From contig LT827126.1 in assembly GCA_900169975.1 (NCBI GenBank), forward strand, positions 868,001 through 932,000: a DNA stretch of 64,000 nucleotides, written 5' to 3'. The notes beneath the pieces were generated by a model. That model saw only the letters and a list, made by a program, of their open reading frames with translations, ran no database searches and was not told the origin of the DNA. The number at the start of each line of letters is the position of its first letter. Position 1 is the stretch's first letter. Below are positions 1 to 64,000 of this stretch, piece by piece. This DNA comes from Pseudoflavonifractor sp. Marseille-P3106. Its GTDB lineage: Bacteria > Bacillota > Clostridia > Oscillospirales > Oscillospiraceae. The translations under genes and the position numbers were made by a program.

Positions 1-160
1 AAATACACGGCAGAACCGTTCTGGCGTAGGAAATGGCCCCATTAGAGTTCTTTTGTTATTTCAATACCTCCTGACCTCAAGACCGTTTTCATTGTTTTTG
101 TTGAAAACCTTCTTCTACAAATCGTAAGGGATCATTGTAATCGAAAAAAGGAGGACGATT

Positions 161-361
161 ATGGAGAAAAGAAAACCGAATGACCTACCGCCGGAGCAGT
201 GCTTGGCTGTTAATACCGATACCCTTTGCAAACTGTTGTGCTGTGGAAGGCACACTGCAGTACAGATTGGGGATCTTGCCAATGCACGCATTACCATGAA
301 CACCCGTGTCCTATGGAGTGTCCAGCGTATCAAAGAATATCTTTATGATATTTCCGGCTAA
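161..361 (+). CDS. xis: Excisionase-like small DNA-binding protein (element A)
   Basis: A 66-residue protein with a short helix-turn-helix-like segment (around DTLCKLLCCGRHTAVQIG) and a basic C-terminus (VQRIKEYL), the size and layout of the excisionases that sit just before Tn916-type integrases (Tn916 Xis is 67 residues). The start has a strong ribosome-binding site (aaaggagg, 8 bases before ATG). It lies 52 bp upstream of the integrase on the same strand, the usual xis-int order at one end of this element family. In the family, Xis bends DNA at the attachment sites and drives excision. It is only weakly similar to the four excisionase-like genes of the neighbouring element, so it belongs to a different element. 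The role is inferred from size, motif and neighbour. Confidence 0.7.
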   Translation: MEKRKPNDLPPEQCLAVNTDTLCKLLCCGRHTAVQIGDLANARITMNTRVLWSVQRIKEYLYDISG

Positions 362-413
362 ATAACCATGCCAGTAAGGCGCACTACACTTTTATAATCA
401 GGAGGTACCAGTA

Positions 414-1646
414 ATGGCAAAAGTGAGAAAAGACAACAAAGGACGAAATCTTCGGCCCGGAGAAACACAACGGGCAGATGGCAGCTATATGTATGTCTAC
501 AAATTAGGCACTAAAAAGAAATATCTTTACGACTCCGATCTCGCAAGTCTTCGTGTCAAAGAAAAGCAGATCAACAAAGATAAGGATGATGGCATCCGTA
601 CTCAGGAAGCCATGAAGCTTACCCTGAATGATATGTTCAAGGTCTACATGAATAACAACATCAAACTGAAGCCCTCTACCAGAGCAAATTATCTTTACCT
701 GTGGGACTTCTATGTGAAAGAAGAGCCTTTCGCTAACATGCCTCTGCCACAAATCCACAGAAGTGATATTCTCGCGTTTTATACCAAACTGCTGAAACAC
801 GGCTTTGCTATCAACTCACTGGAGAGCATCAACACCATTGTTCACCCTACGCTTGAAATGGCCGTAGACGACGATTACATCCGCAAAAATCCCAGCAAGG
901 GCATTTACCGCAAGCTCAAGACGGATGGCAGCGCTCCAAAGCCTAAACGGCGGATCGCACTCACTAAAACGCAACAGCAGAATTTCCTGCGTTTTATTGC
1001 CAAGTCCCCTACATACAGCCATTGGCTCCCCATTATGACTGTGCTCCTTGGAACAGGAATGCGTGTCGCAGAATGTACCGGCATTACCAAAAGCGATATT
1101 AACTTGAGCGAAAACACAATCTCGGTCAACCACAACTTGATCTACCGGGTCATTGACGGAAAAGCCGGATTTCACATTACCACTCCCAAAACTGAGAGCG
1201 GTACACGAATTATCCCTATCCTCTATCCAGAGGTGGCCGAGCAGCTTCGCCTCCAGATTGAAACCATCGACGCATTGTATCCAGACGATCAACTGGTGTT
1301 AGGAGGAGTTCACGGTTTTGTTTTCCGCAACCGAACCGGCTCATTCATGAGCGCCCACAATATCAATCGGGCGATTGAGAGAATCAGCGTAACTTACAAC
1401 ATGGAGGAAATGGATCAGGCTGAACTGGAAGACCGTGAACCGGATCTGCTCCCTCATTTTAGTGTTCACAACTTGCGGCACACCTTCTGTACCCGGCTCT
1501 GCGAAAGCACCAACGATGTTAAATTCATTCAGCAAGTCATGGGGCATGCCGATTTCTCTACTACAATGGACATCTACACCCATATCACACAAGAGAATAT
1601 GCAGGAGAAGGCAAAAAACATTAGTGTGAACATGAAGCTGATGTAA
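414..1646 (+). CDS. int: Tn916-family tyrosine integrase (element A)
   Basis: A 410-residue tyrosine recombinase. The N-terminal part carries the three-stranded arm-binding domain typical of Tn916 Int (RPGETQRADGSYMYVYKLG), followed by a SAM-like core-binding domain (around residues 65-165) and the catalytic domain. Visible catalytic residues: Arg in GTGMRVAE, HNLRH box (His-x-x-Arg), His in MGHADFSTT and the nucleophile Tyr in MDIYTH. Length matches Tn916 Int (405). The start is fixed by aggaggt, 9 bases before ATG. It would cut and rejoin the attachment sites of element A, of which only this right end lies in the window. The gene reads toward the main ICE and ends about 600 bp before its left attachment core. 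It appears intact. Confidence 0.93.
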   Translation: MAKVRKDNKGRNLRPGETQRADGSYMYVYKLGTKKKYLYDSDLASLRVKEKQINKDKDDGIRTQEAMKLTLNDMFKVYMNNNIKLKPSTRANYLYLWDFYVKEEPFANMPLPQIHRSDILAFYTKLLKHGFAINSLESINTIVHPTLEMAVDDDYIRKNPSKGIYRKLKTDGSAPKPKRRIALTKTQQQNFLRFIAKSPTYSHWLPIMTVLLGTGMRVAECTGITKSDINLSENTISVNHNLIYRVIDGKAGFHITTPKTESGTRIIPILYPEVAEQLRLQIETIDALYPDDQLVLGGVHGFVFRNRTGSFMSAHNINRAIERISVTYNMEEMDQAELEDREPDLLPHFSVHNLRHTFCTRLCESTNDVKFIQQVMGHADFSTTMDIYTHITQENMQEKAKNISVNMKLM

Positions 1647-1650
1647 AAAG

Positions 1651-1687
1651 AAAGGCGAATCTGCATTTTATAAGCAGATCCGCCTTT
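1651..1687 (+). terminator. Hairpin after element A integrase
   Basis: An inverted repeat (aaaggcg with cgccttt, extended by atctgc with gcagat) begins four bases after the integrase stop. The stem is strong, but the T-run is short, so it is a probable rather than certain intrinsic terminator. Confidence 0.6.
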
Positions 1688-1722
1688 CATATTGCTTCAT
1701 CCGGTTTCGTAGGGTCTCGCGC

Positions 1723-1765
1723 AAAAGTTGTAGAAAAGTTGTAGTAACGCGATTTTTTGTAGTAA
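1723..1765. repeat. Direct repeats, probable integrase arm sites of element A
   Basis: Two adjacent copies of aaaagttgtag (1723-1733, 1734-1744) and a third, looser copy (tttttgtagtaa, to 1765). Short direct repeats of this kind near the end of Tn916-type elements bind the integrase N-terminal domain. They imply that the true end of element A is close to 1770-1870, at or just inside the last codons of the lysS fragment that follows. Confidence 0.5.
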
Positions 1766-1774
1766 ATGACCTCT

Positions 1775-2251
1775 TTAGTACAGCTTTGCTCCTGCCGGAA
1801 TACTGTCATCCAGCATCAAAAGATTTAAGCCTTCCCGTCCGTCATACTCGTACACTGCGGAAATCAGCATACCCTCGGAATCAATACCCATCATCTTTCT
1901 CGGCGGCAGGTTTGTGATTGCCACACAGGTCTTACCAACCAGCTCTTCCGGCTCGTAATACTCGTGAATACCGCTTAAAATGGTGCGTTTCCGGTCTGTT
2001 CCGTCATTCAGTGTGAATTTCAGGAGCTTCTTGGACTTCGGCACTGCCTCACAGGCTTCGATCTTAACCACTCTGAAATCAGACTTGCTGAATGTCTCAA
2101 AGTCTACATCATCTGCAAACAAAGGCTCGATTTTCACCTTGGAAAGATCAATCTGTACGCTTGGCGCGGACACGGTTGCATCCTCTGCAGATCCATTTAC
2201 CGCTGCTTTTTCGGCTTTGTTTTCAGCCTTCTTTGGGTCCAGGGTCTTCAT
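1775..2251 (-). pseudogene. lysS: Severed C-terminal tRNA-binding domain of an extended lysyl-tRNA synthetase
   Basis: Up to 158 codons. Residues 1-35 are a charged Ala/Lys/Glu linker. From about 45 onward the protein is an EMAPII/Trbp111/MetG-C type OB-fold tRNA-binding domain (DFETFSKSDFRVVKIEAC, KKLLKFTLNDGT, ILSGI, LVGKTCVAITNLPPRKMMGI, SEGMLISA). It is not a whole gene. The first codons (ATGAAG) lie in the sequence CCGACAATGAAG, which is also the end of the intact lysS at 49509-49520, so PTMK is followed here by TLDP and at lysS by PLDK and a stop. I recall LysRS proteins with this extension in Faecalibacterium and relatives. No clear ribosome-binding site precedes the ATG. Sampled composition is about 48% GC, against 63% in the lysS body. 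Whether the orphan domain is expressed is unknown. Confidence 0.72.
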
Positions 2252-2258
2252 TGTCGGG
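2247..2258. other. attL: Left attachment core
   Basis: The 12-bp sequence cttcattgtcgg is identical to 49509-49520. On the minus strand it reads CCG ACA ATG AAG, the Pro-Thr-Met-Lys codons near the end of lysS. To its left is lysS 3' extension sequence and to its right is ICE DNA, with an in-frame stop a few codons upstream. Confidence 0.7.
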
Positions 2259-2390
2259 ACGATTTAGGACATCGTTTCAATTCTTGCTATAACCCAACAT
2301 AGTTCAAAATAAGTCGCAAATCAGATTTTTTCAAAATCCTACTTTACTTTATTTTCGATTAGTTTCGTGGGGGCTTTGTGTAAGAATTGA

Positions 2391-2407
2391 TGTAAATGAT
2401 GTAAATG
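2391..2407. repeat. Direct repeats, probable left arm sites of the ICE integrase
   Basis: tgtaaatg occurs at 2391-2398 and 2400-2407, preceded by a related gtgtaag at 2378-2384. They sit about 130 bp inside the left core and resemble the ttggtgtaaa pair at the right end, as expected for arm-type integrase binding sites. Confidence 0.5.
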
Positions 2408-2448
2408 CTTTTATCCACCAACTATGAAGTCCGTATCAATTTAATCTG

Positions 2449-3702
2449 TCAAACCGACACTTTATTATACTCATTTTTGAAGTAGGAGTCAAGACCTTCA
2501 AATTCGGACTTCCTCAGCTCCTTTGTTACATCGGTATAGATGTTGAGCGTAGTTGAAATATCCTTATGACCGAGCGTGTCCTGAATGACCTTAACATTTA
2601 CCCCTGCTTCGCACATTCTTGTTGTGAAAGTATGCCTTAAAGAATGGCAGCTAAAATGCGGGAGCAATACTTCTGCATTTTCATCTTTCAACAACTGCTC
2701 ATCGTTACAGTCACGAATAATACGGCGAATTGCTTTGTTGAGGGTTGCCTGATGTTGCGGCTGTCCGAAACGGTTGATGAAGATAAAATCGGTGTATCCG
2801 TCAACAGTCGCTTCACAATGAAGGTCAAGTAATTCCTGTCTTTCTTTTTCCATTAAAAATGCTTCTTTGACGAAACCGAGCATAGGCACTTTTCTTCTTC
2901 CTGCCGGGGTTTTGGTCGTATTAACATTGAAGTAACAGCCACGCTTACTGCCCTCGGTACGATGGTCATAGTAAACCAGCGTGTGGTTCACATCAATGAT
3001 ACCTTCTTCCAAATCAATATCGCACCATCTTAACCCTGTAACCTCTCCAACACGAAGTCCCGTACCAATCATAACCGCAAACACCGGATACCAATACTTT
3101 GATGTCGGAGAGTTTTTCAAATAGTCAAGAAACAACTCTTGCTCCGGCTTTGTTAAGGCTCTACGCTTCTCGGTCTGAAAACAATGGGACTGTTTCAACT
3201 CTTTGAGCACATTGTTTGACGGGTTATTCCTGATGTAGTCATCATCGACCGCCATATCCAAAATCTGATGGAGAACCGTATGAATATTATCAATGGTCGC
3301 CGGCTTCAGATGGCGTTCGTCTGCAAGGTAATTATAGAACCTCTTTATATCTGTTTTTCTCAGAGAAGATACAGTCTTTGAACCTATCTGATGACGGACA
3401 AAGGTCTCATACATATACTTATAGTTTTCAAAGGTGTTGTTTTTCAGACCTCGCTTCAAATCCTTCCAAAGCTCATAAATGTCATTGACCGTTGTGTATC
3501 GAGCTTCTGCCTTAATGCCATCGCTCTTGTCTTTTGCGATTTGTTCCTCTTTGTATCGCAGTTCATCAAGTGTCTTGGCATACACATAACGCCTTTTGTG
3601 GTTGGCGTCCGTCCAACTGAAATGGTATGTACCATCGGCTCTCTGTGATTCGCCTGTACGAAGCACTACTCTTGATTTGTCTTTTCTTTTTGTTCTTGGC
3701 AT
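2449..3702 (-). CDS. int: Tn916-family tyrosine integrase of the main ICE
   Basis: A 417-residue tyrosine recombinase with an arm-binding N-terminus (RTGESQRADGTYHFSW), a core-binding domain and the catalytic domain. Catalytic signatures are GTGLRVGE (Arg), HSLRHTF (His-x-x-Arg), LGHKDISTT (His) and the Tyr of NIYTDV. The start is set by gggagg 9 bases upstream. It is the last gene before the left attachment core, 190 bp away, and follows the excisionase cluster. It is a clear relative of the element A integrase, but many stretches differ, so the two are separate enzymes rather than a recent duplication. Its target is inferred to be the lysS PTMK codons. Confidence 0.94.
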   Translation of the reverse strand: MPRTKRKDKSRVVLRTGESQRADGTYHFSWTDANHKRRYVYAKTLDELRYKEEQIAKDKSDGIKAEARYTTVNDIYELWKDLKRGLKNNTFENYKYMYETFVRHQIGSKTVSSLRKTDIKRFYNYLADERHLKPATIDNIHTVLHQILDMAVDDDYIRNNPSNNVLKELKQSHCFQTEKRRALTKPEQELFLDYLKNSPTSKYWYPVFAVMIGTGLRVGEVTGLRWCDIDLEEGIIDVNHTLVYYDHRTEGSKRGCYFNVNTTKTPAGRRKVPMLGFVKEAFLMEKERQELLDLHCEATVDGYTDFIFINRFGQPQHQATLNKAIRRIIRDCNDEQLLKDENAEVLLPHFSCHSLRHTFTTRMCEAGVNVKVIQDTLGHKDISTTLNIYTDVTKELRKSEFEGLDSYFKNEYNKVSV

Positions 3703-3716
3703 AACTTTTTCCTCCC

Positions 3717-3956
3717 TTAAATACTAAATTGCTTATCAAGATAATCAATAAATTTGTCTCGGATTACACAGACCTGAACACCGTTAGTGACAGCAAAGGG
3801 ACAATCGCCCCTCATTATGATTTGCCTGATTTTTGTCCTGCCGATACCGGTGTACTCGGCTGCTTCCTCAACCGTTAAAACCTTCTTCTCCCAAAAGGGA
3901 GCATTTTCTTTTCGCTTTTCGAGTAAGACTCTGTAAGCTAAAACATCGTTGTCCAT
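3717..3956 (-). CDS. xis: Excisionase family protein, copy nearest the integrase
   Basis: A 79-residue protein of the Tn916 Xis family: W-K-K-x-LTVEEAAEYTGIGRTKIRQI, a winged-helix motif, then a basic strand and IRDKFIDYLDKQFSI. It ends 14 bp before the integrase start and has ggaggg upstream of its ATG. It is the most divergent of four such genes in tandem: the usual CPFVLW-G-xRxxIKR core is CPFAVTNGVQVCVIR here. Because it is adjacent to int, it is the best candidate for the true excisionase, with the others as regulators or recombination directionality variants. That assignment is inference. Confidence 0.8.
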   Translation of the reverse strand: MDNDVLAYRVLLEKRKENAPFWEKKVLTVEEAAEYTGIGRTKIRQIIMRGDCPFAVTNGVQVCVIRDKFIDYLDKQFSI

Positions 3957-3968
3957 AAGCCCTCCTTC

Positions 3969-4205
3969 CTATATTGAGTACATTTTCTCAATGTACTCAT
4001 CAAAAACTCGTCTCTTAATCATTCGTCTGTTTCCTACCCACAGAACAAACGGACATTTTTCTCGGCTTGTCATCTCATAGAGTTTGTCTCTGCCTATGCC
4101 TGTGTAAGCGGTCGCTTCATCAATCGTAAGGTAAGGCTTTACCCAAACCGGCACGGTTTCCACCTGATTACCTGAATTATTCAATTCAGTCTGCTTATTT
4201 CCCAT
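3969..4205 (-). CDS. Excisionase-like protein, second copy
   Basis: 78 residues when started at the ATG at 4205, which follows ggaggtgg; a longer reading would start inside the next gene. The core LTIDEATAYTGIGRDKLYEMTSREKCPFVLWVGNRRMIKRRVF has the Xis family winged helix. The end (FDEYIEKMYSI) repeats the ending of its neighbours. It may bind attachment arms or the promoters of this cluster. It is closest to the fourth copy (4538-4759), which has the same KLYEMT and RRMIKR stretches, so the two probably arose by duplication. Confidence 0.75.
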   Translation of the reverse strand: MGNKQTELNNSGNQVETVPVWVKPYLTIDEATAYTGIGRDKLYEMTSREKCPFVLWVGNRRMIKRRVFDEYIEKMYSI

Positions 4206-4218
4206 AACACCACCTCCA

Positions 4219-4440
4219 TCAGAGGGAATACTGCGATGACAGGTATTCCTCAAATTGTTTCCTTTTAATCAATCGCTTTGCCCCGTTCCAAAGAACGAAA
4301 GGACAATCTTCGCAATTCGATAGTTCTTTTATCTTTGATGTGCCAATGCCCGAATATTCCGAAGCTTCTTCAACCGTAAGGTTCATCTTCTTCCAAATTG
4401 GGACACTCGACATATTGGATTTAAGTTGTTTGTCAGACAT
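4219..4440 (-). CDS. Excisionase-like protein, third copy
   Basis: A 73-residue Xis-family protein (LTVEEASEYSGIGTSKIKEL, then CPFVLWNGAKRLIKRKQFEEYLSSQYSL). It has a good ribosome-binding site (aaggagg) before its ATG. Of the four paralogues it is the one most like the usual Tn1549-type excisionase in its core. It is separated from the fourth copy by an intrinsic terminator, so copies one to three could form their own transcript with the integrase. Confidence 0.78.
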   Translation of the reverse strand: MSDKQLKSNMSSVPIWKKMNLTVEEASEYSGIGTSKIKELSNCEDCPFVLWNGAKRLIKRKQFEEYLSSQYSL

Positions 4441-4480
4441 ACGCTGTAACCTCCTTGCCTTTGGTGATTACAGCATACTC

Positions 4481-4525
4481 AAAAGTCTGCGGTAAGCCAA
4501 TTATGCGAATCGGCTCATCGCAGAC
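4481..4525 (-). terminator. Intrinsic terminator between the third and fourth excisionase-like genes
   Basis: On the minus strand gtctgcg pairs with cgcagac, with an inner agcc/ggct helix, and the stem is followed by TTTT. It would end transcripts coming from the toxin/fourth excisionase side before the integrase cluster, so int is not simply co-transcribed with the upstream operon. Confidence 0.7.
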
Positions 4526-4537
4526 TTGACTTTTTCC

Positions 4538-4759
4538 TTAAATCGAGTATTGCCTTTCGATAAACTCGTCAAAGACTTTCCTTTTAATCATTCTTCTGCT
4601 ACCAATCCAAAGAACAAAAGGACAATCCTGACTTTCCGTCATTTCATAAAGCTTTCCCATTCCAATACCGGAATAAGCTGCCGCCTCCTCAATAGACAGG
4701 TTTGGTTTACACCAAAGAGGAATGTTGTAACGCTTCTTTTTTTCACTGCTATTTGACAT
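4538..4759 (-). CDS. Excisionase-like protein, fourth copy
   Basis: 73 residues from the ATG at 4759 (preceded by gaaagggg). The core LSIEEAAAYSGIGMGKLYEMTESQDCPFVLWIGSRRMIKRKVF is nearly the consensus of the set. Its first codons overlap the end of the MazF-like gene by 11 bp, so it is likely translated together with the toxin and could tie toxin level to a DNA-binding regulator. A reading from 4882 would only add residues from inside the toxin gene. No dedicated antitoxin is visible, so this gene is a possible partner, but that is speculation from position only. Confidence 0.75.
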   Translation of the reverse strand: MSNSSEKKKRYNIPLWCKPNLSIEEAAAYSGIGMGKLYEMTESQDCPFVLWIGSRRMIKRKVFDEFIERQYSI

Positions 4760-5312
4760 TCCTGCACCCCTTTCCTTTGACCGAGGTGCGTTTGTCATAA
4801 ACGATGTAATCCCAACCGCTGTTATTGCACTTATCGCAGTGGTCTTTGCTTTTCGCAAACGGGTCAAGACGCCTGACAACATAGTTTGGGTCGTGGATAT
4901 AGTCGCTCAGACACTTGGGGCATAAGCAACGAACATCTCCGTTTCTGTCTGTGTTGTAAATCCATAAACCGAAAGTCTTTTTAAGAGCTGCGTTAATTTG
5001 CTTCCAAAGCCTTTCATCGTTTACCGAACCAATGTAGTCTGTCAGTTCATCCTTATTGACGGTCTGTATCTGTTCAAGAAGAACCATTGACGGCTTCTTC
5101 AGACCGAAGTCCTCACCCAAAATGATGTGTGAAGGAAGATACTTCTTTTTCATCACAGCTGTAACAGCCGCAACAATAATTGTCGGAGCGTTTGCATTAA
5201 AGTTGTCCGCCTGAATTACCATTACAGGTCTCTCTCCCGACTGGACAGACCCCTCCCTTTTTCCAAAATCGTAGTAGAATAAATCTCCACGCTGAATTTC
5301 TTTTCTCTGCAT
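4749..5312 (-). CDS. MazF/PemK-family toxin-like protein with C-terminal zinc-ribbon extension
   Basis: 187 residues from the ATG at 5312 (gagagg upstream). Residues 1-115 form a MazF/PemK fold: QRGDLFYYDFG, SGERPVMVIQADNFN, VAAVTAVMKKKYLPSHI, SMVLLEQIQTVNK. Members are sequence-specific mRNA endonucleases that slow growth. The remaining 70 residues are unusual: CLCPKCLSDY and CDKCNNSGW form two Cys pairs that look like a zinc ribbon. No antitoxin-like gene with an obvious toxin-binding tail is adjacent. It could stabilise the ICE or act on host mRNA during transfer. Toxin activity has not been shown from sequence alone. Confidence 0.75.
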   Translation of the reverse strand: MQRKEIQRGDLFYYDFGKREGSVQSGERPVMVIQADNFNANAPTIIVAAVTAVMKKKYLPSHIILGEDFGLKKPSMVLLEQIQTVNKDELTDYIGSVNDERLWKQINAALKKTFGLWIYNTDRNGDVRCLCPKCLSDYIHDPNYVVRRLDPFAKSKDHCDKCNNSGWDYIVYDKRTSVKGKGCRNVK

Positions 5313-5372
5313 ATATGTATAACCTCTCTGTTCATTTAGTCTTGAAAGTGCATTTCGTATCCGGAATTGAAA

Positions 5373-5424
5373 TAACCCCTTCACTCATTTGGACAAAGGG
5401 GGTCAAAATGCACACCCAAAATCA
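5373..5424. repeat. 52-bp direct repeat, left copy
   Basis: Identical over 52 bp to 45672-45723 and in the same orientation. It contains a short hairpin (accccttt-type stem, cccc with gggg). It lies in the gap after the sigma-like gene, overlapping its stop codon. Together the two copies bracket 40 kb of ICE. Confidence 0.85.
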
Positions 5425-6006
5425 GAGGTTTTCATAAAATTTCTTGAAATTTTTTCTTGCGGCGGCAATCGACTTATCTACAACGCTGTAATATACGCCT
5501 TCTTCCTTTGCGATTTTTCTTGAACTCATACCTAACAAAATCGCTTTAATCATTCTTTCTCTCTGAACGGGTTTCAGCATTTCCAATACCTTTCTGACTT
5601 TTGCAATTTCTAACTGTCGAAGCTGTTCCTTTTCTTCCTCAATCCGTTCTTCCTCCGCCTGCTCAAACGGGTCAACAAACGGAGTAATCAGTTCCCGGTG
5701 GAACTGTTCAGAGATGTCATCTTCATAGCCGTACACATCGATTGTTCTTTTTGCTCGCTTTTCGTACTTATCATTGTTTCTGTATGACTCGTCAATCACT
5801 TCGCCCTGAGCCATAGAAAGCAGAATGAACGGGGTGTACCGGCGGATAACATCAGGGTATTTAACCCACAATTCTTCTTCCGCCAGTTCTGTTACAATCG
5901 CCCATTTCTCCGTGCCGGTGTAACCGTGGTATTCATACCGCAGATTGATGAGTTTGCAGTCGTTCGCAAATAATAATTCCTGTTGTTCTAATGTAAGTTT
6001 TGTCAT
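5422..6006 (-). CDS. Sigma-70-like (region 4) regulatory protein
   Basis: A 194-residue protein. The C-terminal 60 residues (KPVQRERMIKAILLGMSSRKIAKEEGVYYSVVDKSIAAARKNFKKF) look like a sigma region 4 helix-turn-helix. The middle is very acidic (EEERIEEEKEQLRQLE). Proteins of this type are common in Tn916/Tn1549 elements, where they are thought to drive transfer or excision genes. It sits directly upstream of the toxin/excisionase genes. Its ribosome-binding site (aaggag) lies in a strong hairpin that also contains the stop codon of an upstream leader peptide, so translation is probably controlled. The 3' end is duplicated as a decayed remnant at 45.7 kb. Confidence 0.78.
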   Translation of the reverse strand: MTKLTLEQQELLFANDCKLINLRYEYHGYTGTEKWAIVTELAEEELWVKYPDVIRRYTPFILLSMAQGEVIDESYRNNDKYEKRAKRTIDVYGYEDDISEQFHRELITPFVDPFEQAEEERIEEEKEQLRQLEIAKVRKVLEMLKPVQRERMIKAILLGMSSRKIAKEEGVYYSVVDKSIAAARKNFKKFYENL

Positions 6007-6009
6007 TGT

Positions 6010-6069
6010 CGTAATCTCCTTAAATTTGAATTTTTGAATTTGGTTGAAATCAAAAATTCGGAGATTACG
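6010..6069 (-). promoter_or_regulatory. Hairpin that hides the ribosome-binding site of the sigma-like gene
   Basis: Two perfect 10-bp helices, 6010-6019 with 6060-6069 and 6028-6037 with 6050-6059, separated on one side by an 8-base bulge and closed by a 12-base loop. In the mRNA the downstream arm contains GGAG of the ribosome-binding site, three bases-plus-spacer before the ATG at 6006, and the upstream arm contains the TAA stop of the leader peptide (6065-6067). A ribosome finishing or stalling on the leader would open the stem, which is the logic of translational attenuation. Confidence 0.75.
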
Positions 6070-6106
6070 GATACTTGGCGATATATGCCAGCCACTTATA
6101 TGTCAC
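6065..6106 (-). CDS. 13-codon leader peptide upstream of the sigma-like gene
   Basis: GTG-started reading frame giving MTYKWLAYIAKYP and stop, preceded by a strong ribosome-binding site (aaaggag, 8 bases before GTG). The ribosome-binding site itself can sit in a small hairpin (gctcc/ggagc). Three tyrosines and a tryptophan in 13 residues and a final Pro before the stop recall stalling leaders. The stop codon is inside the arm that masks the downstream ribosome-binding site. I do not recognise the peptide from any described leader. It is too short for statistical support; the case rests on geometry. Confidence 0.6.
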   Translation of the reverse strand: MTYKWLAYIAKYP

Positions 6107-6130
6107 GGTCTTGCTCCTTTCGGGAGCGAC

Positions 6131-6190
6131 AAAAAAGCCGGACACCAAGAACATTAGGATATTTCTATCCCTTAATTCTCAGCGTCCGGC
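6131..6190 (-). terminator. Intrinsic terminator/attenuator in the leader of the sigma-like gene
   Basis: On the minus strand gccggac (6184-6190) pairs with gtccggc (6137-6143) and is followed by TTTTTT; an inner ggata/tatcc hairpin fills the loop. It lies between the Com-like gene and the leader peptide, so transcripts from upstream genes must read through it to express the sigma-like factor. Confidence 0.75.
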
Positions 6191-6250
6191 AATTTGATGA
6201 CTCAGGAGCTTTCGCTCAAGGACTCGTGGCTCGGTACATCTGCCCGATAT

Positions 6251-6448
6251 TTAATTGTTCGCTCTGTTATTACTTCTTGTTAATCTGTACTTGACCGTTC
6301 CCTTGCGTAGGGACAGGTCAACCTCTACTACTCTGTGGCAGTTCGGACATTTCAGTTCAATAACACCTGTTGTCATTGTTACCTTGTCGAAAATACGCCA
6401 GCCACAGTTTTTGCACCTTACGATTATCTTTTGTTCCAACGATTTCAT
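6251..6448 (-). CDS. Small zinc-ribbon protein, Com-like
   Basis: 65 residues with CKNCGW near the N-terminus and CPNCHR about 20 residues later, the two-CxxC zinc ribbon of phage Mu Com and similar small translational or transcriptional regulators. The C-terminus is basic (KYRLTRSNNRANN). ggaggtg precedes the ATG and the stop of the upstream ImmA-like gene overlaps its start, so the two are co-translated. It stands directly before the attenuated leader of the sigma-like gene. Com in phage Mu activates translation by melting an RNA hairpin, so a role on that leader is an attractive but unproven idea. Confidence 0.65.
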   Translation of the reverse strand: MKSLEQKIIVRCKNCGWRIFDKVTMTTGVIELKCPNCHRVVEVDLSLRKGTVKYRLTRSNNRANN

Positions 6449-7176
6449 AGCTCGCTCACCTCCGGATAAACCGTAACCAAATCAAAAGGATTATCAAGAT
6501 ACTCCTTTTTCAGTAGTCCGAGCTGTTTCATTCGTATGGCAAGTGCTTTTTTGGAACACCCTAAAAAATCGGCAAGTGCGTCAAACCTTTTATATACGCT
6601 CGGATAGTATATCTTGTTCAGGCATTCAATCTTTTCGCCGAGACTGAACAGATACATTCCTTGTTTTATGAGGTTTTCAGGAAGAAGAATAGCAGCTCCA
6701 AGCGTGTTTGCCTGCCATTCCTCCCAATCGGATATTGGCTTATTCCTCTCGGAATTTGCCTTGCAATAATGTACTCCGGCAGATTTCTGTGTTACACCGT
6801 AATCATGCGGGAACAACATCTTGAATATCTGATGGCTGCCCTCGTGCATTAAGGTAAAGTTCTTTCTGCCTTTCAGCTTGCTGTCAAAGTTCAAGTCCTT
6901 TTCCACAAGAACGGTTTTCCCGTCCAAAAAGAAAAAGGCTTCGTTATCATCATCTTCAAATACCTGAACACCCATTTCCGTAAATGAGGTCATTCCGAGA
7001 ATACTACCGTCATAGGATAGGTGCTGGTATTCGACATTCAATCCGAGAACCTTCTCCAAGAGAAGCTCCGGGTCAATTCTGTATATTTGTGTGTTACGGA
7101 CATCAGGAAGTGCCATATATGCCTGAACATACTTGTCGGCAATCGCTTCGATGTCAAATCTCGATAAATGTTTCAA
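6445..7176 (-). CDS. ImmA/IrrE-type zinc metalloprotease
   Basis: A 243-residue protein with a zinc-protease motif HEGSHQ near residue 110 and a downstream Glu region (SDWEEWQANTLGAAILLP) typical of ImmA/IrrE (COG2856) proteins. The last 50 residues (RFDALADFLGCSKKALAIRMKQLGLL) look like a small helix-turn-helix. Start codon is TTG behind ggaggttt. In ICEBs1, ImmA cleaves the ImmR repressor after DNA damage. Here a second, shorter ImmA lies next to an XRE repressor at 9.6 kb, so this copy may act on another repressor, or have a regulatory role in the polymerase operon in which it stands. Confidence 0.82.
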   Translation of the reverse strand: MKHLSRFDIEAIADKYVQAYMALPDVRNTQIYRIDPELLLEKVLGLNVEYQHLSYDGSILGMTSFTEMGVQVFEDDDNEAFFFLDGKTVLVEKDLNFDSKLKGRKNFTLMHEGSHQIFKMLFPHDYGVTQKSAGVHYCKANSERNKPISDWEEWQANTLGAAILLPENLIKQGMYLFSLGEKIECLNKIYYPSVYKRFDALADFLGCSKKALAIRMKQLGLLKKEYLDNPFDLVTVYPEVSEL

Positions 7177-7195
7177 GTTACAAAACCTCCTACCA

Positions 7196-7447
7196 TTAGG
7201 ATTTTGCTTCTACAAACCACTTTCCGTTTTCTTCGTCGAACAGAAATGTGGGCTTGCCGCAAATCTGTACCGTGTAGCGGATACCGGTTCCTCCGACTTT
7301 GGTGGAAGCCGCACGGCATTTCTGAATTACACGGTCTATCTCATATTTTTCATCATTCTCAAACTTGATGAAATTCGGACGAGCCGTCCCATCAGGTCTG
7401 TGTGTTACATTTACTTCAACATAAACTTTTCTTCTATCGGATTCCAT
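7196..7447 (-). CDS. Conserved small protein of the polymerase operon
   Basis: 83 residues, not recognised. It begins with a basic segment (MESDRRKVYVEVNVTHRPDG) and alternates short strands (FIKFENDEKYEIDRVIQKCRAAS, IRYTVQICGKPTFLFDEENGKWFVE), suggesting a small alpha/beta fold. gagg precedes its ATG, and it starts two bases before the end of the preceding UmuD-like frame, so it is translationally coupled. Small ORFs of this kind follow the Y-family polymerase in many Gram-positive mobile elements; function unknown. Confidence 0.65.
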   Translation of the reverse strand: MESDRRKVYVEVNVTHRPDGTARPNFIKFENDEKYEIDRVIQKCRAASTKVGGTGIRYTVQICGKPTFLFDEENGKWFVEAKS

Positions 7448-7449
7448 TT

Positions 7450-7749
7450 CTATACCTCGTAATTTCTCAAAGTCAAAACCAATCTTCCCAAGTGCTTGTA
7501 TCCGTCGATGTTCTTATCCGACACCCTGTACTTAGGTCGGTCATCTCCGGCAGTATTGATGTAACAGGAAAGCCTTCCTTTCTTAAAGCGTTTTTTCCGG
7601 TCAAAGAACAGGAACATTCCCTCATATATACCGTAGTCGGTAAAATGGTTTCCGCCGTCCGCACGGAAGATAACAATATCTTCGCTGCACCCCTGCAAAA
7701 AGCAGTCGGGTATCGTAACATAAGCCGTAACCTCTTTTTCGTCAATCAC
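7450..7749 (-). CDS. UmuD/LexA-like S24 domain protein, possibly inactive
   Basis: 99 residues from a GTG start with ggaggg upstream. Segments such as FRADGGNHFTDYGIYEGMFLFFDRKKRFKKGRLSCY follow the layout of the LexA/UmuD C-terminal domain (G-D-S-M, D-G-I-x-x-G-D). However, the nucleophile Ser of the usual GDSM is not present at the expected place (GGNHF). It sits 12 bp downstream of a UmuC/DinB-like polymerase, the place of a UmuD partner. It may therefore be a non-cleaving UmuD-like subunit. The similarity is weak and based on pattern and position. Confidence 0.5.
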   Translation of the reverse strand: MIDEKEVTAYVTIPDCFLQGCSEDIVIFRADGGNHFTDYGIYEGMFLFFDRKKRFKKGRLSCYINTAGDDRPKYRVSDKNIDGYKHLGRLVLTLRNYEV

Positions 7750-7761
7750 ATTAAGCCCTCC

Positions 7762-8997
7762 TTAACCGACCATACCTGTCGGCATAGTGATTTCAGCTTT
7801 TTTCGGTGGTAGCCGCAAGTTCTGACACAGAACCCCATTCCTTATGCTGTCCTTTCCGAAACGCCGTCTGATTTCTTCAACACACTTTTCCATTCGCTCC
7901 AATTTGTCCTGCTTGGCGGCGTCCATAAACATATCTATTTGACGGGGCGTGTCTTGTGGAACAAGATTTATGGCTTGTACCGTCACAGAACGGATAGGGT
8001 TATTCCACCCATATCTTTTTTCAAACAACTGAAAAGCGGTCTTTGCAATAATCATCGGAGACTGTGTAGGAAGTGCAATCTTCGTCTGCCATTGCCTTGT
8101 ATTGAGTGTGTTGTCTCTAATATGTATTGCGACACCTTCTGCACTCAGTCCGTGAACACGGAGCTTGTGTCCGATGTCTTGGGTTAACTCGAGAAACACG
8201 GGCCACACCTGCTCCGGTTTCTCTAAGTCTGCTACCGTTGTTATACCGTGTCCTACGCTTTTTATAGGAGAAACGAAGTCTTTCTTGGCAACAAGGGAAA
8301 GGTCGTTACCATTGGCATAGTTCCATAAAACTACTCCGTTCTTTCCTAATCTTCTGCGTAAGAACTCAGGGTCGGTATTCGCTAAATCCCCGATGGTACG
8401 AATACAATAGCTGTCAAGCACTCGCTGGGTTGCCCGTCCTACACCGAGCAGGTCAGCGGCAGGAAGTCCCCAAATCTTTTCTTTGAATGTGTCCTTTGGA
8501 ATTACGGTTACTGCGTCCGGTTTCTTCATATCCGAGCCGAGCTTCGCAAATATCTTATTAAAGGAAACACCCACAGAAATCGTCAAGCCGAGTTCAAACT
8601 TCATAGTCTCACGAATTTCATTTGCCACCTTTTCCGGCGAACCGAAAAGGCTTTCTGTCCCGCTAATATCCAGCCAACACTCGTCCATACCATACGGTTC
8701 AACTTGGTCGGTATATCGCTCATAAACGCTTCTCGCAAGCTTTGAGTATTTGATATACTCCTCATAATGGGGCGGCACTACAACCAAGTCCTTGCACTTC
8801 TGTTTAGCCTGCCATACTGCGTCCCCGGTTTTCACATCAAAAGCCTTTGCTTTGTAGTTCTTTGCAAGCACGATACCGTGTCGTTCCTCCACAGAGCCGC
8901 AGACAGCAATCGGATATTTCTTCAATGCGGGGTCGAGCATACATTCGACGCTGGCATAGAAGTTATTCATATCACAATGAAGTATGCTTCGTAACAT
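7762..8997 (-). CDS. Y-family DNA polymerase (UmuC/DinB/UvrX type)
   Basis: 411 residues. The palm shows CDMNNFYASVEC at the start and YGMDECWLDISG, with the catalytic Asp and Glu residues. A helix-hairpin-helix segment follows (LLGVGRATQRVLDSYCIRTIGDLA) and the little-finger domain ends the protein. Such enzymes copy damaged DNA with low fidelity and are frequent on Gram-positive ICEs and plasmids. The gene is first in the minus-strand operon driven by a consensus promoter at 9066-9094, beneath operator-like repeats shared with the divergent XRE gene. It is thus probably repressed in the quiet state and induced with the ICE. Start fixed by aaggggg. Confidence 0.92.
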   Translation of the reverse strand: MLRSILHCDMNNFYASVECMLDPALKKYPIAVCGSVEERHGIVLAKNYKAKAFDVKTGDAVWQAKQKCKDLVVVPPHYEEYIKYSKLARSVYERYTDQVEPYGMDECWLDISGTESLFGSPEKVANEIRETMKFELGLTISVGVSFNKIFAKLGSDMKKPDAVTVIPKDTFKEKIWGLPAADLLGVGRATQRVLDSYCIRTIGDLANTDPEFLRRRLGKNGVVLWNYANGNDLSLVAKKDFVSPIKSVGHGITTVADLEKPEQVWPVFLELTQDIGHKLRVHGLSAEGVAIHIRDNTLNTRQWQTKIALPTQSPMIIAKTAFQLFEKRYGWNNPIRSVTVQAINLVPQDTPRQIDMFMDAAKQDKLERMEKCVEEIRRRFGKDSIRNGVLCQNLRLPPKKAEITMPTGMVG

Positions 8998-9011
8998 TTT
9001 TAGAACCCCCT

Positions 9012-9115
9012 TGACATTTTGGGTAGTTTGGTGTACACTATGTGTAGTTCAACTTCCCAATTCATATTATATACACTTCAACTGTACTTGTCAAGAGCAA
9101 ATGGGTAGTTCAACT
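9012..9115. promoter_or_regulatory. Divergent promoters with operator-like repeats
   Basis: Minus strand: TTGACA (9089-9094), 17-base spacer, TATAAT (9066-9071), a perfect consensus promoter for the polymerase operon. Plus strand: TTGACA (9012-9017), 17-base spacer, TACACT (9035-9040) for the XRE gene. Between and around them gtagttcaact occurs at 9042-9052 and 9104-9114, with related acttcaactgtac and gggtagtttggtg. These are likely XRE operators covering both promoters. Confidence 0.8.
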
Positions 9116-9145
9116 GTAAATATTCTTTTAAGGAGTGAAATCACA

Positions 9146-9556
9146 ATGACATTCGGTGAAAAAGTCAAGGCTGAAAGAACAAAGCTTGGTATGAGTCAAG
9201 ATGAGTTGGCAGCTAAAATCGGCGTAACCCGACGCATAATTGGTTCTTATGAAAATGATAAATCCCGTCCGAGAGGAATGGAAAGATATAAGAAGCTGGC
9301 AGAATCCTTAAATGTAAATGTGAATTATCTGCTGTCTGAGGACGACGCTTTCATCGCCGATGTAGAGGATAAGTACGGACGCAGAGGAGCAAGACAGGCT
9401 CAGGAGTTGCTTGCAGAAGTTACCGGTCTGTTTGCCGGCGGCGAAATGGCTGACGAGGATATGCGTGAAATGGTTGACGCCATTCAGGAAGCCTATCTTA
9501 TTGCAAAGAAAAACAATAAAAAATACACCCCGAAGAAATACCGCAAAGACGAGTAA
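9146..9556 (+). CDS. XRE-family repressor (ImmR-like)
   Basis: 136 residues from the ATG at 9146, which has aaggagtg upstream; a longer reading from 8984 would run through the promoter region. The N-terminal helix-turn-helix is clear (MTFGEKVKAERTKLGMSQDELAAKIGVTRRIIGSYENDKSRPR). The rest is helical with an acidic segment (EMADEDMREMVDAIQEAY) and a basic tail. It is divergent from the polymerase operon and followed by an ImmA-type protease, matching the ImmR/ImmA arrangement of ICEBs1. It likely binds the gtagttcaact repeats and holds the ICE in a quiet state until the protease removes it. Confidence 0.88.
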   Translation: MTFGEKVKAERTKLGMSQDELAAKIGVTRRIIGSYENDKSRPRGMERYKKLAESLNVNVNYLLSEDDAFIADVEDKYGRRGARQAQELLAEVTGLFAGGEMADEDMREMVDAIQEAYLIAKKNNKKYTPKKYRKDE

Positions 9557-9656
9557 TCCTCGAAGTGAACTAAGTCCAATATATGGGACATATAATAGTT
9601 TATAATTTATTATAGGGTTAATATCCGATATACTATAATATGGGAGGTGAGCCGGA

Positions 9657-10190
9657 TTGGGGTATTACACTACGGCTGAGATTGTGAAAATCGTAAACAA
9701 GCTCATTGACCGCTGCGGTACTCGTGACCCATACAAGGTCGCAAAAGAGCTTGGTATCAATATAATCTACCGAAATTTTGACAAGCAGCGTGGAGCATAT
9801 AAAGTTATTCTGAAGAACCGCTTTGTTTTTCTTAAAAACGGTATGCACCCGGTCGTGGAGCAGATAGTGCTATGGCACGAAATCGGGCACGATGTTCTAC
9901 ACAGGCAAGAAGCGGTTGCTGTCGGCGGGTTCAAAGAGTTCAACATCTTTGATATGAGAGAGAACCGTATGGAGTATGAAGCAAATATCTTCGCTTCTCA
10001 GGCTTCGCTCCCGGACGACACCATTTTGGAATACATTGAAAACGGCTATGACATTCAGCAGATTGCACGGGCAATGTGTTCCGACATAAACCTGATTGCT
10101 CTGAAAGTAGATACGCTGATTGCACAAGGCTATCAACTTCGCAAACAAGAACACCAAAACGATTTTCTTAAATACAGTAAAAAAATATAA
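9657..10190 (+). CDS. ImmA/IrrE-type metalloprotease partner of the XRE repressor
   Basis: 177 residues, TTG start 6 bases after gggaggtga. The zinc site is HEIGHDVLH (around residue 75), with a later RMEYEANIFASQASLPD segment that supplies the third ligand in this family, and a C-terminal helical part. It follows the XRE gene on the same strand by 100 bp. In ICEBs1 the ImmA protein cleaves ImmR to free excision genes after DNA damage; the same job is inferred here. The gene appears intact and ends in a bidirectional terminator. Confidence 0.88.
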   Translation: MGYYTTAEIVKIVNKLIDRCGTRDPYKVAKELGINIIYRNFDKQRGAYKVILKNRFVFLKNGMHPVVEQIVLWHEIGHDVLHRQEAVAVGGFKEFNIFDMRENRMEYEANIFASQASLPDDTILEYIENGYDIQQIARAMCSDINLIALKVDTLIAQGYQLRKQEHQNDFLKYSKKI

Positions 10191-10223
10191 GACCGTCAAG
10201 TCTCGTTTGAGTCTGACGGTCTT
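10189..10223. terminator. Bidirectional terminator after the ImmA-type gene
   Basis: A 10-bp perfect inverted repeat (aagaccgtca, tgacggtctt) with T-rich flanks on both sides. It begins at the stop codon of the protease gene and also faces the truncated HxlR gene on the other strand. Confidence 0.85.
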
Positions 10224-10227
10224 TTCG

Positions 10228-10472
10228 TTATTTATTACATTTTTCTTTATAATCTTCGCCCCAACTCCACATAGCATCGAGAATAGGTTTCAAACTTTGT
10301 CCCAATTCTGTCAGGGAGTATTCTACTCTCGGCGGTACTTCGGCATATACCTTTCGGTTTACGAGTCCGTTTTCTTCCATATCACGAAGCTGAGCAGTCA
10401 GAACCTTTTGGGAAACGCTGCCGATTGATTTTTTCAGCTCTCCAAAACGCTTTGTCCCCGGCAGTAATGCTC
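10228..10472 (-). pseudogene. Truncated HxlR-family transcriptional regulator
   Basis: About 80 codons of the C-terminal two thirds of an HxlR (YodB-type) winged-helix regulator: LLPGTKRFGELKKSIGSV, SQKVLTAQLRDMEENGLVNRKVYAEVPPRVEYSLTELGQSLKPILDAMWSW, then the stop at 10228. The first recognition helix and N-terminus are missing: reading upstream meets a TGA at once, and the sequence changes to the flank of the tet(W) segment near 10470. It was probably cut when the tet(W) segment arrived. HxlR proteins sense electrophiles or redox stress. As it stands the gene cannot make a whole protein. Confidence 0.8.
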
Positions 10473-10800
10473 ATGTACGGTAAAGAAGCAAGCAACCGAA
10501 AACAATAGATAGACCGCCAGCACTACACTATTCCGAACCAAAGACCAAAAGATAAGCATTTTGAGAAAATCTAAACTTTTGGATTTTCCTACAATGCCGA
10601 CTACGGCGGAATCCCTCCCACTCCTTATATATTTCTTTCTGTATACATTGAATTTGTATTTAGTAAAATGCAGACAACACCACGGATCGGCTTTTGGCTG
10701 GACAATTCCAACCAAACACCGCAGCAGACAGTAGAAACCATTCTGAACGTTAGGAAGCCGGTATGATTGTTACATATAAGGGGAAGAAAAATTTCTTTTA
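10473..10800. other. Upstream flank of tet(W), no convincing gene
   Basis: About 330 bp between the HxlR break and the tet(W) promoter. Short frames exist on both strands, but none has a ribosome-binding site and recognisable protein together. It probably moved in as part of the tet(W) segment. Confidence 0.5.
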
Positions 10801-10805
10801 GGTAC

Positions 10806-10834
10806 TTGCTTTCCTAAAACTGATGTGATATAAT
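10806..10834 (+). promoter_or_regulatory. tet(W) promoter
   Basis: TTGCTT, 17-base spacer, TATAAT, about 30 bp before the leader peptide. It is the only good plus-strand promoter upstream of the resistance gene. Confidence 0.75.
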
Positions 10835-10863
10835 AGCTTCATTCCAGAAAAGGAGTAAAAAAT

Positions 10864-10887
10864 ATGCGGCAAGGTATTCTTAAATAA
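10864..10887 (+). CDS. tet(W) leader peptide
   Basis: Seven codons (MRQGILK) and stop behind aaaaggag. Its coding bases 10874-10885 are perfectly complementary to 10959-10970, so ribosome movement over it would change leader RNA folding. Such leaders control ribosomal-protection genes such as tet(M). Confidence 0.65.
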   Translation: MRQGILK

Positions 10888-11096
10888 AACTATAATCAAA
10901 TAGTGGGAACAAAGGATTATGATAGTTCCTTTTGTGGGGGCTTGATTTTTTGTACCCAATTTAAGAATACTTTTGCCTTATCAATTTTGACATATCCAAA
11001 AAAACAGCAGTCACAAATAGGTGTATGCTGTATATGTGTATGTCCGCAAATTATAATCCCCAGTGGTAAAAGTATTTTACTGCTGGGGATTTTTAT
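10874..11096 (+). promoter_or_regulatory. tet(W) attenuator region
   Basis: 12-bp pairing between gtattcttaaat (10874-10885) and atttaagaatac (10959-10970), then an intrinsic terminator at 11056-11094 (atccccag stem, loop, ctggggat, TTTT). Slow translation under tetracycline is expected to favour readthrough, by analogy with tet(M). Confidence 0.7.
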
Positions 11097-11128
11097 GCCC
11101 TTCGGGGCAGTAAAGGGAGGACAATCAC

Positions 11129-13048
11129 ATGAAAATAATCAATATTGGAATTCTTGCCCATGTAGACGCTGGAAAGACGACCTTGACGGAGAGCCTGCTA
11201 TATGCCAGCGGAGCCATTTCAGAACCGGGGAGCGTCGAAAAAGGGACAACGAGGACGGACACCATGCTTTTGGAGCGGCAGCGTGGGATTACCATTCAAG
11301 CGGCAGTCACTTCCTTCCAGTGGCACAGATGTAAAGTCAACATTGTGGATACGCCCGGCCACATGGATTTTTTGGCGGAGGTGTACCGCTCTTTGGCTGT
11401 TTTAGATGGGGCCATCTTGGTGATCTCCGCTAAAGATGGCGTGCAGGCCCAGACCCGTATTCTGTTCCATGCCCTGCGGAAAATGGACATTCCCACCGTT
11501 ATCTTTATCAATAAGATTGACCAAACTGGCGTTGATTTGCAAGGCGTGTATCAGTCTGTTCGGGATAAGCTCTCCGCCGATATTATCATCAAGCAGACGG
11601 TGTCGCTGTCCCCGGAAATAGTCCTGGAGGAAAATACCGACATAGAAGCATGGGATGCGGTCATTGAAAATAACGATGAATTATTGGAAAAGTATATCGC
11701 AGGAGAACCAATCAGCCGGGAAGAACTTGCGCGGGAGGAACAGCGGCGGGTTCAAGACGCCTCCCTGTTCCCGGTCTATCATGGCAGCGCCAAAAAGGGC
11801 CTTGGCATTCAACCGTTGATGGATGCGGTGACAGGGCTGTTCCAACCGATTGGGGAACAGGGGAGCGCCGCCCTATGCGGCAGCGTTTTCAAGGTGGAGT
11901 ATACAGATTGTGACCAGCGGCTCATCTATCTGCGGCTATACAGCGGAACGCTGCGCCTGCGGGATACGGTGGCCCTGGCCGGGAGAGAAAAGCTGAAAAT
12001 CACAGAGATGCGTATTCCATCCAAAGGGGAGATTGTTCGGACAGACACCGCCCATAAGGGCGAAATTGTCATCCTTCCCAGCGACAGCGTGGGATTAAAC
12101 GACGTATTGGGGGACGACACCCGGCTTCCTCGTGAAAGGTGGCGTGATGCCCCCCTCCCCATGCTGCGGACGACGATTGCGCCGAAAACGGCAGCGCAAA
12201 GAGAACGGCTGCTGGACGCTCTTACTCAAATTGCGGATACTGACCCGCTTTTGCGCTACGAGGTGGATTCCATCACCCACGAGATCATTCTTTCTTTTTT
12301 AGGCCGGGTGCAGTTGGAGGTTGTTTCCGCTTTGCTGGCGGAAAAGTACAAGATTGAAACAGCGGTGAAGGAACCTACCGTCATTTATTTAGAGCGGCCG
12401 CTCAAAGTGGCCAGCCACACCATCCATATCGAGGTGCCGCCCAACCCGTTTTGGGCATCCATCGGGCTGTCTGTTACGCCGCTCCCGCTTGGCTCCGGTG
12501 TACAATACGAGAGCCGGGTTTCCCTGGGATACTTGAACCAGAGTTTTCAAAACGCTGTCATGGATGGTATCCGTTACGGCCTGGAGCAAGGCTTGTGTGG
12601 CTGGAACGTAACGGACTGTAAGATTTGCTTTGAATACGGGCTTTATTATAGCCCGGTCAGCACGCCGGCGGACTTTCGCTCATTGGCCCCGATTGTATTG
12701 GAACAGGCATTGAAGGAATCAGGGACGCAGTTGCTGGAACCTTATCTCTCCTTCACCCTCTATGCGCCCCAGGAATACCTTTCCAGGGCTTATCACGATG
12801 CGCCGAAATACTGTGCCACCATCGAAACGGCCCAGGTAAAAAAGGATGAAGTTGTCTTTACGGGCGAGATTCCCGTCCGCTGCATACAGGCATACCGTAC
12901 TGATCTGGCCTTTTACACCAACGGGCGGAGCGTATGCTTGACGGAACTGAAAGGGTATCAGGCCGCTGTCGGCGAGCCGGTCATCCAGCCCCGCCGTCCA
13001 AACAGCCGCCTGGATAAGGTGCGCCATATGTTCAGTAAGATCACTTGA
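11129..13048 (+). CDS. tet(W): Tetracycline resistance ribosomal protection protein Tet(W)
   Basis: A 639-residue EF-G-like GTPase that releases tetracycline from the ribosome. G motifs are [20 protein letters not shown] and INKID. The translation-factor domains II-V follow in normal order and the C-terminus is [15 protein letters not shown]. From memory of the family, long stretches match Tet(W) from end to end, rather than the Tet(O) or Tet(32) blocks of known mosaics, although scattered changes exist (for example [21 protein letters not shown]). gggagg precedes the ATG. With its leader and promoter it forms an inserted segment that breaks an HxlR gene on its left and ends at a terminator before the transfer block. 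Confidence 0.95.
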
Positions 13049-13295
13049 TACACCACAGCGAGGAAGGTTATTGTATTTCCCTGTCTTTCGTGGTAAAATG
13101 TAGTTGTAAACCACCAGAGAAACCAATCTAATTTTACCGTTGATAGCCATTTTCTTGATAGCCAAATGATAGCAAAAGTTCGGCAAGCCCATAGGATAAG
13201 GATAATAGGTATCAGGAAAAATCAAATGGTATCAAATCCCCCAAACAAAAGCGTTTAGAATTAAGTTTCATTTTGCGATTTTGAATAATGTACTT

Positions 13296-13328
13296 GATGG
13301 CTACTCAAACGAGCAGCCATCTTTTTTT
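13296..13328 (+). terminator. Terminator at the right end of the tet(W) segment
   Basis: gatggct pairs with agccatc and is followed by TTTTTTT. It separates plus-strand tet(W) from the convergent transfer operon, whose last stop codon overlaps the T-run. The 250 bp between tet(W) and this hairpin carry no gene I can support. Confidence 0.85.
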
Positions 13329-15036
13329 AATATGCCGGAATACCGTATCCGTAGATAACTGAGCTACCAACCGTGTATGTTTTGGTTCTGCAAGTGTCGC
13401 CTGAGTTGCCCTCAACGGTATAGACTGTACCGTTCTCGCATTTCTGAACGATACCGGTGTGGTCTGTCACACCGTCGCCCTCCCAGTCAAAGAAGATGAT
13501 TGTACCGGGCGAAGGTTCATACGAACCGTCTGCCCATTGTCCTCGGTCTCTGAACCATTGTACGCCGTTTACGCAACCGGCATACTTCGGAATAATACCG
13601 GCGTCGATATATCCGCACTCGTTGGCACACCAAGAAACGAAGCAGGCACACCACTCTACACGGGAGTCAAATCCGTACCAAGACCAGTAAGGCTGACCGC
13701 CTACATTACCTACCTGAGACAGAGCAACCGTTACGATTTGGTCGTCGCTGTATCCGATACCGTAAAGCACCTGAGACCATAGCTGATTGTTTTCGTCCTG
13801 CAACAGCTCGGCAAGATAATCTTTCTGCTCTTGATTAAAGCCGTACATAGCCGCCATTTCATCAACGGTCTTGTGAGATACCGTGATATACAGGAATGTT
13901 TCGGTTACTGTGGTTTCAGTCTGTACGATATTGCCGTGTCCGTCGTCGCTTTCCTCGATTTCGGTATGGTTTTTTGATTCCGTTCGGGAAGAAATATCGT
14001 TCATTTTCCAAAAAATATCCGACAGTAGCTGCTTCTTGGTTTCATCAACCGTAGCAACCTCCATCGGATTGTCGGGGTCGGTATTCACTTTAACAGAATA
14101 GACCGCAAGAACCTCTTTCCACACAGCTCGGCTTCCGCTCATTTCAAGCACATCATAGCTTACGGAATTCTTTTCCTGTTCTAACCGGTCATCATATTCC
14201 TGATTGATTTCCTGAACGACTGTCTGCATAGACATTCCCGTGCCGGAATCCTCTCCCGAAAAGAAGATACCAAACACAGAACCCGCAATCAGAGCGACAA
14301 GGCACAGAACAATAATAACCACCACCGCAACCCAGCCGCCGGCAGCGATAGCGGCAATAAGACCTTTTACCGCCGCTATAATTGCTTTTACTGCGGCAAC
14401 GGTGGCTTTGGCTGCGGCTTTAATCGTAGCGGCTGTTGCTTTGGCTGTGGCTTTTGCCGCCTGTGCTGCTTTCTGCGAAGCCTTAACCGTCGCCTGAGCT
14501 GTTTTCTGCGCCGCTTTCGCCGCTTGCTGGCTTGTCTTTATCGCTGTCTTTGCAGTCTGTTCAGCCGTCTTAACCGATTTCTGTGCGGTTTTCGTTGCTT
14601 CTTTCCCGGCAAACTTAATGGTTTTCTTTCCGGAGGAAGCAGCCGACTGCTTAATGGTCTTTTCCGCCTTATCGACAGTCTTAATTGCCGAGCTTGTATT
14701 CTGCGAAGCCTGTTTTCTCAAAGACTTCTCGGCTCGTTGTTGCTTGAAACGCTGAATACCGTCCTTTGCGGTGCGGATATTCTCTTTTGTGGTTTCAAGT
14801 CCTTTTCGTCCAGCCTTATCGAACGCATAAGCACCATCGTGAACCACCTCGTCAATACCGCTTTCCAGCTTATCGGAAGCATATTCCTCGGCAGAACTGC
14901 TGTTGGCATTTACCGACCGTTCCGCCTTTTCTTTTGTTGCGATATACGCCTGCTTCATTCGTTGGGTTGCAACGGCAGCCTTATCTATGGTTCGTATCGT
15001 ACCTTTTGCATTGTCTTTCGTTTTAATATCAGCCAT
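13327..15036 (-). CDS. Transfer-associated membrane-anchored CHAP peptidoglycan hydrolase
   Basis: 569 residues. The first 210 are Lys/Ala/Gln-rich with near repeats ([20 protein letters not shown]), a long helical or coiled-coil part on the inside of the cell. A membrane span follows ([25 protein letters not shown]). The outer part has a middle linker and a CHAP domain with the catalytic Cys in [10 protein letters not shown] and His in DHTGIVQK. It is the VirB1-like wall-opening enzyme of Gram-positive conjugation and closes the transfer operon. The Ala/Lys-rich head is longer than usual and could contact DNA or other transfer proteins, which is speculative. Confidence 0.88.
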
Positions 15037-15076
15037 ACAATCCCTCCTTCCTATGCAGGCTGAACCACCTGTTGTG

Positions 15077-15847
15077 TTATTCGTTAATGAGCTTCGCCAC
15101 TACAACGAGTCTGCCGTTTGTCCTGGAATACTCACAGGTGGAAAGAGTTAAGAGCTTGTCGCCGTATTCAGCGGTTACGTCGGTATCGTAAAGCGACAGT
15201 TCCTTGCACTTCTCAACATAGGCTGTGAAATCCTCGGCAGTCTCCGCATTGACGAACTGATAATATTTGAAGCTTTCAGGACTGTCCGTATAAACCACGG
15301 TTTTGAACACGGCAATTACTTCATAGGTCTGTCGGTCGGTCAGCGTATCAAAGGATATTGTTTTGTGCTTTTCCCAAAAGCTCTTGTCCTTGAATTTCAT
15401 AAGACCGGCGAACATAGAGCCGTCGTTCATATGATGACCGTAGATGATGATATTGTCGCTTGGCAGCTCCATATCGCAGTTTTCCTGAACATAAGGACAG
15501 CCGTAGTCGGTGTATGCCTTATCAAAGCCGTGCTTCAGATAGAAGTTCGGGTTGTCCTTTGACTGCATAACGGGATAATTGATTTTTGTGTCCTCAACCT
15601 TAATCCAGCCGACCATATCGTTGTTTTGCAGATAAAGCTCCTGATACTCCGGGATAAAGGTCTTTTCTTCGGAGTAGTTCATCGGCTCTTTTGTTTCTTC
15701 AGGCTCGGTCTCCACTACCCCAATCAGATTGTCGTACATTTCCGCCTGCTTTGCAGAGTCGTAATAGTGCTTGATGAGAAAACCTGAACTGACGGCAAAT
15801 ACAATGCTGAAAGCACAGATTATGGCAATATAGATTTTGTTTTTCAT
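15077..15847 (-). CDS. srtB: Class B-type sortase
   Basis: 256 residues from the ATG at 15847, behind aaaggaaa. An N-terminal membrane segment (YIAIICAFSIVFAVSSGFLIKH) is followed by the sortase barrel. Catalytic residues are visible: His in IIYGHHMNDGSMF, Cys in LTLSTCEYS and Arg in RTNGRLVVVAK. Sortase B enzymes attach proteins with NPxTG-like or related signals to peptidoglycan. In this ICE the one protein with a C-terminal sorting signal is the 1416-residue adhesin at 38-42 kb (TPKTG), so it is the likely substrate. The gene lies inside the transfer operon between VirB4 and the CHAP hydrolase. Confidence 0.9.
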   Translation of the reverse strand: MKNKIYIAIICAFSIVFAVSSGFLIKHYYDSAKQAEMYDNLIGVVETEPEETKEPMNYSEEKTFIPEYQELYLQNNDMVGWIKVEDTKINYPVMQSKDNPNFYLKHGFDKAYTDYGCPYVQENCDMELPSDNIIIYGHHMNDGSMFAGLMKFKDKSFWEKHKTISFDTLTDRQTYEVIAVFKTVVYTDSPESFKYYQFVNAETAEDFTAYVEKCKELSLYDTDVTAEYGDKLLTLSTCEYSRTNGRLVVVAKLINE

Positions 15848-15884
15848 AGGTGTTTCCTTTCTCATTTACAGAATAGGGCAAGGG

Positions 15885-18218
15885 TTATACACCCTCGCCC
15901 GGTTTGGTTGTCATCAGCTTATACAGCTTCGTATTCTTCGGGAACTTATTTGCAAACGGCACAAGCGAACTGCCGACCTTAATCAGTCCGTGTCCTGCGT
16001 CAACATTCGTGATATATGAAAGCTGGAGGTCGGAAATGTTAAGCAGCTTGGCAAGCTCAATTCTGTCGGTTGACGCCTGATTGAGCATAATCAAAAACTC
16101 GCTGTTTGCAAGCATAGTTCTTGCCGTATGGCTCTGCAAAAGGTCGTCCACATTCTGCGTAATGCCGGTGGCATAAGCACCGTACTTTCTCACACGCTTC
16201 CAAAGGGTAAACAGGAAGTTTGCGGAGTATTCGTGCTGGAACAGGAGGTAGATTTCATCAATGAAGATGAAAGTCTGCTTACCCTTAGCACGGTTCTGTG
16301 TGATTCGGTTCAGAATAGAGTCAAGGACGACAAGCATACCGATAGGCATAAGCTGCTTGCCGAGGTCAAGAATGTCATAACAGATAAGTCGGTTATCCGT
16401 ATCAACATTGGTCGGCTTTGCAAAAGTATTCAAAGAACCGTGTGTAAACAGCTCGATAGCAAGGGCGATTTCCTTTGCTTCCGGCTCGTCCTGTTTCAAA
16501 AGTTCCGCACGGAAGTCCTGCAAAGTAGGAACAGTACCGGTATATCCTCTCTGCTGATAGTCTCGGTAAACGCTCGCCGTACAACGGTCGATGATAGATT
16601 TCTGCTTTGCTCCGAGGTTTGTGCCGCCGATAAGCTGTTCGCAAAGGGACATAATGAACTCGGATTTCAGGATAACCGGATTTGCTCCGTCGCCGTATTC
16701 CTTGTTCATATCCATTGCATTGATATGGCTCGGAGAAGTAGCGGAAATATTGATGATTTCGCCGCCGAGAGCCTTTACAAGCTGCGAATACTCTCGCTCT
16801 GGGTCGATGATAATAACATCTGCGTTGGAGGAAAGAATGATATTTTCAATCTCTCCCTTTGCCGCAAAGGATTTACCGCCGCCGGATACGCCGAGAATAA
16901 AGGAATTGCCGTTGAGTAGCTGTCTGCGGTCGGCGATAATCATATTTTTGCTGATAACATTCTGACCGTAGTAAATGCCGTTTTCGTGGTAAATGTCCTG
17001 AACTCTGAACGGGATAAATACCGCAAGGCTTTCTGTGGTAAGGGTTCTGAATGCGTCAATCTTGCGTGTTCCAAAGGGCATAGCCGTATTCAGTCCGTCC
17101 ATCTGCTGATACTTGAGAACGGCAAACTGGCACAAATGCTTTCTTGCCGTAGTAAGCAGAGCTTCGGTGTCGTTATCAAGCTGTTCTTTGGAGTCCGCAG
17201 TATGAACCATAGTGAGTACAGCGAACATCATTCGCTGATCACGAGTGGTAAGGTCATCAAGGAACTCCTTCATTTCCTTTTTCTGCTGTTCCATATCATA
17301 CGGAACGGTAGCGGAAAAGTTATTGTTCTGATTCTGCTTTCTCTGCCAGTTGGTTATATTCGTCTCAACCCCAAGCAGTCTGCTCTCTGCTTCTCGCACC
17401 GCTTCATCGGTAGGAACAGGTACGATGTCAATGGACATCATCAGGTTGCGGTTCAGGTCGGTAAGCTCAGCTACCATACTGTCCTTGATATAGGAAGCGT
17501 ACTCACGAAGAAAAAGGACTCTCCCGTAACGGTTTCCCATTTTGAAGTAGTCCTTTTCAAATTCCATTGTATCCGGGCAAACATAATCCTTGAAATCGTG
17601 TCCCTTTTTTCTCGTTTCCTTAATATTGAAGTGGTAGGCGGTTTCCTCACCGACACGGAAGAAATCGTGGACAATTCTCAGCCTTTCATCGGTTTCAAGC
17701 TCCACACATTTGCTTCCGAGTCTTGCAAAGTGGGCAATCAGGTCAGCACCGACACGGGCAAAATAGGTTCTTGCGTCCTCCACGCTCTTTTTGTTGATGG
17801 AGATAGTAACATACTTATCCTGAACGATCGCATTTGCACCGGTCGCCTTGTCGAGAAGCATTTTGTTATATTCCTCTCGGTAAACATCAAGCTCATCGCC
17901 GGTTTCGGGGATAAGAATGGTTTTCTCAAAGTCAAGACGGTTAAGCCGTCTGTTGTTGATAGTCAGCTTTGTAGTAGCTCCGCTGTCAAGAGAGTTGAGA
18001 AGCTCGGAGTATTCAAGGAACATTGCTTCCTTGTCCTCACGGCTTGCTACGGCAAAGTTAATATCCGTGAACTTGAAGCTCTTGGAATACTTGTCCTTGC
18101 CCACACGGAAAATACCGTCATCATAAATGGCGGTAATGGGAATACAATCCTGTACGCCCTTCGGTACTACAAACTTTTCTTTGTCCTGCTTTAACAGGTT
18201 TGTAAGGGTTTTAATCAT
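15885..18218 (-). CDS. virB4: VirB4/TraE-like conjugation ATPase
   Basis: A 777-residue AAA-type ATPase. Walker A is GVSGGGKSFAAK (around residue 455), Walker B IFIDEIYLLF, and an arginine/sensor region follows (YGAYATGITQNVDDLLQ). The N-terminal half is the CagE/TrbE-type domain. It powers assembly of the transfer channel at the cytoplasmic membrane. Its start overlaps the PrgI gene by 8 bp, so the two are co-translated. Full length and no broken motif. Confidence 0.94.
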   Translation of the reverse strand: MIKTLTNLLKQDKEKFVVPKGVQDCIPITAIYDDGIFRVGKDKYSKSFKFTDINFAVASREDKEAMFLEYSELLNSLDSGATTKLTINNRRLNRLDFEKTILIPETGDELDVYREEYNKMLLDKATGANAIVQDKYVTISINKKSVEDARTYFARVGADLIAHFARLGSKCVELETDERLRIVHDFFRVGEETAYHFNIKETRKKGHDFKDYVCPDTMEFEKDYFKMGNRYGRVLFLREYASYIKDSMVAELTDLNRNLMMSIDIVPVPTDEAVREAESRLLGVETNITNWQRKQNQNNNFSATVPYDMEQQKKEMKEFLDDLTTRDQRMMFAVLTMVHTADSKEQLDNDTEALLTTARKHLCQFAVLKYQQMDGLNTAMPFGTRKIDAFRTLTTESLAVFIPFRVQDIYHENGIYYGQNVISKNMIIADRRQLLNGNSFILGVSGGGKSFAAKGEIENIILSSNADVIIIDPEREYSQLVKALGGEIINISATSPSHINAMDMNKEYGDGANPVILKSEFIMSLCEQLIGGTNLGAKQKSIIDRCTASVYRDYQQRGYTGTVPTLQDFRAELLKQDEPEAKEIALAIELFTHGSLNTFAKPTNVDTDNRLICYDILDLGKQLMPIGMLVVLDSILNRITQNRAKGKQTFIFIDEIYLLFQHEYSANFLFTLWKRVRKYGAYATGITQNVDDLLQSHTARTMLANSEFLIMLNQASTDRIELAKLLNISDLQLSYITNVDAGHGLIKVGSSLVPFANKFPKNTKLYKLMTTKPGEGV

Positions 18219-18576
18219 TGTTCTTATAAGCCTCCTTCTGTTTCTGTTCGATTGCCGGTTTCATCAATTCGTAATAGGTGTTGGTGGAATGAAAGACCAG
18301 CTTTTTCGGCATAAGGAACTCGGACTTTATCCACGCCCATATAAATTTCTCAGCCGTCATTCCGTTGTATTTCACAAAGCCGAGAGCCGCAAAAGGGGCA
18401 GCTCCCAAAATGCACACCCACGATACGGTTTCTGTTCCGAGGTACGGTTTTAGGAGGAAGTAAAGTCCTACCGCTACCGCACAGGCAAGAACAGAAAAAA
18501 TGAACTGTCTGAGCGACAGTCCAAAAAACATTGACTCTGTATAATTTCGTATCTCTCGGTTAATTTTGACTTCCAT
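18211..18576 (-). CDS. PrgI/VirB3-like membrane protein of the transfer channel
   Basis: 121 residues from the ATG at 18576. Two adjacent membrane spans (QFIFSVLACAVAVGLYFLL and VSWVCILGAAPFAALGF) with a short basic start and end, as in PrgI family proteins that precede VirB4 in Gram-positive systems. The ATG overlaps the stop of the small cysteine-rich gene upstream (TGATG) and its ribosome-binding site (aaaggag) lies inside that gene. Confidence 0.85.
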   Translation of the reverse strand: MEVKINREIRNYTESMFFGLSLRQFIFSVLACAVAVGLYFLLKPYLGTETVSWVCILGAAPFAALGFVKYNGMTAEKFIWAWIKSEFLMPKKLVFHSTNTYYELMKPAIEQKQKEAYKNND

Positions 18577-18761
18577 CAAAAGCTCCTTTCTCTGCGATAT
18601 GCTTGTTTTGCGTGACGGATTTCATCAGAGCAGACGCAGGTGTCCGCAAGGCAAATCACATTGCCGTTTTTCTTTCCTCCGTAGTACACACAATATTTGC
18701 AGTCGCAGTCGGCAGGCGTATAGCCCTGCCATCTATCATTATTTTTCTTGTTTTTCTTCAT
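18576..18761 (-). CDS. Small cysteine-rich protein of the transfer operon
   Basis: 61 residues with six Cys (CDCKYCVYYGGKKNG, VICLADTCVC) and a basic head and tail, suggesting a small metal-binding domain. It lies between the VirB6-like and PrgI genes and overlaps the latter. Small proteins of this look occur at this place in Tn1549-type elements. Function unknown; overlap with PrgI suggests joint expression. Confidence 0.7.
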   Translation of the reverse strand: MKKNKKNNDRWQGYTPADCDCKYCVYYGGKKNGNVICLADTCVCSDEIRHAKQAYRRERSF

Positions 18762-18775
18762 CAGAGAACCTCCCG

Positions 18776-19612
18776 TTATAAGCCCATCATCTCACGGATA
18801 ATTCGGTCGCTCATCTTAACCGCACCGACAAGCACAAGCATATTGAATACCAGTTCGCCGATATATGCCCATACCTGAGTAACGGCTGCTGCGTCAGGGT
18901 TCACTACCGGCGGCGTAGAAGCAAATAGGGAGAAGATAATACAAGCAAGTACAATTACTGCTCCCTCAAGCAAAACGGCACAGTAGCTCTTTATAAAGCT
19001 CTTACCCACATTCTGCGACGGTTCTCCGGCAAAAGTGGAAAGCGGTATCGGAGCGAGAGCTGTGTACATATACAGCTTGAAAAATCGTCCGTACACCGTC
19101 ATTATCATAATGAACGACAAGACCGTGATAAACAGTCCGCCGATAAGAGTAACCGCCCACAATGGGATACTCTCAAAAAATCCGCAGCTTTCAATGGTTG
19201 TTACCATTTCAGCAGGTAAGGTTGTTTGATTGGGCGTACCGAATCCCGCAGATGTCATAATGGTTGAAATCGTACCTTGTACGATGTTGAACAGGGCAAG
19301 CATAAGCTCCAGCCCGTAGGTAATCACACCTTTGGCAATGGCAAAGCGGATAAACAGCTTTAATGCGTGTTCCGGTTTCTTTACATCGGTAAAACTTCCG
19401 CAGGTACGAACCACACCGACAACAAAAAACAAAACAAGCAAAGCAAGACCGATAGCCTGAACTGCTCCGTTGATATTCACCATTACCGACCAAATACTGC
19501 CACCTTTGAACTCCTGCGGCGAAGTGGTTAGCAACTGCCATATTTCCGATAGCTTGCTGTTCCAAGTTTCAAGGGCATTTTCGAGGTTCTGAACTACCCA
19601 GTTATCACTCAT
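18776..19612 (-). CDS. VirB6/TrbL-like polytopic membrane protein
   Basis: 278 residues with about six hydrophobic segments (AIGLALLVLFFVVGVVRTCG, ITYGLELMLALFNIVQ, WAVTLIGGLFITVLSFIMIM, LLEGAVIVLACIIFSLF, LVFNMLVLVGAVKM). The layout suits the VirB6-like channel protein of Gram-positive systems. A strong aaaggaggtg precedes its ATG. A 12-bp hairpin separates it from the pilin-like gene upstream. Confidence 0.85.
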   Translation of the reverse strand: MSDNWVVQNLENALETWNSKLSEIWQLLTTSPQEFKGGSIWSVMVNINGAVQAIGLALLVLFFVVGVVRTCGSFTDVKKPEHALKLFIRFAIAKGVITYGLELMLALFNIVQGTISTIMTSAGFGTPNQTTLPAEMVTTIESCGFFESIPLWAVTLIGGLFITVLSFIMIMTVYGRFFKLYMYTALAPIPLSTFAGEPSQNVGKSFIKSYCAVLLEGAVIVLACIIFSLFASTPPVVNPDAAAVTQVWAYIGELVFNMLVLVGAVKMSDRIIREMMGL

Positions 19613-19636
19613 CTGTTTGCACCTCCTTTAAGATTA

Positions 19637-19666
19637 GGGGCATACCTGAAATGCCAGGTATGCCCC
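19637..19666 (-). promoter_or_regulatory. Processing or stability hairpin after the pilin-like gene
   Basis: A perfect 12-bp stem (ggggcatacctg with caggtatgcccc) with a 6-base loop and no U-run. It stands just after the pilin-like stop and before the next gene. It may protect the upstream part of the mRNA so that pilin is made in excess. Confidence 0.6.
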
Positions 19667-19685
19667 GTTTGATAACTGTGTTCTC

Positions 19686-20045
19686 TTAACCGGTAATAAG
19701 GGTCAGGATTTCCTTTGCAAAGGTGATGATGATACCGCCTGCAAGGGTCAGGAAACCGTTGGCTCTCTGAGACGGGTCGTGAGACTTCAAAGAGAGACCG
19801 ACCTGAACGATACCGAAGCCAAGCAGGATAAGACCGATGGCACGGATAAGACCGAAGATGAAATCGGACAGATTGTTGACCACGGTAATCGGGTCGCTGG
19901 CGGCAAAAGCGGTAACGCTCATACCGCAAACAAGAGTTGCTGCTGCGATTACGGCGCAGTAAGCACGGAAGCCTTTCCGAACCTTTCCGGTCATAGGCAA
20001 CTTCTGAGTAGTTTTCTTTTCGTTATTCTTCTTAAAAATGTTCAT
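19686..20045 (-). CDS. Pilin-like small membrane protein (VirB2/Maff2-type)
   Basis: 119 residues. A basic start is followed by a long signal-like hydrophobic segment (YCAVIAAATLVCGMSVTAFAA, with an AFA-A cleavage-like site), then two more spans (FGLIRAIGLILLGFGIVQVGLSL and GFLTLAGGIIITFAKEILTLI). The short two-span mature form fits VirB2 or Maff2-type proteins seen between VirD4 and VirB6 in this ICE family. It probably forms part of the channel or surface fibre. Confidence 0.78.
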   Translation of the reverse strand: MNIFKKNNEKKTTQKLPMTGKVRKGFRAYCAVIAAATLVCGMSVTAFAASDPITVVNNLSDFIFGLIRAIGLILLGFGIVQVGLSLKSHDPSQRANGFLTLAGGIIITFAKEILTLITG

Positions 20046-20059
20046 TGTGTTTTCCTCCG

Positions 20060-21856
20060 TTAAAATAAGTTTTTATTTACTTCAAAATCCTCGTCGGACA
20101 GAAGCTCGTAATTGGTTTCTCCGTAGCTTTCCTCCGGAAGTTCTTCCGGGTCAATAGAAAGAACGGAAATTGATGAGTGCTTGACGGTAACTTCGCCGTG
20201 CTTATAGGCAGAAGCCTTTCCATCGGTTGTAAGTGCCACATTCGGGTGCTTCAAGATGTCATACTTGAAGTCCATAACGGGGCGTTCTCCACGAATAAAC
20301 AGAATTGCGTATTGGTTATCAAGCATACGAACTTCATCGGGGGTAAGAAGCTCTCGACCGCTAATCTGATAATTGGTGGAGTAGTTACCGCTTCGCCCGG
20401 TACTTTTTCCGAAAGTGTTGGTATCAATGGTTTCCTTGCCGAGAAGCTCGGACACATATTTGTGAGTGCTTTGCTCGTTACCGCCGAGATATAAAAACTC
20501 GTCGCAGTTGCCGACAATACTTTCCCATTGCTTTTCAAACAAGGCTTTTAACTGAGCCAAGTTCTGCAAGATGATACTTACCGACACTCCACGGGAACGC
20601 ATAACCGACAGTATCTTGTCAAAGTCATCAGGGAGTGAAACATTCGCAAATTCGTCCATCAGGAAATGAACGGGAACGGGAAGCGAGCCTCCGTGAATGT
20701 GGTCGGCAGCATAAAACAACTGCTGAAAAAGCTGTGTGTAAAGGATAGATACCAAGAAGTTAAAGCTGGAATCGTTATCCGGTATCAAAGCAAACAGAGC
20801 GACCTTTTTCTCTCCGAGTGACGGGAGGTCAAGCTCGTCTGTGGTGGTTAAAGAAGCAAGACTTTCAAGGTTGAACTTTTCCAGTCTTGCCGCAAGGGTT
20901 ATCTGTATGGACTTTAAGGTTTTCGCCGCACCTGAATGATAGGAACGGTAATACTTCAAAGCGATGTGGTCGGGATTTGACATTTCCAGTTCCGCAAACA
21001 GTTCATCGAGAGGAGAAGGTCTTGTGTCCTCCTCGTCCTCAATCGAACCGGCTCTGAGCATTTCCATTACCATTGCAAAGTTCTGTTCATCTTCGGGCGC
21101 TTCGTAGTGAAGATAGAATACAAGTGCAAGCAGAAGCATTGAAGCCGAGGTATCCCAAAAGGGGTCTTGTGCCTGACTGCCTTTCGGAGTGGTACTCTTA
21201 AAAAGGTTCGTCACGAGCTTTTGCACATCGTTGTCGTTCTGCAAATAGACAAACGGGTTATAGCAATGGCTTTTCTCCATTGAAATCAAATCGAGAACAC
21301 GGACTTCATAGCCTTTGCTTTCAAGCAGCTTTCCGGTATCTCGGAGAATTTCGCCCTTTGGGTCAAGAATGACAAATGATGTGTTGCACTGCATAAGATT
21401 CGGCTTGCAGTAAAACCTTGTCTTACCGGCTCCCGAACCGCCGCACACAAGGGTGTTTAAGTTTCTTCGGTGTTTCTTCGCATTGAGTCCGATACAGACA
21501 TTTTGCGTCATCAGCTTATTCTCTGAAGCCGGAGACTGTCTGTATTTTTTATTTACGGCTCTTGCGTTGCCCCATTTCGCAGAGCCGTGTTCTTCACGCC
21601 TTCGATAATTCTTCTGTGTCGAGAAGTAAATCCCGATACCCATTGCATAGCAGAGAAGCAAAACGAGGACAGTTTTTAGGCTGTCCTCGCATAGCTCAAT
21701 ATGAAATGGGTTGTTGAACGCTGTTAATAGGCTTGGCAGTATTTCCGGCAATCCTCCTTTTACAGAAGGTGCAATCAGAAGTGCCAGCCATACGACCGGG
21801 ATAATACCGATGACGGAAAGAATAATAGCAGACTGCCTTTCGTTATCTCGATTCAC
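20060..21856 (-). CDS. virD4: VirD4/TcpA-type coupling protein
   Basis: 598 residues from the GTG at 21856, which follows aaagga. A longer reading would overlap the preceding gene further. Two N-terminal membrane spans (IILSVIGIIPVVWLALLIAP and VLVLLLCYAMGIGIYF) come before the ATPase domain with Walker A CGGSGAGKTRFYCKP and Walker B-type HFLMDEFANV. It brings the relaxosome to the channel. The acidic tail (DPEELPEESYGETNYELLSDEDFEV) is typical of substrate-contact tails. It overlaps the upstream 67-residue gene by 14 bp. Confidence 0.94.
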   Translation of the reverse strand: MNRDNERQSAIILSVIGIIPVVWLALLIAPSVKGGLPEILPSLLTAFNNPFHIELCEDSLKTVLVLLLCYAMGIGIYFSTQKNYRRREEHGSAKWGNARAVNKKYRQSPASENKLMTQNVCIGLNAKKHRRNLNTLVCGGSGAGKTRFYCKPNLMQCNTSFVILDPKGEILRDTGKLLESKGYEVRVLDLISMEKSHCYNPFVYLQNDNDVQKLVTNLFKSTTPKGSQAQDPFWDTSASMLLLALVFYLHYEAPEDEQNFAMVMEMLRAGSIEDEEDTRPSPLDELFAELEMSNPDHIALKYYRSYHSGAAKTLKSIQITLAARLEKFNLESLASLTTTDELDLPSLGEKKVALFALIPDNDSSFNFLVSILYTQLFQQLFYAADHIHGGSLPVPVHFLMDEFANVSLPDDFDKILSVMRSRGVSVSIILQNLAQLKALFEKQWESIVGNCDEFLYLGGNEQSTHKYVSELLGKETIDTNTFGKSTGRSGNYSTNYQISGRELLTPDEVRMLDNQYAILFIRGERPVMDFKYDILKHPNVALTTDGKASAYKHGEVTVKHSSISVLSIDPEELPEESYGETNYELLSDEDFEVNKNLF

Positions 21857-22046
21857 AGGAGCGTTCCTTTTCGATAACTCTGAACTTTTTCTTTGGGGCA
21901 GTTCCGACCTTGATGATAAGGTCGTCCACCGCATCGGTAGATTTCCCTTCGTTCATCAAATCTGTTTTCTCATCGTTGAGAGAACGGATTATAATGCCGT
22001 GTTCATAATCGTCCAATGCGATATGATACATTTCTTCCTTCGCCAT
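21843..22046 (-). CDS. Small conserved transfer-operon protein (family with 47.7 kb copy)
   Basis: 67 residues: YHIALDDYEHGIIIRSLNDEKTDLMNEG, then STDAVDDLIIKVGTAPKKKFRVIEKE. It is not assigned to a named function. A paralogue at 47655-47834 shares the same layout (FHIYLNDDEY, TDAVDD, K-x-KFK). The strand-helix-helix pattern ending in a basic tail could be a small DNA- or protein-binding domain. It directly precedes and overlaps the coupling protein gene. Confidence 0.72.
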   Translation of the reverse strand: MAKEEMYHIALDDYEHGIIIRSLNDEKTDLMNEGKSTDAVDDLIIKVGTAPKKKFRVIEKERSCESR

Positions 22047-22055
22047 AGTCTCACC

Positions 22056-22940
22056 TTATCTTTCGTAGTCTTTGCTTCGTTCCTGCTTTTTCTTGTAAAG
22101 CTCATCGGAAACACGGGAGTGAATATCCGCCATCGCATTTCTCGTTTTGGAAAGCTCATAGCGAATGTCCTTCGGCTCTTTGCCGGCAAGCTTCTCAGGA
22201 ATACGGTTGATAGCAAAATTCTGTGTATCGACGCCGTACTTCTTGCAAAGCATATAACCGATACATACCGCTTGAAAGCCCATATCCGCTCTGCTGTAAC
22301 TGTCGCTGTTGATGGAGAGCTGTGCGTGGCCAAGTTCCTGTGCTACGCACTGAGCGACCGCAACGCTGTCTCCCACATCACGCTTCACATACAAGGTCTG
22401 CTCCTCGTTGTTGTAAAACGCCGCCATATTGGGATACGGAAGTTCATTTGTGGCTTCCACTTCAACCGGGGAAGAATCCAGCATAACGGTAATGAGAGCT
22501 TTCGGGTCACGGTTTACAGTAGGTGCAGGCGGTCTCTTGCCATTGGTCTGCGAAACATCAAAGACCTTTTTCACATTGTAGGAAATGCCGGTCGTACCGT
22601 CTCTCTTGGCATACTCGACAGGTTCAAGAATGGAAATGCTTTTCGCACCTTTCTGAATTTTCACATTGTCTTTGCTCCAGTCGTCAAAGTTTTTGAGCTG
22701 GCTTGCTTCGGGAAGCTGCTTGAAAATCAGAAGTGCGTTGACCGCAGAATATCGGTCAAGACGGCTCTGCGTATCAAGGAACGCTTTGAACTTCTCCGGG
22801 TCGGAAACGATAGCCTTTGCGGTTTCGTCCGCCATCTGATATACGGCTTCCTTTTCTGCCTTCATCTTATCGGCGTATTCCTCTTTGGAAAGTCTGTTTC
22901 TCTGCTGTCCTGCCTTAGCAGGGGTAAAATTGTTTGTCAT
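22056..22940 (-). CDS. ArdC-like protein with altered zinc site
   Basis: 294 residues. The N-terminal half resembles the ssDNA-binding region of ArdC antirestriction proteins (FLDTQSRLDRYSAVNALLIFKQLPEASQLKNFDDWSKDNVKIQKGAKSI, shortened here to key blocks). The second half has the metalloprotease-like part, but the usual HExxH reads QELGH (VAQCVAQELGHAQLS), so the first His is lost. In family members such proteins guard incoming single-stranded DNA in the recipient. Position between PcfB and the coupling protein fits a transferred or relaxosome-linked protein. Protease activity is doubtful. Confidence 0.72.
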   Translation of the reverse strand: MTNNFTPAKAGQQRNRLSKEEYADKMKAEKEAVYQMADETAKAIVSDPEKFKAFLDTQSRLDRYSAVNALLIFKQLPEASQLKNFDDWSKDNVKIQKGAKSISILEPVEYAKRDGTTGISYNVKKVFDVSQTNGKRPPAPTVNRDPKALITVMLDSSPVEVEATNELPYPNMAAFYNNEEQTLYVKRDVGDSVAVAQCVAQELGHAQLSINSDSYSRADMGFQAVCIGYMLCKKYGVDTQNFAINRIPEKLAGKEPKDIRYELSKTRNAMADIHSRVSDELYKKKQERSKDYER

Positions 22941-22945
22941 TGTGA

Positions 22946-23740
22946 TTACCTCTCTTTCACATTTTTGCTTTTGGGTTTCGGCTGCTGGTGTACGGTCTGT
23001 GCCGGGGCGTTCTTAACCTCCGGCTTTGATACCTCCGGCTCTTTGCGTTCTGCTTCTTTCTGCTGCTTGGACTGTGCCTTATATCGGTCGAGCTTTGCTT
23101 TCACCGACGGCTTTCTCTGTCTGTCGCTGACAGTACCCTTATCAGTTTGCATATCTACCGGCTCTGAGTTTTGCCTTGACGGAGGGTTTTTGTCCGTTTT
23201 GGCGACTGTGGGGTTTGACTGGGAGTACCCCTCTTTCTGAATAGGCTTTCTGACTGCTTCCTCTGTGATGATTTCGTTCTTGGATTTTGTCGGCTTGTCT
23301 TTTTCCAAAGCATCACGCTTTTCGACAGCCTTCTGAGACTCGGTAACAATAGCAGCCTTATCAACCTTGCCGAGTTCAAATCTCTCAACGATTCTCTGAA
23401 TTTTGGAAGCGTCCTCAGCACGGGCGATAATATCAATCGGTACATTATCGCCCTTTGTGTTTTTATCCCTGAGTACGCAGTAGAGAACGCCGTAGCGTTT
23501 TGCCTGCTCGGTAAACTTCTTCAAGTCCTTGTTGGGGATAGAAAACACTTTCAGCTCCTTGCCCGATTTAATCATATTGGTAAGTCGAGCCTTGCCTTTT
23601 GTTTTTTGTTCCTGTTTGAGAACAGAGACTAAAAGAACGGCAATATTCTTTGCTGCCGCTCCGCTTAATTTTGCGGCTACTTCAAAGCCCTCAAGCGATA
23701 GCCTGACGACCTGTTCTGCCGCATCACCTCCGTTTGTCAT
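22946..23740 (-). CDS. pcfB: PcfB-family relaxosome accessory protein (DUF3801)
   Basis: 264 residues. The first 130 match the PcfB/DUF3801 layout (VVRLSLEGFEVAAKLSGAAAKN, VFSIPNKDLKKFTEQAKRYGVLYCVLRDK). The remaining half is Lys/Glu/Gln-rich and disordered. PcfB of pCF10 binds the coupling protein and relaxase. Its start lies within the end of the relaxase gene (17-bp overlap), so both are translated together. Confidence 0.82.
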   Translation of the reverse strand: MTNGGDAAEQVVRLSLEGFEVAAKLSGAAAKNIAVLLVSVLKQEQKTKGKARLTNMIKSGKELKVFSIPNKDLKKFTEQAKRYGVLYCVLRDKNTKGDNVPIDIIARAEDASKIQRIVERFELGKVDKAAIVTESQKAVEKRDALEKDKPTKSKNEIITEEAVRKPIQKEGYSQSNPTVAKTDKNPPSRQNSEPVDMQTDKGTVSDRQRKPSVKAKLDRYKAQSKQQKEAERKEPEVSKPEVKNAPAQTVHQQPKPKSKNVKER

Positions 23741-25094
23741 TACGGTTCTGCTCCTTTCGTTCTTGTTTTTCTTCGTAAGCTCTTACCGTTTCAAGGTTGG
23801 CTTCAATGACCTTTGACCTTTCGGCTATGTCATCACAAAGACCGACCTCTTTTCGGAGAGTCCACAGCTTGCTCGTGATTGCCGTAATCTGCTCTTTGAC
23901 ATTTGATAGCTCATCGTCACTCAAATTTCTTCTTAACTGTTTTCGCAGGTGCGTTCTATCGTCAGTCAGGGATTTGATTTGCGACAATACGGACTCTTTA
24001 TATGAGAAAAGCTGCTCGTCGGTAGAAATGTTCTCCCGTCCAAGCAGCCTTGTCTCCTGAGTGATTTTGTCCAGCTTCAGTAAATCTTCTTTCAAAAGAT
24101 AGTGAAGCCTTGCGGTATTCTGTTTTTTATATTTCGGCAGATAACCGAGTTTATAGCAGTAATGCAGATACAGCCCATACAGTCCGCCGACCTTTTTGAT
24201 TTTGTGTTCTCTTGTGGGCAATCGGTACTGTGTGACTCTTACCGTTTCCTTTACAAAAGGAACGATGAGAACCTTTTGATTTTCCGTCAGCCTACGCTTG
24301 ATTGCGTCCTCGGTATAATTCTCTCCGAGGGATTTAAGTCGTATCGGCTTCTTGTATCCTTTCGGAACAATCGTCCAATACTTTCGGCTGTCGCTGAGAC
24401 AATGCTCATAGCCCATCTGCGTCAGGATATAATCAAAGGTCTTTAAGTTAGTGCTGTGTGCAATCGCTTCATCAATGGCGTCACGGGTAATGGAGTATCG
24501 GCTCGGCATACCGGCTTGTTCCTGCTTGTAGTAATATGAGGATTGCTTACTGCGGTTCGGGTTCGGATTGTAATACAGTCCGTACTTTTCACAGAGACGG
24601 TCGGCAACCAAGCGGAACTTGAACCACGCTTTTTCGTCTCCCCATAATCGCTTACCGTCCACAAAGGAAACGGAATTGATTACATAGTGGCAGTGCAGGT
24701 GCTTTGTGTTCAGATGAGTAGTAACCACCACCTGAAATCTTTTGCCCCACACTTCGTTTGCAAATTCCATTCCGATTTTCTGTGCAAGCTCCGGGGAAAT
24801 ATCCTGTTCCTTAAAGCTCAGGTATCCGTGATAGGCTTGAATGCCATCGTCTTTGCCGTATGCTTTTTTCACAGACACAAACTGGTCTCTTGCGGTCGCC
24901 GGATTGCAGTTGATACCCTCAACGAAAAACTCACGCTCAGTTTTTTCTTCGTCCTTTGCATAGCTGAGAACATCACGGAGAGCCTGATACTGTTCCTCGG
25001 TGTAAATGTCTGTCGCAGTCTTTTCGGGATTGGCGGCATAGTCGATTACCTGACCGAGCCTTGATGTGACCGACCACAATTTACTTACTGCCAT
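23724..25094 (-). CDS. Relaxase, MOBP-like (relaxase/mobilisation nuclease)
   Basis: 456 residues. The relaxase core includes a likely catalytic Tyr near the N-terminus and the metal-binding motif HLNTKHLHCHYVINSV with its His cluster. After about residue 300 the chain is helical and basic, ending KQERKEQNRNDKRR. It would nick oriT and lead the strand through the channel. MobC lies directly upstream and overlaps its start by 10 bp, and PcfB overlaps its end. These overlaps suggest a compact relaxosome operon. Confidence 0.92.
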   Translation of the reverse strand: MAVSKLWSVTSRLGQVIDYAANPEKTATDIYTEEQYQALRDVLSYAKDEEKTEREFFVEGINCNPATARDQFVSVKKAYGKDDGIQAYHGYLSFKEQDISPELAQKIGMEFANEVWGKRFQVVVTTHLNTKHLHCHYVINSVSFVDGKRLWGDEKAWFKFRLVADRLCEKYGLYYNPNPNRSKQSSYYYKQEQAGMPSRYSITRDAIDEAIAHSTNLKTFDYILTQMGYEHCLSDSRKYWTIVPKGYKKPIRLKSLGENYTEDAIKRRLTENQKVLIVPFVKETVRVTQYRLPTREHKIKKVGGLYGLYLHYCYKLGYLPKYKKQNTARLHYLLKEDLLKLDKITQETRLLGRENISTDEQLFSYKESVLSQIKSLTDDRTHLRKQLRRNLSDDELSNVKEQITAITSKLWTLRKEVGLCDDIAERSKVIEANLETVRAYEEKQERKEQNRNDKRR

Positions 25095-25426
25095 TTCATA
25101 TCGCTCTTATCGGGTCTTAAAAAAGTACGCTCCACATCAGCCTGAAACTTGTGCCAACGCTCGGCTTCCTTTTTGAGCTGCGGTGCGTCAACAAATCCGA
25201 GGGAATTTGCTTTTACCGCAAGCTGATTGATGTTGTTCCCGATAGCAGATAACTCACGCATAACATCGTAAAATCTTTCGTCGGGCTTTTCTCTCGGCTC
25301 GTATCCTTTGAGAAGCAAACGGATAAGACCGCCTTCGGAAAGACACGCCCGCTTTGCTTTTTTCTGCAAATCCTGAGCTTCTGCCTTGTTCATCAGAATG
25401 TGCTTTTCAATGTTTCTCTTGCTCAT
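25085..25426 (-). CDS. mobC: MobC-like relaxosome protein
   Basis: 113 residues with a ribbon-helix-helix-like start (NKAEAQDLQKKAKRACLSEGGLIRLLLKGY) and the MobC C-terminal helix (YDVMRELSAIGNNINQLAVKANSLG). It helps the relaxase open oriT. The oriT candidate lies just upstream of it and the small membrane protein gene. Confidence 0.88.
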   Translation of the reverse strand: MSKRNIEKHILMNKAEAQDLQKKAKRACLSEGGLIRLLLKGYEPREKPDERFYDVMRELSAIGNNINQLAVKANSLGFVDAPQLKKEAERWHKFQADVERTFLRPDKSDMKWQ

Positions 25427-25550
25427 TTTTATCGCTGTCCTTTCTGTTAATATAGTGCCTGTCCCGGTTTATCTGAAACAGGCACATTGTTGTTACTCCG
25501 AAAAAGCCGCCGATGATTAACCCGGCGGCAACCAATACTATCTCCCGCAT
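25407..25550 (-). CDS. 47-residue membrane protein (DUF3789-like)
   Basis: Starts at an ATG at 25550 behind aaaggag. An N-terminal hydrophobic span (IVLVAAGLIIGGFFGVTTMCLF) is followed by a charged tail (NRDRHYINRKDSDKNEQEKH). The end overlaps mobC by 20 bp, so it is coupled to it. Its role is unknown, but its placement before mobC recurs in related elements as I recall them. Confidence 0.7.
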   Translation of the reverse strand: MREIVLVAAGLIIGGFFGVTTMCLFQINRDRHYINRKDSDKNEQEKH

Positions 25551-25680
25551 TGCTTTACTCCTTTCTTGCTTGGGGTATTAGGGGCAACCCCTAACGAGTG
25601 TACCGTTTTGGACATTCCTGTCCATAAATGGTCTGCTCGCTAAGATTATGCAGACACTCAGGGTTGCCCCATAGATTGAC
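25551..25680. other. oriT: Candidate origin of transfer
   Basis: A non-coding stretch upstream of the MobC/relaxase operon. It has a perfect 7-bp inverted repeat (ttagggg, loop caa, cccctaa; 25578-25594), followed by aacgagtgtacc and a second gttgcccc at 25662-25669. Inverted repeat plus adjacent unpaired bases beside mobC is the common oriT layout. The nick site cannot be named from sequence alone. Confidence 0.5.
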
Positions 25681-25682
25681 TC

Positions 25683-26600
25683 TTATCTCTCCATATCCTT
25701 TGAGACAGGCTTATACGGCTTTGCTTCAATACCGTCCAAAGACTTGTAAAACCTCTCCGGATATTTGAACTTTTCCTCGTACTTACGAGCCAGTTCTTTT
25801 GGCATACTGAGAAACTTTTCCGACTCAATCGGTGCGTATGCAATGAAGAACTTGCCGGCAATAATGTCGAGCATTTCACGGTTGCTGTCGTCTTTCACAT
25901 AACATTTTTCAATCTTCCAACCGTCCTTGCCGCCGTGTTCATCAGCCATATATGCTTCCAGTCGCACACATTTATCCGAGCCGTCAAGGGAAGAAGCATA
26001 GATAGAATATCCGCCCATACCCTCAATGAAAGCCTTATTGTTACTGCTGACAACATAGGTTCTTTGTTCCTCTGTGTAAGGCTTGTCAAAGCTGTCAGCC
26101 GTAAAAACAATATATCCGGTCGTGTGGTTTCTTTCTTTTTCTGCCTGCCGGAAATGAGCTTTCAACTGCGGATAACTCATCTCAACATTCTCAGGCTCGG
26201 AATAAACAGCCCTGTTCAGAGGCATACCGTTCATCTTTCCTTCCTCGTTGCAGATGATGGCAACCTCGTCCTCAAAGGGCATATATTCTTCAATATCTCC
26301 CTCCACAAGAGACTGCATTGCTTCAAGGGTATCCTCGATTTCAATGAGTTTCGGATACCTGCCCGGCTCAACAAGAATTACGGAAATCTTCTCAGGTGCT
26401 TCGACCTTTTCAAAGGTATCCTCGTGAATATTCAAAGCAAGAGAGCTGCCGTTTTCCCAACTCATATGAATCTGTCCGGCGTCGTCAACAAACTTAACTG
26501 TTCCTTTTAGCCCATAGGGCATTTGACTTTCGCCAGCCATTTTAGTGAGTACAATCTGCGTACCCTCCGGGTACATTTCTCTGATTTCTTTTAGTTTCAT
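25683..26600 (-). CDS. DUF4314/DUF3846 domain protein
   Basis: 305 residues. The first 60 residues are a DUF4314-like small barrel (GTQIVLTKMAGESQMPYGLKG, then VKFVDDAGQIHMSWENGSSL). Residues 73-135 look like DUF3846 (ILVEPGRYPKLIEIEDTLEA, YMPFEDEVAIICNEEGK, PLNRAVY). The rest (TGYIVFTADSFDKPYTEEQRTY) is not recognised. Such proteins ride with large polyvalent proteins of ICEs and phages. Function unknown. The ATG overlaps the stop of the primase-like gene. Confidence 0.72.
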   Translation of the reverse strand: MKLKEIREMYPEGTQIVLTKMAGESQMPYGLKGTVKFVDDAGQIHMSWENGSSLALNIHEDTFEKVEAPEKISVILVEPGRYPKLIEIEDTLEAMQSLVEGDIEEYMPFEDEVAIICNEEGKMNGMPLNRAVYSEPENVEMSYPQLKAHFRQAEKERNHTTGYIVFTADSFDKPYTEEQRTYVVSSNNKAFIEGMGGYSIYASSLDGSDKCVRLEAYMADEHGGKDGWKIEKCYVKDDSNREMLDIIAGKFFIAYAPIESEKFLSMPKELARKYEEKFKYPERFYKSLDGIEAKPYKPVSKDMER

Positions 26601-27550
26601 CGTGCAAAACTCCTTTCGGTTTTTTCTTTTATTCCCAAGCGTTTACAAAGAAAGTCGTTGACATCTTTCCCGTATTGGGGAGGGTCGTCAACGACTTCAT
26701 AATTATCTGAAAGAATCGTCTGCAACGCTTTGGTTGCTTTTCTTCCAGCAATATCATTATCCAAATGAAGAACAATTCGCTTGATTGTTTTGTCTTTTTC
26801 AAGCAGCCTGCCGAGTGTAACAGGCACTTTTGAGTCCTCGATTTTCTGCTTTGGGGAATACACTCCCGCAAGAGAAACAAGGTTAAACTGTCGCCAGTCT
26901 TTGCCCTCCAGCTTCATCAAAGTTGCATAGGAAAGCAGGTCAATGGCACACTCAAAAAGATGAACCTCTCCGGTGTTTTCGGCAGTCAGGCGGAAAGAAT
27001 ATTGCTTTTTACTGCCGGTGCAGTCGCCCATAATCCTTGATTGATTTGTTGCTCTGTAAGCGGCGTATTTAGGTTCTTTGTTCTCGTCATAGCCGATAAA
27101 AACAGCATTGTGATATGGGAGCGACTCAATGATTAGCTCCTGTTCCAAACAGTGGTTGATGATTTCATAATCAATCCCACGCCCGAAAAGGTAATCAAAT
27201 ACCACATCGGCAGTAGGACTTTTTTCAGGCAGAAGCAAGGGTTGTTCCTCATAGCTTTTGATGTTTTCACAAGTCGGAAAGCTGACTGAACCGTTTCCCA
27301 TAATGGTCTGAACCGCCTGCACAAAATCCATTCCACGGACTTTGATAAGGTAATCGAGGGCGGATTTGCCCCCGATACCTCTCGACCACCACATCCATTT
27401 TCCGTTGGAAATCTTCAAACTGTCGTGGGTTCTTGTGGTGTAGGTGTTGCTTGAAAACCTGACAAGCTCGCCCGGTTCATACTCTCTGAGATAGGTTAAT
27501 AAATCCATTCGTTTGGCTTCGGTTATGACTTCCGGTGCAATATACGGCAT
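26597..27550 (-). CDS. DUF3991/TOPRIM primase-like protein
   Basis: 317 residues from the ATG at 27550 (aaggcgg upstream). The first half is DUF3991 (LRFSSNTYTTRTHDSLKI-like start, GIGGKSALDYLIKVRGMDFVQAV). The second half is a TOPRIM fold with a Glu near VHLFECAIDLLSYA and D-x-D in IVLHLDNDIAGRKA. No zinc finger is seen. Likely primes the second strand in the recipient or helps ICE replication. The gene overlaps the DUF4314 gene by 4 bp. Confidence 0.8.
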   Translation of the reverse strand: MPYIAPEVITEAKRMDLLTYLREYEPGELVRFSSNTYTTRTHDSLKISNGKWMWWSRGIGGKSALDYLIKVRGMDFVQAVQTIMGNGSVSFPTCENIKSYEEQPLLLPEKSPTADVVFDYLFGRGIDYEIINHCLEQELIIESLPYHNAVFIGYDENKEPKYAAYRATNQSRIMGDCTGSKKQYSFRLTAENTGEVHLFECAIDLLSYATLMKLEGKDWRQFNLVSLAGVYSPKQKIEDSKVPVTLGRLLEKDKTIKRIVLHLDNDIAGRKATKALQTILSDNYEVVDDPPQYGKDVNDFLCKRLGIKEKTERSFAR

Positions 27551-27566
27551 AGGTATCACCGCCTTT

Positions 27567-27959
27567 TTACATCAGCAAATCGGCAACCGCTTTCTGTATC
27601 GGTTCGTTGATACTGAGCTTTGCAATGATAATGAGTATCTTATCAACAGGGCAGCCGATGTCATTCCAAACAGTCCAAGCACCTCCCGCAAGGTCGTCGT
27701 TTTCATACAAAGCAATGATTTCTTCCGGCGAAAACACCGTTTCAATGCTCTGTCGAACCAACTCTCCGTAGAAAGAAAGCTTTGCATTTCTAAGGGCAAA
27801 TTCTGCTTCCTTTGCGGGCGGTTTGCTTCTTTTTAATTCGAGATATGCTTTATCAAGTCTCCTGACCACAACCATCATCATTGCATCAAAAGGGTTAATG
27901 ATTGCTTTTCTGCAAGGGCAGTTTTCTCTTTCCTTATCGGGTGTCATTTTATCGTTCAT
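27567..27959 (-). CDS. Conserved ICE protein of unknown function
   Basis: 130 residues from the ATG at 27959 (behind gaaaggag), overlapping the end of the 2600-residue gene by 11 bp. A short Cys pair (CPCRKA) and two helical segments (MMMVVVRRLDKAYLELKRSK, AEFALRNAKLSFYGELVRQSIET) can be seen. A later acidic stretch names no family. It precedes the primase-like gene and is probably co-translated with the giant protein. Confidence 0.65.
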   Translation of the reverse strand: MNDKMTPDKERENCPCRKAIINPFDAMMMVVVRRLDKAYLELKRSKPPAKEAEFALRNAKLSFYGELVRQSIETVFSPEEIIALYENDDLAGGAWTVWNDIGCPVDKILIIIAKLSINEPIQKAVADLLM

Positions 27960-30900
27960 AGGTTTTCTCCTTTCGTGTGTTCGGCACTTCGCCCTCATCG
28001 GGTTCGCCGCCGACAATTTCGTTTTCTCGCTTATCCATATTGAGCAGAATATTCAGCTCGTCCAGTCGGGCAAGCTTTGTTTTCAATTCTTCCTCTTGGA
28101 TAAATGGTTTTTGGACTTCTTTCTTTGCGGTTTCCAACTGATTTTGGGTGTTCTCAAGGTCATTTTCCGCAAGCGACAAGCTCTCGGCAAATCTCTCAAT
28201 TCCGTTATCGAGGCGGATAATATTGCCGTATGCGTCATCGCCGAGAGGAACATTTCTGCTTGTTGCACCTTTCAGTCGAACCTCATAATTTCGCTCTGCG
28301 GTATTAAAAAGCAGCTCCGTTTCAAACCCTCGGTACTTGCCAAGAGGAATAGGGTCGGGACTGTTCATCTGCTTGCAGGCTTCAATGATTGCTTTACCGG
28401 CGTCGGCTTTTTCGGAATAAAAAACACCCTTAACCTCCATACCGACAAAGCGGTCGTCCGTTGGTTTCGGGTGCTGTTTCGCAGTTTCTACATCTTGCTT
28501 CAAGCCTTCAATGCGGTTTTCCAAAGCTGTAATTCGCTGCGGATAATATTTGATTATCTTATCTTCCAAAGCGTATTTTTCAGATAGAAAGTTGGATTTT
28601 AAGAGCTTCAGCTTTTGGACTTGAATATCCAAATCCATCTTCTCCTTAATATACGGATTGCCGGTGGCAAGCATTTTAATCTCTGCATAGGACAGGGCGG
28701 TTTCATCAATATCCTCGGCAGAACGCACCGGGGATTTGCTCGTCATAATCTGACTGGCGAACTTTTGCTTTCCCTCTACAAGCTGATAGAGATATGCGTC
28801 AAAGGTCTGCTCCGTTACATAGCGGTAAATATCTACATCAGGGTTTGAGTTGCCCTGACGGATAATTCGACCGGAACGCTGCTCCAAGTCTGACGGTCTC
28901 CACGGACAATCCACATCGTGAAGTGCGATAAGTCTGTCCTGAACATTCGTGCCGGCTCCCATCTTCTGCGTAGAACCGAGAAGCACTCTGACCTCGCCTT
29001 TACGGGTCTTTTGGAACAGTTCTTTTTTCTTCACATCGGTATCTGCTTCGTGGATAAAGCGGACTTCGCTTTCGGGGACACCACGCTCTATGAGCTTCTT
29101 TCTGATGTCGTTATATACCGAGAATGTGCCGTCGTTCTTTGGTGTTGAGAGGTCGCAGAACACAAGCTGTGCCGATTTTTTATCGGCTGTTTCCTCCCAA
29201 ATACGGTAGATGTTATCGACGCAGGCGTTGATTTTACTACCCTCAAAATCAGGCAGCATATCGTTGAGCATACGCTGGTCAAGAGCCAACTTTCTACCGT
29301 CGTTTGTGATTTTGAGCATATTATCTACACTCGAATCCACACCGCCACCACGGACTTTCTCGGCTCGCTCCGCAAGGGAAGCAACCATTTCTTTCTGCAT
29401 TTCAGACGGCTTGACTGCAACATTGTGGAAGTGTGCATCCGGCACAGGCAATTCCAACATATCCGCCGTCTTAATGTCGGCGACCTCCTTAAACATCGCC
29501 ATAAGCTCCGGAAGGTTATAGAATTTTGCAAAGCGGGTTTTCGCTCTGTAACCCGTTCCCTCCGGGGTAAGCTCTACGGCTGTTACAGTCTCTCCAAAGG
29601 TACTTGCCCACGAGTCGAAGTGCTGTAAATTGTTTTTTACAAGCGTGTTGTACTGCAAGTATCGCTGAATGGTATAGAGTTCCACCATACTGTTTGAGAT
29701 AGGAGTACCGGTCGCAAATACCGTTCCTCGACCGCCTGTAAGCTCGTCAAGGTATCGGCACTTCATAAACAGGTCGGAGGATTTCTGTGCTTCCGTTTGA
29801 GCGATACCGCCCACATTACGCATTTTGGTGTAAAGATAGAGGTTCTTGTAATAATGGCTCTCGTCGATAAAGAGCCTGTCCACACCGAGTTCTTCAAAGG
29901 TAACAACATCGTCCTTGCGGCTTTGGTCGTTGAGCTTTTCCAGCTTTTGTTTCACGGACTTTTTAGACTTTTCAAGCTGTTTAATGGAGAAATTTTCTCC
30001 ACGGTTTCGCTTCAAATCCATAATACCGTCTGTCAGTTCTTCAAGCTGCTGCTCAAGAATTGCTCTTTGTCTTTCAATGGACATCGGTATTTTTTCAAAC
30101 TGGGAATGACCGATGATTACGGCGTCATAATCTCCCGTAGCAATTCGACCGCAGAATTTTTTGCGGTTCTTTGTCTCAAAATCTCGCTTTGTCGCAACAA
30201 GAATATTCGCCGCCGGATAGAGCTGTAAAAACTCCGCCGCCCATTGTTCGGTTAAGTGATTTGGGACTACGAACAGAGACTTATTGCAAAGTCCGAGTCG
30301 TTTGGACTCCATAGCAGCCGCCACCATCTCAAAAGTTTTGCCTGCACCGACTGCGTGTGCCAACAGCGTATTGCCGCCGTACAGAATGTGTGCAACCGCA
30401 TTTTTCTGATGTTCACGGAGTTCGATTTCCGGGTTCATACCGTTGAAAACAATGTGGCTTCCGTCGTACTCACGGGGTCTTATGCTGTTGAACTTTTCGT
30501 TATACATCTTCGTGAGTTTTTCTCGGCGGGCAGGGTCAGCCCATATCCAGTCCTGAAAGCCCTGCTTTATAAGCTCCTGCTTTGCCTGTGCGATTGCCGT
30601 CTCTTTTTTATTGAGAACGGCTTTCTTTTTGCCTTCGTCATCTTCGATATAGTCAAAGATACGGACATCTTTCAGATTGAGCGTTTCCTCGATTATCTTA
30701 TATGCGTTAATACGGGAAGTGCCGTATGTGCTGTACGCTTTAACATTGGAACGGTCATAGCTCTTTCCCTCAATGTTCCATTCTCCGGTAAACTGAGAGT
30801 AGTGAACCTTGATATTCCACTGTGCATAGCGTGGGGTGTCGAGAAACTCAAACATAAACTGTTGGAATATTTCGGGTGGAATCCAAGTCGCACCGAGCCT

Positions 30901-33900
30901 TACGGAAATCTCGCTTGCCGTCAAATCCTTTGGCTGAACCTTTTCAAGTGCCTGCACATTGACGGTGTAATCTTCGGGATACAGAGTCGCAGACCTTTTG
31001 GCTGTCGCCAGCTTCTCACGAACATTGCCCGACAGATATTCGTCTGCCATCAGATATTTCGGCTCATAAGAATTGCCGTACTCATAAAGAGGATTTAAGA
31101 AGATTACACCCTTTAGGTCAGCGAATAATTCCTCCTCGCTTTTGCCGGAAAGCTCCATCATATATTCCATATCAATGGCGGCTTTTTCACCCATAGAGAC
31201 AGCGAGAGCCTCGTCAGCGGTGTCAACCTCCGTTACCGGCTTGTGCGGTTTAATCGTCCTTTTGAAGAACATATCCGCCTTGCGTTCCAGTTCGCCATCT
31301 TCATTGATGACCTCAAGAGCTGAGAGCAGAGCATAGGAGCTGTCGTCGGAAAAGGCGGAAGTATTGGCACGGCTGTTAATCAGTCCGTACTTCTTTGTAA
31401 AGCTGTCATACAGAGTGTTCAGTTTTTCCTGTGCTTGTTTGATTTCGCTGTCGGGGTAGTCCTCGGTTTGCAATTCAATCAGGTTGCGGACGCAATCCCT
31501 TATCCCAATCATACCCTTAATACGGTTCTCGGCGGTTGCCGATACCTCTACCGGGGACATACGGGAGTTCTCACGGAAATAGATTTTATCGTCCAAAATT
31601 GTGTAAGAGAAGTTCCTTACCGTAGGGTCTGCCGGGATAGAATTATCTTCTTCCTCCAGCTCGTCGGCAACCTCGTATTCGGAGATTTCTCCGTGAATGT
31701 TTGAGACTGCTTCGTTCAAAAGCTCCGAAAGGTCGGCATTTTCAAACGGTTCACAGGTTGCTTCCGGTCCGAAACGACCGCTTACCATTTTCATTTCGCC
31801 GAGTATCATTTCCGGGTGCTGAACAAAATATGAGTTCATCCTTATACCGTTTTCGTCGGTGTCAAGATGAACCCAGTCAGGCTCAATATCTATTAGCCTG
31901 TCTCGCTTTTGCAAGAACAGAATATCGGATACAACCTCTGTTCCGGCATTGCCTTTGAAGGTGTCGTTCGGAAGTCTGATTGCTCCAAGAAGCTCCGCCC
32001 TCTGTGCGATATATTTACGCACATTGGAGTTTTCCTTATCCATAGTTCCTTTGCTTGTCACAAGAGCCATCACACCGCCGGGGCGTAACTTATCAAGCGA
32101 TTTTGCAAAGAAATAATCGTGGATTAAGAAATTGTACTTGTCGTATCGTTTATCGGAGACTTTGAAATCTCCGAAAGGCACATTGCCGATAACGCCGTCA
32201 AAGAAGCTGTCGGGGACATTTACTTCCTCAAAGCCCTGTGCCGCAATAGAAGATTTCTGATAAAGTTGCTGAGCGATACCGGCTGAAACGGTATCAAGCT
32301 CCACGCCGTAAACCTTTGCGTTTTCCATTGACTTAGGCAGCATACCGATGAAGTTACCGATACCGCAAGACGGCTCAAGCAGGTTGCCCTCCTGAAATCC
32401 CATCTGTTCCAACACCTTGTAAATGGCAGTAGATACTTCGGGCGGAGTGTAAAAGGCGGTCAAGGTGCTTTCTCTTGCCGACGCATATTCCTCCGGCGTC
32501 AGGATATTTTTTAGCATTGCATATTCGGTATGCCAAGCTCCGGCTCGTTCGTCAAATGCTTCGGGAATACCGCCCCAACCGACATATCTCGACAAGATTT
32601 TCTGCTCATCGGGTGTTGCAAAACGGTTTTCGTTTTGACAATCCTTCAAGACCTTAATCGCTGCATAGTTTCGGTGGAAGCGTTCTTTCTTGTTCACTTC
32701 TTCAACCTGATTATTGGCAAGGTCAAAGTTGTGTCGCTCTGCCATCGGAATATCCGGGTGGAGGTCAAAGCTCTTTACCTTTGACTTTTTCTTTTGCTCC
32801 CAAGCGGGGACAATCGGTTCAGGCTCTTTCTCTCGGTTGTCCTTAACCTCAACACCGTTGTGTTCGGATAAAGCCTTAAAGTCATCAAGCAAGTCAGGTC
32901 TGATACCAAGCACAGAACCGTCATCTTCAAATACAAAGGCTTCATCAACAAGAAAATGATAAAACTCTGCACCGTGCCATTCGTTATCGCCATCCCTTGC
33001 AACAAGACCGTTTTCATCATAACCGAGTTCAATGTCGTCAATCTTTAATCTGCCAAGCACGGAATAAAGAATTTCTGTTTCTCGGTCATAAACCGGGACT
33101 TCAGAAACAGCAGCCACAAGGCTTTGCATTGTCGCTTTGGTACAGTCTGTGAAATCAGGCTGTTGTGAAAACTGACTTTCTGCTTCCTCAAACCATTCTG
33201 TACCTACATCGGCAAGCTCCTGATTTGCAATACTGCCGAGATAATCAAAGAAATTCTCAGCCGAGTCATACTCCCTTGCAGCTTGCTGTATCTCGTCAAA
33301 AGAAAGCGTATTTGTAACATACTGACCTCCGGCATTGCTGTCGGGGTTATAATACATCCAAGTTACGCTTTCATTGTCCCGGTCGATAAAGAAGGCGTCG
33401 TCATAACCGGTTTTCGGACTTAAATCCTGTACGGTTTCGGTATCGTTTTGAGCTTCGTTTTCGCCTGTAACGGTTTTTTCTTCCGCCGGTAATACACTGA
33501 CCTTCAAGTGGTCGTTCATCGGATTTTCACGCACTTTTCGGTCAAATTCTTCCCTTGGAAGCTCCTTGTTGAAAAGGGGCATATCAAAGTCATAGAGCAT
33601 TACACGGTTTTCGTCAAAGGATAAAATCTCATACTGAGAAGCCCCGATATACACGCTGTCGCCGAGATGATATTCATACTGTGCTTCCGGCTCGTCCTCT
33701 TTGTTTTTAGGCTCAGGCGGTGCGGTAGAGAGTATCTCTCGGTTTTTTCTCTGCTCTGCAAGCTCGGCTCGCCGTTCTTCCTGCTTTTCAAGCCATTCCG
33801 GGTACTTTTCTTTTTCCTTTGGGTTTAGGTATCTGTCCATACGGATAAGGTCTCCGATACGCTTTTCCACCTGAGACCAAGAAACAGTAATGTGCGGTTT

Positions 33901-35751
33901 GTCGCTTCCGATACCTTTTGAAATTGTGATACCTTTTCCGTCGTGCTGTTCGTCAATGCCTGCACCGATGATGACCGGATAAGAGCCGCCCCAACCGTAT
34001 TCGTTTTTCAAGAAGTCGGCGTTCTCTTTTGCGGAAAGGCTCTTTTCAAACTGTTCATAGATACGCATTTTGCCCTCGGAAACTCCGCTTCCACGGGTCA
34101 GTACAGCGTCTATGATTTCCTGAGAAAAAGTAAAGGCAGAGGTTTTTTGTTCCTCTGCCTGATTTCCCATAATGAGAGTCAACTGACCGTCCATAGACGG
34201 AAGTGGCTTCATTGTATCGGTCAATTCTCCCAAAAGTCTCATTGCTTCAAAATGCTGTGCGATAACGCCCCAGTCGTAGAAGCTCTGAGCGGTTCTGTTT
34301 TCGTATTTGCCCTCCCACAAGTGGAGAACATTCTGAAATGTTTTGTAGCCCACAAGTCTGCCGTCGTTTAAGGTAAGCTGGGTGTAATCGTTGTTGAAAA
34401 TACCCTTGATATATTCGGTACGGGTCGCATTATCCGTATTTCTCTCATAGAAGTCTTTGATTTCTTCCTTTGAAGCGGACAAATGCGGGGTAGTGCCGAG
34501 TATCTCTCGGATAGTATCATCGCCACCGAAAAACGGCAGGCTCTTGTCCTCGTGGTTTCTGTCGTAATACTCTAAGCGAATATTACCTGATTCTTCACGA
34601 TTTCCTGTGCCGAGTTCCTGATGTTGTTCATCAGACGAACCCACTTCATCATATCTTCCGCTTTTATCTGCTCCGTCAGCCCGGCTTTCTGTGCCATCTG
34701 CTTCACGAGAGTTTCCTCCAGTTCGCTGGCTATCTGCTGAACCTCCGCCAAGTGACTGTTCAGAATCCCTTTCGTCAGAAGATTGTAGTACAGGATTTTG
34801 TGATGTTCCTTCAGATAAGTTCTCCTCATCTGCGACCATCTGCCGAGAGTCACTTCCGTCTGCTCCGGCAGCTTCAGGTTCGGAAGATTGTAGTCTCCCA
34901 CCATCGTGTATGTGATTTCGCTCATCGCTTTGACTCCTTTCGTCTTTGATGTCTTTATTGTATTCGGATTGCTCCTGTTCATCAATTATGCGATTTTCCT
35001 TGCTGAGCGTGCTGATTGTTCTGCTGACAGGGAGCAATGCCATTTCAGCAATGTCGCTTGTAGCAATGCCCACCGCATTGAGAACTTCCTGTGAATTGAA
35101 GCTTGAAATCCCGGCAAAGTCATCGGGAGAATAGACCTTGTCTGCGTTCAGTCCCAATCGAGCCATAACCATATATGACACGCTGTTTCTGACAAGCTCC
35201 AAATACAAGGCATTTGCTTCGTCGGCAGACAAATACTCAATATCGCTGCCTGCACCCAAACTCATAAAGTCGGAGATATAGTCTGCGATATTGTCCTCAA
35301 CGGCATTGGCAATGCTCTCTTTGACGACATTTTCAATACTCGTTGTATCGTTTACCGCCCCGAAAGTATTTTCAAGCGTTTCAATAACCTCTGCTTCATA
35401 TTCGGGTCTCATCTCCCAAATAGGAACAGGGCGGGAATGTCGGCTTTCGTGGGTGTCCGATATATCAAAGTAATGAATCAGCCTTTGACGGCTTCTGTCT
35501 GCGTCCTCAAATGCGGCAATACCTTTTGCACCTCGGTTTACCCAACGACCGAAAGTGCCGTTCCATCGTTCGATTTCAAGCACGGCTGTTGCATCGGGTC
35601 TTTGGGCATAAATGAGAAGCTGTTCATCAAATCGGAGCCTGAAATTTCTGCCTGCTGTTTTCAGAAACGATTGCCAGTTTACCGGATTGTCTGTAACTGC
35701 AAAGCAGGTTCTTTCATACAGCTCCGAAATCAGGTCAAATTTCCTTGCCAC
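27949..35751 (-). CDS. Giant methyltransferase-helicase polyprotein, DarB-like
   Basis: 2600 residues. The start (residues 1-110) is ArdC-N-like (SFLKTAGRNFRLRFDEQLLIYAQRPDA). Residues about 270-400 are a disordered Ser/Glu/Gly linker. Several small polyvalent domains follow. Near residue 1130 comes an N6-adenine methyltransferase (TLTAFYTPPEVSTAIY, LLEPSCGIGNFIG, GNVPFGDF; the usual NPPF is NVPF). After about 1830 comes a SNF2-type helicase (AHAVGAGKTFEMVAAA, LFIDESHYYKN, FATGTPISNSM, QRSGRIIRQGN). This build is that of phage P1 DarB and ICE antirestriction proteins. It probably marks or escorts incoming DNA. The linker also encodes tnpV in another frame. Confidence 0.88.
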   Translation of the reverse strand: MARKFDLISELYERTCFAVTDNPVNWQSFLKTAGRNFRLRFDEQLLIYAQRPDATAVLEIERWNGTFGRWVNRGAKGIAAFEDADRSRQRLIHYFDISDTHESRHSRPVPIWEMRPEYEAEVIETLENTFGAVNDTTSIENVVKESIANAVEDNIADYISDFMSLGAGSDIEYLSADEANALYLELVRNSVSYMVMARLGLNADKVYSPDDFAGISSFNSQEVLNAVGIATSDIAEMALLPVSRTISTLSKENRIIDEQEQSEYNKDIKDERSQSDERNHIHDGGRLQSSEPEAAGADGSDSRQMVADEENLSEGTSQNPVLQSSDERDSEQSLGGGSADSQRTGGNSREADGTESRADGADKSGRYDEVGSSDEQHQELGTGNREESGNIRLEYYDRNHEDKSLPFFGGDDTIREILGTTPHLSASKEEIKDFYERNTDNATRTEYIKGIFNNDYTQLTLNDGRLVGYKTFQNVLHLWEGKYENRTAQSFYDWGVIAQHFEAMRLLGELTDTMKPLPSMDGQLTLIMGNQAEEQKTSAFTFSQEIIDAVLTRGSGVSEGKMRIYEQFEKSLSAKENADFLKNEYGWGGSYPVIIGAGIDEQHDGKGITISKGIGSDKPHITVSWSQVEKRIGDLIRMDRYLNPKEKEKYPEWLEKQEERRAELAEQRKNREILSTAPPEPKNKEDEPEAQYEYHLGDSVYIGASQYEILSFDENRVMLYDFDMPLFNKELPREEFDRKVRENPMNDHLKVSVLPAEEKTVTGENEAQNDTETVQDLSPKTGYDDAFFIDRDNESVTWMYYNPDSNAGGQYVTNTLSFDEIQQAAREYDSAENFFDYLGSIANQELADVGTEWFEEAESQFSQQPDFTDCTKATMQSLVAAVSEVPVYDRETEILYSVLGRLKIDDIELGYDENGLVARDGDNEWHGAEFYHFLVDEAFVFEDDGSVLGIRPDLLDDFKALSEHNGVEVKDNREKEPEPIVPAWEQKKKSKVKSFDLHPDIPMAERHNFDLANNQVEEVNKKERFHRNYAAIKVLKDCQNENRFATPDEQKILSRYVGWGGIPEAFDERAGAWHTEYAMLKNILTPEEYASARESTLTAFYTPPEVSTAIYKVLEQMGFQEGNLLEPSCGIGNFIGMLPKSMENAKVYGVELDTVSAGIAQQLYQKSSIAAQGFEEVNVPDSFFDGVIGNVPFGDFKVSDKRYDKYNFLIHDYFFAKSLDKLRPGGVMALVTSKGTMDKENSNVRKYIAQRAELLGAIRLPNDTFKGNAGTEVVSDILFLQKRDRLIDIEPDWVHLDTDENGIRMNSYFVQHPEMILGEMKMVSGRFGPEATCEPFENADLSELLNEAVSNIHGEISEYEVADELEEEDNSIPADPTVRNFSYTILDDKIYFRENSRMSPVEVSATAENRIKGMIGIRDCVRNLIELQTEDYPDSEIKQAQEKLNTLYDSFTKKYGLINSRANTSAFSDDSSYALLSALEVINEDGELERKADMFFKRTIKPHKPVTEVDTADEALAVSMGEKAAIDMEYMMELSGKSEEELFADLKGVIFLNPLYEYGNSYEPKYLMADEYLSGNVREKLATAKRSATLYPEDYTVNVQALEKVQPKDLTASEISVRLGATWIPPEIFQQFMFEFLDTPRYAQWNIKVHYSQFTGEWNIEGKSYDRSNVKAYSTYGTSRINAYKIIEETLNLKDVRIFDYIEDDEGKKKAVLNKKETAIAQAKQELIKQGFQDWIWADPARREKLTKMYNEKFNSIRPREYDGSHIVFNGMNPEIELREHQKNAVAHILYGGNTLLAHAVGAGKTFEMVAAAMESKRLGLCNKSLFVVPNHLTEQWAAEFLQLYPAANILVATKRDFETKNRKKFCGRIATGDYDAVIIGHSQFEKIPMSIERQRAILEQQLEELTDGIMDLKRNRGENFSIKQLEKSKKSVKQKLEKLNDQSRKDDVVTFEELGVDRLFIDESHYYKNLYLYTKMRNVGGIAQTEAQKSSDLFMKCRYLDELTGGRGTVFATGTPISNSMVELYTIQRYLQYNTLVKNNLQHFDSWASTFGETVTAVELTPEGTGYRAKTRFAKFYNLPELMAMFKEVADIKTADMLELPVPDAHFHNVAVKPSEMQKEMVASLAERAEKVRGGGVDSSVDNMLKITNDGRKLALDQRMLNDMLPDFEGSKINACVDNIYRIWEETADKKSAQLVFCDLSTPKNDGTFSVYNDIRKKLIERGVPESEVRFIHEADTDVKKKELFQKTRKGEVRVLLGSTQKMGAGTNVQDRLIALHDVDCPWRPSDLEQRSGRIIRQGNSNPDVDIYRYVTEQTFDAYLYQLVEGKQKFASQIMTSKSPVRSAEDIDETALSYAEIKMLATGNPYIKEKMDLDIQVQKLKLLKSNFLSEKYALEDKIIKYYPQRITALENRIEGLKQDVETAKQHPKPTDDRFVGMEVKGVFYSEKADAGKAIIEACKQMNSPDPIPLGKYRGFETELLFNTAERNYEVRLKGATSRNVPLGDDAYGNIIRLDNGIERFAESLSLAENDLENTQNQLETAKKEVQKPFIQEEELKTKLARLDELNILLNMDKRENEIVGGEPDEGEVPNTRKEKTYER
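34572..34925 (-). CDS. tnpV: TnpV-like protein nested in the giant gene (+1 frame)
   Basis: 117 residues from the ATG at 34925, behind gaaaggagt with 8-base spacing. The sequence MSEITYTMVGDYNLPNLKLP, then RRTYLKEHHKILYYNLLTKG and MMKWVRLMNNIRNSAQEIV is the TnpV family known from Tn4451-type and related elements, as I recall it. It lies completely inside the giant gene, same strand, shifted by one base, where the giant protein is a low-complexity linker. Both frames are open throughout. Function of TnpV is unknown; it may help recombination. Confidence 0.78.
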   Translation of the reverse strand: MSEITYTMVGDYNLPNLKLPEQTEVTLGRWSQMRRTYLKEHHKILYYNLLTKGILNSHLAEVQQIASELEETLVKQMAQKAGLTEQIKAEDMMKWVRLMNNIRNSAQEIVKNQVIFA

Positions 35752-35766
35752 CTCGTCTGCACCTCC

Positions 35767-36450
35767 TTATCGTGTTTTTTCTTTGTCCTTTGCAGGCTTC
35801 GTGTTTTCTTTTGCGGCTGGTTCTACGGTATGACCGTTTCTCTCGCAAAGCTCGGCAAATTCGCAGATATGGTAGAGATTTGTGCCGACCTCCAAATGGT
35901 AGTCGTCGATATATCTGCAAGTTCTCTCCATTGTTTTGCCGTCGCCGAGCTTGATTGAGATTTTTTCTCCGTCCGCAATGCGAAACTGCTCCTGATAGTG
36001 CGGGTCGATAAATCGGATACCACGCTCGGCATTTTTCAAGTGGCTGTTCAGCCACTCTTTCTGATAGCAATAGCAGTACAGATTGTACTCGCCCCTATTG
36101 GGGTTAAACCTCATAAGATAGCTGTACTTTTCCGTATCAAGACGAATGCCGTAGTGGTTGCGGTCATCATTAAAGGAACTGTCGGGAGTGGAATAACAGT
36201 AAGAGGACATAGCCTTTCTGCCGGACAAAACATCGCCGTCACGCAATCCGTTTATCACATCGTCAAATTCAGCCTTAAATTCATCGGTTTTCAGGTCTTT
36301 TCTGAAATCGTTCCAAGTCGTCCAAAACTCGTTCCCGGTAGAACCGAAGTCGGCACGCAAATATCCGATAAGACCGGTCTGCATAGAGAGCTGCTGACTT
36401 TGGCTGAAGGTGTATTTACGCTCTGCTTCGGTCAATACTCTGTAATCCAT
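35767..36450 (-). CDS. LPD28-type ICE protein
   Basis: 227 residues from the ATG at 36450. Residues 1-135 are unrecognised, with many aromatic residues (MSSYCYSTPDSSF, YSYLMRFNPNRGEYNLYCYCY). The C-terminal 80 residues (RGIRFIDPHYQEQFRIADGE, TCRYIDDYHLEVGTNLYHICEFAELCERNG) match the large-polyvalent-protein-associated domain LPD28. It is directly upstream of the giant gene and shares that theme. Confidence 0.7.
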   Translation of the reverse strand: MDYRVLTEAERKYTFSQSQQLSMQTGLIGYLRADFGSTGNEFWTTWNDFRKDLKTDEFKAEFDDVINGLRDGDVLSGRKAMSSYCYSTPDSSFNDDRNHYGIRLDTEKYSYLMRFNPNRGEYNLYCYCYQKEWLNSHLKNAERGIRFIDPHYQEQFRIADGEKISIKLGDGKTMERTCRYIDDYHLEVGTNLYHICEFAELCERNGHTVEPAAKENTKPAKDKEKTR

Positions 36451-36455
36451 TTTCA

Positions 36456-37013
36456 TCACCTCGCTTGTTCGTTTGGTTGTCTTTGCTTTGGAATAGAAAA
36501 ACCATATACGCCGGCAATATCATCGCCGAGTCTTTTGGTAACTCGTGTGATGTCGGCTCTTGTGGCTTTTCCGTTGTAGATTTTAACTTGCAGATTTTCA
36601 ATCTGCGTATCGGTAACACCGTCTTTGAATACACGGTAAAGATAATGGTTTGTACCGTCGTGATGAACAGCGTCGGCTCGAAGGTCTCCGTATTTGTCAA
36701 CATACCATTCTGTGTAGTCGGTGTCAGAATAAAGGCAGTCCTTAATGTTGCCTGAATCAATCATCTTGTATCCCGACACTCTGCCGTTCCATCGGCCGAG
36801 GTCGCCGATTACGATAATCGGCTGTGAAAGCTGAATGTTGAGATTTGCTCGTTCATCATAAAGATTTTCGGCATTGGATTTTACCATAATGTCGTAAAGC
36901 TCATCATCGGAATATCCGGGATACAGTTCCTCCAAAGACTCTCGCCAATCATCAAGGTCAAGGCTAATATCGCTCCAAATGATATGGCGGTCATTCTGTT
37001 CCTGCCTGCTCAT
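36456..37013 (-). CDS. Conserved ICE protein of unknown function
   Basis: 185 residues from the ATG at 37013, which has ggaggtgg 8 bases upstream. Visible blocks: ELYPGYSDDELYDIMVKSNAE, IIVIGDLGRWNGRVSGYKMI, CLYSDTDYTEWYVDKYGDLR, then NHYLYRVFK. No known motif. Acidic and soluble. It overlaps the preceding 77-residue gene by 23 bp and is probably coupled to it. Confidence 0.7.
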   Translation of the reverse strand: MSRQEQNDRHIIWSDISLDLDDWRESLEELYPGYSDDELYDIMVKSNAENLYDERANLNIQLSQPIIVIGDLGRWNGRVSGYKMIDSGNIKDCLYSDTDYTEWYVDKYGDLRADAVHHDGTNHYLYRVFKDGVTDTQIENLQVKIYNGKATRADITRVTKRLGDDIAGVYGFSIPKQRQPNEQAR

Positions 37014-37224
37014 CAGTGCCACCTCCCAAATAAGAGAACAGCTTATTGGCTTTGGTCTGCTTCTGAAGCTCGATAATCAGGCTCATATCCGGAATAGTGA
37101 TACCGGGAATTTTCAAAATGCTCTCCATATCAAGCTGCTGCAATTTCTTTTCGGTATTGCAGCCTGCGTCAAACAGTTTCGTCAGAAGCTTTGTCTTTTG
37201 CTGAAAAGTGAAATTTTCCTTCAT
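36991..37224 (-). CDS. Small helical ICE protein
   Basis: 77 residues, aggagg before the ATG. Mostly helical (FQQKTKLLTKLFDAGCNTEKKLQQL, MSLIIELQKQTKANKLFSYLG). No family recognised. Member of the minus-strand operon between the adhesin and giant gene. Confidence 0.65.
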   Translation of the reverse strand: MKENFTFQQKTKLLTKLFDAGCNTEKKLQQLDMESILKIPGITIPDMSLIIELQKQTKANKLFSYLGGGTDEQAGTE

Positions 37225-37237
37225 TGCTTTGTCCTCC

Positions 37238-37831
37238 TTATCGTTCTTTGTCTTTGTTTCGCTTCTTGTTTGAAAGCTCCTGTGCCTTTTCCTTTGCCCA
37301 TTCAGGCAGACGCTCAGGCTTTACCTCGCCCATAACATCCATTCTTTCATATCGGGTTGATTTGCCGGTATGAAGATTGGTACAAAACACGGCGCTTCCA
37401 CGGCTGTTTGCCGACGCACCGAAACCACCTGTAACATAGTAGAGCTGTCTGTCGGCTCTCTGAAATTCGGGCTTTAATACCTTGGGGTCAATAGCTATGA
37501 TTTTGCCGTTGATGTCTTTGGAATAGTGGTCGGGGATACAATCGGCTTCCGTTATGAGTGTGATTGGAATATCCAGCTTTTCGACCTGTTCCTTGAAAAG
37601 CTCCGCTTCATTCGCCACACGGCTACCGAAAAGGTGTACGATTTCGATATAGTCATCGCTTACCATACATTCCGAACACAGTTCAAACAGGTCGTTTCGC
37701 TCTGCAAAGCCGCACATATATTTATCGCCGTTTGTGCTTTGCTCATTGGAAGCCAAGATAACTTCCTTTTCGCCCACATTGACCGAGCAAAGAACAGTGT
37801 ATTCACCGATTTTTCTTTTTTCCTCGTTCAT
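37238..37831 (-). CDS. Conserved ICE protein of unknown function
   Basis: 197 residues from the ATG at 37831 (gaggtg upstream). It starts with EEKRKIGEYTVLCSVNVGEKEVILASNE, has a Cys-rich block (CGFAERNDLFELCSECM) and ends in a very basic tail (NKKRNKDKER). A middle block GGFGASANSRGSAVFCTNL may be a ligand loop. No function is claimed. Confidence 0.65.
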   Translation of the reverse strand: MNEEKRKIGEYTVLCSVNVGEKEVILASNEQSTNGDKYMCGFAERNDLFELCSECMVSDDYIEIVHLFGSRVANEAELFKEQVEKLDIPITLITEADCIPDHYSKDINGKIIAIDPKVLKPEFQRADRQLYYVTGGFGASANSRGSAVFCTNLHTGKSTRYERMDVMGEVKPERLPEWAKEKAQELSNKKRNKDKER

Positions 37832-37840
37832 ATCCACACC

Positions 37841-38134
37841 TCAGCTTACTTCAATCACAATTCTGATGTTTCCGCAGTCGCAGCCACTGCACTGCCTTGA
37901 CAGTTCGGGAAATAGGGATTGCACTCTCTGTCTTGCTCTGCGGATAGTCTCAAAGCACGGCAAGCCGTAGCCTTTATAGTTGTTGACTATATCCTCAAGC
38001 GGTAAATCTCCGACTCTCATATAGCTGTATCGGTTGTAATAGCAAAGGATAAGCTGCATATCGTCATACCTCGTTTCGGGGCATTCTCTGAGTATTGCAA
38101 GCACCTTGCTGTCAACCGTCTTTTGCTTATTCAT
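37841..38134 (-). CDS. Small conserved ICE protein
   Basis: 97 residues from the ATG at 38134 (ggaggtg upstream). It has helical blocks and a RRARQRVQSLFPEL segment, then a short Cys pattern (CSGCDCGN). Possibly a winged-helix-like nucleic-acid binder (YKGYGLPCFETIRRARQRVQ); weak. Confidence 0.6.
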   Translation of the reverse strand: MNKQKTVDSKVLAILRECPETRYDDMQLILCYYNRYSYMRVGDLPLEDIVNNYKGYGLPCFETIRRARQRVQSLFPELSRQCSGCDCGNIRIVIEVS

Positions 38135-38156
38135 AATGCACCTCCGTAAAAGAACG

Positions 38157-38182
38157 GTGGGCGAAGTTTTCACTCCGCCCAC
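38157..38182 (-). promoter_or_regulatory. Hairpin after the adhesin transcript
   Basis: gtgggcg pairs with cgcccac around a 12-base loop, without a clear U-run. It may stabilise or weakly terminate the adhesin message. Confidence 0.45.
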
Positions 38183-38193
38183 ACAAGCGTTCC

Positions 38194-38283
38194 TTATTTC
38201 TTTCTGTTCTTAATTTGCAAGAAGATAAAGCCGCCGATAATAAAGGCGACTAATACAACTGCTACGATTGTTTTAGCGTCCAT
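38194..38283 (-). CDS. 29-residue single-span membrane peptide
   Basis: The ATG overlaps the adhesin stop codon (TAATG). Sequence: MDAKT, one hydrophobic span (IVAVVLVAFIIGGFIFL) and a basic end (QIKNRKK). The tight stop-start overlap implies it is made with the adhesin. It could help secretion or sorting of it, but that is inference from position only. Confidence 0.6.
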   Translation of the reverse strand: MDAKTIVAVVLVAFIIGGFIFLQIKNRKK

Positions 38284-41200
38284 TACTCATTGTCCTCCTT
38301 CTTCTTTTTTCTGTACGCAACAACGGCTGTGCCGACAATACCGAGGGCAGAAAGTCCCGCAAGTGCCGTCCACAAGCCCACATTGCTGTTATCTCCGGTC
38401 TTTGGTGTGTCTCTCAGCTCATTGTGCATTTCCACAACGGTAGTAGAGCCGACCTTTACTGTTGCAATCTTATCCGCAGGAAGCACATAGGAAGCAGAAA
38501 CACTATCCTGAACCTCGGAAACGGTGTAATCGCCGATACGAAGTCCCTCAATAACGATTTCGCCGTTCTTATCGGTCGTGAAGCTTCGGTCGTATCCGTT
38601 TACTCCCGTAACTCTGAAAGTGAAGCCTTCAACCTTACCGTCTGAGGAAGTCTTAACGATTTTCAGGTTTCCTTTCATAGCCGTGTTAATAAAGCCGACG
38701 CCGGCTTTGTTTTCTACCTCATAGGTCATTTCATCTTTTTCAATGAAAACAGAGTACACACCCTTATCAAGTTCAAAGCCTTCCGGTGCTTTGGTTTCTC
38801 TTACAAGGTATTTTCCGTAAAGAAACTCCTTCATCTCGTAAATACCCGTAGAAGTTTCGTTGAGTGTACCGATAAGCTCGTCGCCGTCGTCCAGTTTGCC
38901 ATCGCCGTTTACATCTTTGTAAACCTCAAAGGTCGCTCCTGTCAGCTTGTTGTCCGGGTAATCTTCATCGACCTTAGTCAACTTGATATTGCCGTGAACA
39001 TACTCATTGACGATTTCGACCTCAATGACCTGAGCGACCTCGGAGATTTTAACTTCATAAGAAGTTTCATCAAGCACGAAGCCCTCCGGCTGCTCGATTT
39101 CTCTTACAAGCCAGTTGCCATACGGTACTTTCTCAAAAGAAAAGCTACCGTCTTTTTGGGAGGTAGCAGTCATCAAAGCATTTTCTTTTGTAAATTCGGT
39201 TTCATCAGCCTTAAACAGACCGATTACAGCACCTCCCAGTGCTTCGCCGTTTTCGGTAATCTTCTTACCGGAAACAGAACCGTAAATGAGCTTGTTTTCA
39301 ATCGGCTTGCCGTCATTGACTGCAATCTCAACAGTTTCGGTATCCTGTCCCGCATAGCTGAAAGTAAACGGATACTTGCTGTCGGAAAGGATATAATGCT
39401 CATCAGTTGCAAGTTCCTTTACATAGTAGCTTCCAAAAGGAAGGTCGGTTTTGATAACAGCCTTACCATTTTCGGAAAGTGAGATAATCTCAATCAGACC
39501 GTCTGCCGGGATAGAAGTACCGCTTGTTGAAACAAGTTCCTCAGCAGCGAAAAGTCCGAAGCTGATGTTCTTCACTTCATCGCCGTTGCCGATATTGAAG
39601 ATGTCGTTCTTCTCGATAGCTTTTTCAAGACTTACCGTAACCTTTTGTCTCTCGTTTACGAAGCTGGTTGCGGTTTCAGTTACGGCAACTTCCTGACCTG
39701 CGTAGGTAAGCTCGACCTCGTGTGCTTCCTTGTTGATAACCATACCCTCCGGTGCGGTAATTTCAACTACCGTATATCTGCCGAGGTAAAGCTCCTTACT
39801 CTTTGCAAGTCCGTTTTCATCTGTGGTAACAGTATCTACGACCTCGCCCTTTGCATAACGGAGTGTTCCGTCAGGAGTGATAATATCTTCTGCTGCGGTA
39901 ATCTCATAAACCGCACCTGCAAGACCTTTCACTTCATAGACAGGCTGATAAATCACATCGGCATTTTCCTCTCCGGAGATATTTACCCCTGAGAATACCT
40001 CGCCGGTCTTTTCAATGCTGACAGTACCTTTCTGTGCCATATTAGGCTTATCGACCTTAATCACGGTAATACCACCCTCATCGGAAGAATGTTCCTCTGC
40101 CACATCAAAGTACACCGGTGTGCTGTCAAGCACATATCCGTAAGGAGCCTGAACCTCAACAAGAGAATATCCCTTGCCGTATTCCAGTTTCTCCGGTGTA
40201 ACAAGCTGTCCGTTTGCATCAGTGTAGAAAATATCTATCGTTGTCGGAGTAGGATAAGTGAAGGTCATTGTTACCTGATTGCCGTCCGGGTCAAAGATTT
40301 TGAACCCAGCACCGGCATAAGGAATGTTTTTACCACTTTCTGCGTCCACCTTAACCACCTTGATATAGCTTTCAAAGTTTGCGTTGTTGATGAGATAGCG
40401 GTAGGTCTGTCCGTTCTGAGCAATGAACACATCGAAGTCGTCCATTAACTCACGCCCCTCCCAACCGGAGGTCTGATGAACGGTATATACGCCGTAAGGC
40501 ATATCCTTTGTCTGACCGAAGCCGTTTTCATCACAAACAATTACATCTCTTTCATCTTCCTCTGCTGAATCAAAGCTGCCGGAAGATTTCAGATAGATTT
40601 CAAAAGTTGCACCGTTTTCCGGTGTTTCAATCTTTGTTTCGCCGTCATCGGTATGCTTGATGATAGCGATATTGCCTTTCATAACCTGTTCGGTAACATC
40701 ATTTGCGGTCTGATTGTGTTCCACCGTATAAAGCTGCGGTTCAGCACCGACCTTATGGATTGTACCGTCGAGCAGATAACCCTCGGACGGCGTGATTTCA
40801 CGGATTGTCCAGTCATCATCACAGATATATTCCTTTGTGGTAAACTGCCCGTTCTTATCCGTAACATATTTGTCCACAAGGGTTTCGCCCTTATAAATGC
40901 CGTAAACTGCTCCGGCAAGGGTAGCGTCGCCCTGCGGTGTGCCTTCCTCTCGGTCGCTCTTTGTTACGGTTACGCTGAACTTTTTGAGAATGTTCGTGAA
41001 GTTTCTTGTGGTTACTTCTTTCCAGTTAATCGGTGCGGTCTGATTTGCAGGCACAACATAACGGATTGCGGTATCCACTTCCTCAATGGTGTATGGGGTA
41101 GTGCCGCTTATAAGCACATCATCGAAAGAAGCAACACCGTTCTTATCTGTCACTGCATATTCATCTACGGTAATACCCGCAAGCGAAGTTCCGTAAAGGT

Positions 41201-42533
41201 GGAAAGTTACACCCTCGACCAGATTATCCTCCGAAGATTTGATAACCTGAAGATTACCTCTCTTGAGAACATTATTGAAGTTGACCTTTGCCACCTGACC
41301 GGCAACAACAGTAACTCTGTGAACCTCCTGCGGTACATATTTGTCGATAGACTGTTCTGTTACCGTGTAAACACCGGGCATAAGGTTATCCAGTTGGAAT
41401 TTGCCGCCGTTTGCGGTTGTTACAGTCTGATTGACACCGTTACCGCTGATGGTAAACTGAATACCGTCAACCTTTCCGTCCTCACTTGTCTTTACAATCT
41501 GACAAGAGCCGTAGCTTACCTTCATTTTGACAAAGCCGCTGACAGGGTCGCTGACCTCCTGAGCATAAGTGACCACATCCTGAATGCCGTTGCCATTCTG
41601 ATGGATACCGTCAGACCATACGACAACACCTCTGCGGACACCGTTCTTTTTTGCGGCTGTGATGGTAAATTCCTTGCTCGGAGCTTTCTCCATCGAAACA
41701 GTCAATTTGTTTCCGCTGACAGAGAACGAAACGCCGTCAATATTTGCCGAGAAATTGTAATTGCCAAGCACACCGTTTGTATCGGTGAGAGTTGCAACAT
41801 ACTTGCTTCCGTTCCATTCAAGCTCGTTCACCTTGGCAGAACCGCTTGACCTTGTGCAGAAGCTCGGAACTTTCGTATGGTTCTGAACGCTTGTTACCAT
41901 ACTGTTGTAGTACGACAAGATTTTGCTGCGGAGAGGGTGTGCTGAGCTTACACATTCAAGCACGGCATTGTACCCTCCGGTAGAAACGTGATTGAAGCTT
42001 GCGTCTCTTTCTCCGACAATCGTTTCCCAAATCAAAATCTGAGTGGCATAAGCGTGTGCGATACAGTTTGCGTCGCTTTCATTCTGCGACTTCCAGCTTG
42101 TCGAAATACCTCCACGGTAGCCGTACTGCAAGATACGACCGATAAGCAGGCGAATATCATCGCCGGAAATCGTACCGTTCGGACTGATGTTGTTGAAGAA
42201 GTTCTCGTCCTTTTCGGTGAGAGTATCTCCTGTCCGCTGACCTGTACCCGGCTCGATACAGTAGGCGATATTGCCCGAATACGAACCCATTGCACGAAGT
42301 CCCGTATATTTCGTGGACAAGCCTTTCCAACCGTTCATATAGTTGAGATTGCCGTGTCCCCATTCGCCGTTGTTATTGGTATCTCCGCTTCGGGGATAAT
42401 CGACGAGGTACACATCGGCTTTTTCGCCTACGGCTGCAAAGGCTGTCGTTGCCCCAATGCCCATAAAAGCAGTAAGGCTCATAACCGCCGCCAACATAAG
42501 CGAGACGGCTTTCTTGAATTTTGTTTTAACCAT
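38283..42533 (-). CDS. Large sortase-anchored adhesin with thioester and Cna_B domains
   Basis: 1416 residues from the ATG at 42533 (ggagg upstream). A signal peptide (SLMLAAVMSLTAFMGIGATTAFA) leads into a thioester-type domain: the Cys of AYCIEPGTG and the Gln of ATQILIWET are the expected cross-link pair. Then about ten SpaA/Cna_B repeats follow, recognised by recurring GNLKIVK, FTTDKNGE, G-x-YTV-x-E-x and EVQAP-GY pieces. The end has TPKTGD, a membrane span (VGLWTALAGLSALGIVGTAVVAY) and KKKKED. It probably binds recipient or host surfaces covalently; the sortase at 15 kb is the likely enzyme for anchoring it. Confidence 0.92.
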   Translation of the reverse strand: MVKTKFKKAVSLMLAAVMSLTAFMGIGATTAFAAVGEKADVYLVDYPRSGDTNNNGEWGHGNLNYMNGWKGLSTKYTGLRAMGSYSGNIAYCIEPGTGQRTGDTLTEKDENFFNNISPNGTISGDDIRLLIGRILQYGYRGGISTSWKSQNESDANCIAHAYATQILIWETIVGERDASFNHVSTGGYNAVLECVSSAHPLRSKILSYYNSMVTSVQNHTKVPSFCTRSSGSAKVNELEWNGSKYVATLTDTNGVLGNYNFSANIDGVSFSVSGNKLTVSMEKAPSKEFTITAAKKNGVRRGVVVWSDGIHQNGNGIQDVVTYAQEVSDPVSGFVKMKVSYGSCQIVKTSEDGKVDGIQFTISGNGVNQTVTTANGGKFQLDNLMPGVYTVTEQSIDKYVPQEVHRVTVVAGQVAKVNFNNVLKRGNLQVIKSSEDNLVEGVTFHLYGTSLAGITVDEYAVTDKNGVASFDDVLISGTTPYTIEEVDTAIRYVVPANQTAPINWKEVTTRNFTNILKKFSVTVTKSDREEGTPQGDATLAGAVYGIYKGETLVDKYVTDKNGQFTTKEYICDDDWTIREITPSEGYLLDGTIHKVGAEPQLYTVEHNQTANDVTEQVMKGNIAIIKHTDDGETKIETPENGATFEIYLKSSGSFDSAEEDERDVIVCDENGFGQTKDMPYGVYTVHQTSGWEGRELMDDFDVFIAQNGQTYRYLINNANFESYIKVVKVDAESGKNIPYAGAGFKIFDPDGNQVTMTFTYPTPTTIDIFYTDANGQLVTPEKLEYGKGYSLVEVQAPYGYVLDSTPVYFDVAEEHSSDEGGITVIKVDKPNMAQKGTVSIEKTGEVFSGVNISGEENADVIYQPVYEVKGLAGAVYEITAAEDIITPDGTLRYAKGEVVDTVTTDENGLAKSKELYLGRYTVVEITAPEGMVINKEAHEVELTYAGQEVAVTETATSFVNERQKVTVSLEKAIEKNDIFNIGNGDEVKNISFGLFAAEELVSTSGTSIPADGLIEIISLSENGKAVIKTDLPFGSYYVKELATDEHYILSDSKYPFTFSYAGQDTETVEIAVNDGKPIENKLIYGSVSGKKITENGEALGGAVIGLFKADETEFTKENALMTATSQKDGSFSFEKVPYGNWLVREIEQPEGFVLDETSYEVKISEVAQVIEVEIVNEYVHGNIKLTKVDEDYPDNKLTGATFEVYKDVNGDGKLDDGDELIGTLNETSTGIYEMKEFLYGKYLVRETKAPEGFELDKGVYSVFIEKDEMTYEVENKAGVGFINTAMKGNLKIVKTSSDGKVEGFTFRVTGVNGYDRSFTTDKNGEIVIEGLRIGDYTVSEVQDSVSASYVLPADKIATVKVGSTTVVEMHNELRDTPKTGDNSNVGLWTALAGLSALGIVGTAVVAYRKKKKEDNE

Positions 42534-42554
42534 TGCGTTTTCCTCCTTGAAATG

Positions 42555-42583
42555 CAAAAACGCACCGATTTTACTCAGTGCGT
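42555..42583 (-). terminator. Terminator just before the adhesin gene
   Basis: acgcac pairs with gtgcgt and is followed by TTTTTG, 20 bases before the adhesin ribosome-binding site. It would stop most transcripts from the lipoprotein gene, so the adhesin may depend on regulated readthrough. Confidence 0.7.
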
Positions 42584-42603
42584 CCGCTTAAAATTATTTT
42601 GTT

Positions 42604-43308
42604 TTAGCAGTAGCCGATATAGATGTTGTAATCCGTATCGGATAGCTTTTCTGTCCATATCCACACAGCGGTAAAACCCTCGCTGTTCTTGTATCGGTTC
42701 AGTCTGCTTTCAATATCAGACTTGATACCGCTTCGGTTAGGATTTGCGGATATGGGGTTGTCCCAACATTCTGTCGCCGTGATGTCAAGAGAAAGCCCTA
42801 TGCTTACCGCATACTCTTTTGCGTAACTAACATAAGGGCTGACATCGAATGTCTGCTTGTGCGGCTCTGTCGGTTTCGGTTCTGCCGGCTTTTCAGTCGG
42901 TTTTTCAACCGGCTTTTGTTCGGCAGTTGTCTGTTCTTTTGGCTGTTCCGTTTGTTTTTCGGGTTCAGCCTGCGTGGTTGTCTGCTTCGGTGGCTCTGCC
43001 TTTGGCTTTTCGGTTGCAGGAGTATCAGCCGTTTTTTCTTCCGCCGGTTTTGTCTGTACCGTCATAACCGTCTGACTTTCAGCGGTTGATTGGCTTTCTT
43101 TTGCCGTAATCGGTGTTTCCTCCTGAACTGCCGTGCTTTCCGGTTCTTTTGCCGTATCTTCCTGAGAATTTGTTTCGGTATTACCAGCCGGAAAAGAAGT
43201 CTCCGTTTTCGTTATCTCCTGTGCAGCTTCTTTGGCTGTGTTACCGTTACAACCTACGAGGAAAATCATCAGGCAGGCAAGAACACAAGGTATCAGCCTG
43301 TTTTTCAT
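42604..43308 (-). CDS. Lipoprotein with Pro/Thr/Glu-rich stalk
   Basis: 234 residues. A signal with lipobox (CLMIFLVGCNG) is followed by about 120 residues rich in Thr, Glu, Lys and Pro, with near repeats such as EKPTEKPAEPKPTEP. The last 75 residues form a small globular domain with two Cys (ATECWDNP and IYIGYC). It would be anchored in the outer leaflet of the membrane with the domain held beyond the wall. Role unknown; it may act in surface exclusion or mating contact, as do lipoproteins at this place in other elements. Confidence 0.8.
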   Translation of the reverse strand: MKNRLIPCVLACLMIFLVGCNGNTAKEAAQEITKTETSFPAGNTETNSQEDTAKEPESTAVQEETPITAKESQSTAESQTVMTVQTKPAEEKTADTPATEKPKAEPPKQTTTQAEPEKQTEQPKEQTTAEQKPVEKPTEKPAEPKPTEPHKQTFDVSPYVSYAKEYAVSIGLSLDITATECWDNPISANPNRSGIKSDIESRLNRYKNSEGFTAVWIWTEKLSDTDYNIYIGYC

Positions 43309-43540
43309 ATCCATCGCTCCTTTCTGCTTTAATCGTAATCAAAACCGGTCAAAACATCAAAGGTGCGATTGGCTGAACTTTTTATCGTAGCAGACATTTT
43401 GCTTTTGCTCCAAATGTGCAAACCCTTTAATAGACAGCTATATGTTATTGAGATAGATATACTCAAGGGAGATAGAGTATATTTTTCAGCAGGTTAATAG
43501 CCGGTATATATAGGGGTTAGAGTGTGAGAAAGGGGGAAGG

Positions 43541-44485
43541 CTATCGGCTGTCACGGTCGGCTCTGCTTCGCAGAAACTTGTTGTAATGCTCCAATGCCTT
43601 GCACACAAAATCCTCCGTTTGGCTTATGGGAATATTCTTCGGGATAAGCTGTCGAACCCTGTCGCCCCTTAAAACAATTTTCTCCCTTTGGTTTGGTTTT
43701 TCCTCCGACATAATCGCTTGGATTGCTTCGGTTGTGAGCTTGCCCTCCTCAAAGAACTTTCGCATACGGATTGTTTGGTCGTGGGACGGAGTTGCGTCGT
43801 TCAGGTCGATTTCATCAACCACATCACGCTGACTGTCCTCATCGAGAAAAGACAATTCAACCGCCGGTCGCATTTTAATTCGCCCCTCATCAACATATTC
43901 CAAAAGTTCGGGAACAAGGTTTGTAAGGCGAATATATCTGCGAACTTGGGTTTGACTGTCACCCGACTGCTCTCCAATTAGTTGTGCTGTTTCTTTTCCG
44001 CTTGACTTCCAACCCACTGGGTCGGAAGTTAGGTCTGTTCTTTTGCCTTGTCTGCTCAATGCTTCCAAACGCATTTTGTAGGCATAGGCTTTTTCCGAGG
44101 GAAGTATCTGCGACCTTTGGTAGTTGCTCTCAACCATTAAAATCGTGGCTTCGTCTCGGTTCAGTTCAACGACCTCACAACGGAGAGTATCAAACCCGGC
44201 AAGCTCACAGGCTCGCTTTCGTCTGTGTCCCGATATGAGTTCGTATCTGCCGTCCTCTTTCTGCCTTACCGTCGCCGGAGTGATTACCCCTCGTTCCTTA
44301 ATACTCTCAATGAGCTGTGCCATATCCTCGTCATCACGCACCTTAAAAGGGTGGTCGGGGAAATCGTCAATCTCAGTCAAGGGAATATCTCGGATTTTTG
44401 AAAGTTTTTCTTCATCTCTCTGTTCCTGCGTCGAGAATAAGTCATCGAGCTTCGTGAGAGTGAAGTCGCTCTTTCTTCCTGCCAT
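43541..44485 (-). CDS. parB: ParB/Spo0J-family partition protein
   Basis: 314 residues. The ParB N-terminal nuclease-like domain has VRDDEDMAQLIESIKERGVI and ELISGHRRKRACELAG. The helix-turn-helix KASG-type segment follows, read here as GEQSGDSQTQVRRYIRLTNLV. It overlaps parA by 44 bp. With ParA it would keep the excised circle in dividing cells or assist transfer. The 230 bp after the lipoprotein gene up to this gene carry no evident gene. Confidence 0.9.
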   Translation of the reverse strand: MAGRKSDFTLTKLDDLFSTQEQRDEEKLSKIRDIPLTEIDDFPDHPFKVRDDEDMAQLIESIKERGVITPATVRQKEDGRYELISGHRRKRACELAGFDTLRCEVVELNRDEATILMVESNYQRSQILPSEKAYAYKMRLEALSRQGKRTDLTSDPVGWKSSGKETAQLIGEQSGDSQTQVRRYIRLTNLVPELLEYVDEGRIKMRPAVELSFLDEDSQRDVVDEIDLNDATPSHDQTIRMRKFFEEGKLTTEAIQAIMSEEKPNQREKIVLRGDRVRQLIPKNIPISQTEDFVCKALEHYNKFLRSRADRDSR

Positions 44486-45266
44486 CGGCTAACACCTCCT
44501 TTGTAAATTCGGTGTACGCTTTTGACACCGTGCTGCCCGGTTCGTAGGCAAAAATGCTCTTGCCTTTGGAAGAAGTCTCTGCGGCTTTTACGGCAATCGG
44601 GATATATGTTCGATACATCTTGATTTGACTACCGAAGTTCTCTCTCAGAGCTTCTACCGTGCTTTTGGCGAGGTTGGTACGGCTATCCACCAAAGTGAGA
44701 AGCATACCGTCAATCTTTAAGCCCGGATTGATACGCTTCTTAACTCGTGAAATGGTCTGAACAAGCTGCGTCATACCTTTTGCCGGTAAATACTGAGCCT
44801 GAACAGGAATTATTACGCTGTCTGCCGCAGATAGAGCATTGATTGTTACCATTCCGAGGGAAGGCATACAATCTATTAAGATATAGTCGTATTTGTCCTT
44901 CACTTCGCTTAGATAATTTCTCAATGCCGTCTCTCTGCTCATTGCGTTGACAAGGTTAAATTCCATTGCTGAAAGCTCAAGGTTTGCCGGAACAAGGTCA
45001 ACACCTTCGTCGTGGTGCAGAATACCGACCGTAGGGTCATTCATCGTTTCGTTTATGACATCTGTGAGTTTCGTTGCAAGCGTGATACCCAAGTTATCCG
45101 TATCCTTCCAACCGAGACAGGTGGTTAAGTCGCCCTGTGGGTCTGCGTCTATGAGCAACACTTTCTTTCCCTGCATTGCAAGACCGACGCCGAGGTTTAC
45201 CGTGGTGGTCGTCTTTCCAACTCCGCCTTTTTGATTGCATATAGCAATCGTTTTGCAGTTCGACAC
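44442..45266 (-). CDS. parA: ParA-family ATPase
   Basis: 274 residues, GTG start behind ggagg. Deviant Walker A motif KGGVGKTTTTVNLG, Walker B-like ILIDCMPSLGM and DADPQGDLTTCLG are classic ParA/Soj. It is preceded by a long structured leader of about 350 nt with no gene. It drives ICE partition or positions the transfer apparatus. The unusual leader suggests its level is controlled at RNA level. Confidence 0.93.
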   Translation of the reverse strand: MSNCKTIAICNQKGGVGKTTTTVNLGVGLAMQGKKVLLIDADPQGDLTTCLGWKDTDNLGITLATKLTDVINETMNDPTVGILHHDEGVDLVPANLELSAMEFNLVNAMSRETALRNYLSEVKDKYDYILIDCMPSLGMVTINALSAADSVIIPVQAQYLPAKGMTQLVQTISRVKKRINPGLKIDGMLLTLVDSRTNLAKSTVEALRENFGSQIKMYRTYIPIAVKAAETSSKGKSIFAYEPGSTVSKAYTEFTKEVLADGRKKERLHSHEAR

Positions 45267-45632
45267 TTTGTGCGTCCTCCTTTCGTAAAATTCATAGCCA
45301 TCGCAGTATGGCTATGTACTTGACCGGCTCATTTCCTAACCGGTCGGGCAATATTTGTTCTCAACACCCCTTGCCGAGCAAAAAGCTCACGGGAAGTCAC
45401 TAAGGAACAGACTGCTAATCTGTATCATAGGAATTTCACCTCTGCCGGGTACTCCGCCAGCTCCGTAGAGAAGTATCATTATCCTTCTGACTGTCATCGC
45501 CGTAACAGGGGCAACCTATTACTTATACCGGGAGTTCTCGCTGTTCTGCAATGCAGAAGTCACGGCGTACCCGATAAGGTGGCTAAAATCATCAGAATTA
45601 AAGTCTTAGTGAATGATTTATTCAGTTGTCAA
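45267..45632 (-). ncRNA. Highly structured RNA-like leader upstream of parA, family unknown
   Basis: About 350 nt without any gene, rich in perfect helices on the minus strand. A closing helix 45568-45573/45446-45451 stacks directly on a 9-bp helix 45559-45567/45498-45506. Hairpins are at 45544-45558, 45469-45488, 45407-45423 (5-bp stem with loop ctgctaa), 45376-45388, 45322-45345 and 45294-45315 (8-bp stem). A TTGACA box at 45627-45632 could start it, although the -10 is weak. It may be a regulatory leader of parA or a separate RNA. No known riboswitch core is evident to me. Confidence 0.6.
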
Positions 45633-45671
45633 AATACAAGTGAATGGGCTGACCTTTTCGTGGTTCGGAAT

Positions 45672-45723
45672 TAACCCCTTCACTCATTTGGACAAAGGGG
45701 GTCAAAATGCACACCCAAAATCA
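45672..45723. repeat. 52-bp direct repeat, right copy
   Basis: Identical to 5373-5424. It lies between the parA leader and the cargo genes. What follows resembles the 3' end of the sigma-like gene, so this is a remnant of a similar gene end rather than a free-standing site. Confidence 0.85.
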
Positions 45724-45765
45724 CCCCTTTTTCAAAAAATTCTTGAAAATATTTTTTTAGAAACA
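45724..45765 (-). pseudogene. Decayed 3' end of a sigma-like gene
   Basis: Reads as about 12 codons similar to the sigma-like C-terminus (K-N-x-FKNFLKKG and stop versus KNFKKFYENL and stop). Together with the 52-bp repeat it shows a second copy of the region that follows the sigma-like gene. It marks the seam where the cargo segment (45.8-49.4 kb) was joined. Confidence 0.55.
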
Positions 45766-45885
45766 AAAAAGCCGCCTATTTCCCTCGTAATTGAGGTCAA
45801 TAGACGGCGGGTAGAAATATTCATAATTTTGGTGTATAATAGGAAATTAAGAGAAAGACAAATTTGAATTTGACGGAGAGATAGT

Positions 45886-46653
45886 ATGGCTATTATTAAA
45901 AACGAAATACCGATTTTGGAGTTTGATACAGAGCAGACAGCAGTTCTTAATCCCACTCATGAAAATCTTGGTTTGAACTTACCCAAGAAATGTGTGTTCG
46001 CATTTCTTGGTGCTTACATAGATGAATATGCCAGTAAAAGTGATACCAAACAGGTATCCACTTTTGAGAGTGCAACGAAGCATTATCCCATTTACATCAC
46101 CAAATACAAGGGTGAGGACATTGTGCTTTGTCAAGCACCCGTTGGTGCGGCAGCAGCCACACAGATACTTGATTGGCTGATTGGTTATGGTGTAAGAGAG
46201 GTAATCTCGGCAGGTAGTTGCGGTGCTCTGGAAAAGTTCCCCGAAAGTACATTCCTCGTACCAAACAAGGCTCTGCGTGATGAGGGAACATCTTATCACT
46301 ATGCGCCCCCTTCTCGATTTGTGGAAATCAGCGAGAAGGCAAGAAAAGCAATTGAAGAAACCATTCTTGAGCATAGTATGAAATATCAGGAGGTTATAAC
46401 CTGGTCAACGGATGGATTTTTCCGTGAAACCAAAGAAAAGGTGGCTTATCGCAAAAGTGAAGGCTGTGCAGTTGTAGAAATGGAATGTTCTGCTCTGGCG
46501 GCCTGTGCTGATTTCAGAGGGGCAACCTGGGGTATGATACTTTATACCGCAGACAGTCTTGCAGATGTTGACAAATACGACGAAAGAAACTGGGGCGGTA
46601 ATGCATACGAATATGCACTTACGCTCTGCCTTGATGCGGTTATCAAATTATAA
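45886..46653 (+). CDS. Nucleoside phosphorylase family protein
   Basis: 255 residues of the PNP/UDP family: GAYIDEYAS near residue 40, APVGAAAATQILDWLIGYGVREVISAGSCGAL, and the catalytic region VVEMECSALAACADFRG with MExS-type residues. These enzymes split purine or uridine nucleosides by phosphate. The gene stands alone on the plus strand in cargo next to ant(6). Nucleoside phosphorylase-like genes of this type often accompany aminoglycoside resistance cassettes in Firmicutes, but a direct link in function is unclear. Intact. Confidence 0.88.
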   Translation: MAIIKNEIPILEFDTEQTAVLNPTHENLGLNLPKKCVFAFLGAYIDEYASKSDTKQVSTFESATKHYPIYITKYKGEDIVLCQAPVGAAAATQILDWLIGYGVREVISAGSCGALEKFPESTFLVPNKALRDEGTSYHYAPPSRFVEISEKARKAIEETILEHSMKYQEVITWSTDGFFRETKEKVAYRKSEGCAVVEMECSALAACADFRGATWGMILYTADSLADVDKYDERNWGGNAYEYALTLCLDAVIKL

Positions 46654-46707
46654 GAACAGTTAGAATCAATCTTTTTTTTGTGATATAATTTTATTGAGGT
46701 GAATGAA

Positions 46708-47580
46708 ATGAGGACTGAAAAAGAAATATACGATTTAGTTTTGAATTTTGCTTTTCAAGATGAGAGAATTAGAATTGTAACTCTTGAGGGGTCTCGCACT
46801 AATGTTAATATACCAAAAGACAATCTTCAAGATTATGATATTACTTTTTTTGTTATAGATATGGGAGAATTTTTGAAAAGCGATGACTGGCTTAGTGTTT
46901 TTGGTAACAGAATTATGATGCAAAAACCTGAAGATATGGAATTATTTCCTCCAGAAGAAAAAGGATTTTCTTATATAATGCTTTTTGATGATGGTGTAAA
47001 GATTGATTTAACTTTGTTACCTGTTTCAATGCTTGAGGAGTATCTTACTCGCGATAAACTTGTAAAAATCATGTTAGATAAAGATAATATGATTAAAACA
47101 GAAATAGTTCCCACAGATGAAGATTATTACATTAAGTGTCCAACAGAAAGAAAGTTTGATGACTGTTGTAACGAATTTTGGAATGTTGCAACATATGTAT
47201 CCAAGGGCTTACTTCGTGGTGAAATACTATTTGCAATAGACCATATGAATGAAGTATTACGTCATGAGCTTCTTAGGATGATTAGTTGGTATGTCGGTAC
47301 TGAAAAAGGATTTAATTTCAGTTTGGGTAAAAACTATAAATTTTTAGATAAGCATATTTCAAAAGAATTGTGGGATAACTTACTAAATACATATTCAATG
47401 AGTTCGTATGAAGAAATGTGGAAATCGTTTGATTTGTGTCTATGTTTGTTCAAAAAAATATCTAAAAAAGTGGCAGATTCACTTGGTTATAATTATCCTG
47501 ATTATGATGAAAACGTTACAAAATATTTGGAAACACAAAAGAGAATTTCAAATAAATATCTTTATGGTAATAGGTATTGA
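46708..47580 (+). CDS. ant(6): Aminoglycoside 6-adenylyltransferase, ANT(6)-Ib-like
   Basis: 290 residues from the ATG at 46708 behind gaggtg. Key blocks of ANT(6) are clear: VTLEGSRTN, NLQDYDITFFV with the metal-binding Asp residues, RIMMQKPEDMELFPPEEKG, KIDLTLLP, KFDDCCNEFWNVATYVSKGL, ILFAIDHMNEVLRHELLRMI, GKNYKFLDKHIS, YPDYDENV. It modifies streptomycin at position 6. By memory it is nearer to ANT(6)-Ib than Ia but clearly different from both. The gene is very AT-rich compared with all neighbours, which shows separate origin. It ends before a good terminator. Confidence 0.9.
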   Translation: MRTEKEIYDLVLNFAFQDERIRIVTLEGSRTNVNIPKDNLQDYDITFFVIDMGEFLKSDDWLSVFGNRIMMQKPEDMELFPPEEKGFSYIMLFDDGVKIDLTLLPVSMLEEYLTRDKLVKIMLDKDNMIKTEIVPTDEDYYIKCPTERKFDDCCNEFWNVATYVSKGLLRGEILFAIDHMNEVLRHELLRMISWYVGTEKGFNFSLGKNYKFLDKHISKELWDNLLNTYSMSSYEEMWKSFDLCLCLFKKISKKVADSLGYNYPDYDENVTKYLETQKRISNKYLYGNRY

Positions 47581-47617
47581 CAAATTCCAATTTGTCGAAC
47601 TTACTCTAAATTAGCAA

Positions 47618-47650
47618 AGACCGCTTACATCGTGTAGGCGGTCTCTTTTC
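47618..47650 (+). terminator. Terminator after ant(6)
   Basis: agaccgc pairs with gcggtct around a 13-base loop, followed by a CTTTT run. It lies 37 bp after the stop. Confidence 0.75.
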
Positions 47651-47654
47651 GTGT

Positions 47655-47834
47655 TCAGATATATTTGATTTTGAACTTTCTTCTCTTGGCTGAAAGCACC
47701 TTATAAAGAATATCATCTACTGCATCGGTGCATCTGCCTTGTGCTGTCAGGCTGTTCTTCAAACGAATAAGTGATTGTATCAATCTGCTATATTCGTCAT
47801 CATTTAGATAGATATGGAACTTTTCTTCTCTCAT
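47655..47834 (-). CDS. Small protein, paralogue of the gene next to the coupling protein
   Basis: 59 residues from the ATG at 47834, preceded by ggaggaa. FHIYLNDDEYSRLIQSLIRL, then GRCTDAVDDILYKVLSAKRRKFKI follows the pattern of the 67-residue protein at 21843-22046 (shared TDAVDD and basic end). It overlaps the end of the zinc-ribbon gene by 4 bp, so both are co-translated. It may have been copied from the transfer block of this or another element. Confidence 0.7.
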   Translation of the reverse strand: MREEKFHIYLNDDEYSRLIQSLIRLKNSLTAQGRCTDAVDDILYKVLSAKRRKFKIKYI

Positions 47835-49222
47835 AGTCGTTTCCTCCATTCATCGAATCTTCTTTTGATTACCGAAACATCTACTTCGACATCAGAATAA
47901 ATAAAGATATGTACGCTTTTGAAAACTGCTTTTACTCTGTCGGCATACTCCGTTTCCGTTTCGGTTGTCTTAAAAGGGAGTTTTACGAGTTTTATATTTC
48001 GCTGCTTGCAAAGGTGGCTTTTGAGAACCTCCATATGTTCTGAGCCGTTCGTAAATTCTATCGCCAGCTTTTCTGACGGAATGTAGGTTTCAAGAGGTAT
48101 TCCTAATAGTTTATCTGAACCGAGCTGTACCTTTAATCCTTTTTGATTGGCGTAATAGGCGACCGCCAAGCCGGGGAACACGGAGCGATATTCTTTTTCG
48201 CACACAGTGCATTTTTCTCCGATAATTGTTCTATCGCTGATTTTTGCTTTCCAAGAGTGTCCCAGTGAACATTTCCACCACACTCTTTTCATCGACCTTC
48301 TTGACACTTGTGTCGGGAGCAGAGAGTTTTTTTCGTAATCCCATTCAGCAAGCAGTTTCCTGTCCGTTGTGGCTAAATCATTGTATCCTGCAAGAACTGT
48401 CCTGTCCGCACAAACCGGGCATACTGTTCCTTTTACACGAGCATTGATAACGGACTTCCACTCATTGCCACAGGTCTTACACTTCCACCAAACATTGTGT
48501 CTTGATTTTGCGTTTACCTCATCAGGCATTAGGGGATAATTTCTTTCTGACCACTCAGCCGCAATGTCAGGGTGCGTAGTCGCCAAGTCATTAAATCCTT
48601 TGAGCAATGTATATCCACTACAATACGGACATCTACTCCCACCGGCACGGGTTGAAATAAGAGTGTACCACTCGTTTCCGCAATCTCTGCATTTCCACCA
48701 AGCCTTACTGTTTGCAAAGGCTGTTACCATTGTAGGCAGCAACGGAAGATTTCTGTCAGACCATTCAGCAGCAATATCGGGATACTGTGAAGCAAGGTCA
48801 TTGAATCCGGCAAGGACTTTATTGTGTGAGCAGTATGGACAGCCTGTACCGTTTATCGTTCTGCTTTTAACGCTTGCTTCCCATTCGTGTCCGTGTTTGC
48901 ATTTCCAAATAATCTTCTTATGAGAAGCGACAGATACCTCGGTTGGCTTTAATTTGTTCTTTTCAGACCACTCCTGAGCCAACAGGGGCTTCAATGTGAC
49001 TAAATCATTGATACCCTCTATTACTCTCGCTCCTGAGCATATCGGGCATTTCTCGCCCTTTGAACGAGCTTTAACGCTCGTTTCCCACTCGTGTCCGCAA
49101 GCACCTTTCCACCACACTCTTTTATTTGAACCGAAGGTTATCTTATCCGGCGTCAGCGGTAAATTCCTCTCTGACCATTCAGGAATTAGCTCCGGGTGAA
49201 CGCTTGCTAAACTGTTGCTCAT
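47831..49222 (-). CDS. Protein of five zinc-ribbon repeats and a nuclease-like C-terminus
   Basis: 463 residues. Five repeats of about 65 residues (DUF4379 type), each with WWKC-x-x-CGxEW ... CP-x-C: residues 1-65, 66-135, 136-205, 206-275, 276-335. Each repeat includes a PE(L/I)xxEWSExN start and a CP-x-C knuckle. The last 125 residues look like a Vsr/PD-(D/E)xK-type nuclease fold (LGIPLETYIPSEKLAIEFTN, then KLVKLPF), but the first acidic residue of the usual D...ExK set is not clear. The repeats may read nucleic acid. A defence or anti-competitor role is plausible, not shown. Confidence 0.72.
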   Translation of the reverse strand: MSNSLASVHPELIPEWSERNLPLTPDKITFGSNKRVWWKGACGHEWETSVKARSKGEKCPICSGARVIEGINDLVTLKPLLAQEWSEKNKLKPTEVSVASHKKIIWKCKHGHEWEASVKSRTINGTGCPYCSHNKVLAGFNDLASQYPDIAAEWSDRNLPLLPTMVTAFANSKAWWKCRDCGNEWYTLISTRAGGSRCPYCSGYTLLKGFNDLATTHPDIAAEWSERNYPLMPDEVNAKSRHNVWWKCKTCGNEWKSVINARVKGTVCPVCADRTVLAGYNDLATTDRKLLAEWDYEKNSLLPTQVSRRSMKRVWWKCSLGHSWKAKISDRTIIGEKCTVCEKEYRSVFPGLAVAYYANQKGLKVQLGSDKLLGIPLETYIPSEKLAIEFTNGSEHMEVLKSHLCKQRNIKLVKLPFKTTETETEYADRVKAVFKSVHIFIYSDVEVDVSVIKRRFDEWRKRL

Positions 49223-49322
49223 AGTATAACCACCCCTTCCTCTGTGATTATCCTCATTATATTGAGAAAAACAGAATTGGTGTAGTTTGCGATGTAGTCC
49301 GAAAACTATGAGAAATGAAAGA

Positions 49323-49354
49323 AGCTCCTGAGAAGATGTAGCTTCTCAGGAGCT
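49323..49354. terminator. Inverted repeat near the right end
   Basis: 13-bp perfect inverted repeat (agctcctgagaag, cttctcaggagct). It lies between the last ICE gene and the right arm sites and may shield the end of the ICE from transcription across the border. Confidence 0.6.
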
Positions 49355-49409
49355 GTGTGAAACTCAAAATTATGCGATTTTTTAGTCTCTGCACCGTTTT
49401 TAGCACCGA

Positions 49410-49430
49410 TTGGTGTAAATTTGGTGTAAA
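49410..49430. repeat. Direct repeats, probable right arm sites of the ICE integrase
   Basis: ttggtgtaaa at 49410-49419 and 49421-49430, with a related ttggtgtag at 49276-49284. About 80 bp from the right core. They resemble the tgtaaatg pair of the left end. Confidence 0.55.
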
Positions 49431-49493
49431 GAGGTAAATTTATTCGGTTTGGAAACTCCCGAAACCCGCATAAACACTGGTTTTTTTCGAATT

Positions 49494-50996
49494 TTACTTG
49501 TCGAGGGGCTTCATTGTCGGAAAGAGAATCACATCCCGAATGGTGTCCGCCCCGGTGAGGAGCATGACGGCCCGGTCCACCCCGATGCCCATGCCGCCCG
49601 TGGGGGGCATGCCGTAAGACAGTGCGTTGAGGAAGTCCTCATCCAGCATCTCGGCCTCGTCGTCTCCCCGATTCCGGAGCTCCACCTGCTTTTCAAAGCG
49701 CCGGCGTTGATCGATGGGATCGTTGAGTTCGGAATAGGCGTTGGCCAGCTCGGAGCGACAGACGAACAGCTCAAACCGCTCAGTCAGTCGGGGGTCGGCG
49801 GGACTCCGCTTGGTCAGCGTGGAAACCTCCACAGGATACATGGTAATAAAGGTGGGCTGGATCAGCTTCTCTTCCACCTTCTGGTCAAAGCAGGCATACA
49901 GGGCATTGCCCCAGGTCTTGTCGGCTGTCTCGGCCAGCTCTACGCCCTTGGCCTTGGCGGCGGCCACCGCCTCGGCGTCGTCAGAGATCGCGCCGAAGTC
50001 GATGCCCACATATTCCTTGACGGCATCGATCATGGTCAGGCGGCGCCAGCCGGGAGTCAGGTCCACCTGCTCCCCCATCCACTCCACTTGATAGCCGCCC
50101 AGGATCCCCTTGGCGGCGCCGGAGATGATGCCCTCGGCCACATCCATCATGTCGTGGAAGTCGGCATAGGCCTGGTAGAGCTCCACGGAGGTGAACTCCG
50201 GATTGTGCTTGGGATCCATGCCCTCGTTGCGGAAAATGCGGCCGATCTCATACACCCGGTCCATGCCGCCCACGATGAGCCTCTTCAGGGGCAGCTCGGT
50301 GGCGATACGCATATACATGTCGATGTCCAGCGTATTGTGATGGGTCACGAAGGGCCGGGCGGAGGCGCCGCCGGAAATGGTGTTCAGGACCGGGGTCTCC
50401 ACCTCGATATAGCCCCGCTCGTCCAGGTAGCGGCGCATAAACTGGATGAACTGGGAGCGGATGATAAAGTTGCGCTTGACCTCCGGGTTCATGATGAGGT
50501 CCACATACCGCTGCCGGTAGCGCAGTTCCTTGTCCTGAAGGCCGTGGAACTTCTCCGGCAGGGGGAGAAGCGACTTGCTGAGCAGCGTGATGTTCTTGGC
50601 CCGGACGCTCATCTCGCCCCGCTGGGTACGAAAGACCTCGCCATCCACGCCCACGATATCGCCGATGTCGTACTTTTTAAACTTCTTATAGGCCGCCTCG
50701 TCCATCTCGTCCTGGCGGGCGTAGAGCTGGATGCGGCCATCCCGGTCCTGGAGGTCGCAGAAGCTGACCTTGCCCATGCCCCGCTTGGACATGAGCCGTC
50801 CGGCCACCTTGACTTCTTTACCCTCCATGGCGTCAAAATTGTCCTTGATCTGCTGAGACGTGGTATCCCAGGCAAAGCGGGTCTGCTGGAAGGGATCCTC
50901 CCCCGCCTCCTGCAACGCGGCGAGCTTTTCCCGCCGCAGGCGCAGCAGCTCGGAGAGCTCCTGCTCCCCAGTGCCGTTCTTCTGTTCCTCTGCCAT
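49494..50996 (-). CDS. lysS: Lysyl-tRNA synthetase, class II
   Basis: 500 residues. The N-terminal OB-fold anticodon domain is followed by class II motifs: YRQRYVDLIMNPEVK (motif 1 side), RIFRNEGMDPKHNPEFTSVE (motif 2) and GMGIGVDRAVMLLTGA (motif 3). It charges tRNA-Lys. The protein ends RDVILFPTMKPLDK. The ICE right core covers the PTMK codons, so PLDK and the stop come from the ICE side. A normal bacterial LysRS is about 490-510 residues, so the enzyme should work. It may have lost a C-terminal tRNA-binding domain, now stranded at 1775-2251, if that fragment was once joined. Confidence 0.96.
   Translation of the reverse strand: MAEEQKNGTGEQELSELLRLRREKLAALQEAGEDPFQQTRFAWDTTSQQIKDNFDAMEGKEVKVAGRLMSKRGMGKVSFCDLQDRDGRIQLYARQDEMDEAAYKKFKKYDIGDIVGVDGEVFRTQRGEMSVRAKNITLLSKSLLPLPEKFHGLQDKELRYRQRYVDLIMNPEVKRNFIIRSQFIQFMRRYLDERGYIEVETPVLNTISGGASARPFVTHHNTLDIDMYMRIATELPLKRLIVGGMDRVYEIGRIFRNEGMDPKHNPEFTSVELYQAYADFHDMMDVAEGIISGAAKGILGGYQVEWMGEQVDLTPGWRRLTMIDAVKEYVGIDFGAISDDAEAVAAAKAKGVELAETADKTWGNALYACFDQKVEEKLIQPTFITMYPVEVSTLTKRSPADPRLTERFELFVCRSELANAYSELNDPIDQRRRFEKQVELRNRGDDEAEMLDEDFLNALSYGMPPTGGMGIGVDRAVMLLTGADTIRDVILFPTMKPLDK
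49509..49520. other. attR: Right attachment core, in the end of lysS
   Basis: Same 12 bases as 2247-2258. To the right is the lysS body; to the left is ICE DNA, which supplies the final codons of lysS. Confidence 0.7.
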
Positions 50997-51044
50997 TTTC
51001 CTCTCTCCTGTTCCCGGGGAGCTGAAGCCCCCTTCTTCTCTCCG

Positions 51045-51521
51045 TTACGCCTTCTGGATATCCAACAGTTTGTAGCGCAGAGTCCCCGCTGGGGCCTCCA
51101 CCTCCACGTGGTCTCCCACCACCTTGCCCAGCAGGGCCCGGCCGAAGGGAGAATCCTCGGAGATCCGTCCGTTCATGGGGTCGGCCTCCTGGGAACCCAC
51201 GATGCGGTAAGTCTCCTCCTCGTTGAACTCCTCATCCAGCACCTTTACCAGGCTGCCCAAACCGACGGCGTTGGCGTCGAAGTGCTGATCTTCAATGATC
51301 ACATAGTTGGCGAGAACCGCCTCCACCTCCGCAATGCGGGAGTAAAGTTTGCCCTGCTCATTCTTGGCCTCGTCATATTCGCTGTTCTCGGACAGGTCGC
51401 CGAAAGACCGGGCCTCCTTGATCTGCTCGGCCACCTCGCGCTCCCGCACCGTCTTTAGATAGACCAGTTCCTCCTGCAGCTCCTGCAGGCGCTGCGGAGT
51501 CAGTTTATACTGTTTCGCCAT
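51045..51521 (-). CDS. greA: Transcription elongation factor GreA
   Basis: 158 residues. The N-terminal coiled coil carries the active acidic tip (RSFGDLSENSEYDEAKNEQ) that helps RNA polymerase cut back stalled RNA. The C-terminal FKBP-like domain follows (YRIVGSQEADPMNGRISEDSPFGRALLGK). It lies just upstream of lysS on the same strand, 48 bp apart, likely one operon. Confidence 0.95.
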   Translation of the reverse strand: MAKQYKLTPQRLQELQEELVYLKTVREREVAEQIKEARSFGDLSENSEYDEAKNEQGKLYSRIAEVEAVLANYVIIEDQHFDANAVGLGSLVKVLDEEFNEEETYRIVGSQEADPMNGRISEDSPFGRALLGKVVGDHVEVEAPAGTLRYKLLDIQKA

Positions 51522-51611
51522 AGCTGTAAATCACCTTTCGTTCTTATTCTATCGATGAGAAACAGACCGTTTCCAGCCCGATGGGTTTCAATACATACTC
51601 CTGCTTTTACA

Positions 51612-52346
51612 TTATCCTGTATTATATGTATTTTCCATCGTCCTGTCAAGGACATTCCTCTGGCACACCACGCCGATGTCCTCCGCCTCGGCCCGTCCGG
51701 TCTCCCACAAAACCTCCAGCAGCATCAGGGGATCGACTCCCTCCGGCATCGGCGCTTTCTTCCACTGCAATTCCAGCCCCGCCAGATCAGGACTGCCCCA
51801 GAGCCGCAGTACTTCTCCCCCCAGGGTCTGACAGGGGGAAAGCTCTACTGTCACTTGGGGCCGCAGGCCTTGTCCCAGTCCCGGCGGCGCGGCTCCATAG
51901 GCCCGGCGCAGATGCCCGGCCAGCTCCTCCCCACCCTGGTGAAAATCCAAAAGCAACACCCCGGTCTGCGGACAAAGACTGTCGGCCAGCGCCCACGCTG
52001 TCCGGTCCGCCACTGCTCCGCAAAGCGCGGCGACCCGGTTCTTCAGAGGGTATTTTTCCAGCAGGGCCAGCGCAAGTTCCCCACCCTTGGCCTGACAGAG
52101 CGGCAGTGGATCCACCGGTGCGATCCCCCAGTGGGCCAGCTCGGGCCAGCCGTCAAAGGACACATCCGCCATGACCCGGCGAACTCCCATCCGCCCAAGG
52201 ACCCTTCCCGCCTGGGCCAGACGCCGCCGCCTGTTTCCGGGGGGCAGCGTGACTGAGACCAGCGGCAACCCCAGCAGCCGGCACTCCTCTACCTCGGGAC
52301 GCCAGTGCCATTGCCCGGAAGAAATAAGCCGTCCAACCATCTCCAT
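51612..52346 (-). CDS. Conserved hypothetical protein
   Basis: About 244 residues from the ATG at 52346 behind aaggggg; a start two codons later is possible. Blocks such as GRVLGRMGVRRVMADVSFDGWPELAHWGI, ALLEKYPLKNRVAALCGAVADRTAWALADSL, and GVLLLDFHQGGEELAGHLRRAYG suggest a Rossmann-like fold. No family is recognised. Lies between greA and the S41 protease. No membrane segment. Composition is that of the chromosome. Confidence 0.65.
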   Translation of the reverse strand: MEMVGRLISSGQWHWRPEVEECRLLGLPLVSVTLPPGNRRRRLAQAGRVLGRMGVRRVMADVSFDGWPELAHWGIAPVDPLPLCQAKGGELALALLEKYPLKNRVAALCGAVADRTAWALADSLCPQTGVLLLDFHQGGEELAGHLRRAYGAAPPGLGQGLRPQVTVELSPCQTLGGEVLRLWGSPDLAGLELQWKKAPMPEGVDPLMLLEVLWETGRAEAEDIGVVCQRNVLDRTMENTYNTG

Positions 52347-52488
52347 TTTCCCCCCTTGGGGGATGGTATGCATATCCTGTCTCCGTCATACCCAAACCAT
52401 CCAAACAGATTTTTCACCGCCATCTCCCCATCCGCCCCAGCAAAAAGCAGGCCGCAGGCGCCCGAGGGCATCCTGCGGCCAAATGAAC

Positions 52489-53655
52489 TTACTGCCCCAG
52501 CAGTTCCAGCGCCTTTTGCAGCTGCTCATCATCGGCGTGGGCCAGGGTCCCGGCCCGGAGGGCCGCCTCCTTTTCCGCTGTGAGCGCCACTTCAGCATCC
52601 AGACTCACTCCGGTCCCGATGAGGGAAATACCGTTGCCCGTATAATACCGGGCAGTGGAAATATTCATGGCTCCGCCGCCCAGCAGCGGAATGGCCTGCT
52701 GAGAATACCCCTTTCCGGAGGTCTCCACCCCCACCACCGCGGCCCCGGCTGCTTCCCGAAGTTCGGCGGCGAAAAATTCCGCGGCAGAGTAGGTGTCCGC
52801 GTTCACCAGCACAGCCATGGGGATCTCCACACACTGCGCATCGGACTCCACGCGCTCCTCCGGCCCGTCCCGGCTTTGGGTCCGGAAGATGACCCCCTCG
52901 GGCAGCAGGCGGTCCAGCATATCCGTGAGTTCCCCCACATAGCCGCCGCCGTTGTCCCGCATGTCGAACACCAGGGCCTTCGCCCCCTGCCGCGTCAGAT
53001 CGTCCACCGCCCCAATGAGCTTTTCGGCGCTGTGGCTGTAAAAGTTCTCCAGCTTTACATAGCCCACGCCGCCATCCAGCAACTCATAGTGCACCGGCTC
53101 GGTCTCCAAAGCGGCCCGGGTCAGGGATACCTCCCGTACCGCCCCCACGGGTGTTTCTACCGTGAGAGAGACAGGAGTCCCCTCCTCCCCCAGGATGGCC
53201 TGACCCCCTTCGTAGCGGTCCTCCCCCGCAATGGATTGCCCATCCACAGCGGTGATGATCTCCCCTGCCGCCAAGCCGGCCTCAGCGGCCGGAGAGGCCT
53301 CCAGCACCGCGAGAATGACCAACCCTTTTGGGTCTTCATATCCCACGGTGACCCCGACCCCCACATAGGAGTTGGTCCGGCGCTGGTTCTGCGCCTCATA
53401 CTCCTCCGCGGTCAGGTAGTGGCTCCACCGGTCGCCCAGTCCGTCCACCATGCCTGCCAGCGCGCTGTCCACGGCCGCCGCAGGGTCGTAATCCCCCACA
53501 AAGCGGGTACGAACCACTCCAAACCCCTGAAGCAGCGTAAGGGCCTGAGGGCCTATAAGCAGATAGGCCGCCAGAGCGGCAGCAGCCAAAGCAGCCAGGG
53601 CTCCGCCCAGAACCGCCGCAATGAGCTGCCAGCGGGAAAATCGTTTTTCTCTCAC
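52489..53655 (-). CDS. S41 family C-terminal processing protease with PDZ domain
   Basis: 388 residues from the GTG at 53655 (gaagggg upstream); a longer reading would overlap the peptidase gene upstream. A membrane span (WQLIAAVLGGALAALAAAALAAYLL) holds the enzyme outside. A PDZ domain (YVGVGVTVGYEDPKGLVILAV) and the S41 core follow. The Ser nucleophile is in NADTYSAAEFF and the Lys in ETSGKGYSQQ. Such enzymes trim secreted or wall-associated proteins. Located after the M23 peptidase and FtsEX, it fits a wall-remodelling group. Confidence 0.92.
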   Translation of the reverse strand: MREKRFSRWQLIAAVLGGALAALAAAALAAYLLIGPQALTLLQGFGVVRTRFVGDYDPAAAVDSALAGMVDGLGDRWSHYLTAEEYEAQNQRRTNSYVGVGVTVGYEDPKGLVILAVLEASPAAEAGLAAGEIITAVDGQSIAGEDRYEGGQAILGEEGTPVSLTVETPVGAVREVSLTRAALETEPVHYELLDGGVGYVKLENFYSHSAEKLIGAVDDLTRQGAKALVFDMRDNGGGYVGELTDMLDRLLPEGVIFRTQSRDGPEERVESDAQCVEIPMAVLVNADTYSAAEFFAAELREAAGAAVVGVETSGKGYSQQAIPLLGGGAMNISTARYYTGNGISLIGTGVSLDAEVALTAEKEAALRAGTLAHADDEQLQKALELLGQ

Positions 53656-53716
53656 GTCTTGGTGCCCCTTCCCAGAAAGACGGGCGGAGAATCTCTCTCC
53701 GCCCGTCTCCTGTCGC

Positions 53717-54979
53717 TTAATGGAAATTGACGCCGGGGAACATACTTCTGGGATCCTGGCGGACACCGTTGACCCGCAGTTCCAGATGAAGGTGGTTTCC
53801 GGTAGAGGAACCGGTGGTCCCCACGTAGCCGATGACCTGTCCCTGGCTCACCACCTGGCCCTCGCTCACCGCCCGGGAGCGCATGTGAGCATAGAGCGTG
53901 CTCCTCCCGTTTCCGTGGCTGATGACCACATAGTTGCCGTAGGAGCTGGGCGCATAACCAGAAATCGTAACTACGCCGCCCTGGACAGCATAGATGGAAG
54001 TTCCTCCAGGGGCAGGCAGATCGATGCCGGTGTGATTGTTCGGCTTTCCTGTAATGGGGTGGGTCCGCCAGCCAAAATAAGAAGTGATGTGGGTATAGCT
54101 GCTGGGCAGCGGATAAGCATACCCGGAGCCGGTATGAAAGGTGATCTTCTGGGAGGCAATGAGCTTCTCCAACTCCTTCTGCTTGGCGGCGATCTTGGCG
54201 GCGATCTTCTCCTCCTCCGCCTCCTCGGCCGCCACCAGCGCCTCAGCGGCGTCAGCCTGACCCTTCAACTCATCAAAGAGGGCCTGGGCCTCCCGCACCT
54301 TTGCGGCCTGCTCAGTCCGCTTGGCGTCCAGCTGGGCCTTCTGCTCGTCCAGTCCAGCCTTGGACTCGTTGAGCCCGGCCAGAGTGTCCTCCACCTCTTT
54401 GCGAGCCGCCGCCAGCTCTTCCACCACACCGTTGTCGTACTCCATGATCTCATCCACCAGAGCCAGCCGGTCCAGAAGGTCAGAGTAGTCGCTGGCGTCA
54501 AAAAGGACCGACCAATAAGAGACGGTCCCCGCCTCCTCCATAGACCGGGCCCGCTGGCAGAATCGGTCGTACGCGGCGCTCTCCTTGGCCTGGGCCTCGG
54601 TCAGCGCCGTCTCCTGCGCTGCAATGAGCGCGGTATAGGTGTCGATCTGGCTCTGGGTGTTGGCCACCTCGGTGTCGATGGCGGCCAGCTCCTGATCCAG
54701 AAGTTTCTTCCGCTCCAGTGCCTTGGCCTTGTCGTTTTCGAGAGCCTTCAGCTGTGCCTGGAGCTCCTTCTTTCGAGCGCTGGCCTCGGCCGCGTCATCC
54801 TTCAGCCCGGAGATCTGATCCTTCAACTCACTCTGGCTGACGGCGTGGGCCGAGGTAAGCGCGCTGCCCAGCAGCGGCAGCAAAAGGGCCAGCACCATGA
54901 CCAGTGCCAAAAGTGCAGTGACAATCCGCCGCCAGTCCGGCTTTTTCCCCTGTTTTTTCGTCTGTGCTTGCTGTTTCAA
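53717..54979 (-). CDS. Coiled-coil M23 peptidase, EnvC-like, partner of FtsEX
   Basis: 420 residues from a TTG at 54979 behind ggaggg; a longer reading lies within ftsX. A signal or membrane segment (IVTALLALVMVLALLLPLLGSALTSAHA) is followed by a long coiled coil (about residues 45-280, SELKDQISGLKDDAAEASAR...). The C-terminal M23 domain has HTGIDLPAPGG, TLYAHM and GNHLHLEL, the zinc and catalytic His/Asp residues. FtsEX activate such coiled-coil peptidases to split peptidoglycan at division. Gene order ftsE-ftsX-peptidase supports this. Confidence 0.92.
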   Translation of the reverse strand: MKQQAQTKKQGKKPDWRRIVTALLALVMVLALLLPLLGSALTSAHAVSQSELKDQISGLKDDAAEASARKKELQAQLKALENDKAKALERKKLLDQELAAIDTEVANTQSQIDTYTALIAAQETALTEAQAKESAAYDRFCQRARSMEEAGTVSYWSVLFDASDYSDLLDRLALVDEIMEYDNGVVEELAAARKEVEDTLAGLNESKAGLDEQKAQLDAKRTEQAAKVREAQALFDELKGQADAAEALVAAEEAEEEKIAAKIAAKQKELEKLIASQKITFHTGSGYAYPLPSSYTHITSYFGWRTHPITGKPNNHTGIDLPAPGGTSIYAVQGGVVTISGYAPSSYGNYVVISHGNGRSTLYAHMRSRAVSEGQVVSQGQVIGYVGTTGSSTGNHLHLELRVNGVRQDPRSMFPGVNFH

Positions 54980-55002
54980 TTTGATTCCCTCCGGATTCGT
55001 CG

Positions 55003-55902
55003 TCAAACCTGCAGGAACTTCCGAATGGCCAGCACGCTGCCCCCGGTACCCACCACCAGTCCGGTGACGGAGAAAATGCCCAGCACCCTGAGAGCGATGC
55101 TCTGGAACGGGATTATTGTCAGCAGCTGGATGGTCTGCCCGGTACTGATGGCCTGGGCAATCAGTGTGTAGATCCCCCACTGGAGGAAGAAAGCGCACAC
55201 CGCGCCCGCCAGGCCCAGGATCATCCCCTCAAAGATAAAGGGGCCCCGGACGAAACCGTTGGTGGCGCCGCACATCTTCATGATGGCGATCTCCTCCCGG
55301 CGGGTGAAGGTACCCAGCTTGATGGTGTTATAGATGATGAACAAGGAGATGAGCAGCAGCAGCGCAATGAGGATCAACGCCACGCCGGTGGCCACATTCC
55401 GCACCATCACAAACCCCTGCGCCACCTCGGGGGCGGCCTGGAGATTGACGATTCCCGGCACGGCGGACACCCCGTCCATGGTCTCCTGGATCCGGCTGAT
55501 GTCCGTCATATGGACAGAGTACCGATCCCGAAACACCTCGTCGGGCAGATCGGCGTACAGTCCGGCGTTCTTGTCCCCGGCAAACTGATCGGCGTAGTTG
55601 GCCTTGGCCTCCTCCTTGGTGGTGAAGGACACCGAGGCCACGTTGGGCAGGGCCTCCAGCTGGCTTTGCAGCGCCAGGGCCTGCTCCCGGGAATAGCTCT
55701 CATCCACAAAGGCCAGAAACTCATTGTCCCGCTCCAGGTCGCCCAGCTTGTTCTCCAGGTTGAGGGCCACCAGAGAAAAGGATCCCATAATGAGCAAGCA
55801 GGCCACGATCATGAACACGGCGGCAAAAGACATGAGGCCGTGGGTAAAAATGGAGTGAAACCCCTCCGAAAGGTAATAGCCCAGGTCAAATTGTTTCTTC
55901 AT
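55003..55902 (-). CDS. ftsX: Cell division protein FtsX
   Basis: 299 residues from the ATG at 55902, which lies within the end of ftsE (17-bp overlap). Four membrane spans with a large outer loop after the first (AVFMIVACLLIMGSFSLVALNL, ILIALLLLISLFIIYNT, IFEGMILGLAGAVCAFFLQW, LGIFSVTGLVVGTGGSVLAI). With FtsE it forms the division ABC-type complex that controls the outside peptidase. Confidence 0.95.
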   Translation of the reverse strand: MKKQFDLGYYLSEGFHSIFTHGLMSFAAVFMIVACLLIMGSFSLVALNLENKLGDLERDNEFLAFVDESYSREQALALQSQLEALPNVASVSFTTKEEAKANYADQFAGDKNAGLYADLPDEVFRDRYSVHMTDISRIQETMDGVSAVPGIVNLQAAPEVAQGFVMVRNVATGVALILIALLLLISLFIIYNTIKLGTFTRREEIAIMKMCGATNGFVRGPFIFEGMILGLAGAVCAFFLQWGIYTLIAQAISTGQTIQLLTIIPFQSIALRVLGIFSVTGLVVGTGGSVLAIRKFLQV

Positions 55903-56578
55903 TGTTATAATACCCGCCTGTCTCGTCGCTGATGATCCGTCCGTTCTCAATGGCGATCACCCGCTTGGAAAAGCGGTTGACCAGTTCCTTCTCGTGGGTG
56001 ACCACCAGCATGGTAGTGCCCAGCTCGTTGATTTTTTCCAGCAGCAGCATAATCTCCAGGGAACGCTGCGGGTCCAGGTTTCCCGTGGGCTCATCGGCGA
56101 TGATCATCTGGGGGTTGTTCACCAAAGCCCGGGCAATGGCCACACGCTGCTGCTCTCCGCCGGAGAGCTGCGTGGGATAGCGGCTCCCCTTCCTGGCCAG
56201 GCCCACCAGATCCAGCACATAGGGGATGCGCTTGCGGACCTCCCTTGGAGAGGCTCCCACCGCCCGCATGGCGAAAGTGAGATTCTCCCACACTGTCTTT
56301 TTTTCGATCAGACGGAAATCCTGAAAGATGACCCCCAGCGTGCGGCGCATATAAGGCACCTGATTGGGGCGAATGCTCCCCAGATTGTACCCGTTGACCA
56401 TGATGCGCCCGCCGGAGGGCTGGACTTCGCCGGTAATGAGCTTGATGATGGTGGATTTTCCGGAACCGGAAGGCCCCACCAAAAAGGCAAACTCCCCATC
56501 GTCAATGCGCATGGAGACCCCTTTCAGAGCCTTGGTGCCGTTATCGTATGTCTTTTGAATATCTAAGAGGCGTATCAT
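55886..56578 (-). CDS. ftsE: Cell division ATP-binding protein FtsE
   Basis: 230 residues from the ATG at 56578 behind gaggag. Walker A GPSGSGKST, signature LSGGEQQRVAIARAL, Walker B MIIADEPTGNLD and the H-loop VVTHE are all present. It powers FtsX. The IR pair and repeats in the 200 bp upstream may carry the promoter. Confidence 0.96.
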   Translation of the reverse strand: MIRLLDIQKTYDNGTKALKGVSMRIDDGEFAFLVGPSGSGKSTIIKLITGEVQPSGGRIMVNGYNLGSIRPNQVPYMRRTLGVIFQDFRLIEKKTVWENLTFAMRAVGASPREVRKRIPYVLDLVGLARKGSRYPTQLSGGEQQRVAIARALVNNPQMIIADEPTGNLDPQRSLEIMLLLEKINELGTTMLVVTHEKELVNRFSKRVIAIENGRIISDETGGYYNNEETI

Positions 56579-56598
56579 TCCCTTGCTCCTCATAAAGC

Positions 56599-56785
56599 GA
56601 TTGACAATCAGACACAGGCGGCGGACCGCTGGGTTCGATTGTCAATCACGTTTACTCTTTTATGTATGATGCGTAAGGATCTTCTATCAAAGTTCTCTTT
56701 GCCGGTTTTCCGTTTCGCGCCGACTGTCCGCAGGCCCTTCTATCAAGGTTCTCTTTGCTGACTTTCTCTTGAAAGAGAAAGTCAG
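56599..56785. repeat. Inverted and direct repeats between ftsE and the PucR-type gene
   Basis: gattgacaatc (56599-56609) is the exact reverse complement of gattgtcaatc (56637-56647). cttctatcaaagttctctttg (56681-56701) recurs with one change at 56737-56757. An inverted repeat ctgactttctctt/aagagaaagtcag (56758-56785) overlaps the stop of the PucR-type gene. They may be a small interspersed element or regulatory sites. Confidence 0.6.
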
Positions 56786-57873
56786 TTGTCGATCCCCCGG
56801 GAGACCAGGTATTTCTTGACCATCAGAGCCACCTTGAAGGTGATGGCGTCGTCAAACTCCCGCAGATCCAGCCCCGTGAGTTTTTTGATCTTCTCCAGCC
56901 GGTAAACCAGAGTGTTCCGGTGGACAAAGAGCTTTCGGGCGGTCTCGGACACATTCAGATTGTTCTCAAAGAATTTGTTGATGGTGAACAGTGTCTCCTG
57001 ATCCAGCGCGTCGATTGGGTTTTTCTTAAAGACCTCTTGGAGGAACATCTCACACAGGGTGGTGGGCAGCTGATAGATCAGCCGGCCAATGCCCAGATTG
57101 TCGTAGTTGATGACGCTGCGCTCGGTATCAAAAACCTTTCCCACCTCAATGGCCATCTGGGCTTCCTTATAGGAGCGGGCCAGATCCCGGATGTTGGTGA
57201 CCACCGTACCGATACCCACCACCGGCTTCAAATCCAGTTCGGACATAAGCCCATCCTCGATCTGGCGGGCGATTTTGTCCAGCCGCTTGCTCTCGGTCCC
57301 CTCCGGCATCTGCTTGATGACCGCCACATCGGTCTCACTGATGGAGAGGACGAAATCGATCTGCTTGTCGGGGAACATGGCCTGGATCGTGTCGATCATT
57401 GCAGGATCGGCAGGCTCCGGCTGCCGCACCAGAAAAACGCCCCGGGGCACGTCGCAGACAAAATGGAGCTCCTTGGCCCGAACGTAAATATCCCCCAGCA
57501 GAATGTTGTCTGAGATGATGTTCTTGACAAAAGTCCCCTTGTCGTGCTTTTCCTCATAGCTCTGCTTGGCCCCATTAAAAGCCACTGCCGACAGGCAGCA
57601 CAGCCCCTTCGCCACGTCGTCCTCGCCCTGAACAAAACCCGCGTAGTCGAACTGGGTGCCCCAGCTTGCCAGAGCCTTAAAAGTGCGCCCCTCAAAGCGG
57701 ACCATGCCGTTTTCCGCCGCATTGAGCTGCCCCACTACTTCGCCCCAACGCTCTCCGATCAAAGAGAGCTCATCGCAGGCCACCACGGTCCCCTCGGCGT
57801 CGATCACGCCGATCACCCGGTCAGTCCCTTCCTTCATCTGTAACACGACACTCTGAAAAATCCGATTGGACAT
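56782..57873 (-). CDS. PucR/CdaR-type transcriptional regulator
   Basis: 363 residues. The C-terminal HTH_30 domain is clear (FFENNLNVSETARKLFVHRNTLVYRLEKIKKLTGLDLREF). The middle has a GGDEF-like fold remnant (SELDLKPVVGIGTVVTNIRDLARSYKEAQMAIEVG). The N-terminal part (around 1-130) may sense a ligand. PucR-type proteins activate sugar-acid, purine or amino-acid use genes. It lies upstream of ftsEX on the same strand with a gap of 200 bp, so it need not regulate them. Confidence 0.85.
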   Translation of the reverse strand: MSNRIFQSVVLQMKEGTDRVIGVIDAEGTVVACDELSLIGERWGEVVGQLNAAENGMVRFEGRTFKALASWGTQFDYAGFVQGEDDVAKGLCCLSAVAFNGAKQSYEEKHDKGTFVKNIISDNILLGDIYVRAKELHFVCDVPRGVFLVRQPEPADPAMIDTIQAMFPDKQIDFVLSISETDVAVIKQMPEGTESKRLDKIARQIEDGLMSELDLKPVVGIGTVVTNIRDLARSYKEAQMAIEVGKVFDTERSVINYDNLGIGRLIYQLPTTLCEMFLQEVFKKNPIDALDQETLFTINKFFENNLNVSETARKLFVHRNTLVYRLEKIKKLTGLDLREFDDAITFKVALMVKKYLVSRGIDN

Positions 57874-58046
57874 CTGGAATGCCTCCTTACCTTAATTCCC
57901 ATCCGGGTGGTCACGCGTACATTTTCAATGACCTGCGTCCATTTCTGCACAAAGTATACAATTTCGCACAGATAGATCCCCGTGGCGCAGGCGATTCACA
58001 CGAATATTATTATAGCGGCTTTTTTCTCCCTTTTCAATAGCAAATT

Positions 58047-58793
58047 TCACTTTTTTTGTGGAAAATGCCGAATCCTCTCAGATCCCGTCGTTCCCGCCCG
58101 CCGCAGTGCCTCCAATTCAAGGTCCGACAGCGGCCTCCACGAACCGGGAACCAACTGTTCGTCCAGCGTCAGAGGTCCGAAGGTGAGGCGTTTCAGGAAG
58201 GTCACAGGCTTCCCCCGGGCGGCCAGCATCCGTTTGATCTGGTGGTACTTCCCCTCCCGCAGCGTCACCAAGGCCTCCCCGTCCCCCCGCGGCTCCAGCA
58301 CGGCCGGAAGGCAGTGGAGCCCGCTGGCCAGGACCATTCCCGCCTGGAACGCGGCCGCATCGCCCTCATCCAGCACTCCGTCCACCCGTACCAGATAGGT
58401 CTTGTCCACATGCCGCCTGGGCGACAGCAGTCCGTGGGCCAGCGGTCCGTCGTTTGTGAGCAGGAGCAGGCCCACCGTGTCCTTGTCCAGCCGCCCGGCC
58501 GGGAACAGCCCGACCCGCCTCAGGTGCTCGGGCAGCAGAGAGAGCACGGTGGGCTGCCGTGGGTCATCCGTAGCCGAGACCAGCCCGGCCGGCTTGTTGA
58601 GCATGAGATAGACCCGGGCGCTTCCGGAGATGTCCTCCCCATCCACCTGGAAGCAGGCGGTCTCCGGGAATTTTGCCTCCCGGCTCCCGGCCACCGCACC
58701 ATCCACTGTCACCCGCCCTGTGCGGATCAGCTCTGCCGCCTCCCGGCGGGACCAGCGCCCGGTCCCGGCTAAAATTTTATCCAGACGCTCCAT
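58047..58793 (-). CDS. rsuA: 16S rRNA pseudouridine synthase, RsuA family
   Basis: 248 residues from the ATG at 58793 behind gaggggg. The S4 RNA-binding domain (RLDKILAGTGRWSRREAAELIRTGRVTVDG) precedes the synthase core with the catalytic Asp in GRLDKDTVGLLLLTNDG. It makes pseudouridine in the small ribosomal subunit RNA. No operon partner is obvious. Confidence 0.93.
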   Translation of the reverse strand: MERLDKILAGTGRWSRREAAELIRTGRVTVDGAVAGSREAKFPETACFQVDGEDISGSARVYLMLNKPAGLVSATDDPRQPTVLSLLPEHLRRVGLFPAGRLDKDTVGLLLLTNDGPLAHGLLSPRRHVDKTYLVRVDGVLDEGDAAAFQAGMVLASGLHCLPAVLEPRGDGEALVTLREGKYHQIKRMLAARGKPVTFLKRLTFGPLTLDEQLVPGSWRPLSDLELEALRRAGTTGSERIRHFPQKK

Positions 58794-58897
58794 CCGCGTC
58801 CCCCTCTCTTTGTACTCTCTTTTGCTAAGCCTATCATATTTTTCCACCGCCTACCATAGAATTTGATCAGAGGTCAAAGGGCAAAGGGGAGATCATT

Positions 58898-59362
58898 GTG
58901 TTCATCTGGACGGCAAAAGTCAATCGGCGCAAGATATATCTGGTTTTGGCAGCAGCGGTGATCGTCTGCGGCGCGGTGCTGGCCGCCACGGTGCTGGGCG
59001 GTCGGGGTGCCGAGGCCTCCGCCTCGATCAGCCCGAAGGGAATCAAGACAGAGGAAGATCGAATCGCCTATCTGGGGGCCTGGGGCTGGCAGGTCTCTCC
59101 GGATGCCGTCACTGTGGAGGAGCTGGAGCTTCCGAAGGACTTCGGTCCGGAGTACTCCGAGTACCTCTCGCTCCAGTCCGGTCAGGGCTTTGACCTGACC
59201 AAATACGCAGGGAAAAGGGTCAAACGGTACACATACAGCGTGGGGAACTACCCCACGGGAGATGCCGGTGTGAAGGCTCACCTTCTGCTCTTCCGCAACA
59301 CTGTGGTGGGAGGAGAGATCCTGGGGGACGGCTTTCTCCACGGCCTGGAAATGCCCACCTGA
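58898..59362 (+). CDS. DUF4830-type membrane-anchored protein
   Basis: 154 residues, GTG start behind aaagggga. One membrane segment (IYLVLAAAVIVCGAVLAATVLG) then an outer domain with RIAYLGAWGWQVSPDAVTVEELELP, the typical DUF4830 start. It is frequent in Clostridia; function unknown. It is the only plus-strand chromosomal gene in this part. Confidence 0.8.
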   Translation: MFIWTAKVNRRKIYLVLAAAVIVCGAVLAATVLGGRGAEASASISPKGIKTEEDRIAYLGAWGWQVSPDAVTVEELELPKDFGPEYSEYLSLQSGQGFDLTKYAGKRVKRYTYSVGNYPTGDAGVKAHLLLFRNTVVGGEILGDGFLHGLEMPT

Positions 59363-59464
59363 GCGGGTATAGGAGGCAAATTGCCCTGAACGCGGAGACT
59401 GGCGTCAGAGAGCCTGACGCCAGTCTGCTTCCTTCCCTTTCCTTTCTCAGCCCGTCCAGCACAC

Positions 59465-60034
59465 TCAACGGATGAGCTTGTCCCGTCCCACATGCAGAAA
59501 ATAGATGTAGTAAATCGTCCCTACTGCCTGGAGGAAGCGAGAGACCAGGTTCATAAATCCACCCATGTCGCTCAGGGCGGTCACCATGGAGAGACCCTGG
59601 CAGAGCACCGCGATCGCCGTACAGCCCAGGTAGAGCTTGCGGGCGCTTTCTTCCAGCTTCGCGACCTCCCGCTCCCCCTTGCACAGCCGGGTGGTGGTAT
59701 CGCAGACATAGGCCATCCCCATATAGGACAAGATCAAGGAAATTGCCCGCAGAAGCAGGAAGATCCAACTTCCGGTGATGGCGGTCAGGATATCACACAC
59801 CAGCACACTCAGCGCAAAAAACAGGGCCACGCGATATCCGCTGTCTGCCCTCATGGCAACGCTCAGGCCAACCGCTGTCAGCGCCAGACTGATCACATCG
59901 GTGGCCACATACAGAATGGTGACCACAGGCCCCAGTGCGGTCAGGCACACCAGAACCACCGAAACAACGTAGAGGATCTGTGCGATGAATACCAGCCGCA
60001 GCCCCTTGACCGCGGCGCTCCGAGTCTCTCCCAT
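59465..60034 (-). CDS. Polytopic membrane protein of unknown function
   Basis: 189 residues with about five membrane spans (LVFIAQILYVVSVVLVCLTAL, VVTILYVATDVISLALTAVGL, VALFFALSVLVCDILTAI and others). No motif recognised. Directly downstream of the MscS gene on the same strand (15 bp), so probably co-transcribed with it. Confidence 0.75.
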   Translation of the reverse strand: MGETRSAAVKGLRLVFIAQILYVVSVVLVCLTALGPVVTILYVATDVISLALTAVGLSVAMRADSGYRVALFFALSVLVCDILTAITGSWIFLLLRAISLILSYMGMAYVCDTTTRLCKGEREVAKLEESARKLYLGCTAIAVLCQGLSMVTALSDMGGFMNLVSRFLQAVGTIYYIYFLHVGRDKLIR

Positions 60035-60049
60035 GTTACGATTACCCCT

Positions 60050-60883
60050 TTACTTCATCAGATGAACGTTCAGATGTTCGTATGTCATCTCGACACCGGC
60101 AGCGTCAAAAGCCCCCTTCACCTGTTCCAAAAGGTCATAGTGGACCTCCCAGTAGTCTTCCGTGGCACACCAGACCCGCAGAATATACTCCACGGAGCTC
60201 TCCTTGTAGGCGCTGACCCGGATGAGCGGCGCCGGAGTGGGCAGCGTCCGGGGATGCTCCCCCACCACTTTGGCGATGCAGCGTCTCACCGCCTCCTGAG
60301 GCGCCTCGTAAGAGGCCGTAAACTTCAGTTCCACCTGCCGCTTATCGGCTGCGGTAAAGTTGACGATGGTCTTGCCGGAGATCTCCCCGTTGGGCACAAA
60401 GATCGTCTTATTGTCCACCGTATTCAGCTTGGTGTAGACCAGTCCCACCTCGCTCACCGTTCCACTCACACCGCCGGCCTCCACAAAGTCCCCGGCAGAA
60501 AAAGGGCGGGCTGTCAACAGCATGATCCCGCCCGCCAAATTGGACAAGGTACCCTGCACGGCCAGGGAAATGGCCAGGCCCAGCACGCTGAGCACCGCCA
60601 CCAGCGAGGTCATGGGCACACCCAGATAGCCCAGCAGGACACAGAGCGCCACCAGCCACAGGATGGCCTTCAGCCCGGAGCGGAGAAACGTCCGCACGCC
60701 CCGATCCAGTTTGGAACGCACCATGGCCCGGTCCGCCAGCTTCATAATCACTTTGATGATCACCAGGCAGGCCACCAGCAGCCCGACAAGCACCAGTGCT
60801 TTTTCCCAGGAAAAGTTCTTCAAGACCCGGTTGATCTGTCCCCAAGCCTCCTGCGCAGCCTCGGTATCCACGCTCGTGGGCAT
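60050..60883 (-). CDS. mscS: Small-conductance mechanosensitive channel, MscS family
   Basis: 277 residues from the ATG at 60883 behind gggggag; a longer reading adds only poorly supported codons. Three membrane spans lead to the pore helix (VLSVLGLAISLAVQGTLSNLAGGIMLL) and the beta domain (FSAGDFVEAGGVSGTVSEVGLVYTKL, DNKTIFVPNGEI). It opens on osmotic downshock to release solutes. Length suits the family. Confidence 0.93.
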   Translation of the reverse strand: MPTSVDTEAAQEAWGQINRVLKNFSWEKALVLVGLLVACLVIIKVIMKLADRAMVRSKLDRGVRTFLRSGLKAILWLVALCVLLGYLGVPMTSLVAVLSVLGLAISLAVQGTLSNLAGGIMLLTARPFSAGDFVEAGGVSGTVSEVGLVYTKLNTVDNKTIFVPNGEISGKTIVNFTAADKRQVELKFTASYEAPQEAVRRCIAKVVGEHPRTLPTPAPLIRVSAYKESSVEYILRVWCATEDYWEVHYDLLEQVKGAFDAAGVEMTYEHLNVHLMK

Positions 60884-61002
60884 GGCATCTCCCCCTATTC
60901 CCCGAAAACGGGGCATTATTTTATTTATTTTATTATATATTTGGAAAAAAAGCAACGCCTTTTCTTGTGTAAAGAGTCCCCCGTCTCCCTCACGCCGTAT
61001 CA

Positions 61003-61048
61003 AAAAGCTGCTCCGGGGTGCTTGCATCGCAAGCACCCCGGAGCAGCG
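61003..61048 (-). terminator. Strong intrinsic terminator of the D-serine genes
   Basis: A 19-bp perfect stem (61008-61026 with 61030-61048), 3-base loop, then TTTTT on the minus strand. It ends the nhaC-dsdA transcript. Confidence 0.92.
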
Positions 61049-61108
61049 CTCGGTCTATCAAAAAAATCGTTTGATGGTCATGACCGCAACATAAAGTCCG
61101 CTCCCCTT

Positions 61109-62455
61109 TTATTGCCCCTCGGCCAGCAGTTGTTTTCCTTTCTTCTCATAGGACAGCCAGTCCGCTTCCGGTACCATACTCCCGCCGGTGGCCCACACGA
61201 TGTGGGTACTGTCGGACATTTTATCCGTCAGCCCTTCCTGACGCTGATATGAAAGGCCCGCCTCTGTATGAAGGATCCACTGCGGGCCAGTCATTCCGGC
61301 CAGGGCACTGGGTTCCAGGCGGATTCCCTCCCGCTCCGCCAGCAGGGTAAGCAGACGATACAGGTGCTCGTCGGAGATGGTGTAGCACCCGGACAGGAAG
61401 GGTTCCATCAACTTTCCCACAAATTGGGAGGGACGGCCCACCGCCAAGCCATCGGCGGCGGTGCGGTTGTCGATGCCGAAGTCCCCCACGCACACCTGCG
61501 CGTGCAGCCGGGTAGCCATGCCCAGAATCATACAGGGCGCATGGGTAGGCTCGGCAAAAAAGCAGTGGACGGCATCCCCAAAGACCTGCTTAAGGCCAAA
61601 TGCCACTCCACCCGGGCCTCCGCCCACCCCACAGGGCAAGTAGACAAACAGAGGGTGTTCCTCATCCACCGGGACATTCTGTTCCATCAACTGCTTTTGG
61701 AGCCGGAGGGCGGCCACTCCATAGCCCAGAAAAAGGTTTTTGGAGTTTTCATCGTCTACGAAGTGGCACCAAGGATCCTTCTCTGCCTGACGGCGCCCCT
61801 CGCTGATCGCCTTACTGTAGTCTTCGGCGTACTCGATCACCGTAACTCCTTTTTCCCGCAGCAGATCCTTTTTCCACTGACGTGCGTCGGCCGACATGTG
61901 AACCGTGACCTGAAAACCCAGTTTGGCGCTCATGATACCGATGGACAGTCCCAGATTGCCGGTGGAGCCCACAGCGATCGTATATTTGGAAAAGAGCTCC
62001 CAAAAACGGGGCTCCGCCAGAACAGCATAGTCAGTGTCCAAGGTGAGCATTCCGCTTTCCAGGGCTATTTTTTCCGCCACGCACAGCACCTCATAAATGC
62101 CCCCCCTGGCCTTGATAGAGCCAGAGACCGGCAGATGGCTGTCACACTTTAGGATGAGGCGCTCTTTCACGCCCAGTGCCTCGGCCATGGAAGGAATTTC
62201 CCGCAGCGGGGACTCCAAAATCCCTCCCGCTCGGGCTGTCTCCGGAAACACCCGGGCCAGGTATGGGGCAAAGCGCCTCAGCCGGGCCTCTGCGTCTCGA
62301 ATATCTTCCATCCCCAGTGAGCAGGCCGAGATGCCCTGCTCCGCCGGACGCTTGCGGGGATTGCGCCACATTGTCTCCCGCAAGGCTGTCAGGTCCTCGA
62401 GAACCGGGACCGCCTTCTTCCATTCCTCCGGCGTCTTATCTTGAATAACCTTCAT
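61109..62455 (-). CDS. dsdA: D-serine dehydratase, PLP enzyme
   Basis: 448 residues. The PLP lysine motif is [12 protein letters not shown] and the glycine-rich phosphate loop is [28 protein letters not shown] is near the cofactor ring. It turns D-serine to pyruvate and ammonia. The NhaC-type antiporter gene lies 48 bp upstream in the same direction. Full length; ggagaac precedes its ATG. Confidence 0.93.
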
Positions 62456-62503
62456 TGGCTCTGTTCTCCTTACGTGAACCCCCGGACTCTCCTTGCCAGC
62501 GGT

Positions 62504-63940
62504 TCAGACCTTTGCTACTTTTTTACCCTTTTTCCAAAGGGGATTGCCCTCCCTGTCCCACATGCCGATTCCAGTGACGGCACAGAGGATGGAGAAAATC
62601 GGAACAATAAAAATAAACCAAGCAAATTTGATGTACTCGGTACCGCAGCCCAGAGTACTCATCACAAACAGCGTTGCGACACCCCAAGGTACGACAGGAG
62701 CGCTCAAGGTACCCGCATCCTCCAGTGTTCTGGACAGAACCCGGCGGTGAATATTCATTCGATCAAACGCGTCCTCAAAGGTCTGCTCCGTGACAATAAT
62801 GGACACGGTTTGTCCGCCGGCAGTGAGGAAATTGACGATATAGCAGTAAATCAAGGTAGTGATGACCAGAACCGATTTATTTTTAATGAATTTCAGCAGC
62901 ACGTCCTTGGCCAGCACGTCCAGAATACCGGTAGCCGTAATAATGCCGCCCATCACGCTGGCGATCATAAAGGTGACCAGCAGACCGGTCATGCTGGTAA
63001 TGCCCCCTCGATTCAGCATGGGGTCTACCAGCGCCACGCCGGTTTCAATAGAGAACCCGTTGGCGGCGCAGTTCATCAGTTTTACCAGACCCACTCCTTG
63101 AAATACCATGGCGAAAATTACGCTCACCACCACCGTGATGCCCATTCCCAGGAGGGCCGGCAGCTTGAACACAGAAACCAGCAGCACCAAAATGGCGGGC
63201 AGAATCAAAATCGGGTTAATTTTGAAGTGGGCAGTGAGGGTGCTGCAAATCAGCTCGGCCTTACTGGCATCCATCTCGCCTCCGCTGTACACCAGACCCG
63301 CCACGGTAAACAGAACCAGGGCCACCACAGCAGCCGGAATAGTAGTGTACAGCATGGAGTTGATGTGTTCATACAGCGGCACTTTGCTAACGCCGGAGGC
63401 CAGATTGGTTGTGTCGGACAGCGGGGACATTTTATCTCCAAACCAGGCTCCGCAGACCACCGCGCCTATCACCAGGGGCACAGGAACGGAGGTAGTAGAG
63501 GCCACCCCCACCATAGCAAGTCCCATGGTGGCCACACTGCCGAAGGAGGTTCCGGTAAACTCAGCGCTCAGAGCGCACAGGACAAAGGACAGGGGCACCA
63601 AAATTTTGGGGGAGATCAGCTTCATGCCGTAATACATTAGGGAGGGCACCGTACCGCCGGCCATCCAGATTCCCACCAGCATTCCTACCATAATCACAAT
63701 GAGGAAAGTGGGAATACAGTCTGACACCACTCTCAGCAAGGTCCTTTCAATCTCCTCCCAGGGGATTCTCAGTGCAAAGGCGCAGCCAGCAGCAATAATG
63801 GCCGCGGCGAACACAGACATAGTGGTATCCACATTTAAGTTGATGAGTACAACCAGCACAGTGATGATGACGACAAAAGACACGACGGCAAACGCCGGGG
63901 AAGGGATTTTTCGCTCTTTCATTATTTTCCCGTTTTCCAT
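62504..63940 (-). CDS. NhaC-family Na+/H+ antiporter-like transporter
   Basis: 478 residues with about eleven membrane spans. NhaC-type blocks: ALSAEFTGTSFGSVATMGLAM, CGAWFGDKMSPLSDTTNLAS and LTAGGQTVSIIV. Members exchange sodium and protons or carry amino acids or organic acids with sodium. Because it is in tandem with a D-serine dehydratase, import of D-serine or a related amino acid is possible. Start behind gaaaggaa. Confidence 0.9.
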   Translation of the reverse strand: MENGKIMKERKIPSPAFAVVSFVVIITVLVVLINLNVDTTMSVFAAAIIAAGCAFALRIPWEEIERTLLRVVSDCIPTFLIVIMVGMLVGIWMAGGTVPSLMYYGMKLISPKILVPLSFVLCALSAEFTGTSFGSVATMGLAMVGVASTTSVPVPLVIGAVVCGAWFGDKMSPLSDTTNLASGVSKVPLYEHINSMLYTTIPAAVVALVLFTVAGLVYSGGEMDASKAELICSTLTAHFKINPILILPAILVLLVSVFKLPALLGMGITVVVSVIFAMVFQGVGLVKLMNCAANGFSIETGVALVDPMLNRGGITSMTGLLVTFMIASVMGGIITATGILDVLAKDVLLKFIKNKSVLVITTLIYCYIVNFLTAGGQTVSIIVTEQTFEDAFDRMNIHRRVLSRTLEDAGTLSAPVVPWGVATLFVMSTLGCGTEYIKFAWFIFIVPIFSILCAVTGIGMWDREGNPLWKKGKKVAKV

Positions 63941-64000
63941 GCTTCTCTTCCTTTCAACTCAAGTTCTGGCTATTCCGCGTTTTCTATATACGGGCTCACC

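What the first reader, a model, noticed from the sequence alone, without database searches (positions are those of the whole stretch)
45267..45632. Unassigned, densely structured RNA-like region upstream of parA
About 350 nt without a gene folds on paper into a compact body. A closing helix (45568-45573 with 45446-45451) stacks on a 9-bp helix (45559-45567 with 45498-45506). At least six local hairpins are visible, including perfect 8-bp, 6-bp and 5-bp stems. Such density of exact helices, upstream of a GTG-started parA with a good ribosome-binding site, suggests a conserved RNA, either a cis-acting leader or a separate RNA that controls ICE copy, partition or transfer. I could not match it to a riboswitch or to a large RNA class I know.
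Basis: partly seen in the sequence, partly recalled or inferred. Interest (0 to 1): 0.78.

Follow-up and report, generated by a model that had tools for sequence, protein, structure and literature searches.

The report
canT-type antiterminator RNA of an ICE
The untranslated stretch before parA encodes a large, conserved, folded RNA related to one already shown to let RNA polymerase run through stop signals, and it probably switches on the long DNA-transfer operon of this mobile element in the same way.

Summary
Its centre, 45425-45482, is a full-length Rfam pemK RNA (RF02913, 70.2 bits), a 61-nt motif. That motif is the core of a ~250-nt RNA: boxA-like box, long-range closing helix P1 (45605-45612 with 45397-45404), P2-P4, core, P8. 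A model built without Tn916 finds the published Tn916 antiterminator canT over its whole length (117.5 bits, in pCF10). The published inactivating canT mutation maps onto the AUA that opens the pemK core. Best explanation: a cis-acting processive antiterminator heading a parA-to-conjugation operon of about 32 kb. Seven of seven syntenic operons carry an intrinsic terminator just before the pilin-like gene. rRNA operons of two same-family genomes carry nearly the same box. Homology and structure are shown here; antitermination by this copy is inferred. No link between pemK and canT turned up in the paper searches.

The parts
45397..45634 (-). canT-type RNA from the boxA-like box to the 3' strand of the closing helix (model R1 match 45382-45634)
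   Evidence: R1 201.9 bits (the window is one of the 27 sequences of the model); covariation
45619..45634 (-). boxA-like box TTTTGACAACTGAATA
   Evidence: Conserved columns 1-16 in A1 and A3; two genomes of the window's family hold CTTGAAAACTGAACA after the 16S gene
45605..45612 (-). P1 5' strand UCACUAAG (closing helix)
   Evidence: Pairs with 45397-45404; 64 of 70 cores score >=14 against 26% of mismatched-locus pairings; 8 of 8 pairs change on both sides
45397..45404 (-). P1 3' strand CUUAGUGA
   Evidence: As for the 5' strand
45592..45597 (-). P2 5' strand UUCUGA, pairs with 45485-45490
   Evidence: 7 of 7 P2 pairs have changes on both sides, 80.5% of cells paired in A3; aligned less well in A1, 55.2%
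45485..45490 (-). P2 3' strand UCAGAA
   Evidence: As above
45539..45567 (-). P3b hairpin (CGC/GCG outer pairs, internal loop, variable inner stem)
   Evidence: Helices 5-6, 4-5
45503..45521 (-). P4 hairpin UAAUAGG/CCUGUUA
   Evidence: 5 of 5 modelled pairs change on both sides
45425..45482 (-). pemK core, AUAAUGAUACUUC ... GGUGAAAUUCCUAUGA
   Evidence: Rfam RF02913, 70.2 bits, model 1-61 of 61
45407..45423 (-). P8 hairpin ACAGAU/GUCUGU
   Evidence: 6 of 6 pairs change on both sides
45346..45375 (-). 3' hairpin GGCAAGGGGUGUUGAGAACAAAUAUUGCC; present in part of the family
   Evidence: Pattern found in 39 of 79 loci tested (3 more too short to test); not found in the pCF10 copy
45293..45316 (-). 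hairpin CAUAGCC/GGCUAUG just before the parA ribosome-binding site; weak U tract
   Evidence: Seen directly and, by eye, in parA-type relatives
44442..45266 (-). parA, first gene after the RNA
   Evidence: Pfam AAA_31 1.6e-59
43541..44485 (-). parB-type gene
   Evidence: TIGR00180 and ParB_N
42558..42585 (-). terminator TA, directly before the ribosome-binding site of the pilin-like gene 38283-42557
   Evidence: Terminator-like site; position conserved in 7 of 7 syntenic operons with diverged sequence
38157..38182 (-). second terminator-like hairpin, TB, after the pilin-like gene
   Evidence: counterparts about +7.24 kb in L118 and L120
15885..18218 (-). VirB4-like conjugation ATPase, CD1110 family, far end of the operon
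   Evidence: NF045971, 1052 bits

Best explanation
The region encodes a cis-acting processive antiterminator RNA of the canT type, at the head of the conjugation operon of an ICE. As RNA polymerase leaves the promoter it transcribes the boxA-like box and then the folded RNA (closing helix P1, P2-P4, the pemK core, P8). The nascent RNA stays with the polymerase, the box perhaps recruiting NusB/S10 as in rRNA operons, and makes it resistant to terminators. It then reads through TA before the pilin-like gene and later ones, so parA, parB and about 30 kb of transfer genes are expressed, while stray transcripts without the RNA stop. Shown here: the structure, its conservation, its homology to canT and the conserved terminator TA. 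Shown in print for Tn916 (PMC11658703): antitermination in cis, processivity, loss of activity on altering the core. Inferred: activity of this copy, contact with polymerase, the role of boxA, the extent of the transcript.
For: Model R1, built from 27 loci without Tn916, matches the Tn916-type copy in pCF10 at L091:41784-42081 over positions 1-253, 117.5 bits, E 8e-33 (E-values are rough, calibration was short); the next best match in pCF10 1-50000 scores 12.3 bits. Rfam pemK matches the same canT at 55.0 bits. PMC11658703 reports canT as a cis-acting, orientation-dependent processive antiterminator needing no other Tn916 gene (passages; discussion). Its 3-base inactivating change, at +283 after orf8, maps to L091:41922-41920, which reads ATA there, the first bases of the pemK core; its 162-bp deletion removes the whole core. 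Covariation: 245 double-change cells, 93 shuffled; 1084, 325 shuffled, in A3. Of 118 stretches picked by the core pattern in named genomes, the 80 listed were searched: 80 of 80 match R1, 72 over positions 1-253; of 24 viral contigs 24 match, 23 over 1-253. First downstream genes are unrelated to each other: of 53 proteins 18 match PemK and 10 ParA. Terminator TA in 7 of 7 syntenic operons.
Against: No transcript or activity data for this copy. No sigma-70-like promoter passed the scan between 45640 and 45890 on the minus strand. A plain count of terminator-like sites in 14 element stretches shows no excess on the sense strand in gaps (50 sense, 46 antisense; within genes 63 and 99), so the argument rests on TA. 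The strong hit at 25506-25529 lies in a small reading frame and was dropped. The active 452-bp canT fragment begins inside the boxA-like box, so the full box may not be needed; the window's own 16S leader holds only a distant version of it (5 of 16 different). TA could be an mRNA-stability hairpin.
Confidence: 0.85

Rival explanations
1. A cis-acting leader that senses something (ligand, protein or ParA itself) and controls translation or attenuation of parA through the hairpin 45293-45316 next to its ribosome-binding site.
For: In the parA-type loci the gene starts 112-159 nt after the core (in L067 it starts 418 nt after), and in the window a hairpin abuts the ribosome-binding site.
Against: The same RNA precedes PemK toxins, DUF6870 proteins, recombinases and others; the Tn916 homologue lets transcription pass foreign terminators (PMC11658703).
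Confidence: 0.08
2. A separate trans-acting small RNA of the ICE whose 3' end lies before parA.
For: It is large and ornate, and a hairpin with a short U tract lies at 45293-45316.
Against: The U tract is weak and the terminator scan did not list it; a gene on the same strand follows within about 520 nt in 67 of 78 cores examined; canT supplied in trans did not complement (PMC11658703).
Confidence: 0.05
3. An RNA that regulates PemK-type toxins, as the Rfam name suggests, and is here only by recombination.
For: 18 of 53 downstream proteins match PemK; the window's own pemK gene shares a 41-bp upstream block with this RNA.
Against: 35 of 53 have no PemK match. The window's pemK gene follows the shared block with no pemK RNA there; the scan of the whole window found one copy only.
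Confidence: 0.02

Closest known systems
canT of Tn916 (PLoS Genet 2024, PMC11658703; copy read in pCF10)
   Same: Full-length match to the covariance model, with boxA-like box, P1, P2, P3b, P4, pemK core and P8 in the same order; lies in an ICE
   Different: Its core match is 43 nt longer (101 against 58 nt) and the 3' GGGG..CAAAUA hairpin was not found. canT lies between orf8 and xis and acts after circularisation; this one heads a parA-parB-conjugation operon inside the element
Rfam pemK RNA (RF02913)
   Same: Central 58 nt are a full-length member, 70.2 bits
   Different: Rfam models 61 nt; the conserved RNA here spans about 250 nt with a closing helix outside the Rfam model
Rfam dinG RNA (RF03082)
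   Same: 4 of 5 dinG hits in 398 genomes lie inside R1 matches of 62-72 bits that share P1-P4 of the 5' domain, boxA clearly in 3 of the 4 (two of the 4 are near-identical)
   Different: A different 3' part of the core; the fifth hit has no R1 match; the window scores only 20.5 bits, gathering 46.9
conAn2 of pLS20
   Same: RNA component of a processive antitermination system at the head of a conjugation operon (PMC8955417, passages)
   Different: No R1 match in the first 50,000 of 65,774 bases of pLS20; conAn has a protein component as well
rRNA boxA antitermination sites
   Same: TTGAAAACTGAACA in a 16S leader (G623) and after the 16S gene in G229 and G394, against TTGA(A/C)AACTGAATA here
   Different: Here the box is joined to a large covarying RNA; the window's own 16S leader differs more

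Membership tests
canT-type antiterminator RNA | Homology to the Tn916 canT RNA in sequence and structure | tested here: met
   117.5 bits, E 8e-33 (rough), positions 1-253, model built without Tn916
canT-type antiterminator RNA | Holds the bases whose change inactivates canT | tested here: met
   AUA at the start of the core, 45480-45482; two of its three columns invariant in 27 of 27; mapping
canT-type antiterminator RNA | Predicted terminators lie downstream in a co-directional operon | tested here: met
   Terminator TA before the pilin-like gene in 7 of 7 syntenic operons; general terminator counts show no sense-strand excess; the transcript itself was not seen
canT-type antiterminator RNA | Processive antitermination in cis | not testable with these tools
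   Needs a reporter assay
Rfam pemK RNA RF02913 | Score above the gathering threshold | tested here: met
   70.2 against 34.8 bits
Rfam dinG RNA RF03082 | Score above the gathering threshold | tested here: not met
   20.5 against 46.9 bits
conAn (pLS20) antitermination system | RNA homologous to conAn2 | tested here: inconclusive
   No R1 match in pLS20 1-50000; the conAn paper is not held and the conAn2 letters were not compared directly
EAR and other catalogued RNA families | Match to another Rfam family | tested here: not met
   In 45100-45800 at E up to 10: pemK, dinG (below cut-off) and two weak others, AniS and STnc410
rRNA-type boxA antitermination | boxA sequence | tested here: inconclusive
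   Near-identical motif in rRNA operons of 3 of the 7 genomes in which a 16S gene was found, of 14 searched; the window's own 16S leader differs at 5 of 16; that the motif is boxA is recalled
rRNA-type boxA antitermination | Binding of NusB and S10 | not testable with these tools
   Needs biochemistry

The most novel reading that the evidence does not exclude
Rfam's pemK and dinG motifs and Tn916 canT are pieces of one phylum-wide class of RNA-only processive antiterminators. Most copies join an rRNA-like boxA to a ~250-nt fold closed by a long-range helix, and mobile elements across Bacillota use it to free their operons from terminators. Minimal ~145-nt copies, even in tandem, keep boxA, P1-like strands, core and P8.
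Probability: 0.72. Interest if true: 0.8.

Novelty: new member of a known kind. Interest (0 to 1): 0.72.

Why it matters
It gives a testable function to a widespread Rfam motif for which I found no function in print (pemK, and possibly dinG). [quoted passage not shown] Antitermination then looks like a common control of mobile-element operons in Bacillota, not a Tn916 peculiarity, which bears on how transfer of elements carrying resistance genes is regulated.

Tried and rejected
pLS20 conAn2 as a homologue: no R1 match in 50 kb. A general excess of sense-strand terminators in gaps: not found, 50 sense against 46 antisense over 14 stretches; only TA, and more weakly TB, were kept. The hairpin at 25506-25529 was dropped because it lies in a small reading frame. 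A Rfam search at E up to 10 gave no other convincing family. Two papers looked up by DOI (10.1093/nar/gkx699, which I recall as the motif-discovery paper, and gkab360 on conAn) are not held. Paper searches that could have shown a pemK-canT link: RF02913, pemK RNA, canT RNA, pemK motif RNA (8 listed); pemK motif and related terms (20 of 71 listed); canT with Tn916 (3 listed); processive antitermination with ICEs (1 listed). No listing showed the link. I looked at passages on pemK in PMC11701678, PMC11507696 and PMC7657543: family lists, structure refinement and test sets, no function. Apart from those three and PMC11658703, the papers listed there were not opened. The main text of PMC11658703 has no occurrence of Rfam, pemK or boxA.

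Full report
Observation. Between parA (44442-45266, minus strand) and 45612 there is no reading frame of 50 aa or more, and the minus strand folds 3.3 standard deviations better than shuffles. Rfam places a full-length pemK RNA at 45425-45482 (70.2 bits). pemK RNAs occur in 139 of 394 sampled genomes of the order. In annotated plasmid records the region is 98% identical in one Monoglobus pectinilyticus record, at a ParA gene, and 84% in one phage-collection contig.

The RNA is larger than the Rfam motif. A first alignment of 37 loci showed conserved blocks far outside it. Of 82 cores in the loci then held (near-duplicates, the window and the pCF10 copy included), 70 had a boxA-like box, up to 5 of 16 substitutions allowed, within 330 nt upstream. 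In these the closing helix P1 scored 14 or more in 64 of 70, against 26% when the two strands were taken from different loci; for P2 the figures were 49 of 70 and 46%, a weak result. For alignment A1 I took cores with a box 105-205 nt upstream, left out pCF10, L041 and L063, and removed near-duplicates; of the 37 left, the 27 shortest were aligned and the ten longest left out. RNAalifold on A1 recovered P1, P4, the core stems and P8 unaided. With P2, P3 and P3b added by hand, 84.0% of cells pair (shuffled 67.5%), 245 cells have changes on both sides (shuffled 93, slid at most 102), in 39 of 48 pairs (shuffled 31). P2 is poorly aligned in A1 (55.2% of cells).

Further loci. I searched those 80. 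All 80 match model R1 at E 2.6e-8 or better, 72 over positions 1-253 and 8 in part; they include Streptococcus, Enterococcus, Listeria, Vagococcus, Erysipelothrix, Anaerococcus and many Clostridia. All 24 viral contigs found by the same pattern match, 23 over 1-253. On the 80 rows (76 distinct) 92.7% of cells pair (shuffled 62.9%), with 1084 double-change cells (shuffled 325). That alignment is fitted to the model and leans towards it, and the core letters are fixed by the search pattern. In an even sample of the phylum, own genome included, 33 of 398 genomes have an R1 match. E-values from R1 are rough because calibration was short.

Link to canT. PMC11658703 (passages, and sections 20 and 21 read) describes canT of Tn916, a cis-acting, processive antiterminator RNA between orf8 and xis, active without other Tn916 genes; its authors did not further pursue sequence or structural analyses. 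The Tn916-type element in plasmid pCF10 has an Rfam pemK hit of 55.0 bits there. R1, built without it, matches 41784-42081 over its full length at 117.5 bits. Taking HS345_RS00230 as orf8, the published positions give the inactivating 3-base change at 41922-41920, where the record indeed reads ATA; these are the first three bases of the pemK core. In A1 two of these three columns are invariant. The 162-bp deletion (41976-41815) removes the core.

Context. The window holds an ICE: after the RNA come parA, parB, a gene that looks like a lipoprotein (no family match), a pilin-like gene (just below the family cut-off), a methylase-helicase, a relaxase-like gene (below cut-off), VirD4 (CD1115) and VirB4 (CD1110), almost all on the minus strand down to 13327. 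Seven loci (the window and six of 17 relatives examined) share RNA-parA-parB-lipoprotein-pilin. In all seven an intrinsic terminator, 2743-2861 nt after the core, sits between the last two genes, directly before the pilin ribosome-binding site, with diverged stems. The window and L123 are nearly identical there, so six are independent. Expression of the pilin-like gene from upstream needs read-through. A second hairpin about 7.24 kb downstream is seen in the window, L118 and L120. A blind count of terminator-like sites gave no sense excess (50 sense and 46 antisense in gaps, 63 and 99 in genes).

The RNA is not tied to one gene. Of 78 cores examined (four tandem cores left out), 11 gave no qualifying reading frame and 67 did; 52 proteins remained after removing 14 near-duplicates and the pCF10 copy. 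With the window's ParA these made 53: 18 PemK, 10 ParA, 3 DUF6870, 3 HTH_17, 2 serine recombinases, the rest other or unassigned.

boxA. The box at the 5' end, TTGA(A/C)AACTGAATA, is strongly conserved. Of 14 genomes searched for 16S genes, 7 gave one. Among these I found TTGAAAACTGAACA in the 16S leader of G623 and CTTGAAAACTGAACA after the 16S gene (taken as the 16S-23S spacer) in G229 and G394, which belong to the window's family. G528 has versions with 3 changes. The 16S leaders of G229 and G394 hold a more distant TTGTAAATTAAACA, as does the window's own genome, and G469, G388 and G099 show no good match. That this motif is the NusB/S10 site is recalled knowledge. The active canT fragment starts inside the box, so its need is open.

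Related class. In 398 genomes 5 dinG RNA (RF03082) hits were found; 4 lie inside R1 matches of 62-72 bits that share P1, P2, P3b and P4, with a clear boxA in 3 of the 4 (two of these near-identical); one (L297) has no R1 match. Locus L041 holds four tandem short copies of about 145 nt that keep boxA and core.

Conclusion. The window RNA is by homology a canT-type processive antiterminator at the head of a conjugation operon. Structure, conservation, homology and the conserved terminator are shown; its own activity, contact with polymerase and the boxA step are inferred.

Noticed in passing
window 45672-45712 and 5373-5413 (both minus strand): A 41-bp block is repeated without mismatch (87% over about 90 bp) upstream of this RNA and at the start of the long frame of the window's PemK-type gene, 4749-5384; probably a shared promoter or operator.
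   Followed up: partly
L296, L298, L299, L300: Rfam dinG RNAs lie inside R1 matches and share much of the 5' domain of the canT-type RNA; L297 does not.
   Followed up: partly
L041:1751-3263 (minus strand): Four tandem, about 145-nt minimal copies (boxA, P1-like strands by eye, core, P8, 3' hairpin) without the P2-P4 domain, spaced 430-500 nt.
   Followed up: partly
G000:C20:967908-968176 and G000:C15:188836-189128: Two further full-length R1 copies in the window's own genome, 162 and 90 bits.
   Followed up: no
upstream of the RNA in several loci, e.g. L009, L014, L051: A partly conserved upstream stretch (such as TTTTGCCATTCTCG..GCCTAC) without sigma-70 look; pCF10 annotates a sigma-70-family gene just upstream of the gene taken as orf8. 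An element-encoded sigma factor may read this promoter.
   Followed up: no
window 45346-45375: 3' hairpin with loop GUU-GAG-AAC, GUC-GAG-GAC in relatives, found in 39 of 79 loci tested; its role is unknown.
   Followed up: partly
window 11129-13048 (+) and 46699-47580 (+): An EF-G-like gene that looks like a ribosomal-protection protein and a streptomycin adenylyltransferase-type gene lie in or beside the ICE.
   Followed up: no
window about 25550-25420 (minus strand): A small hydrophobic reading frame whose coding sequence contains a terminator-like hairpin, 25506-25529.
   Followed up: partly
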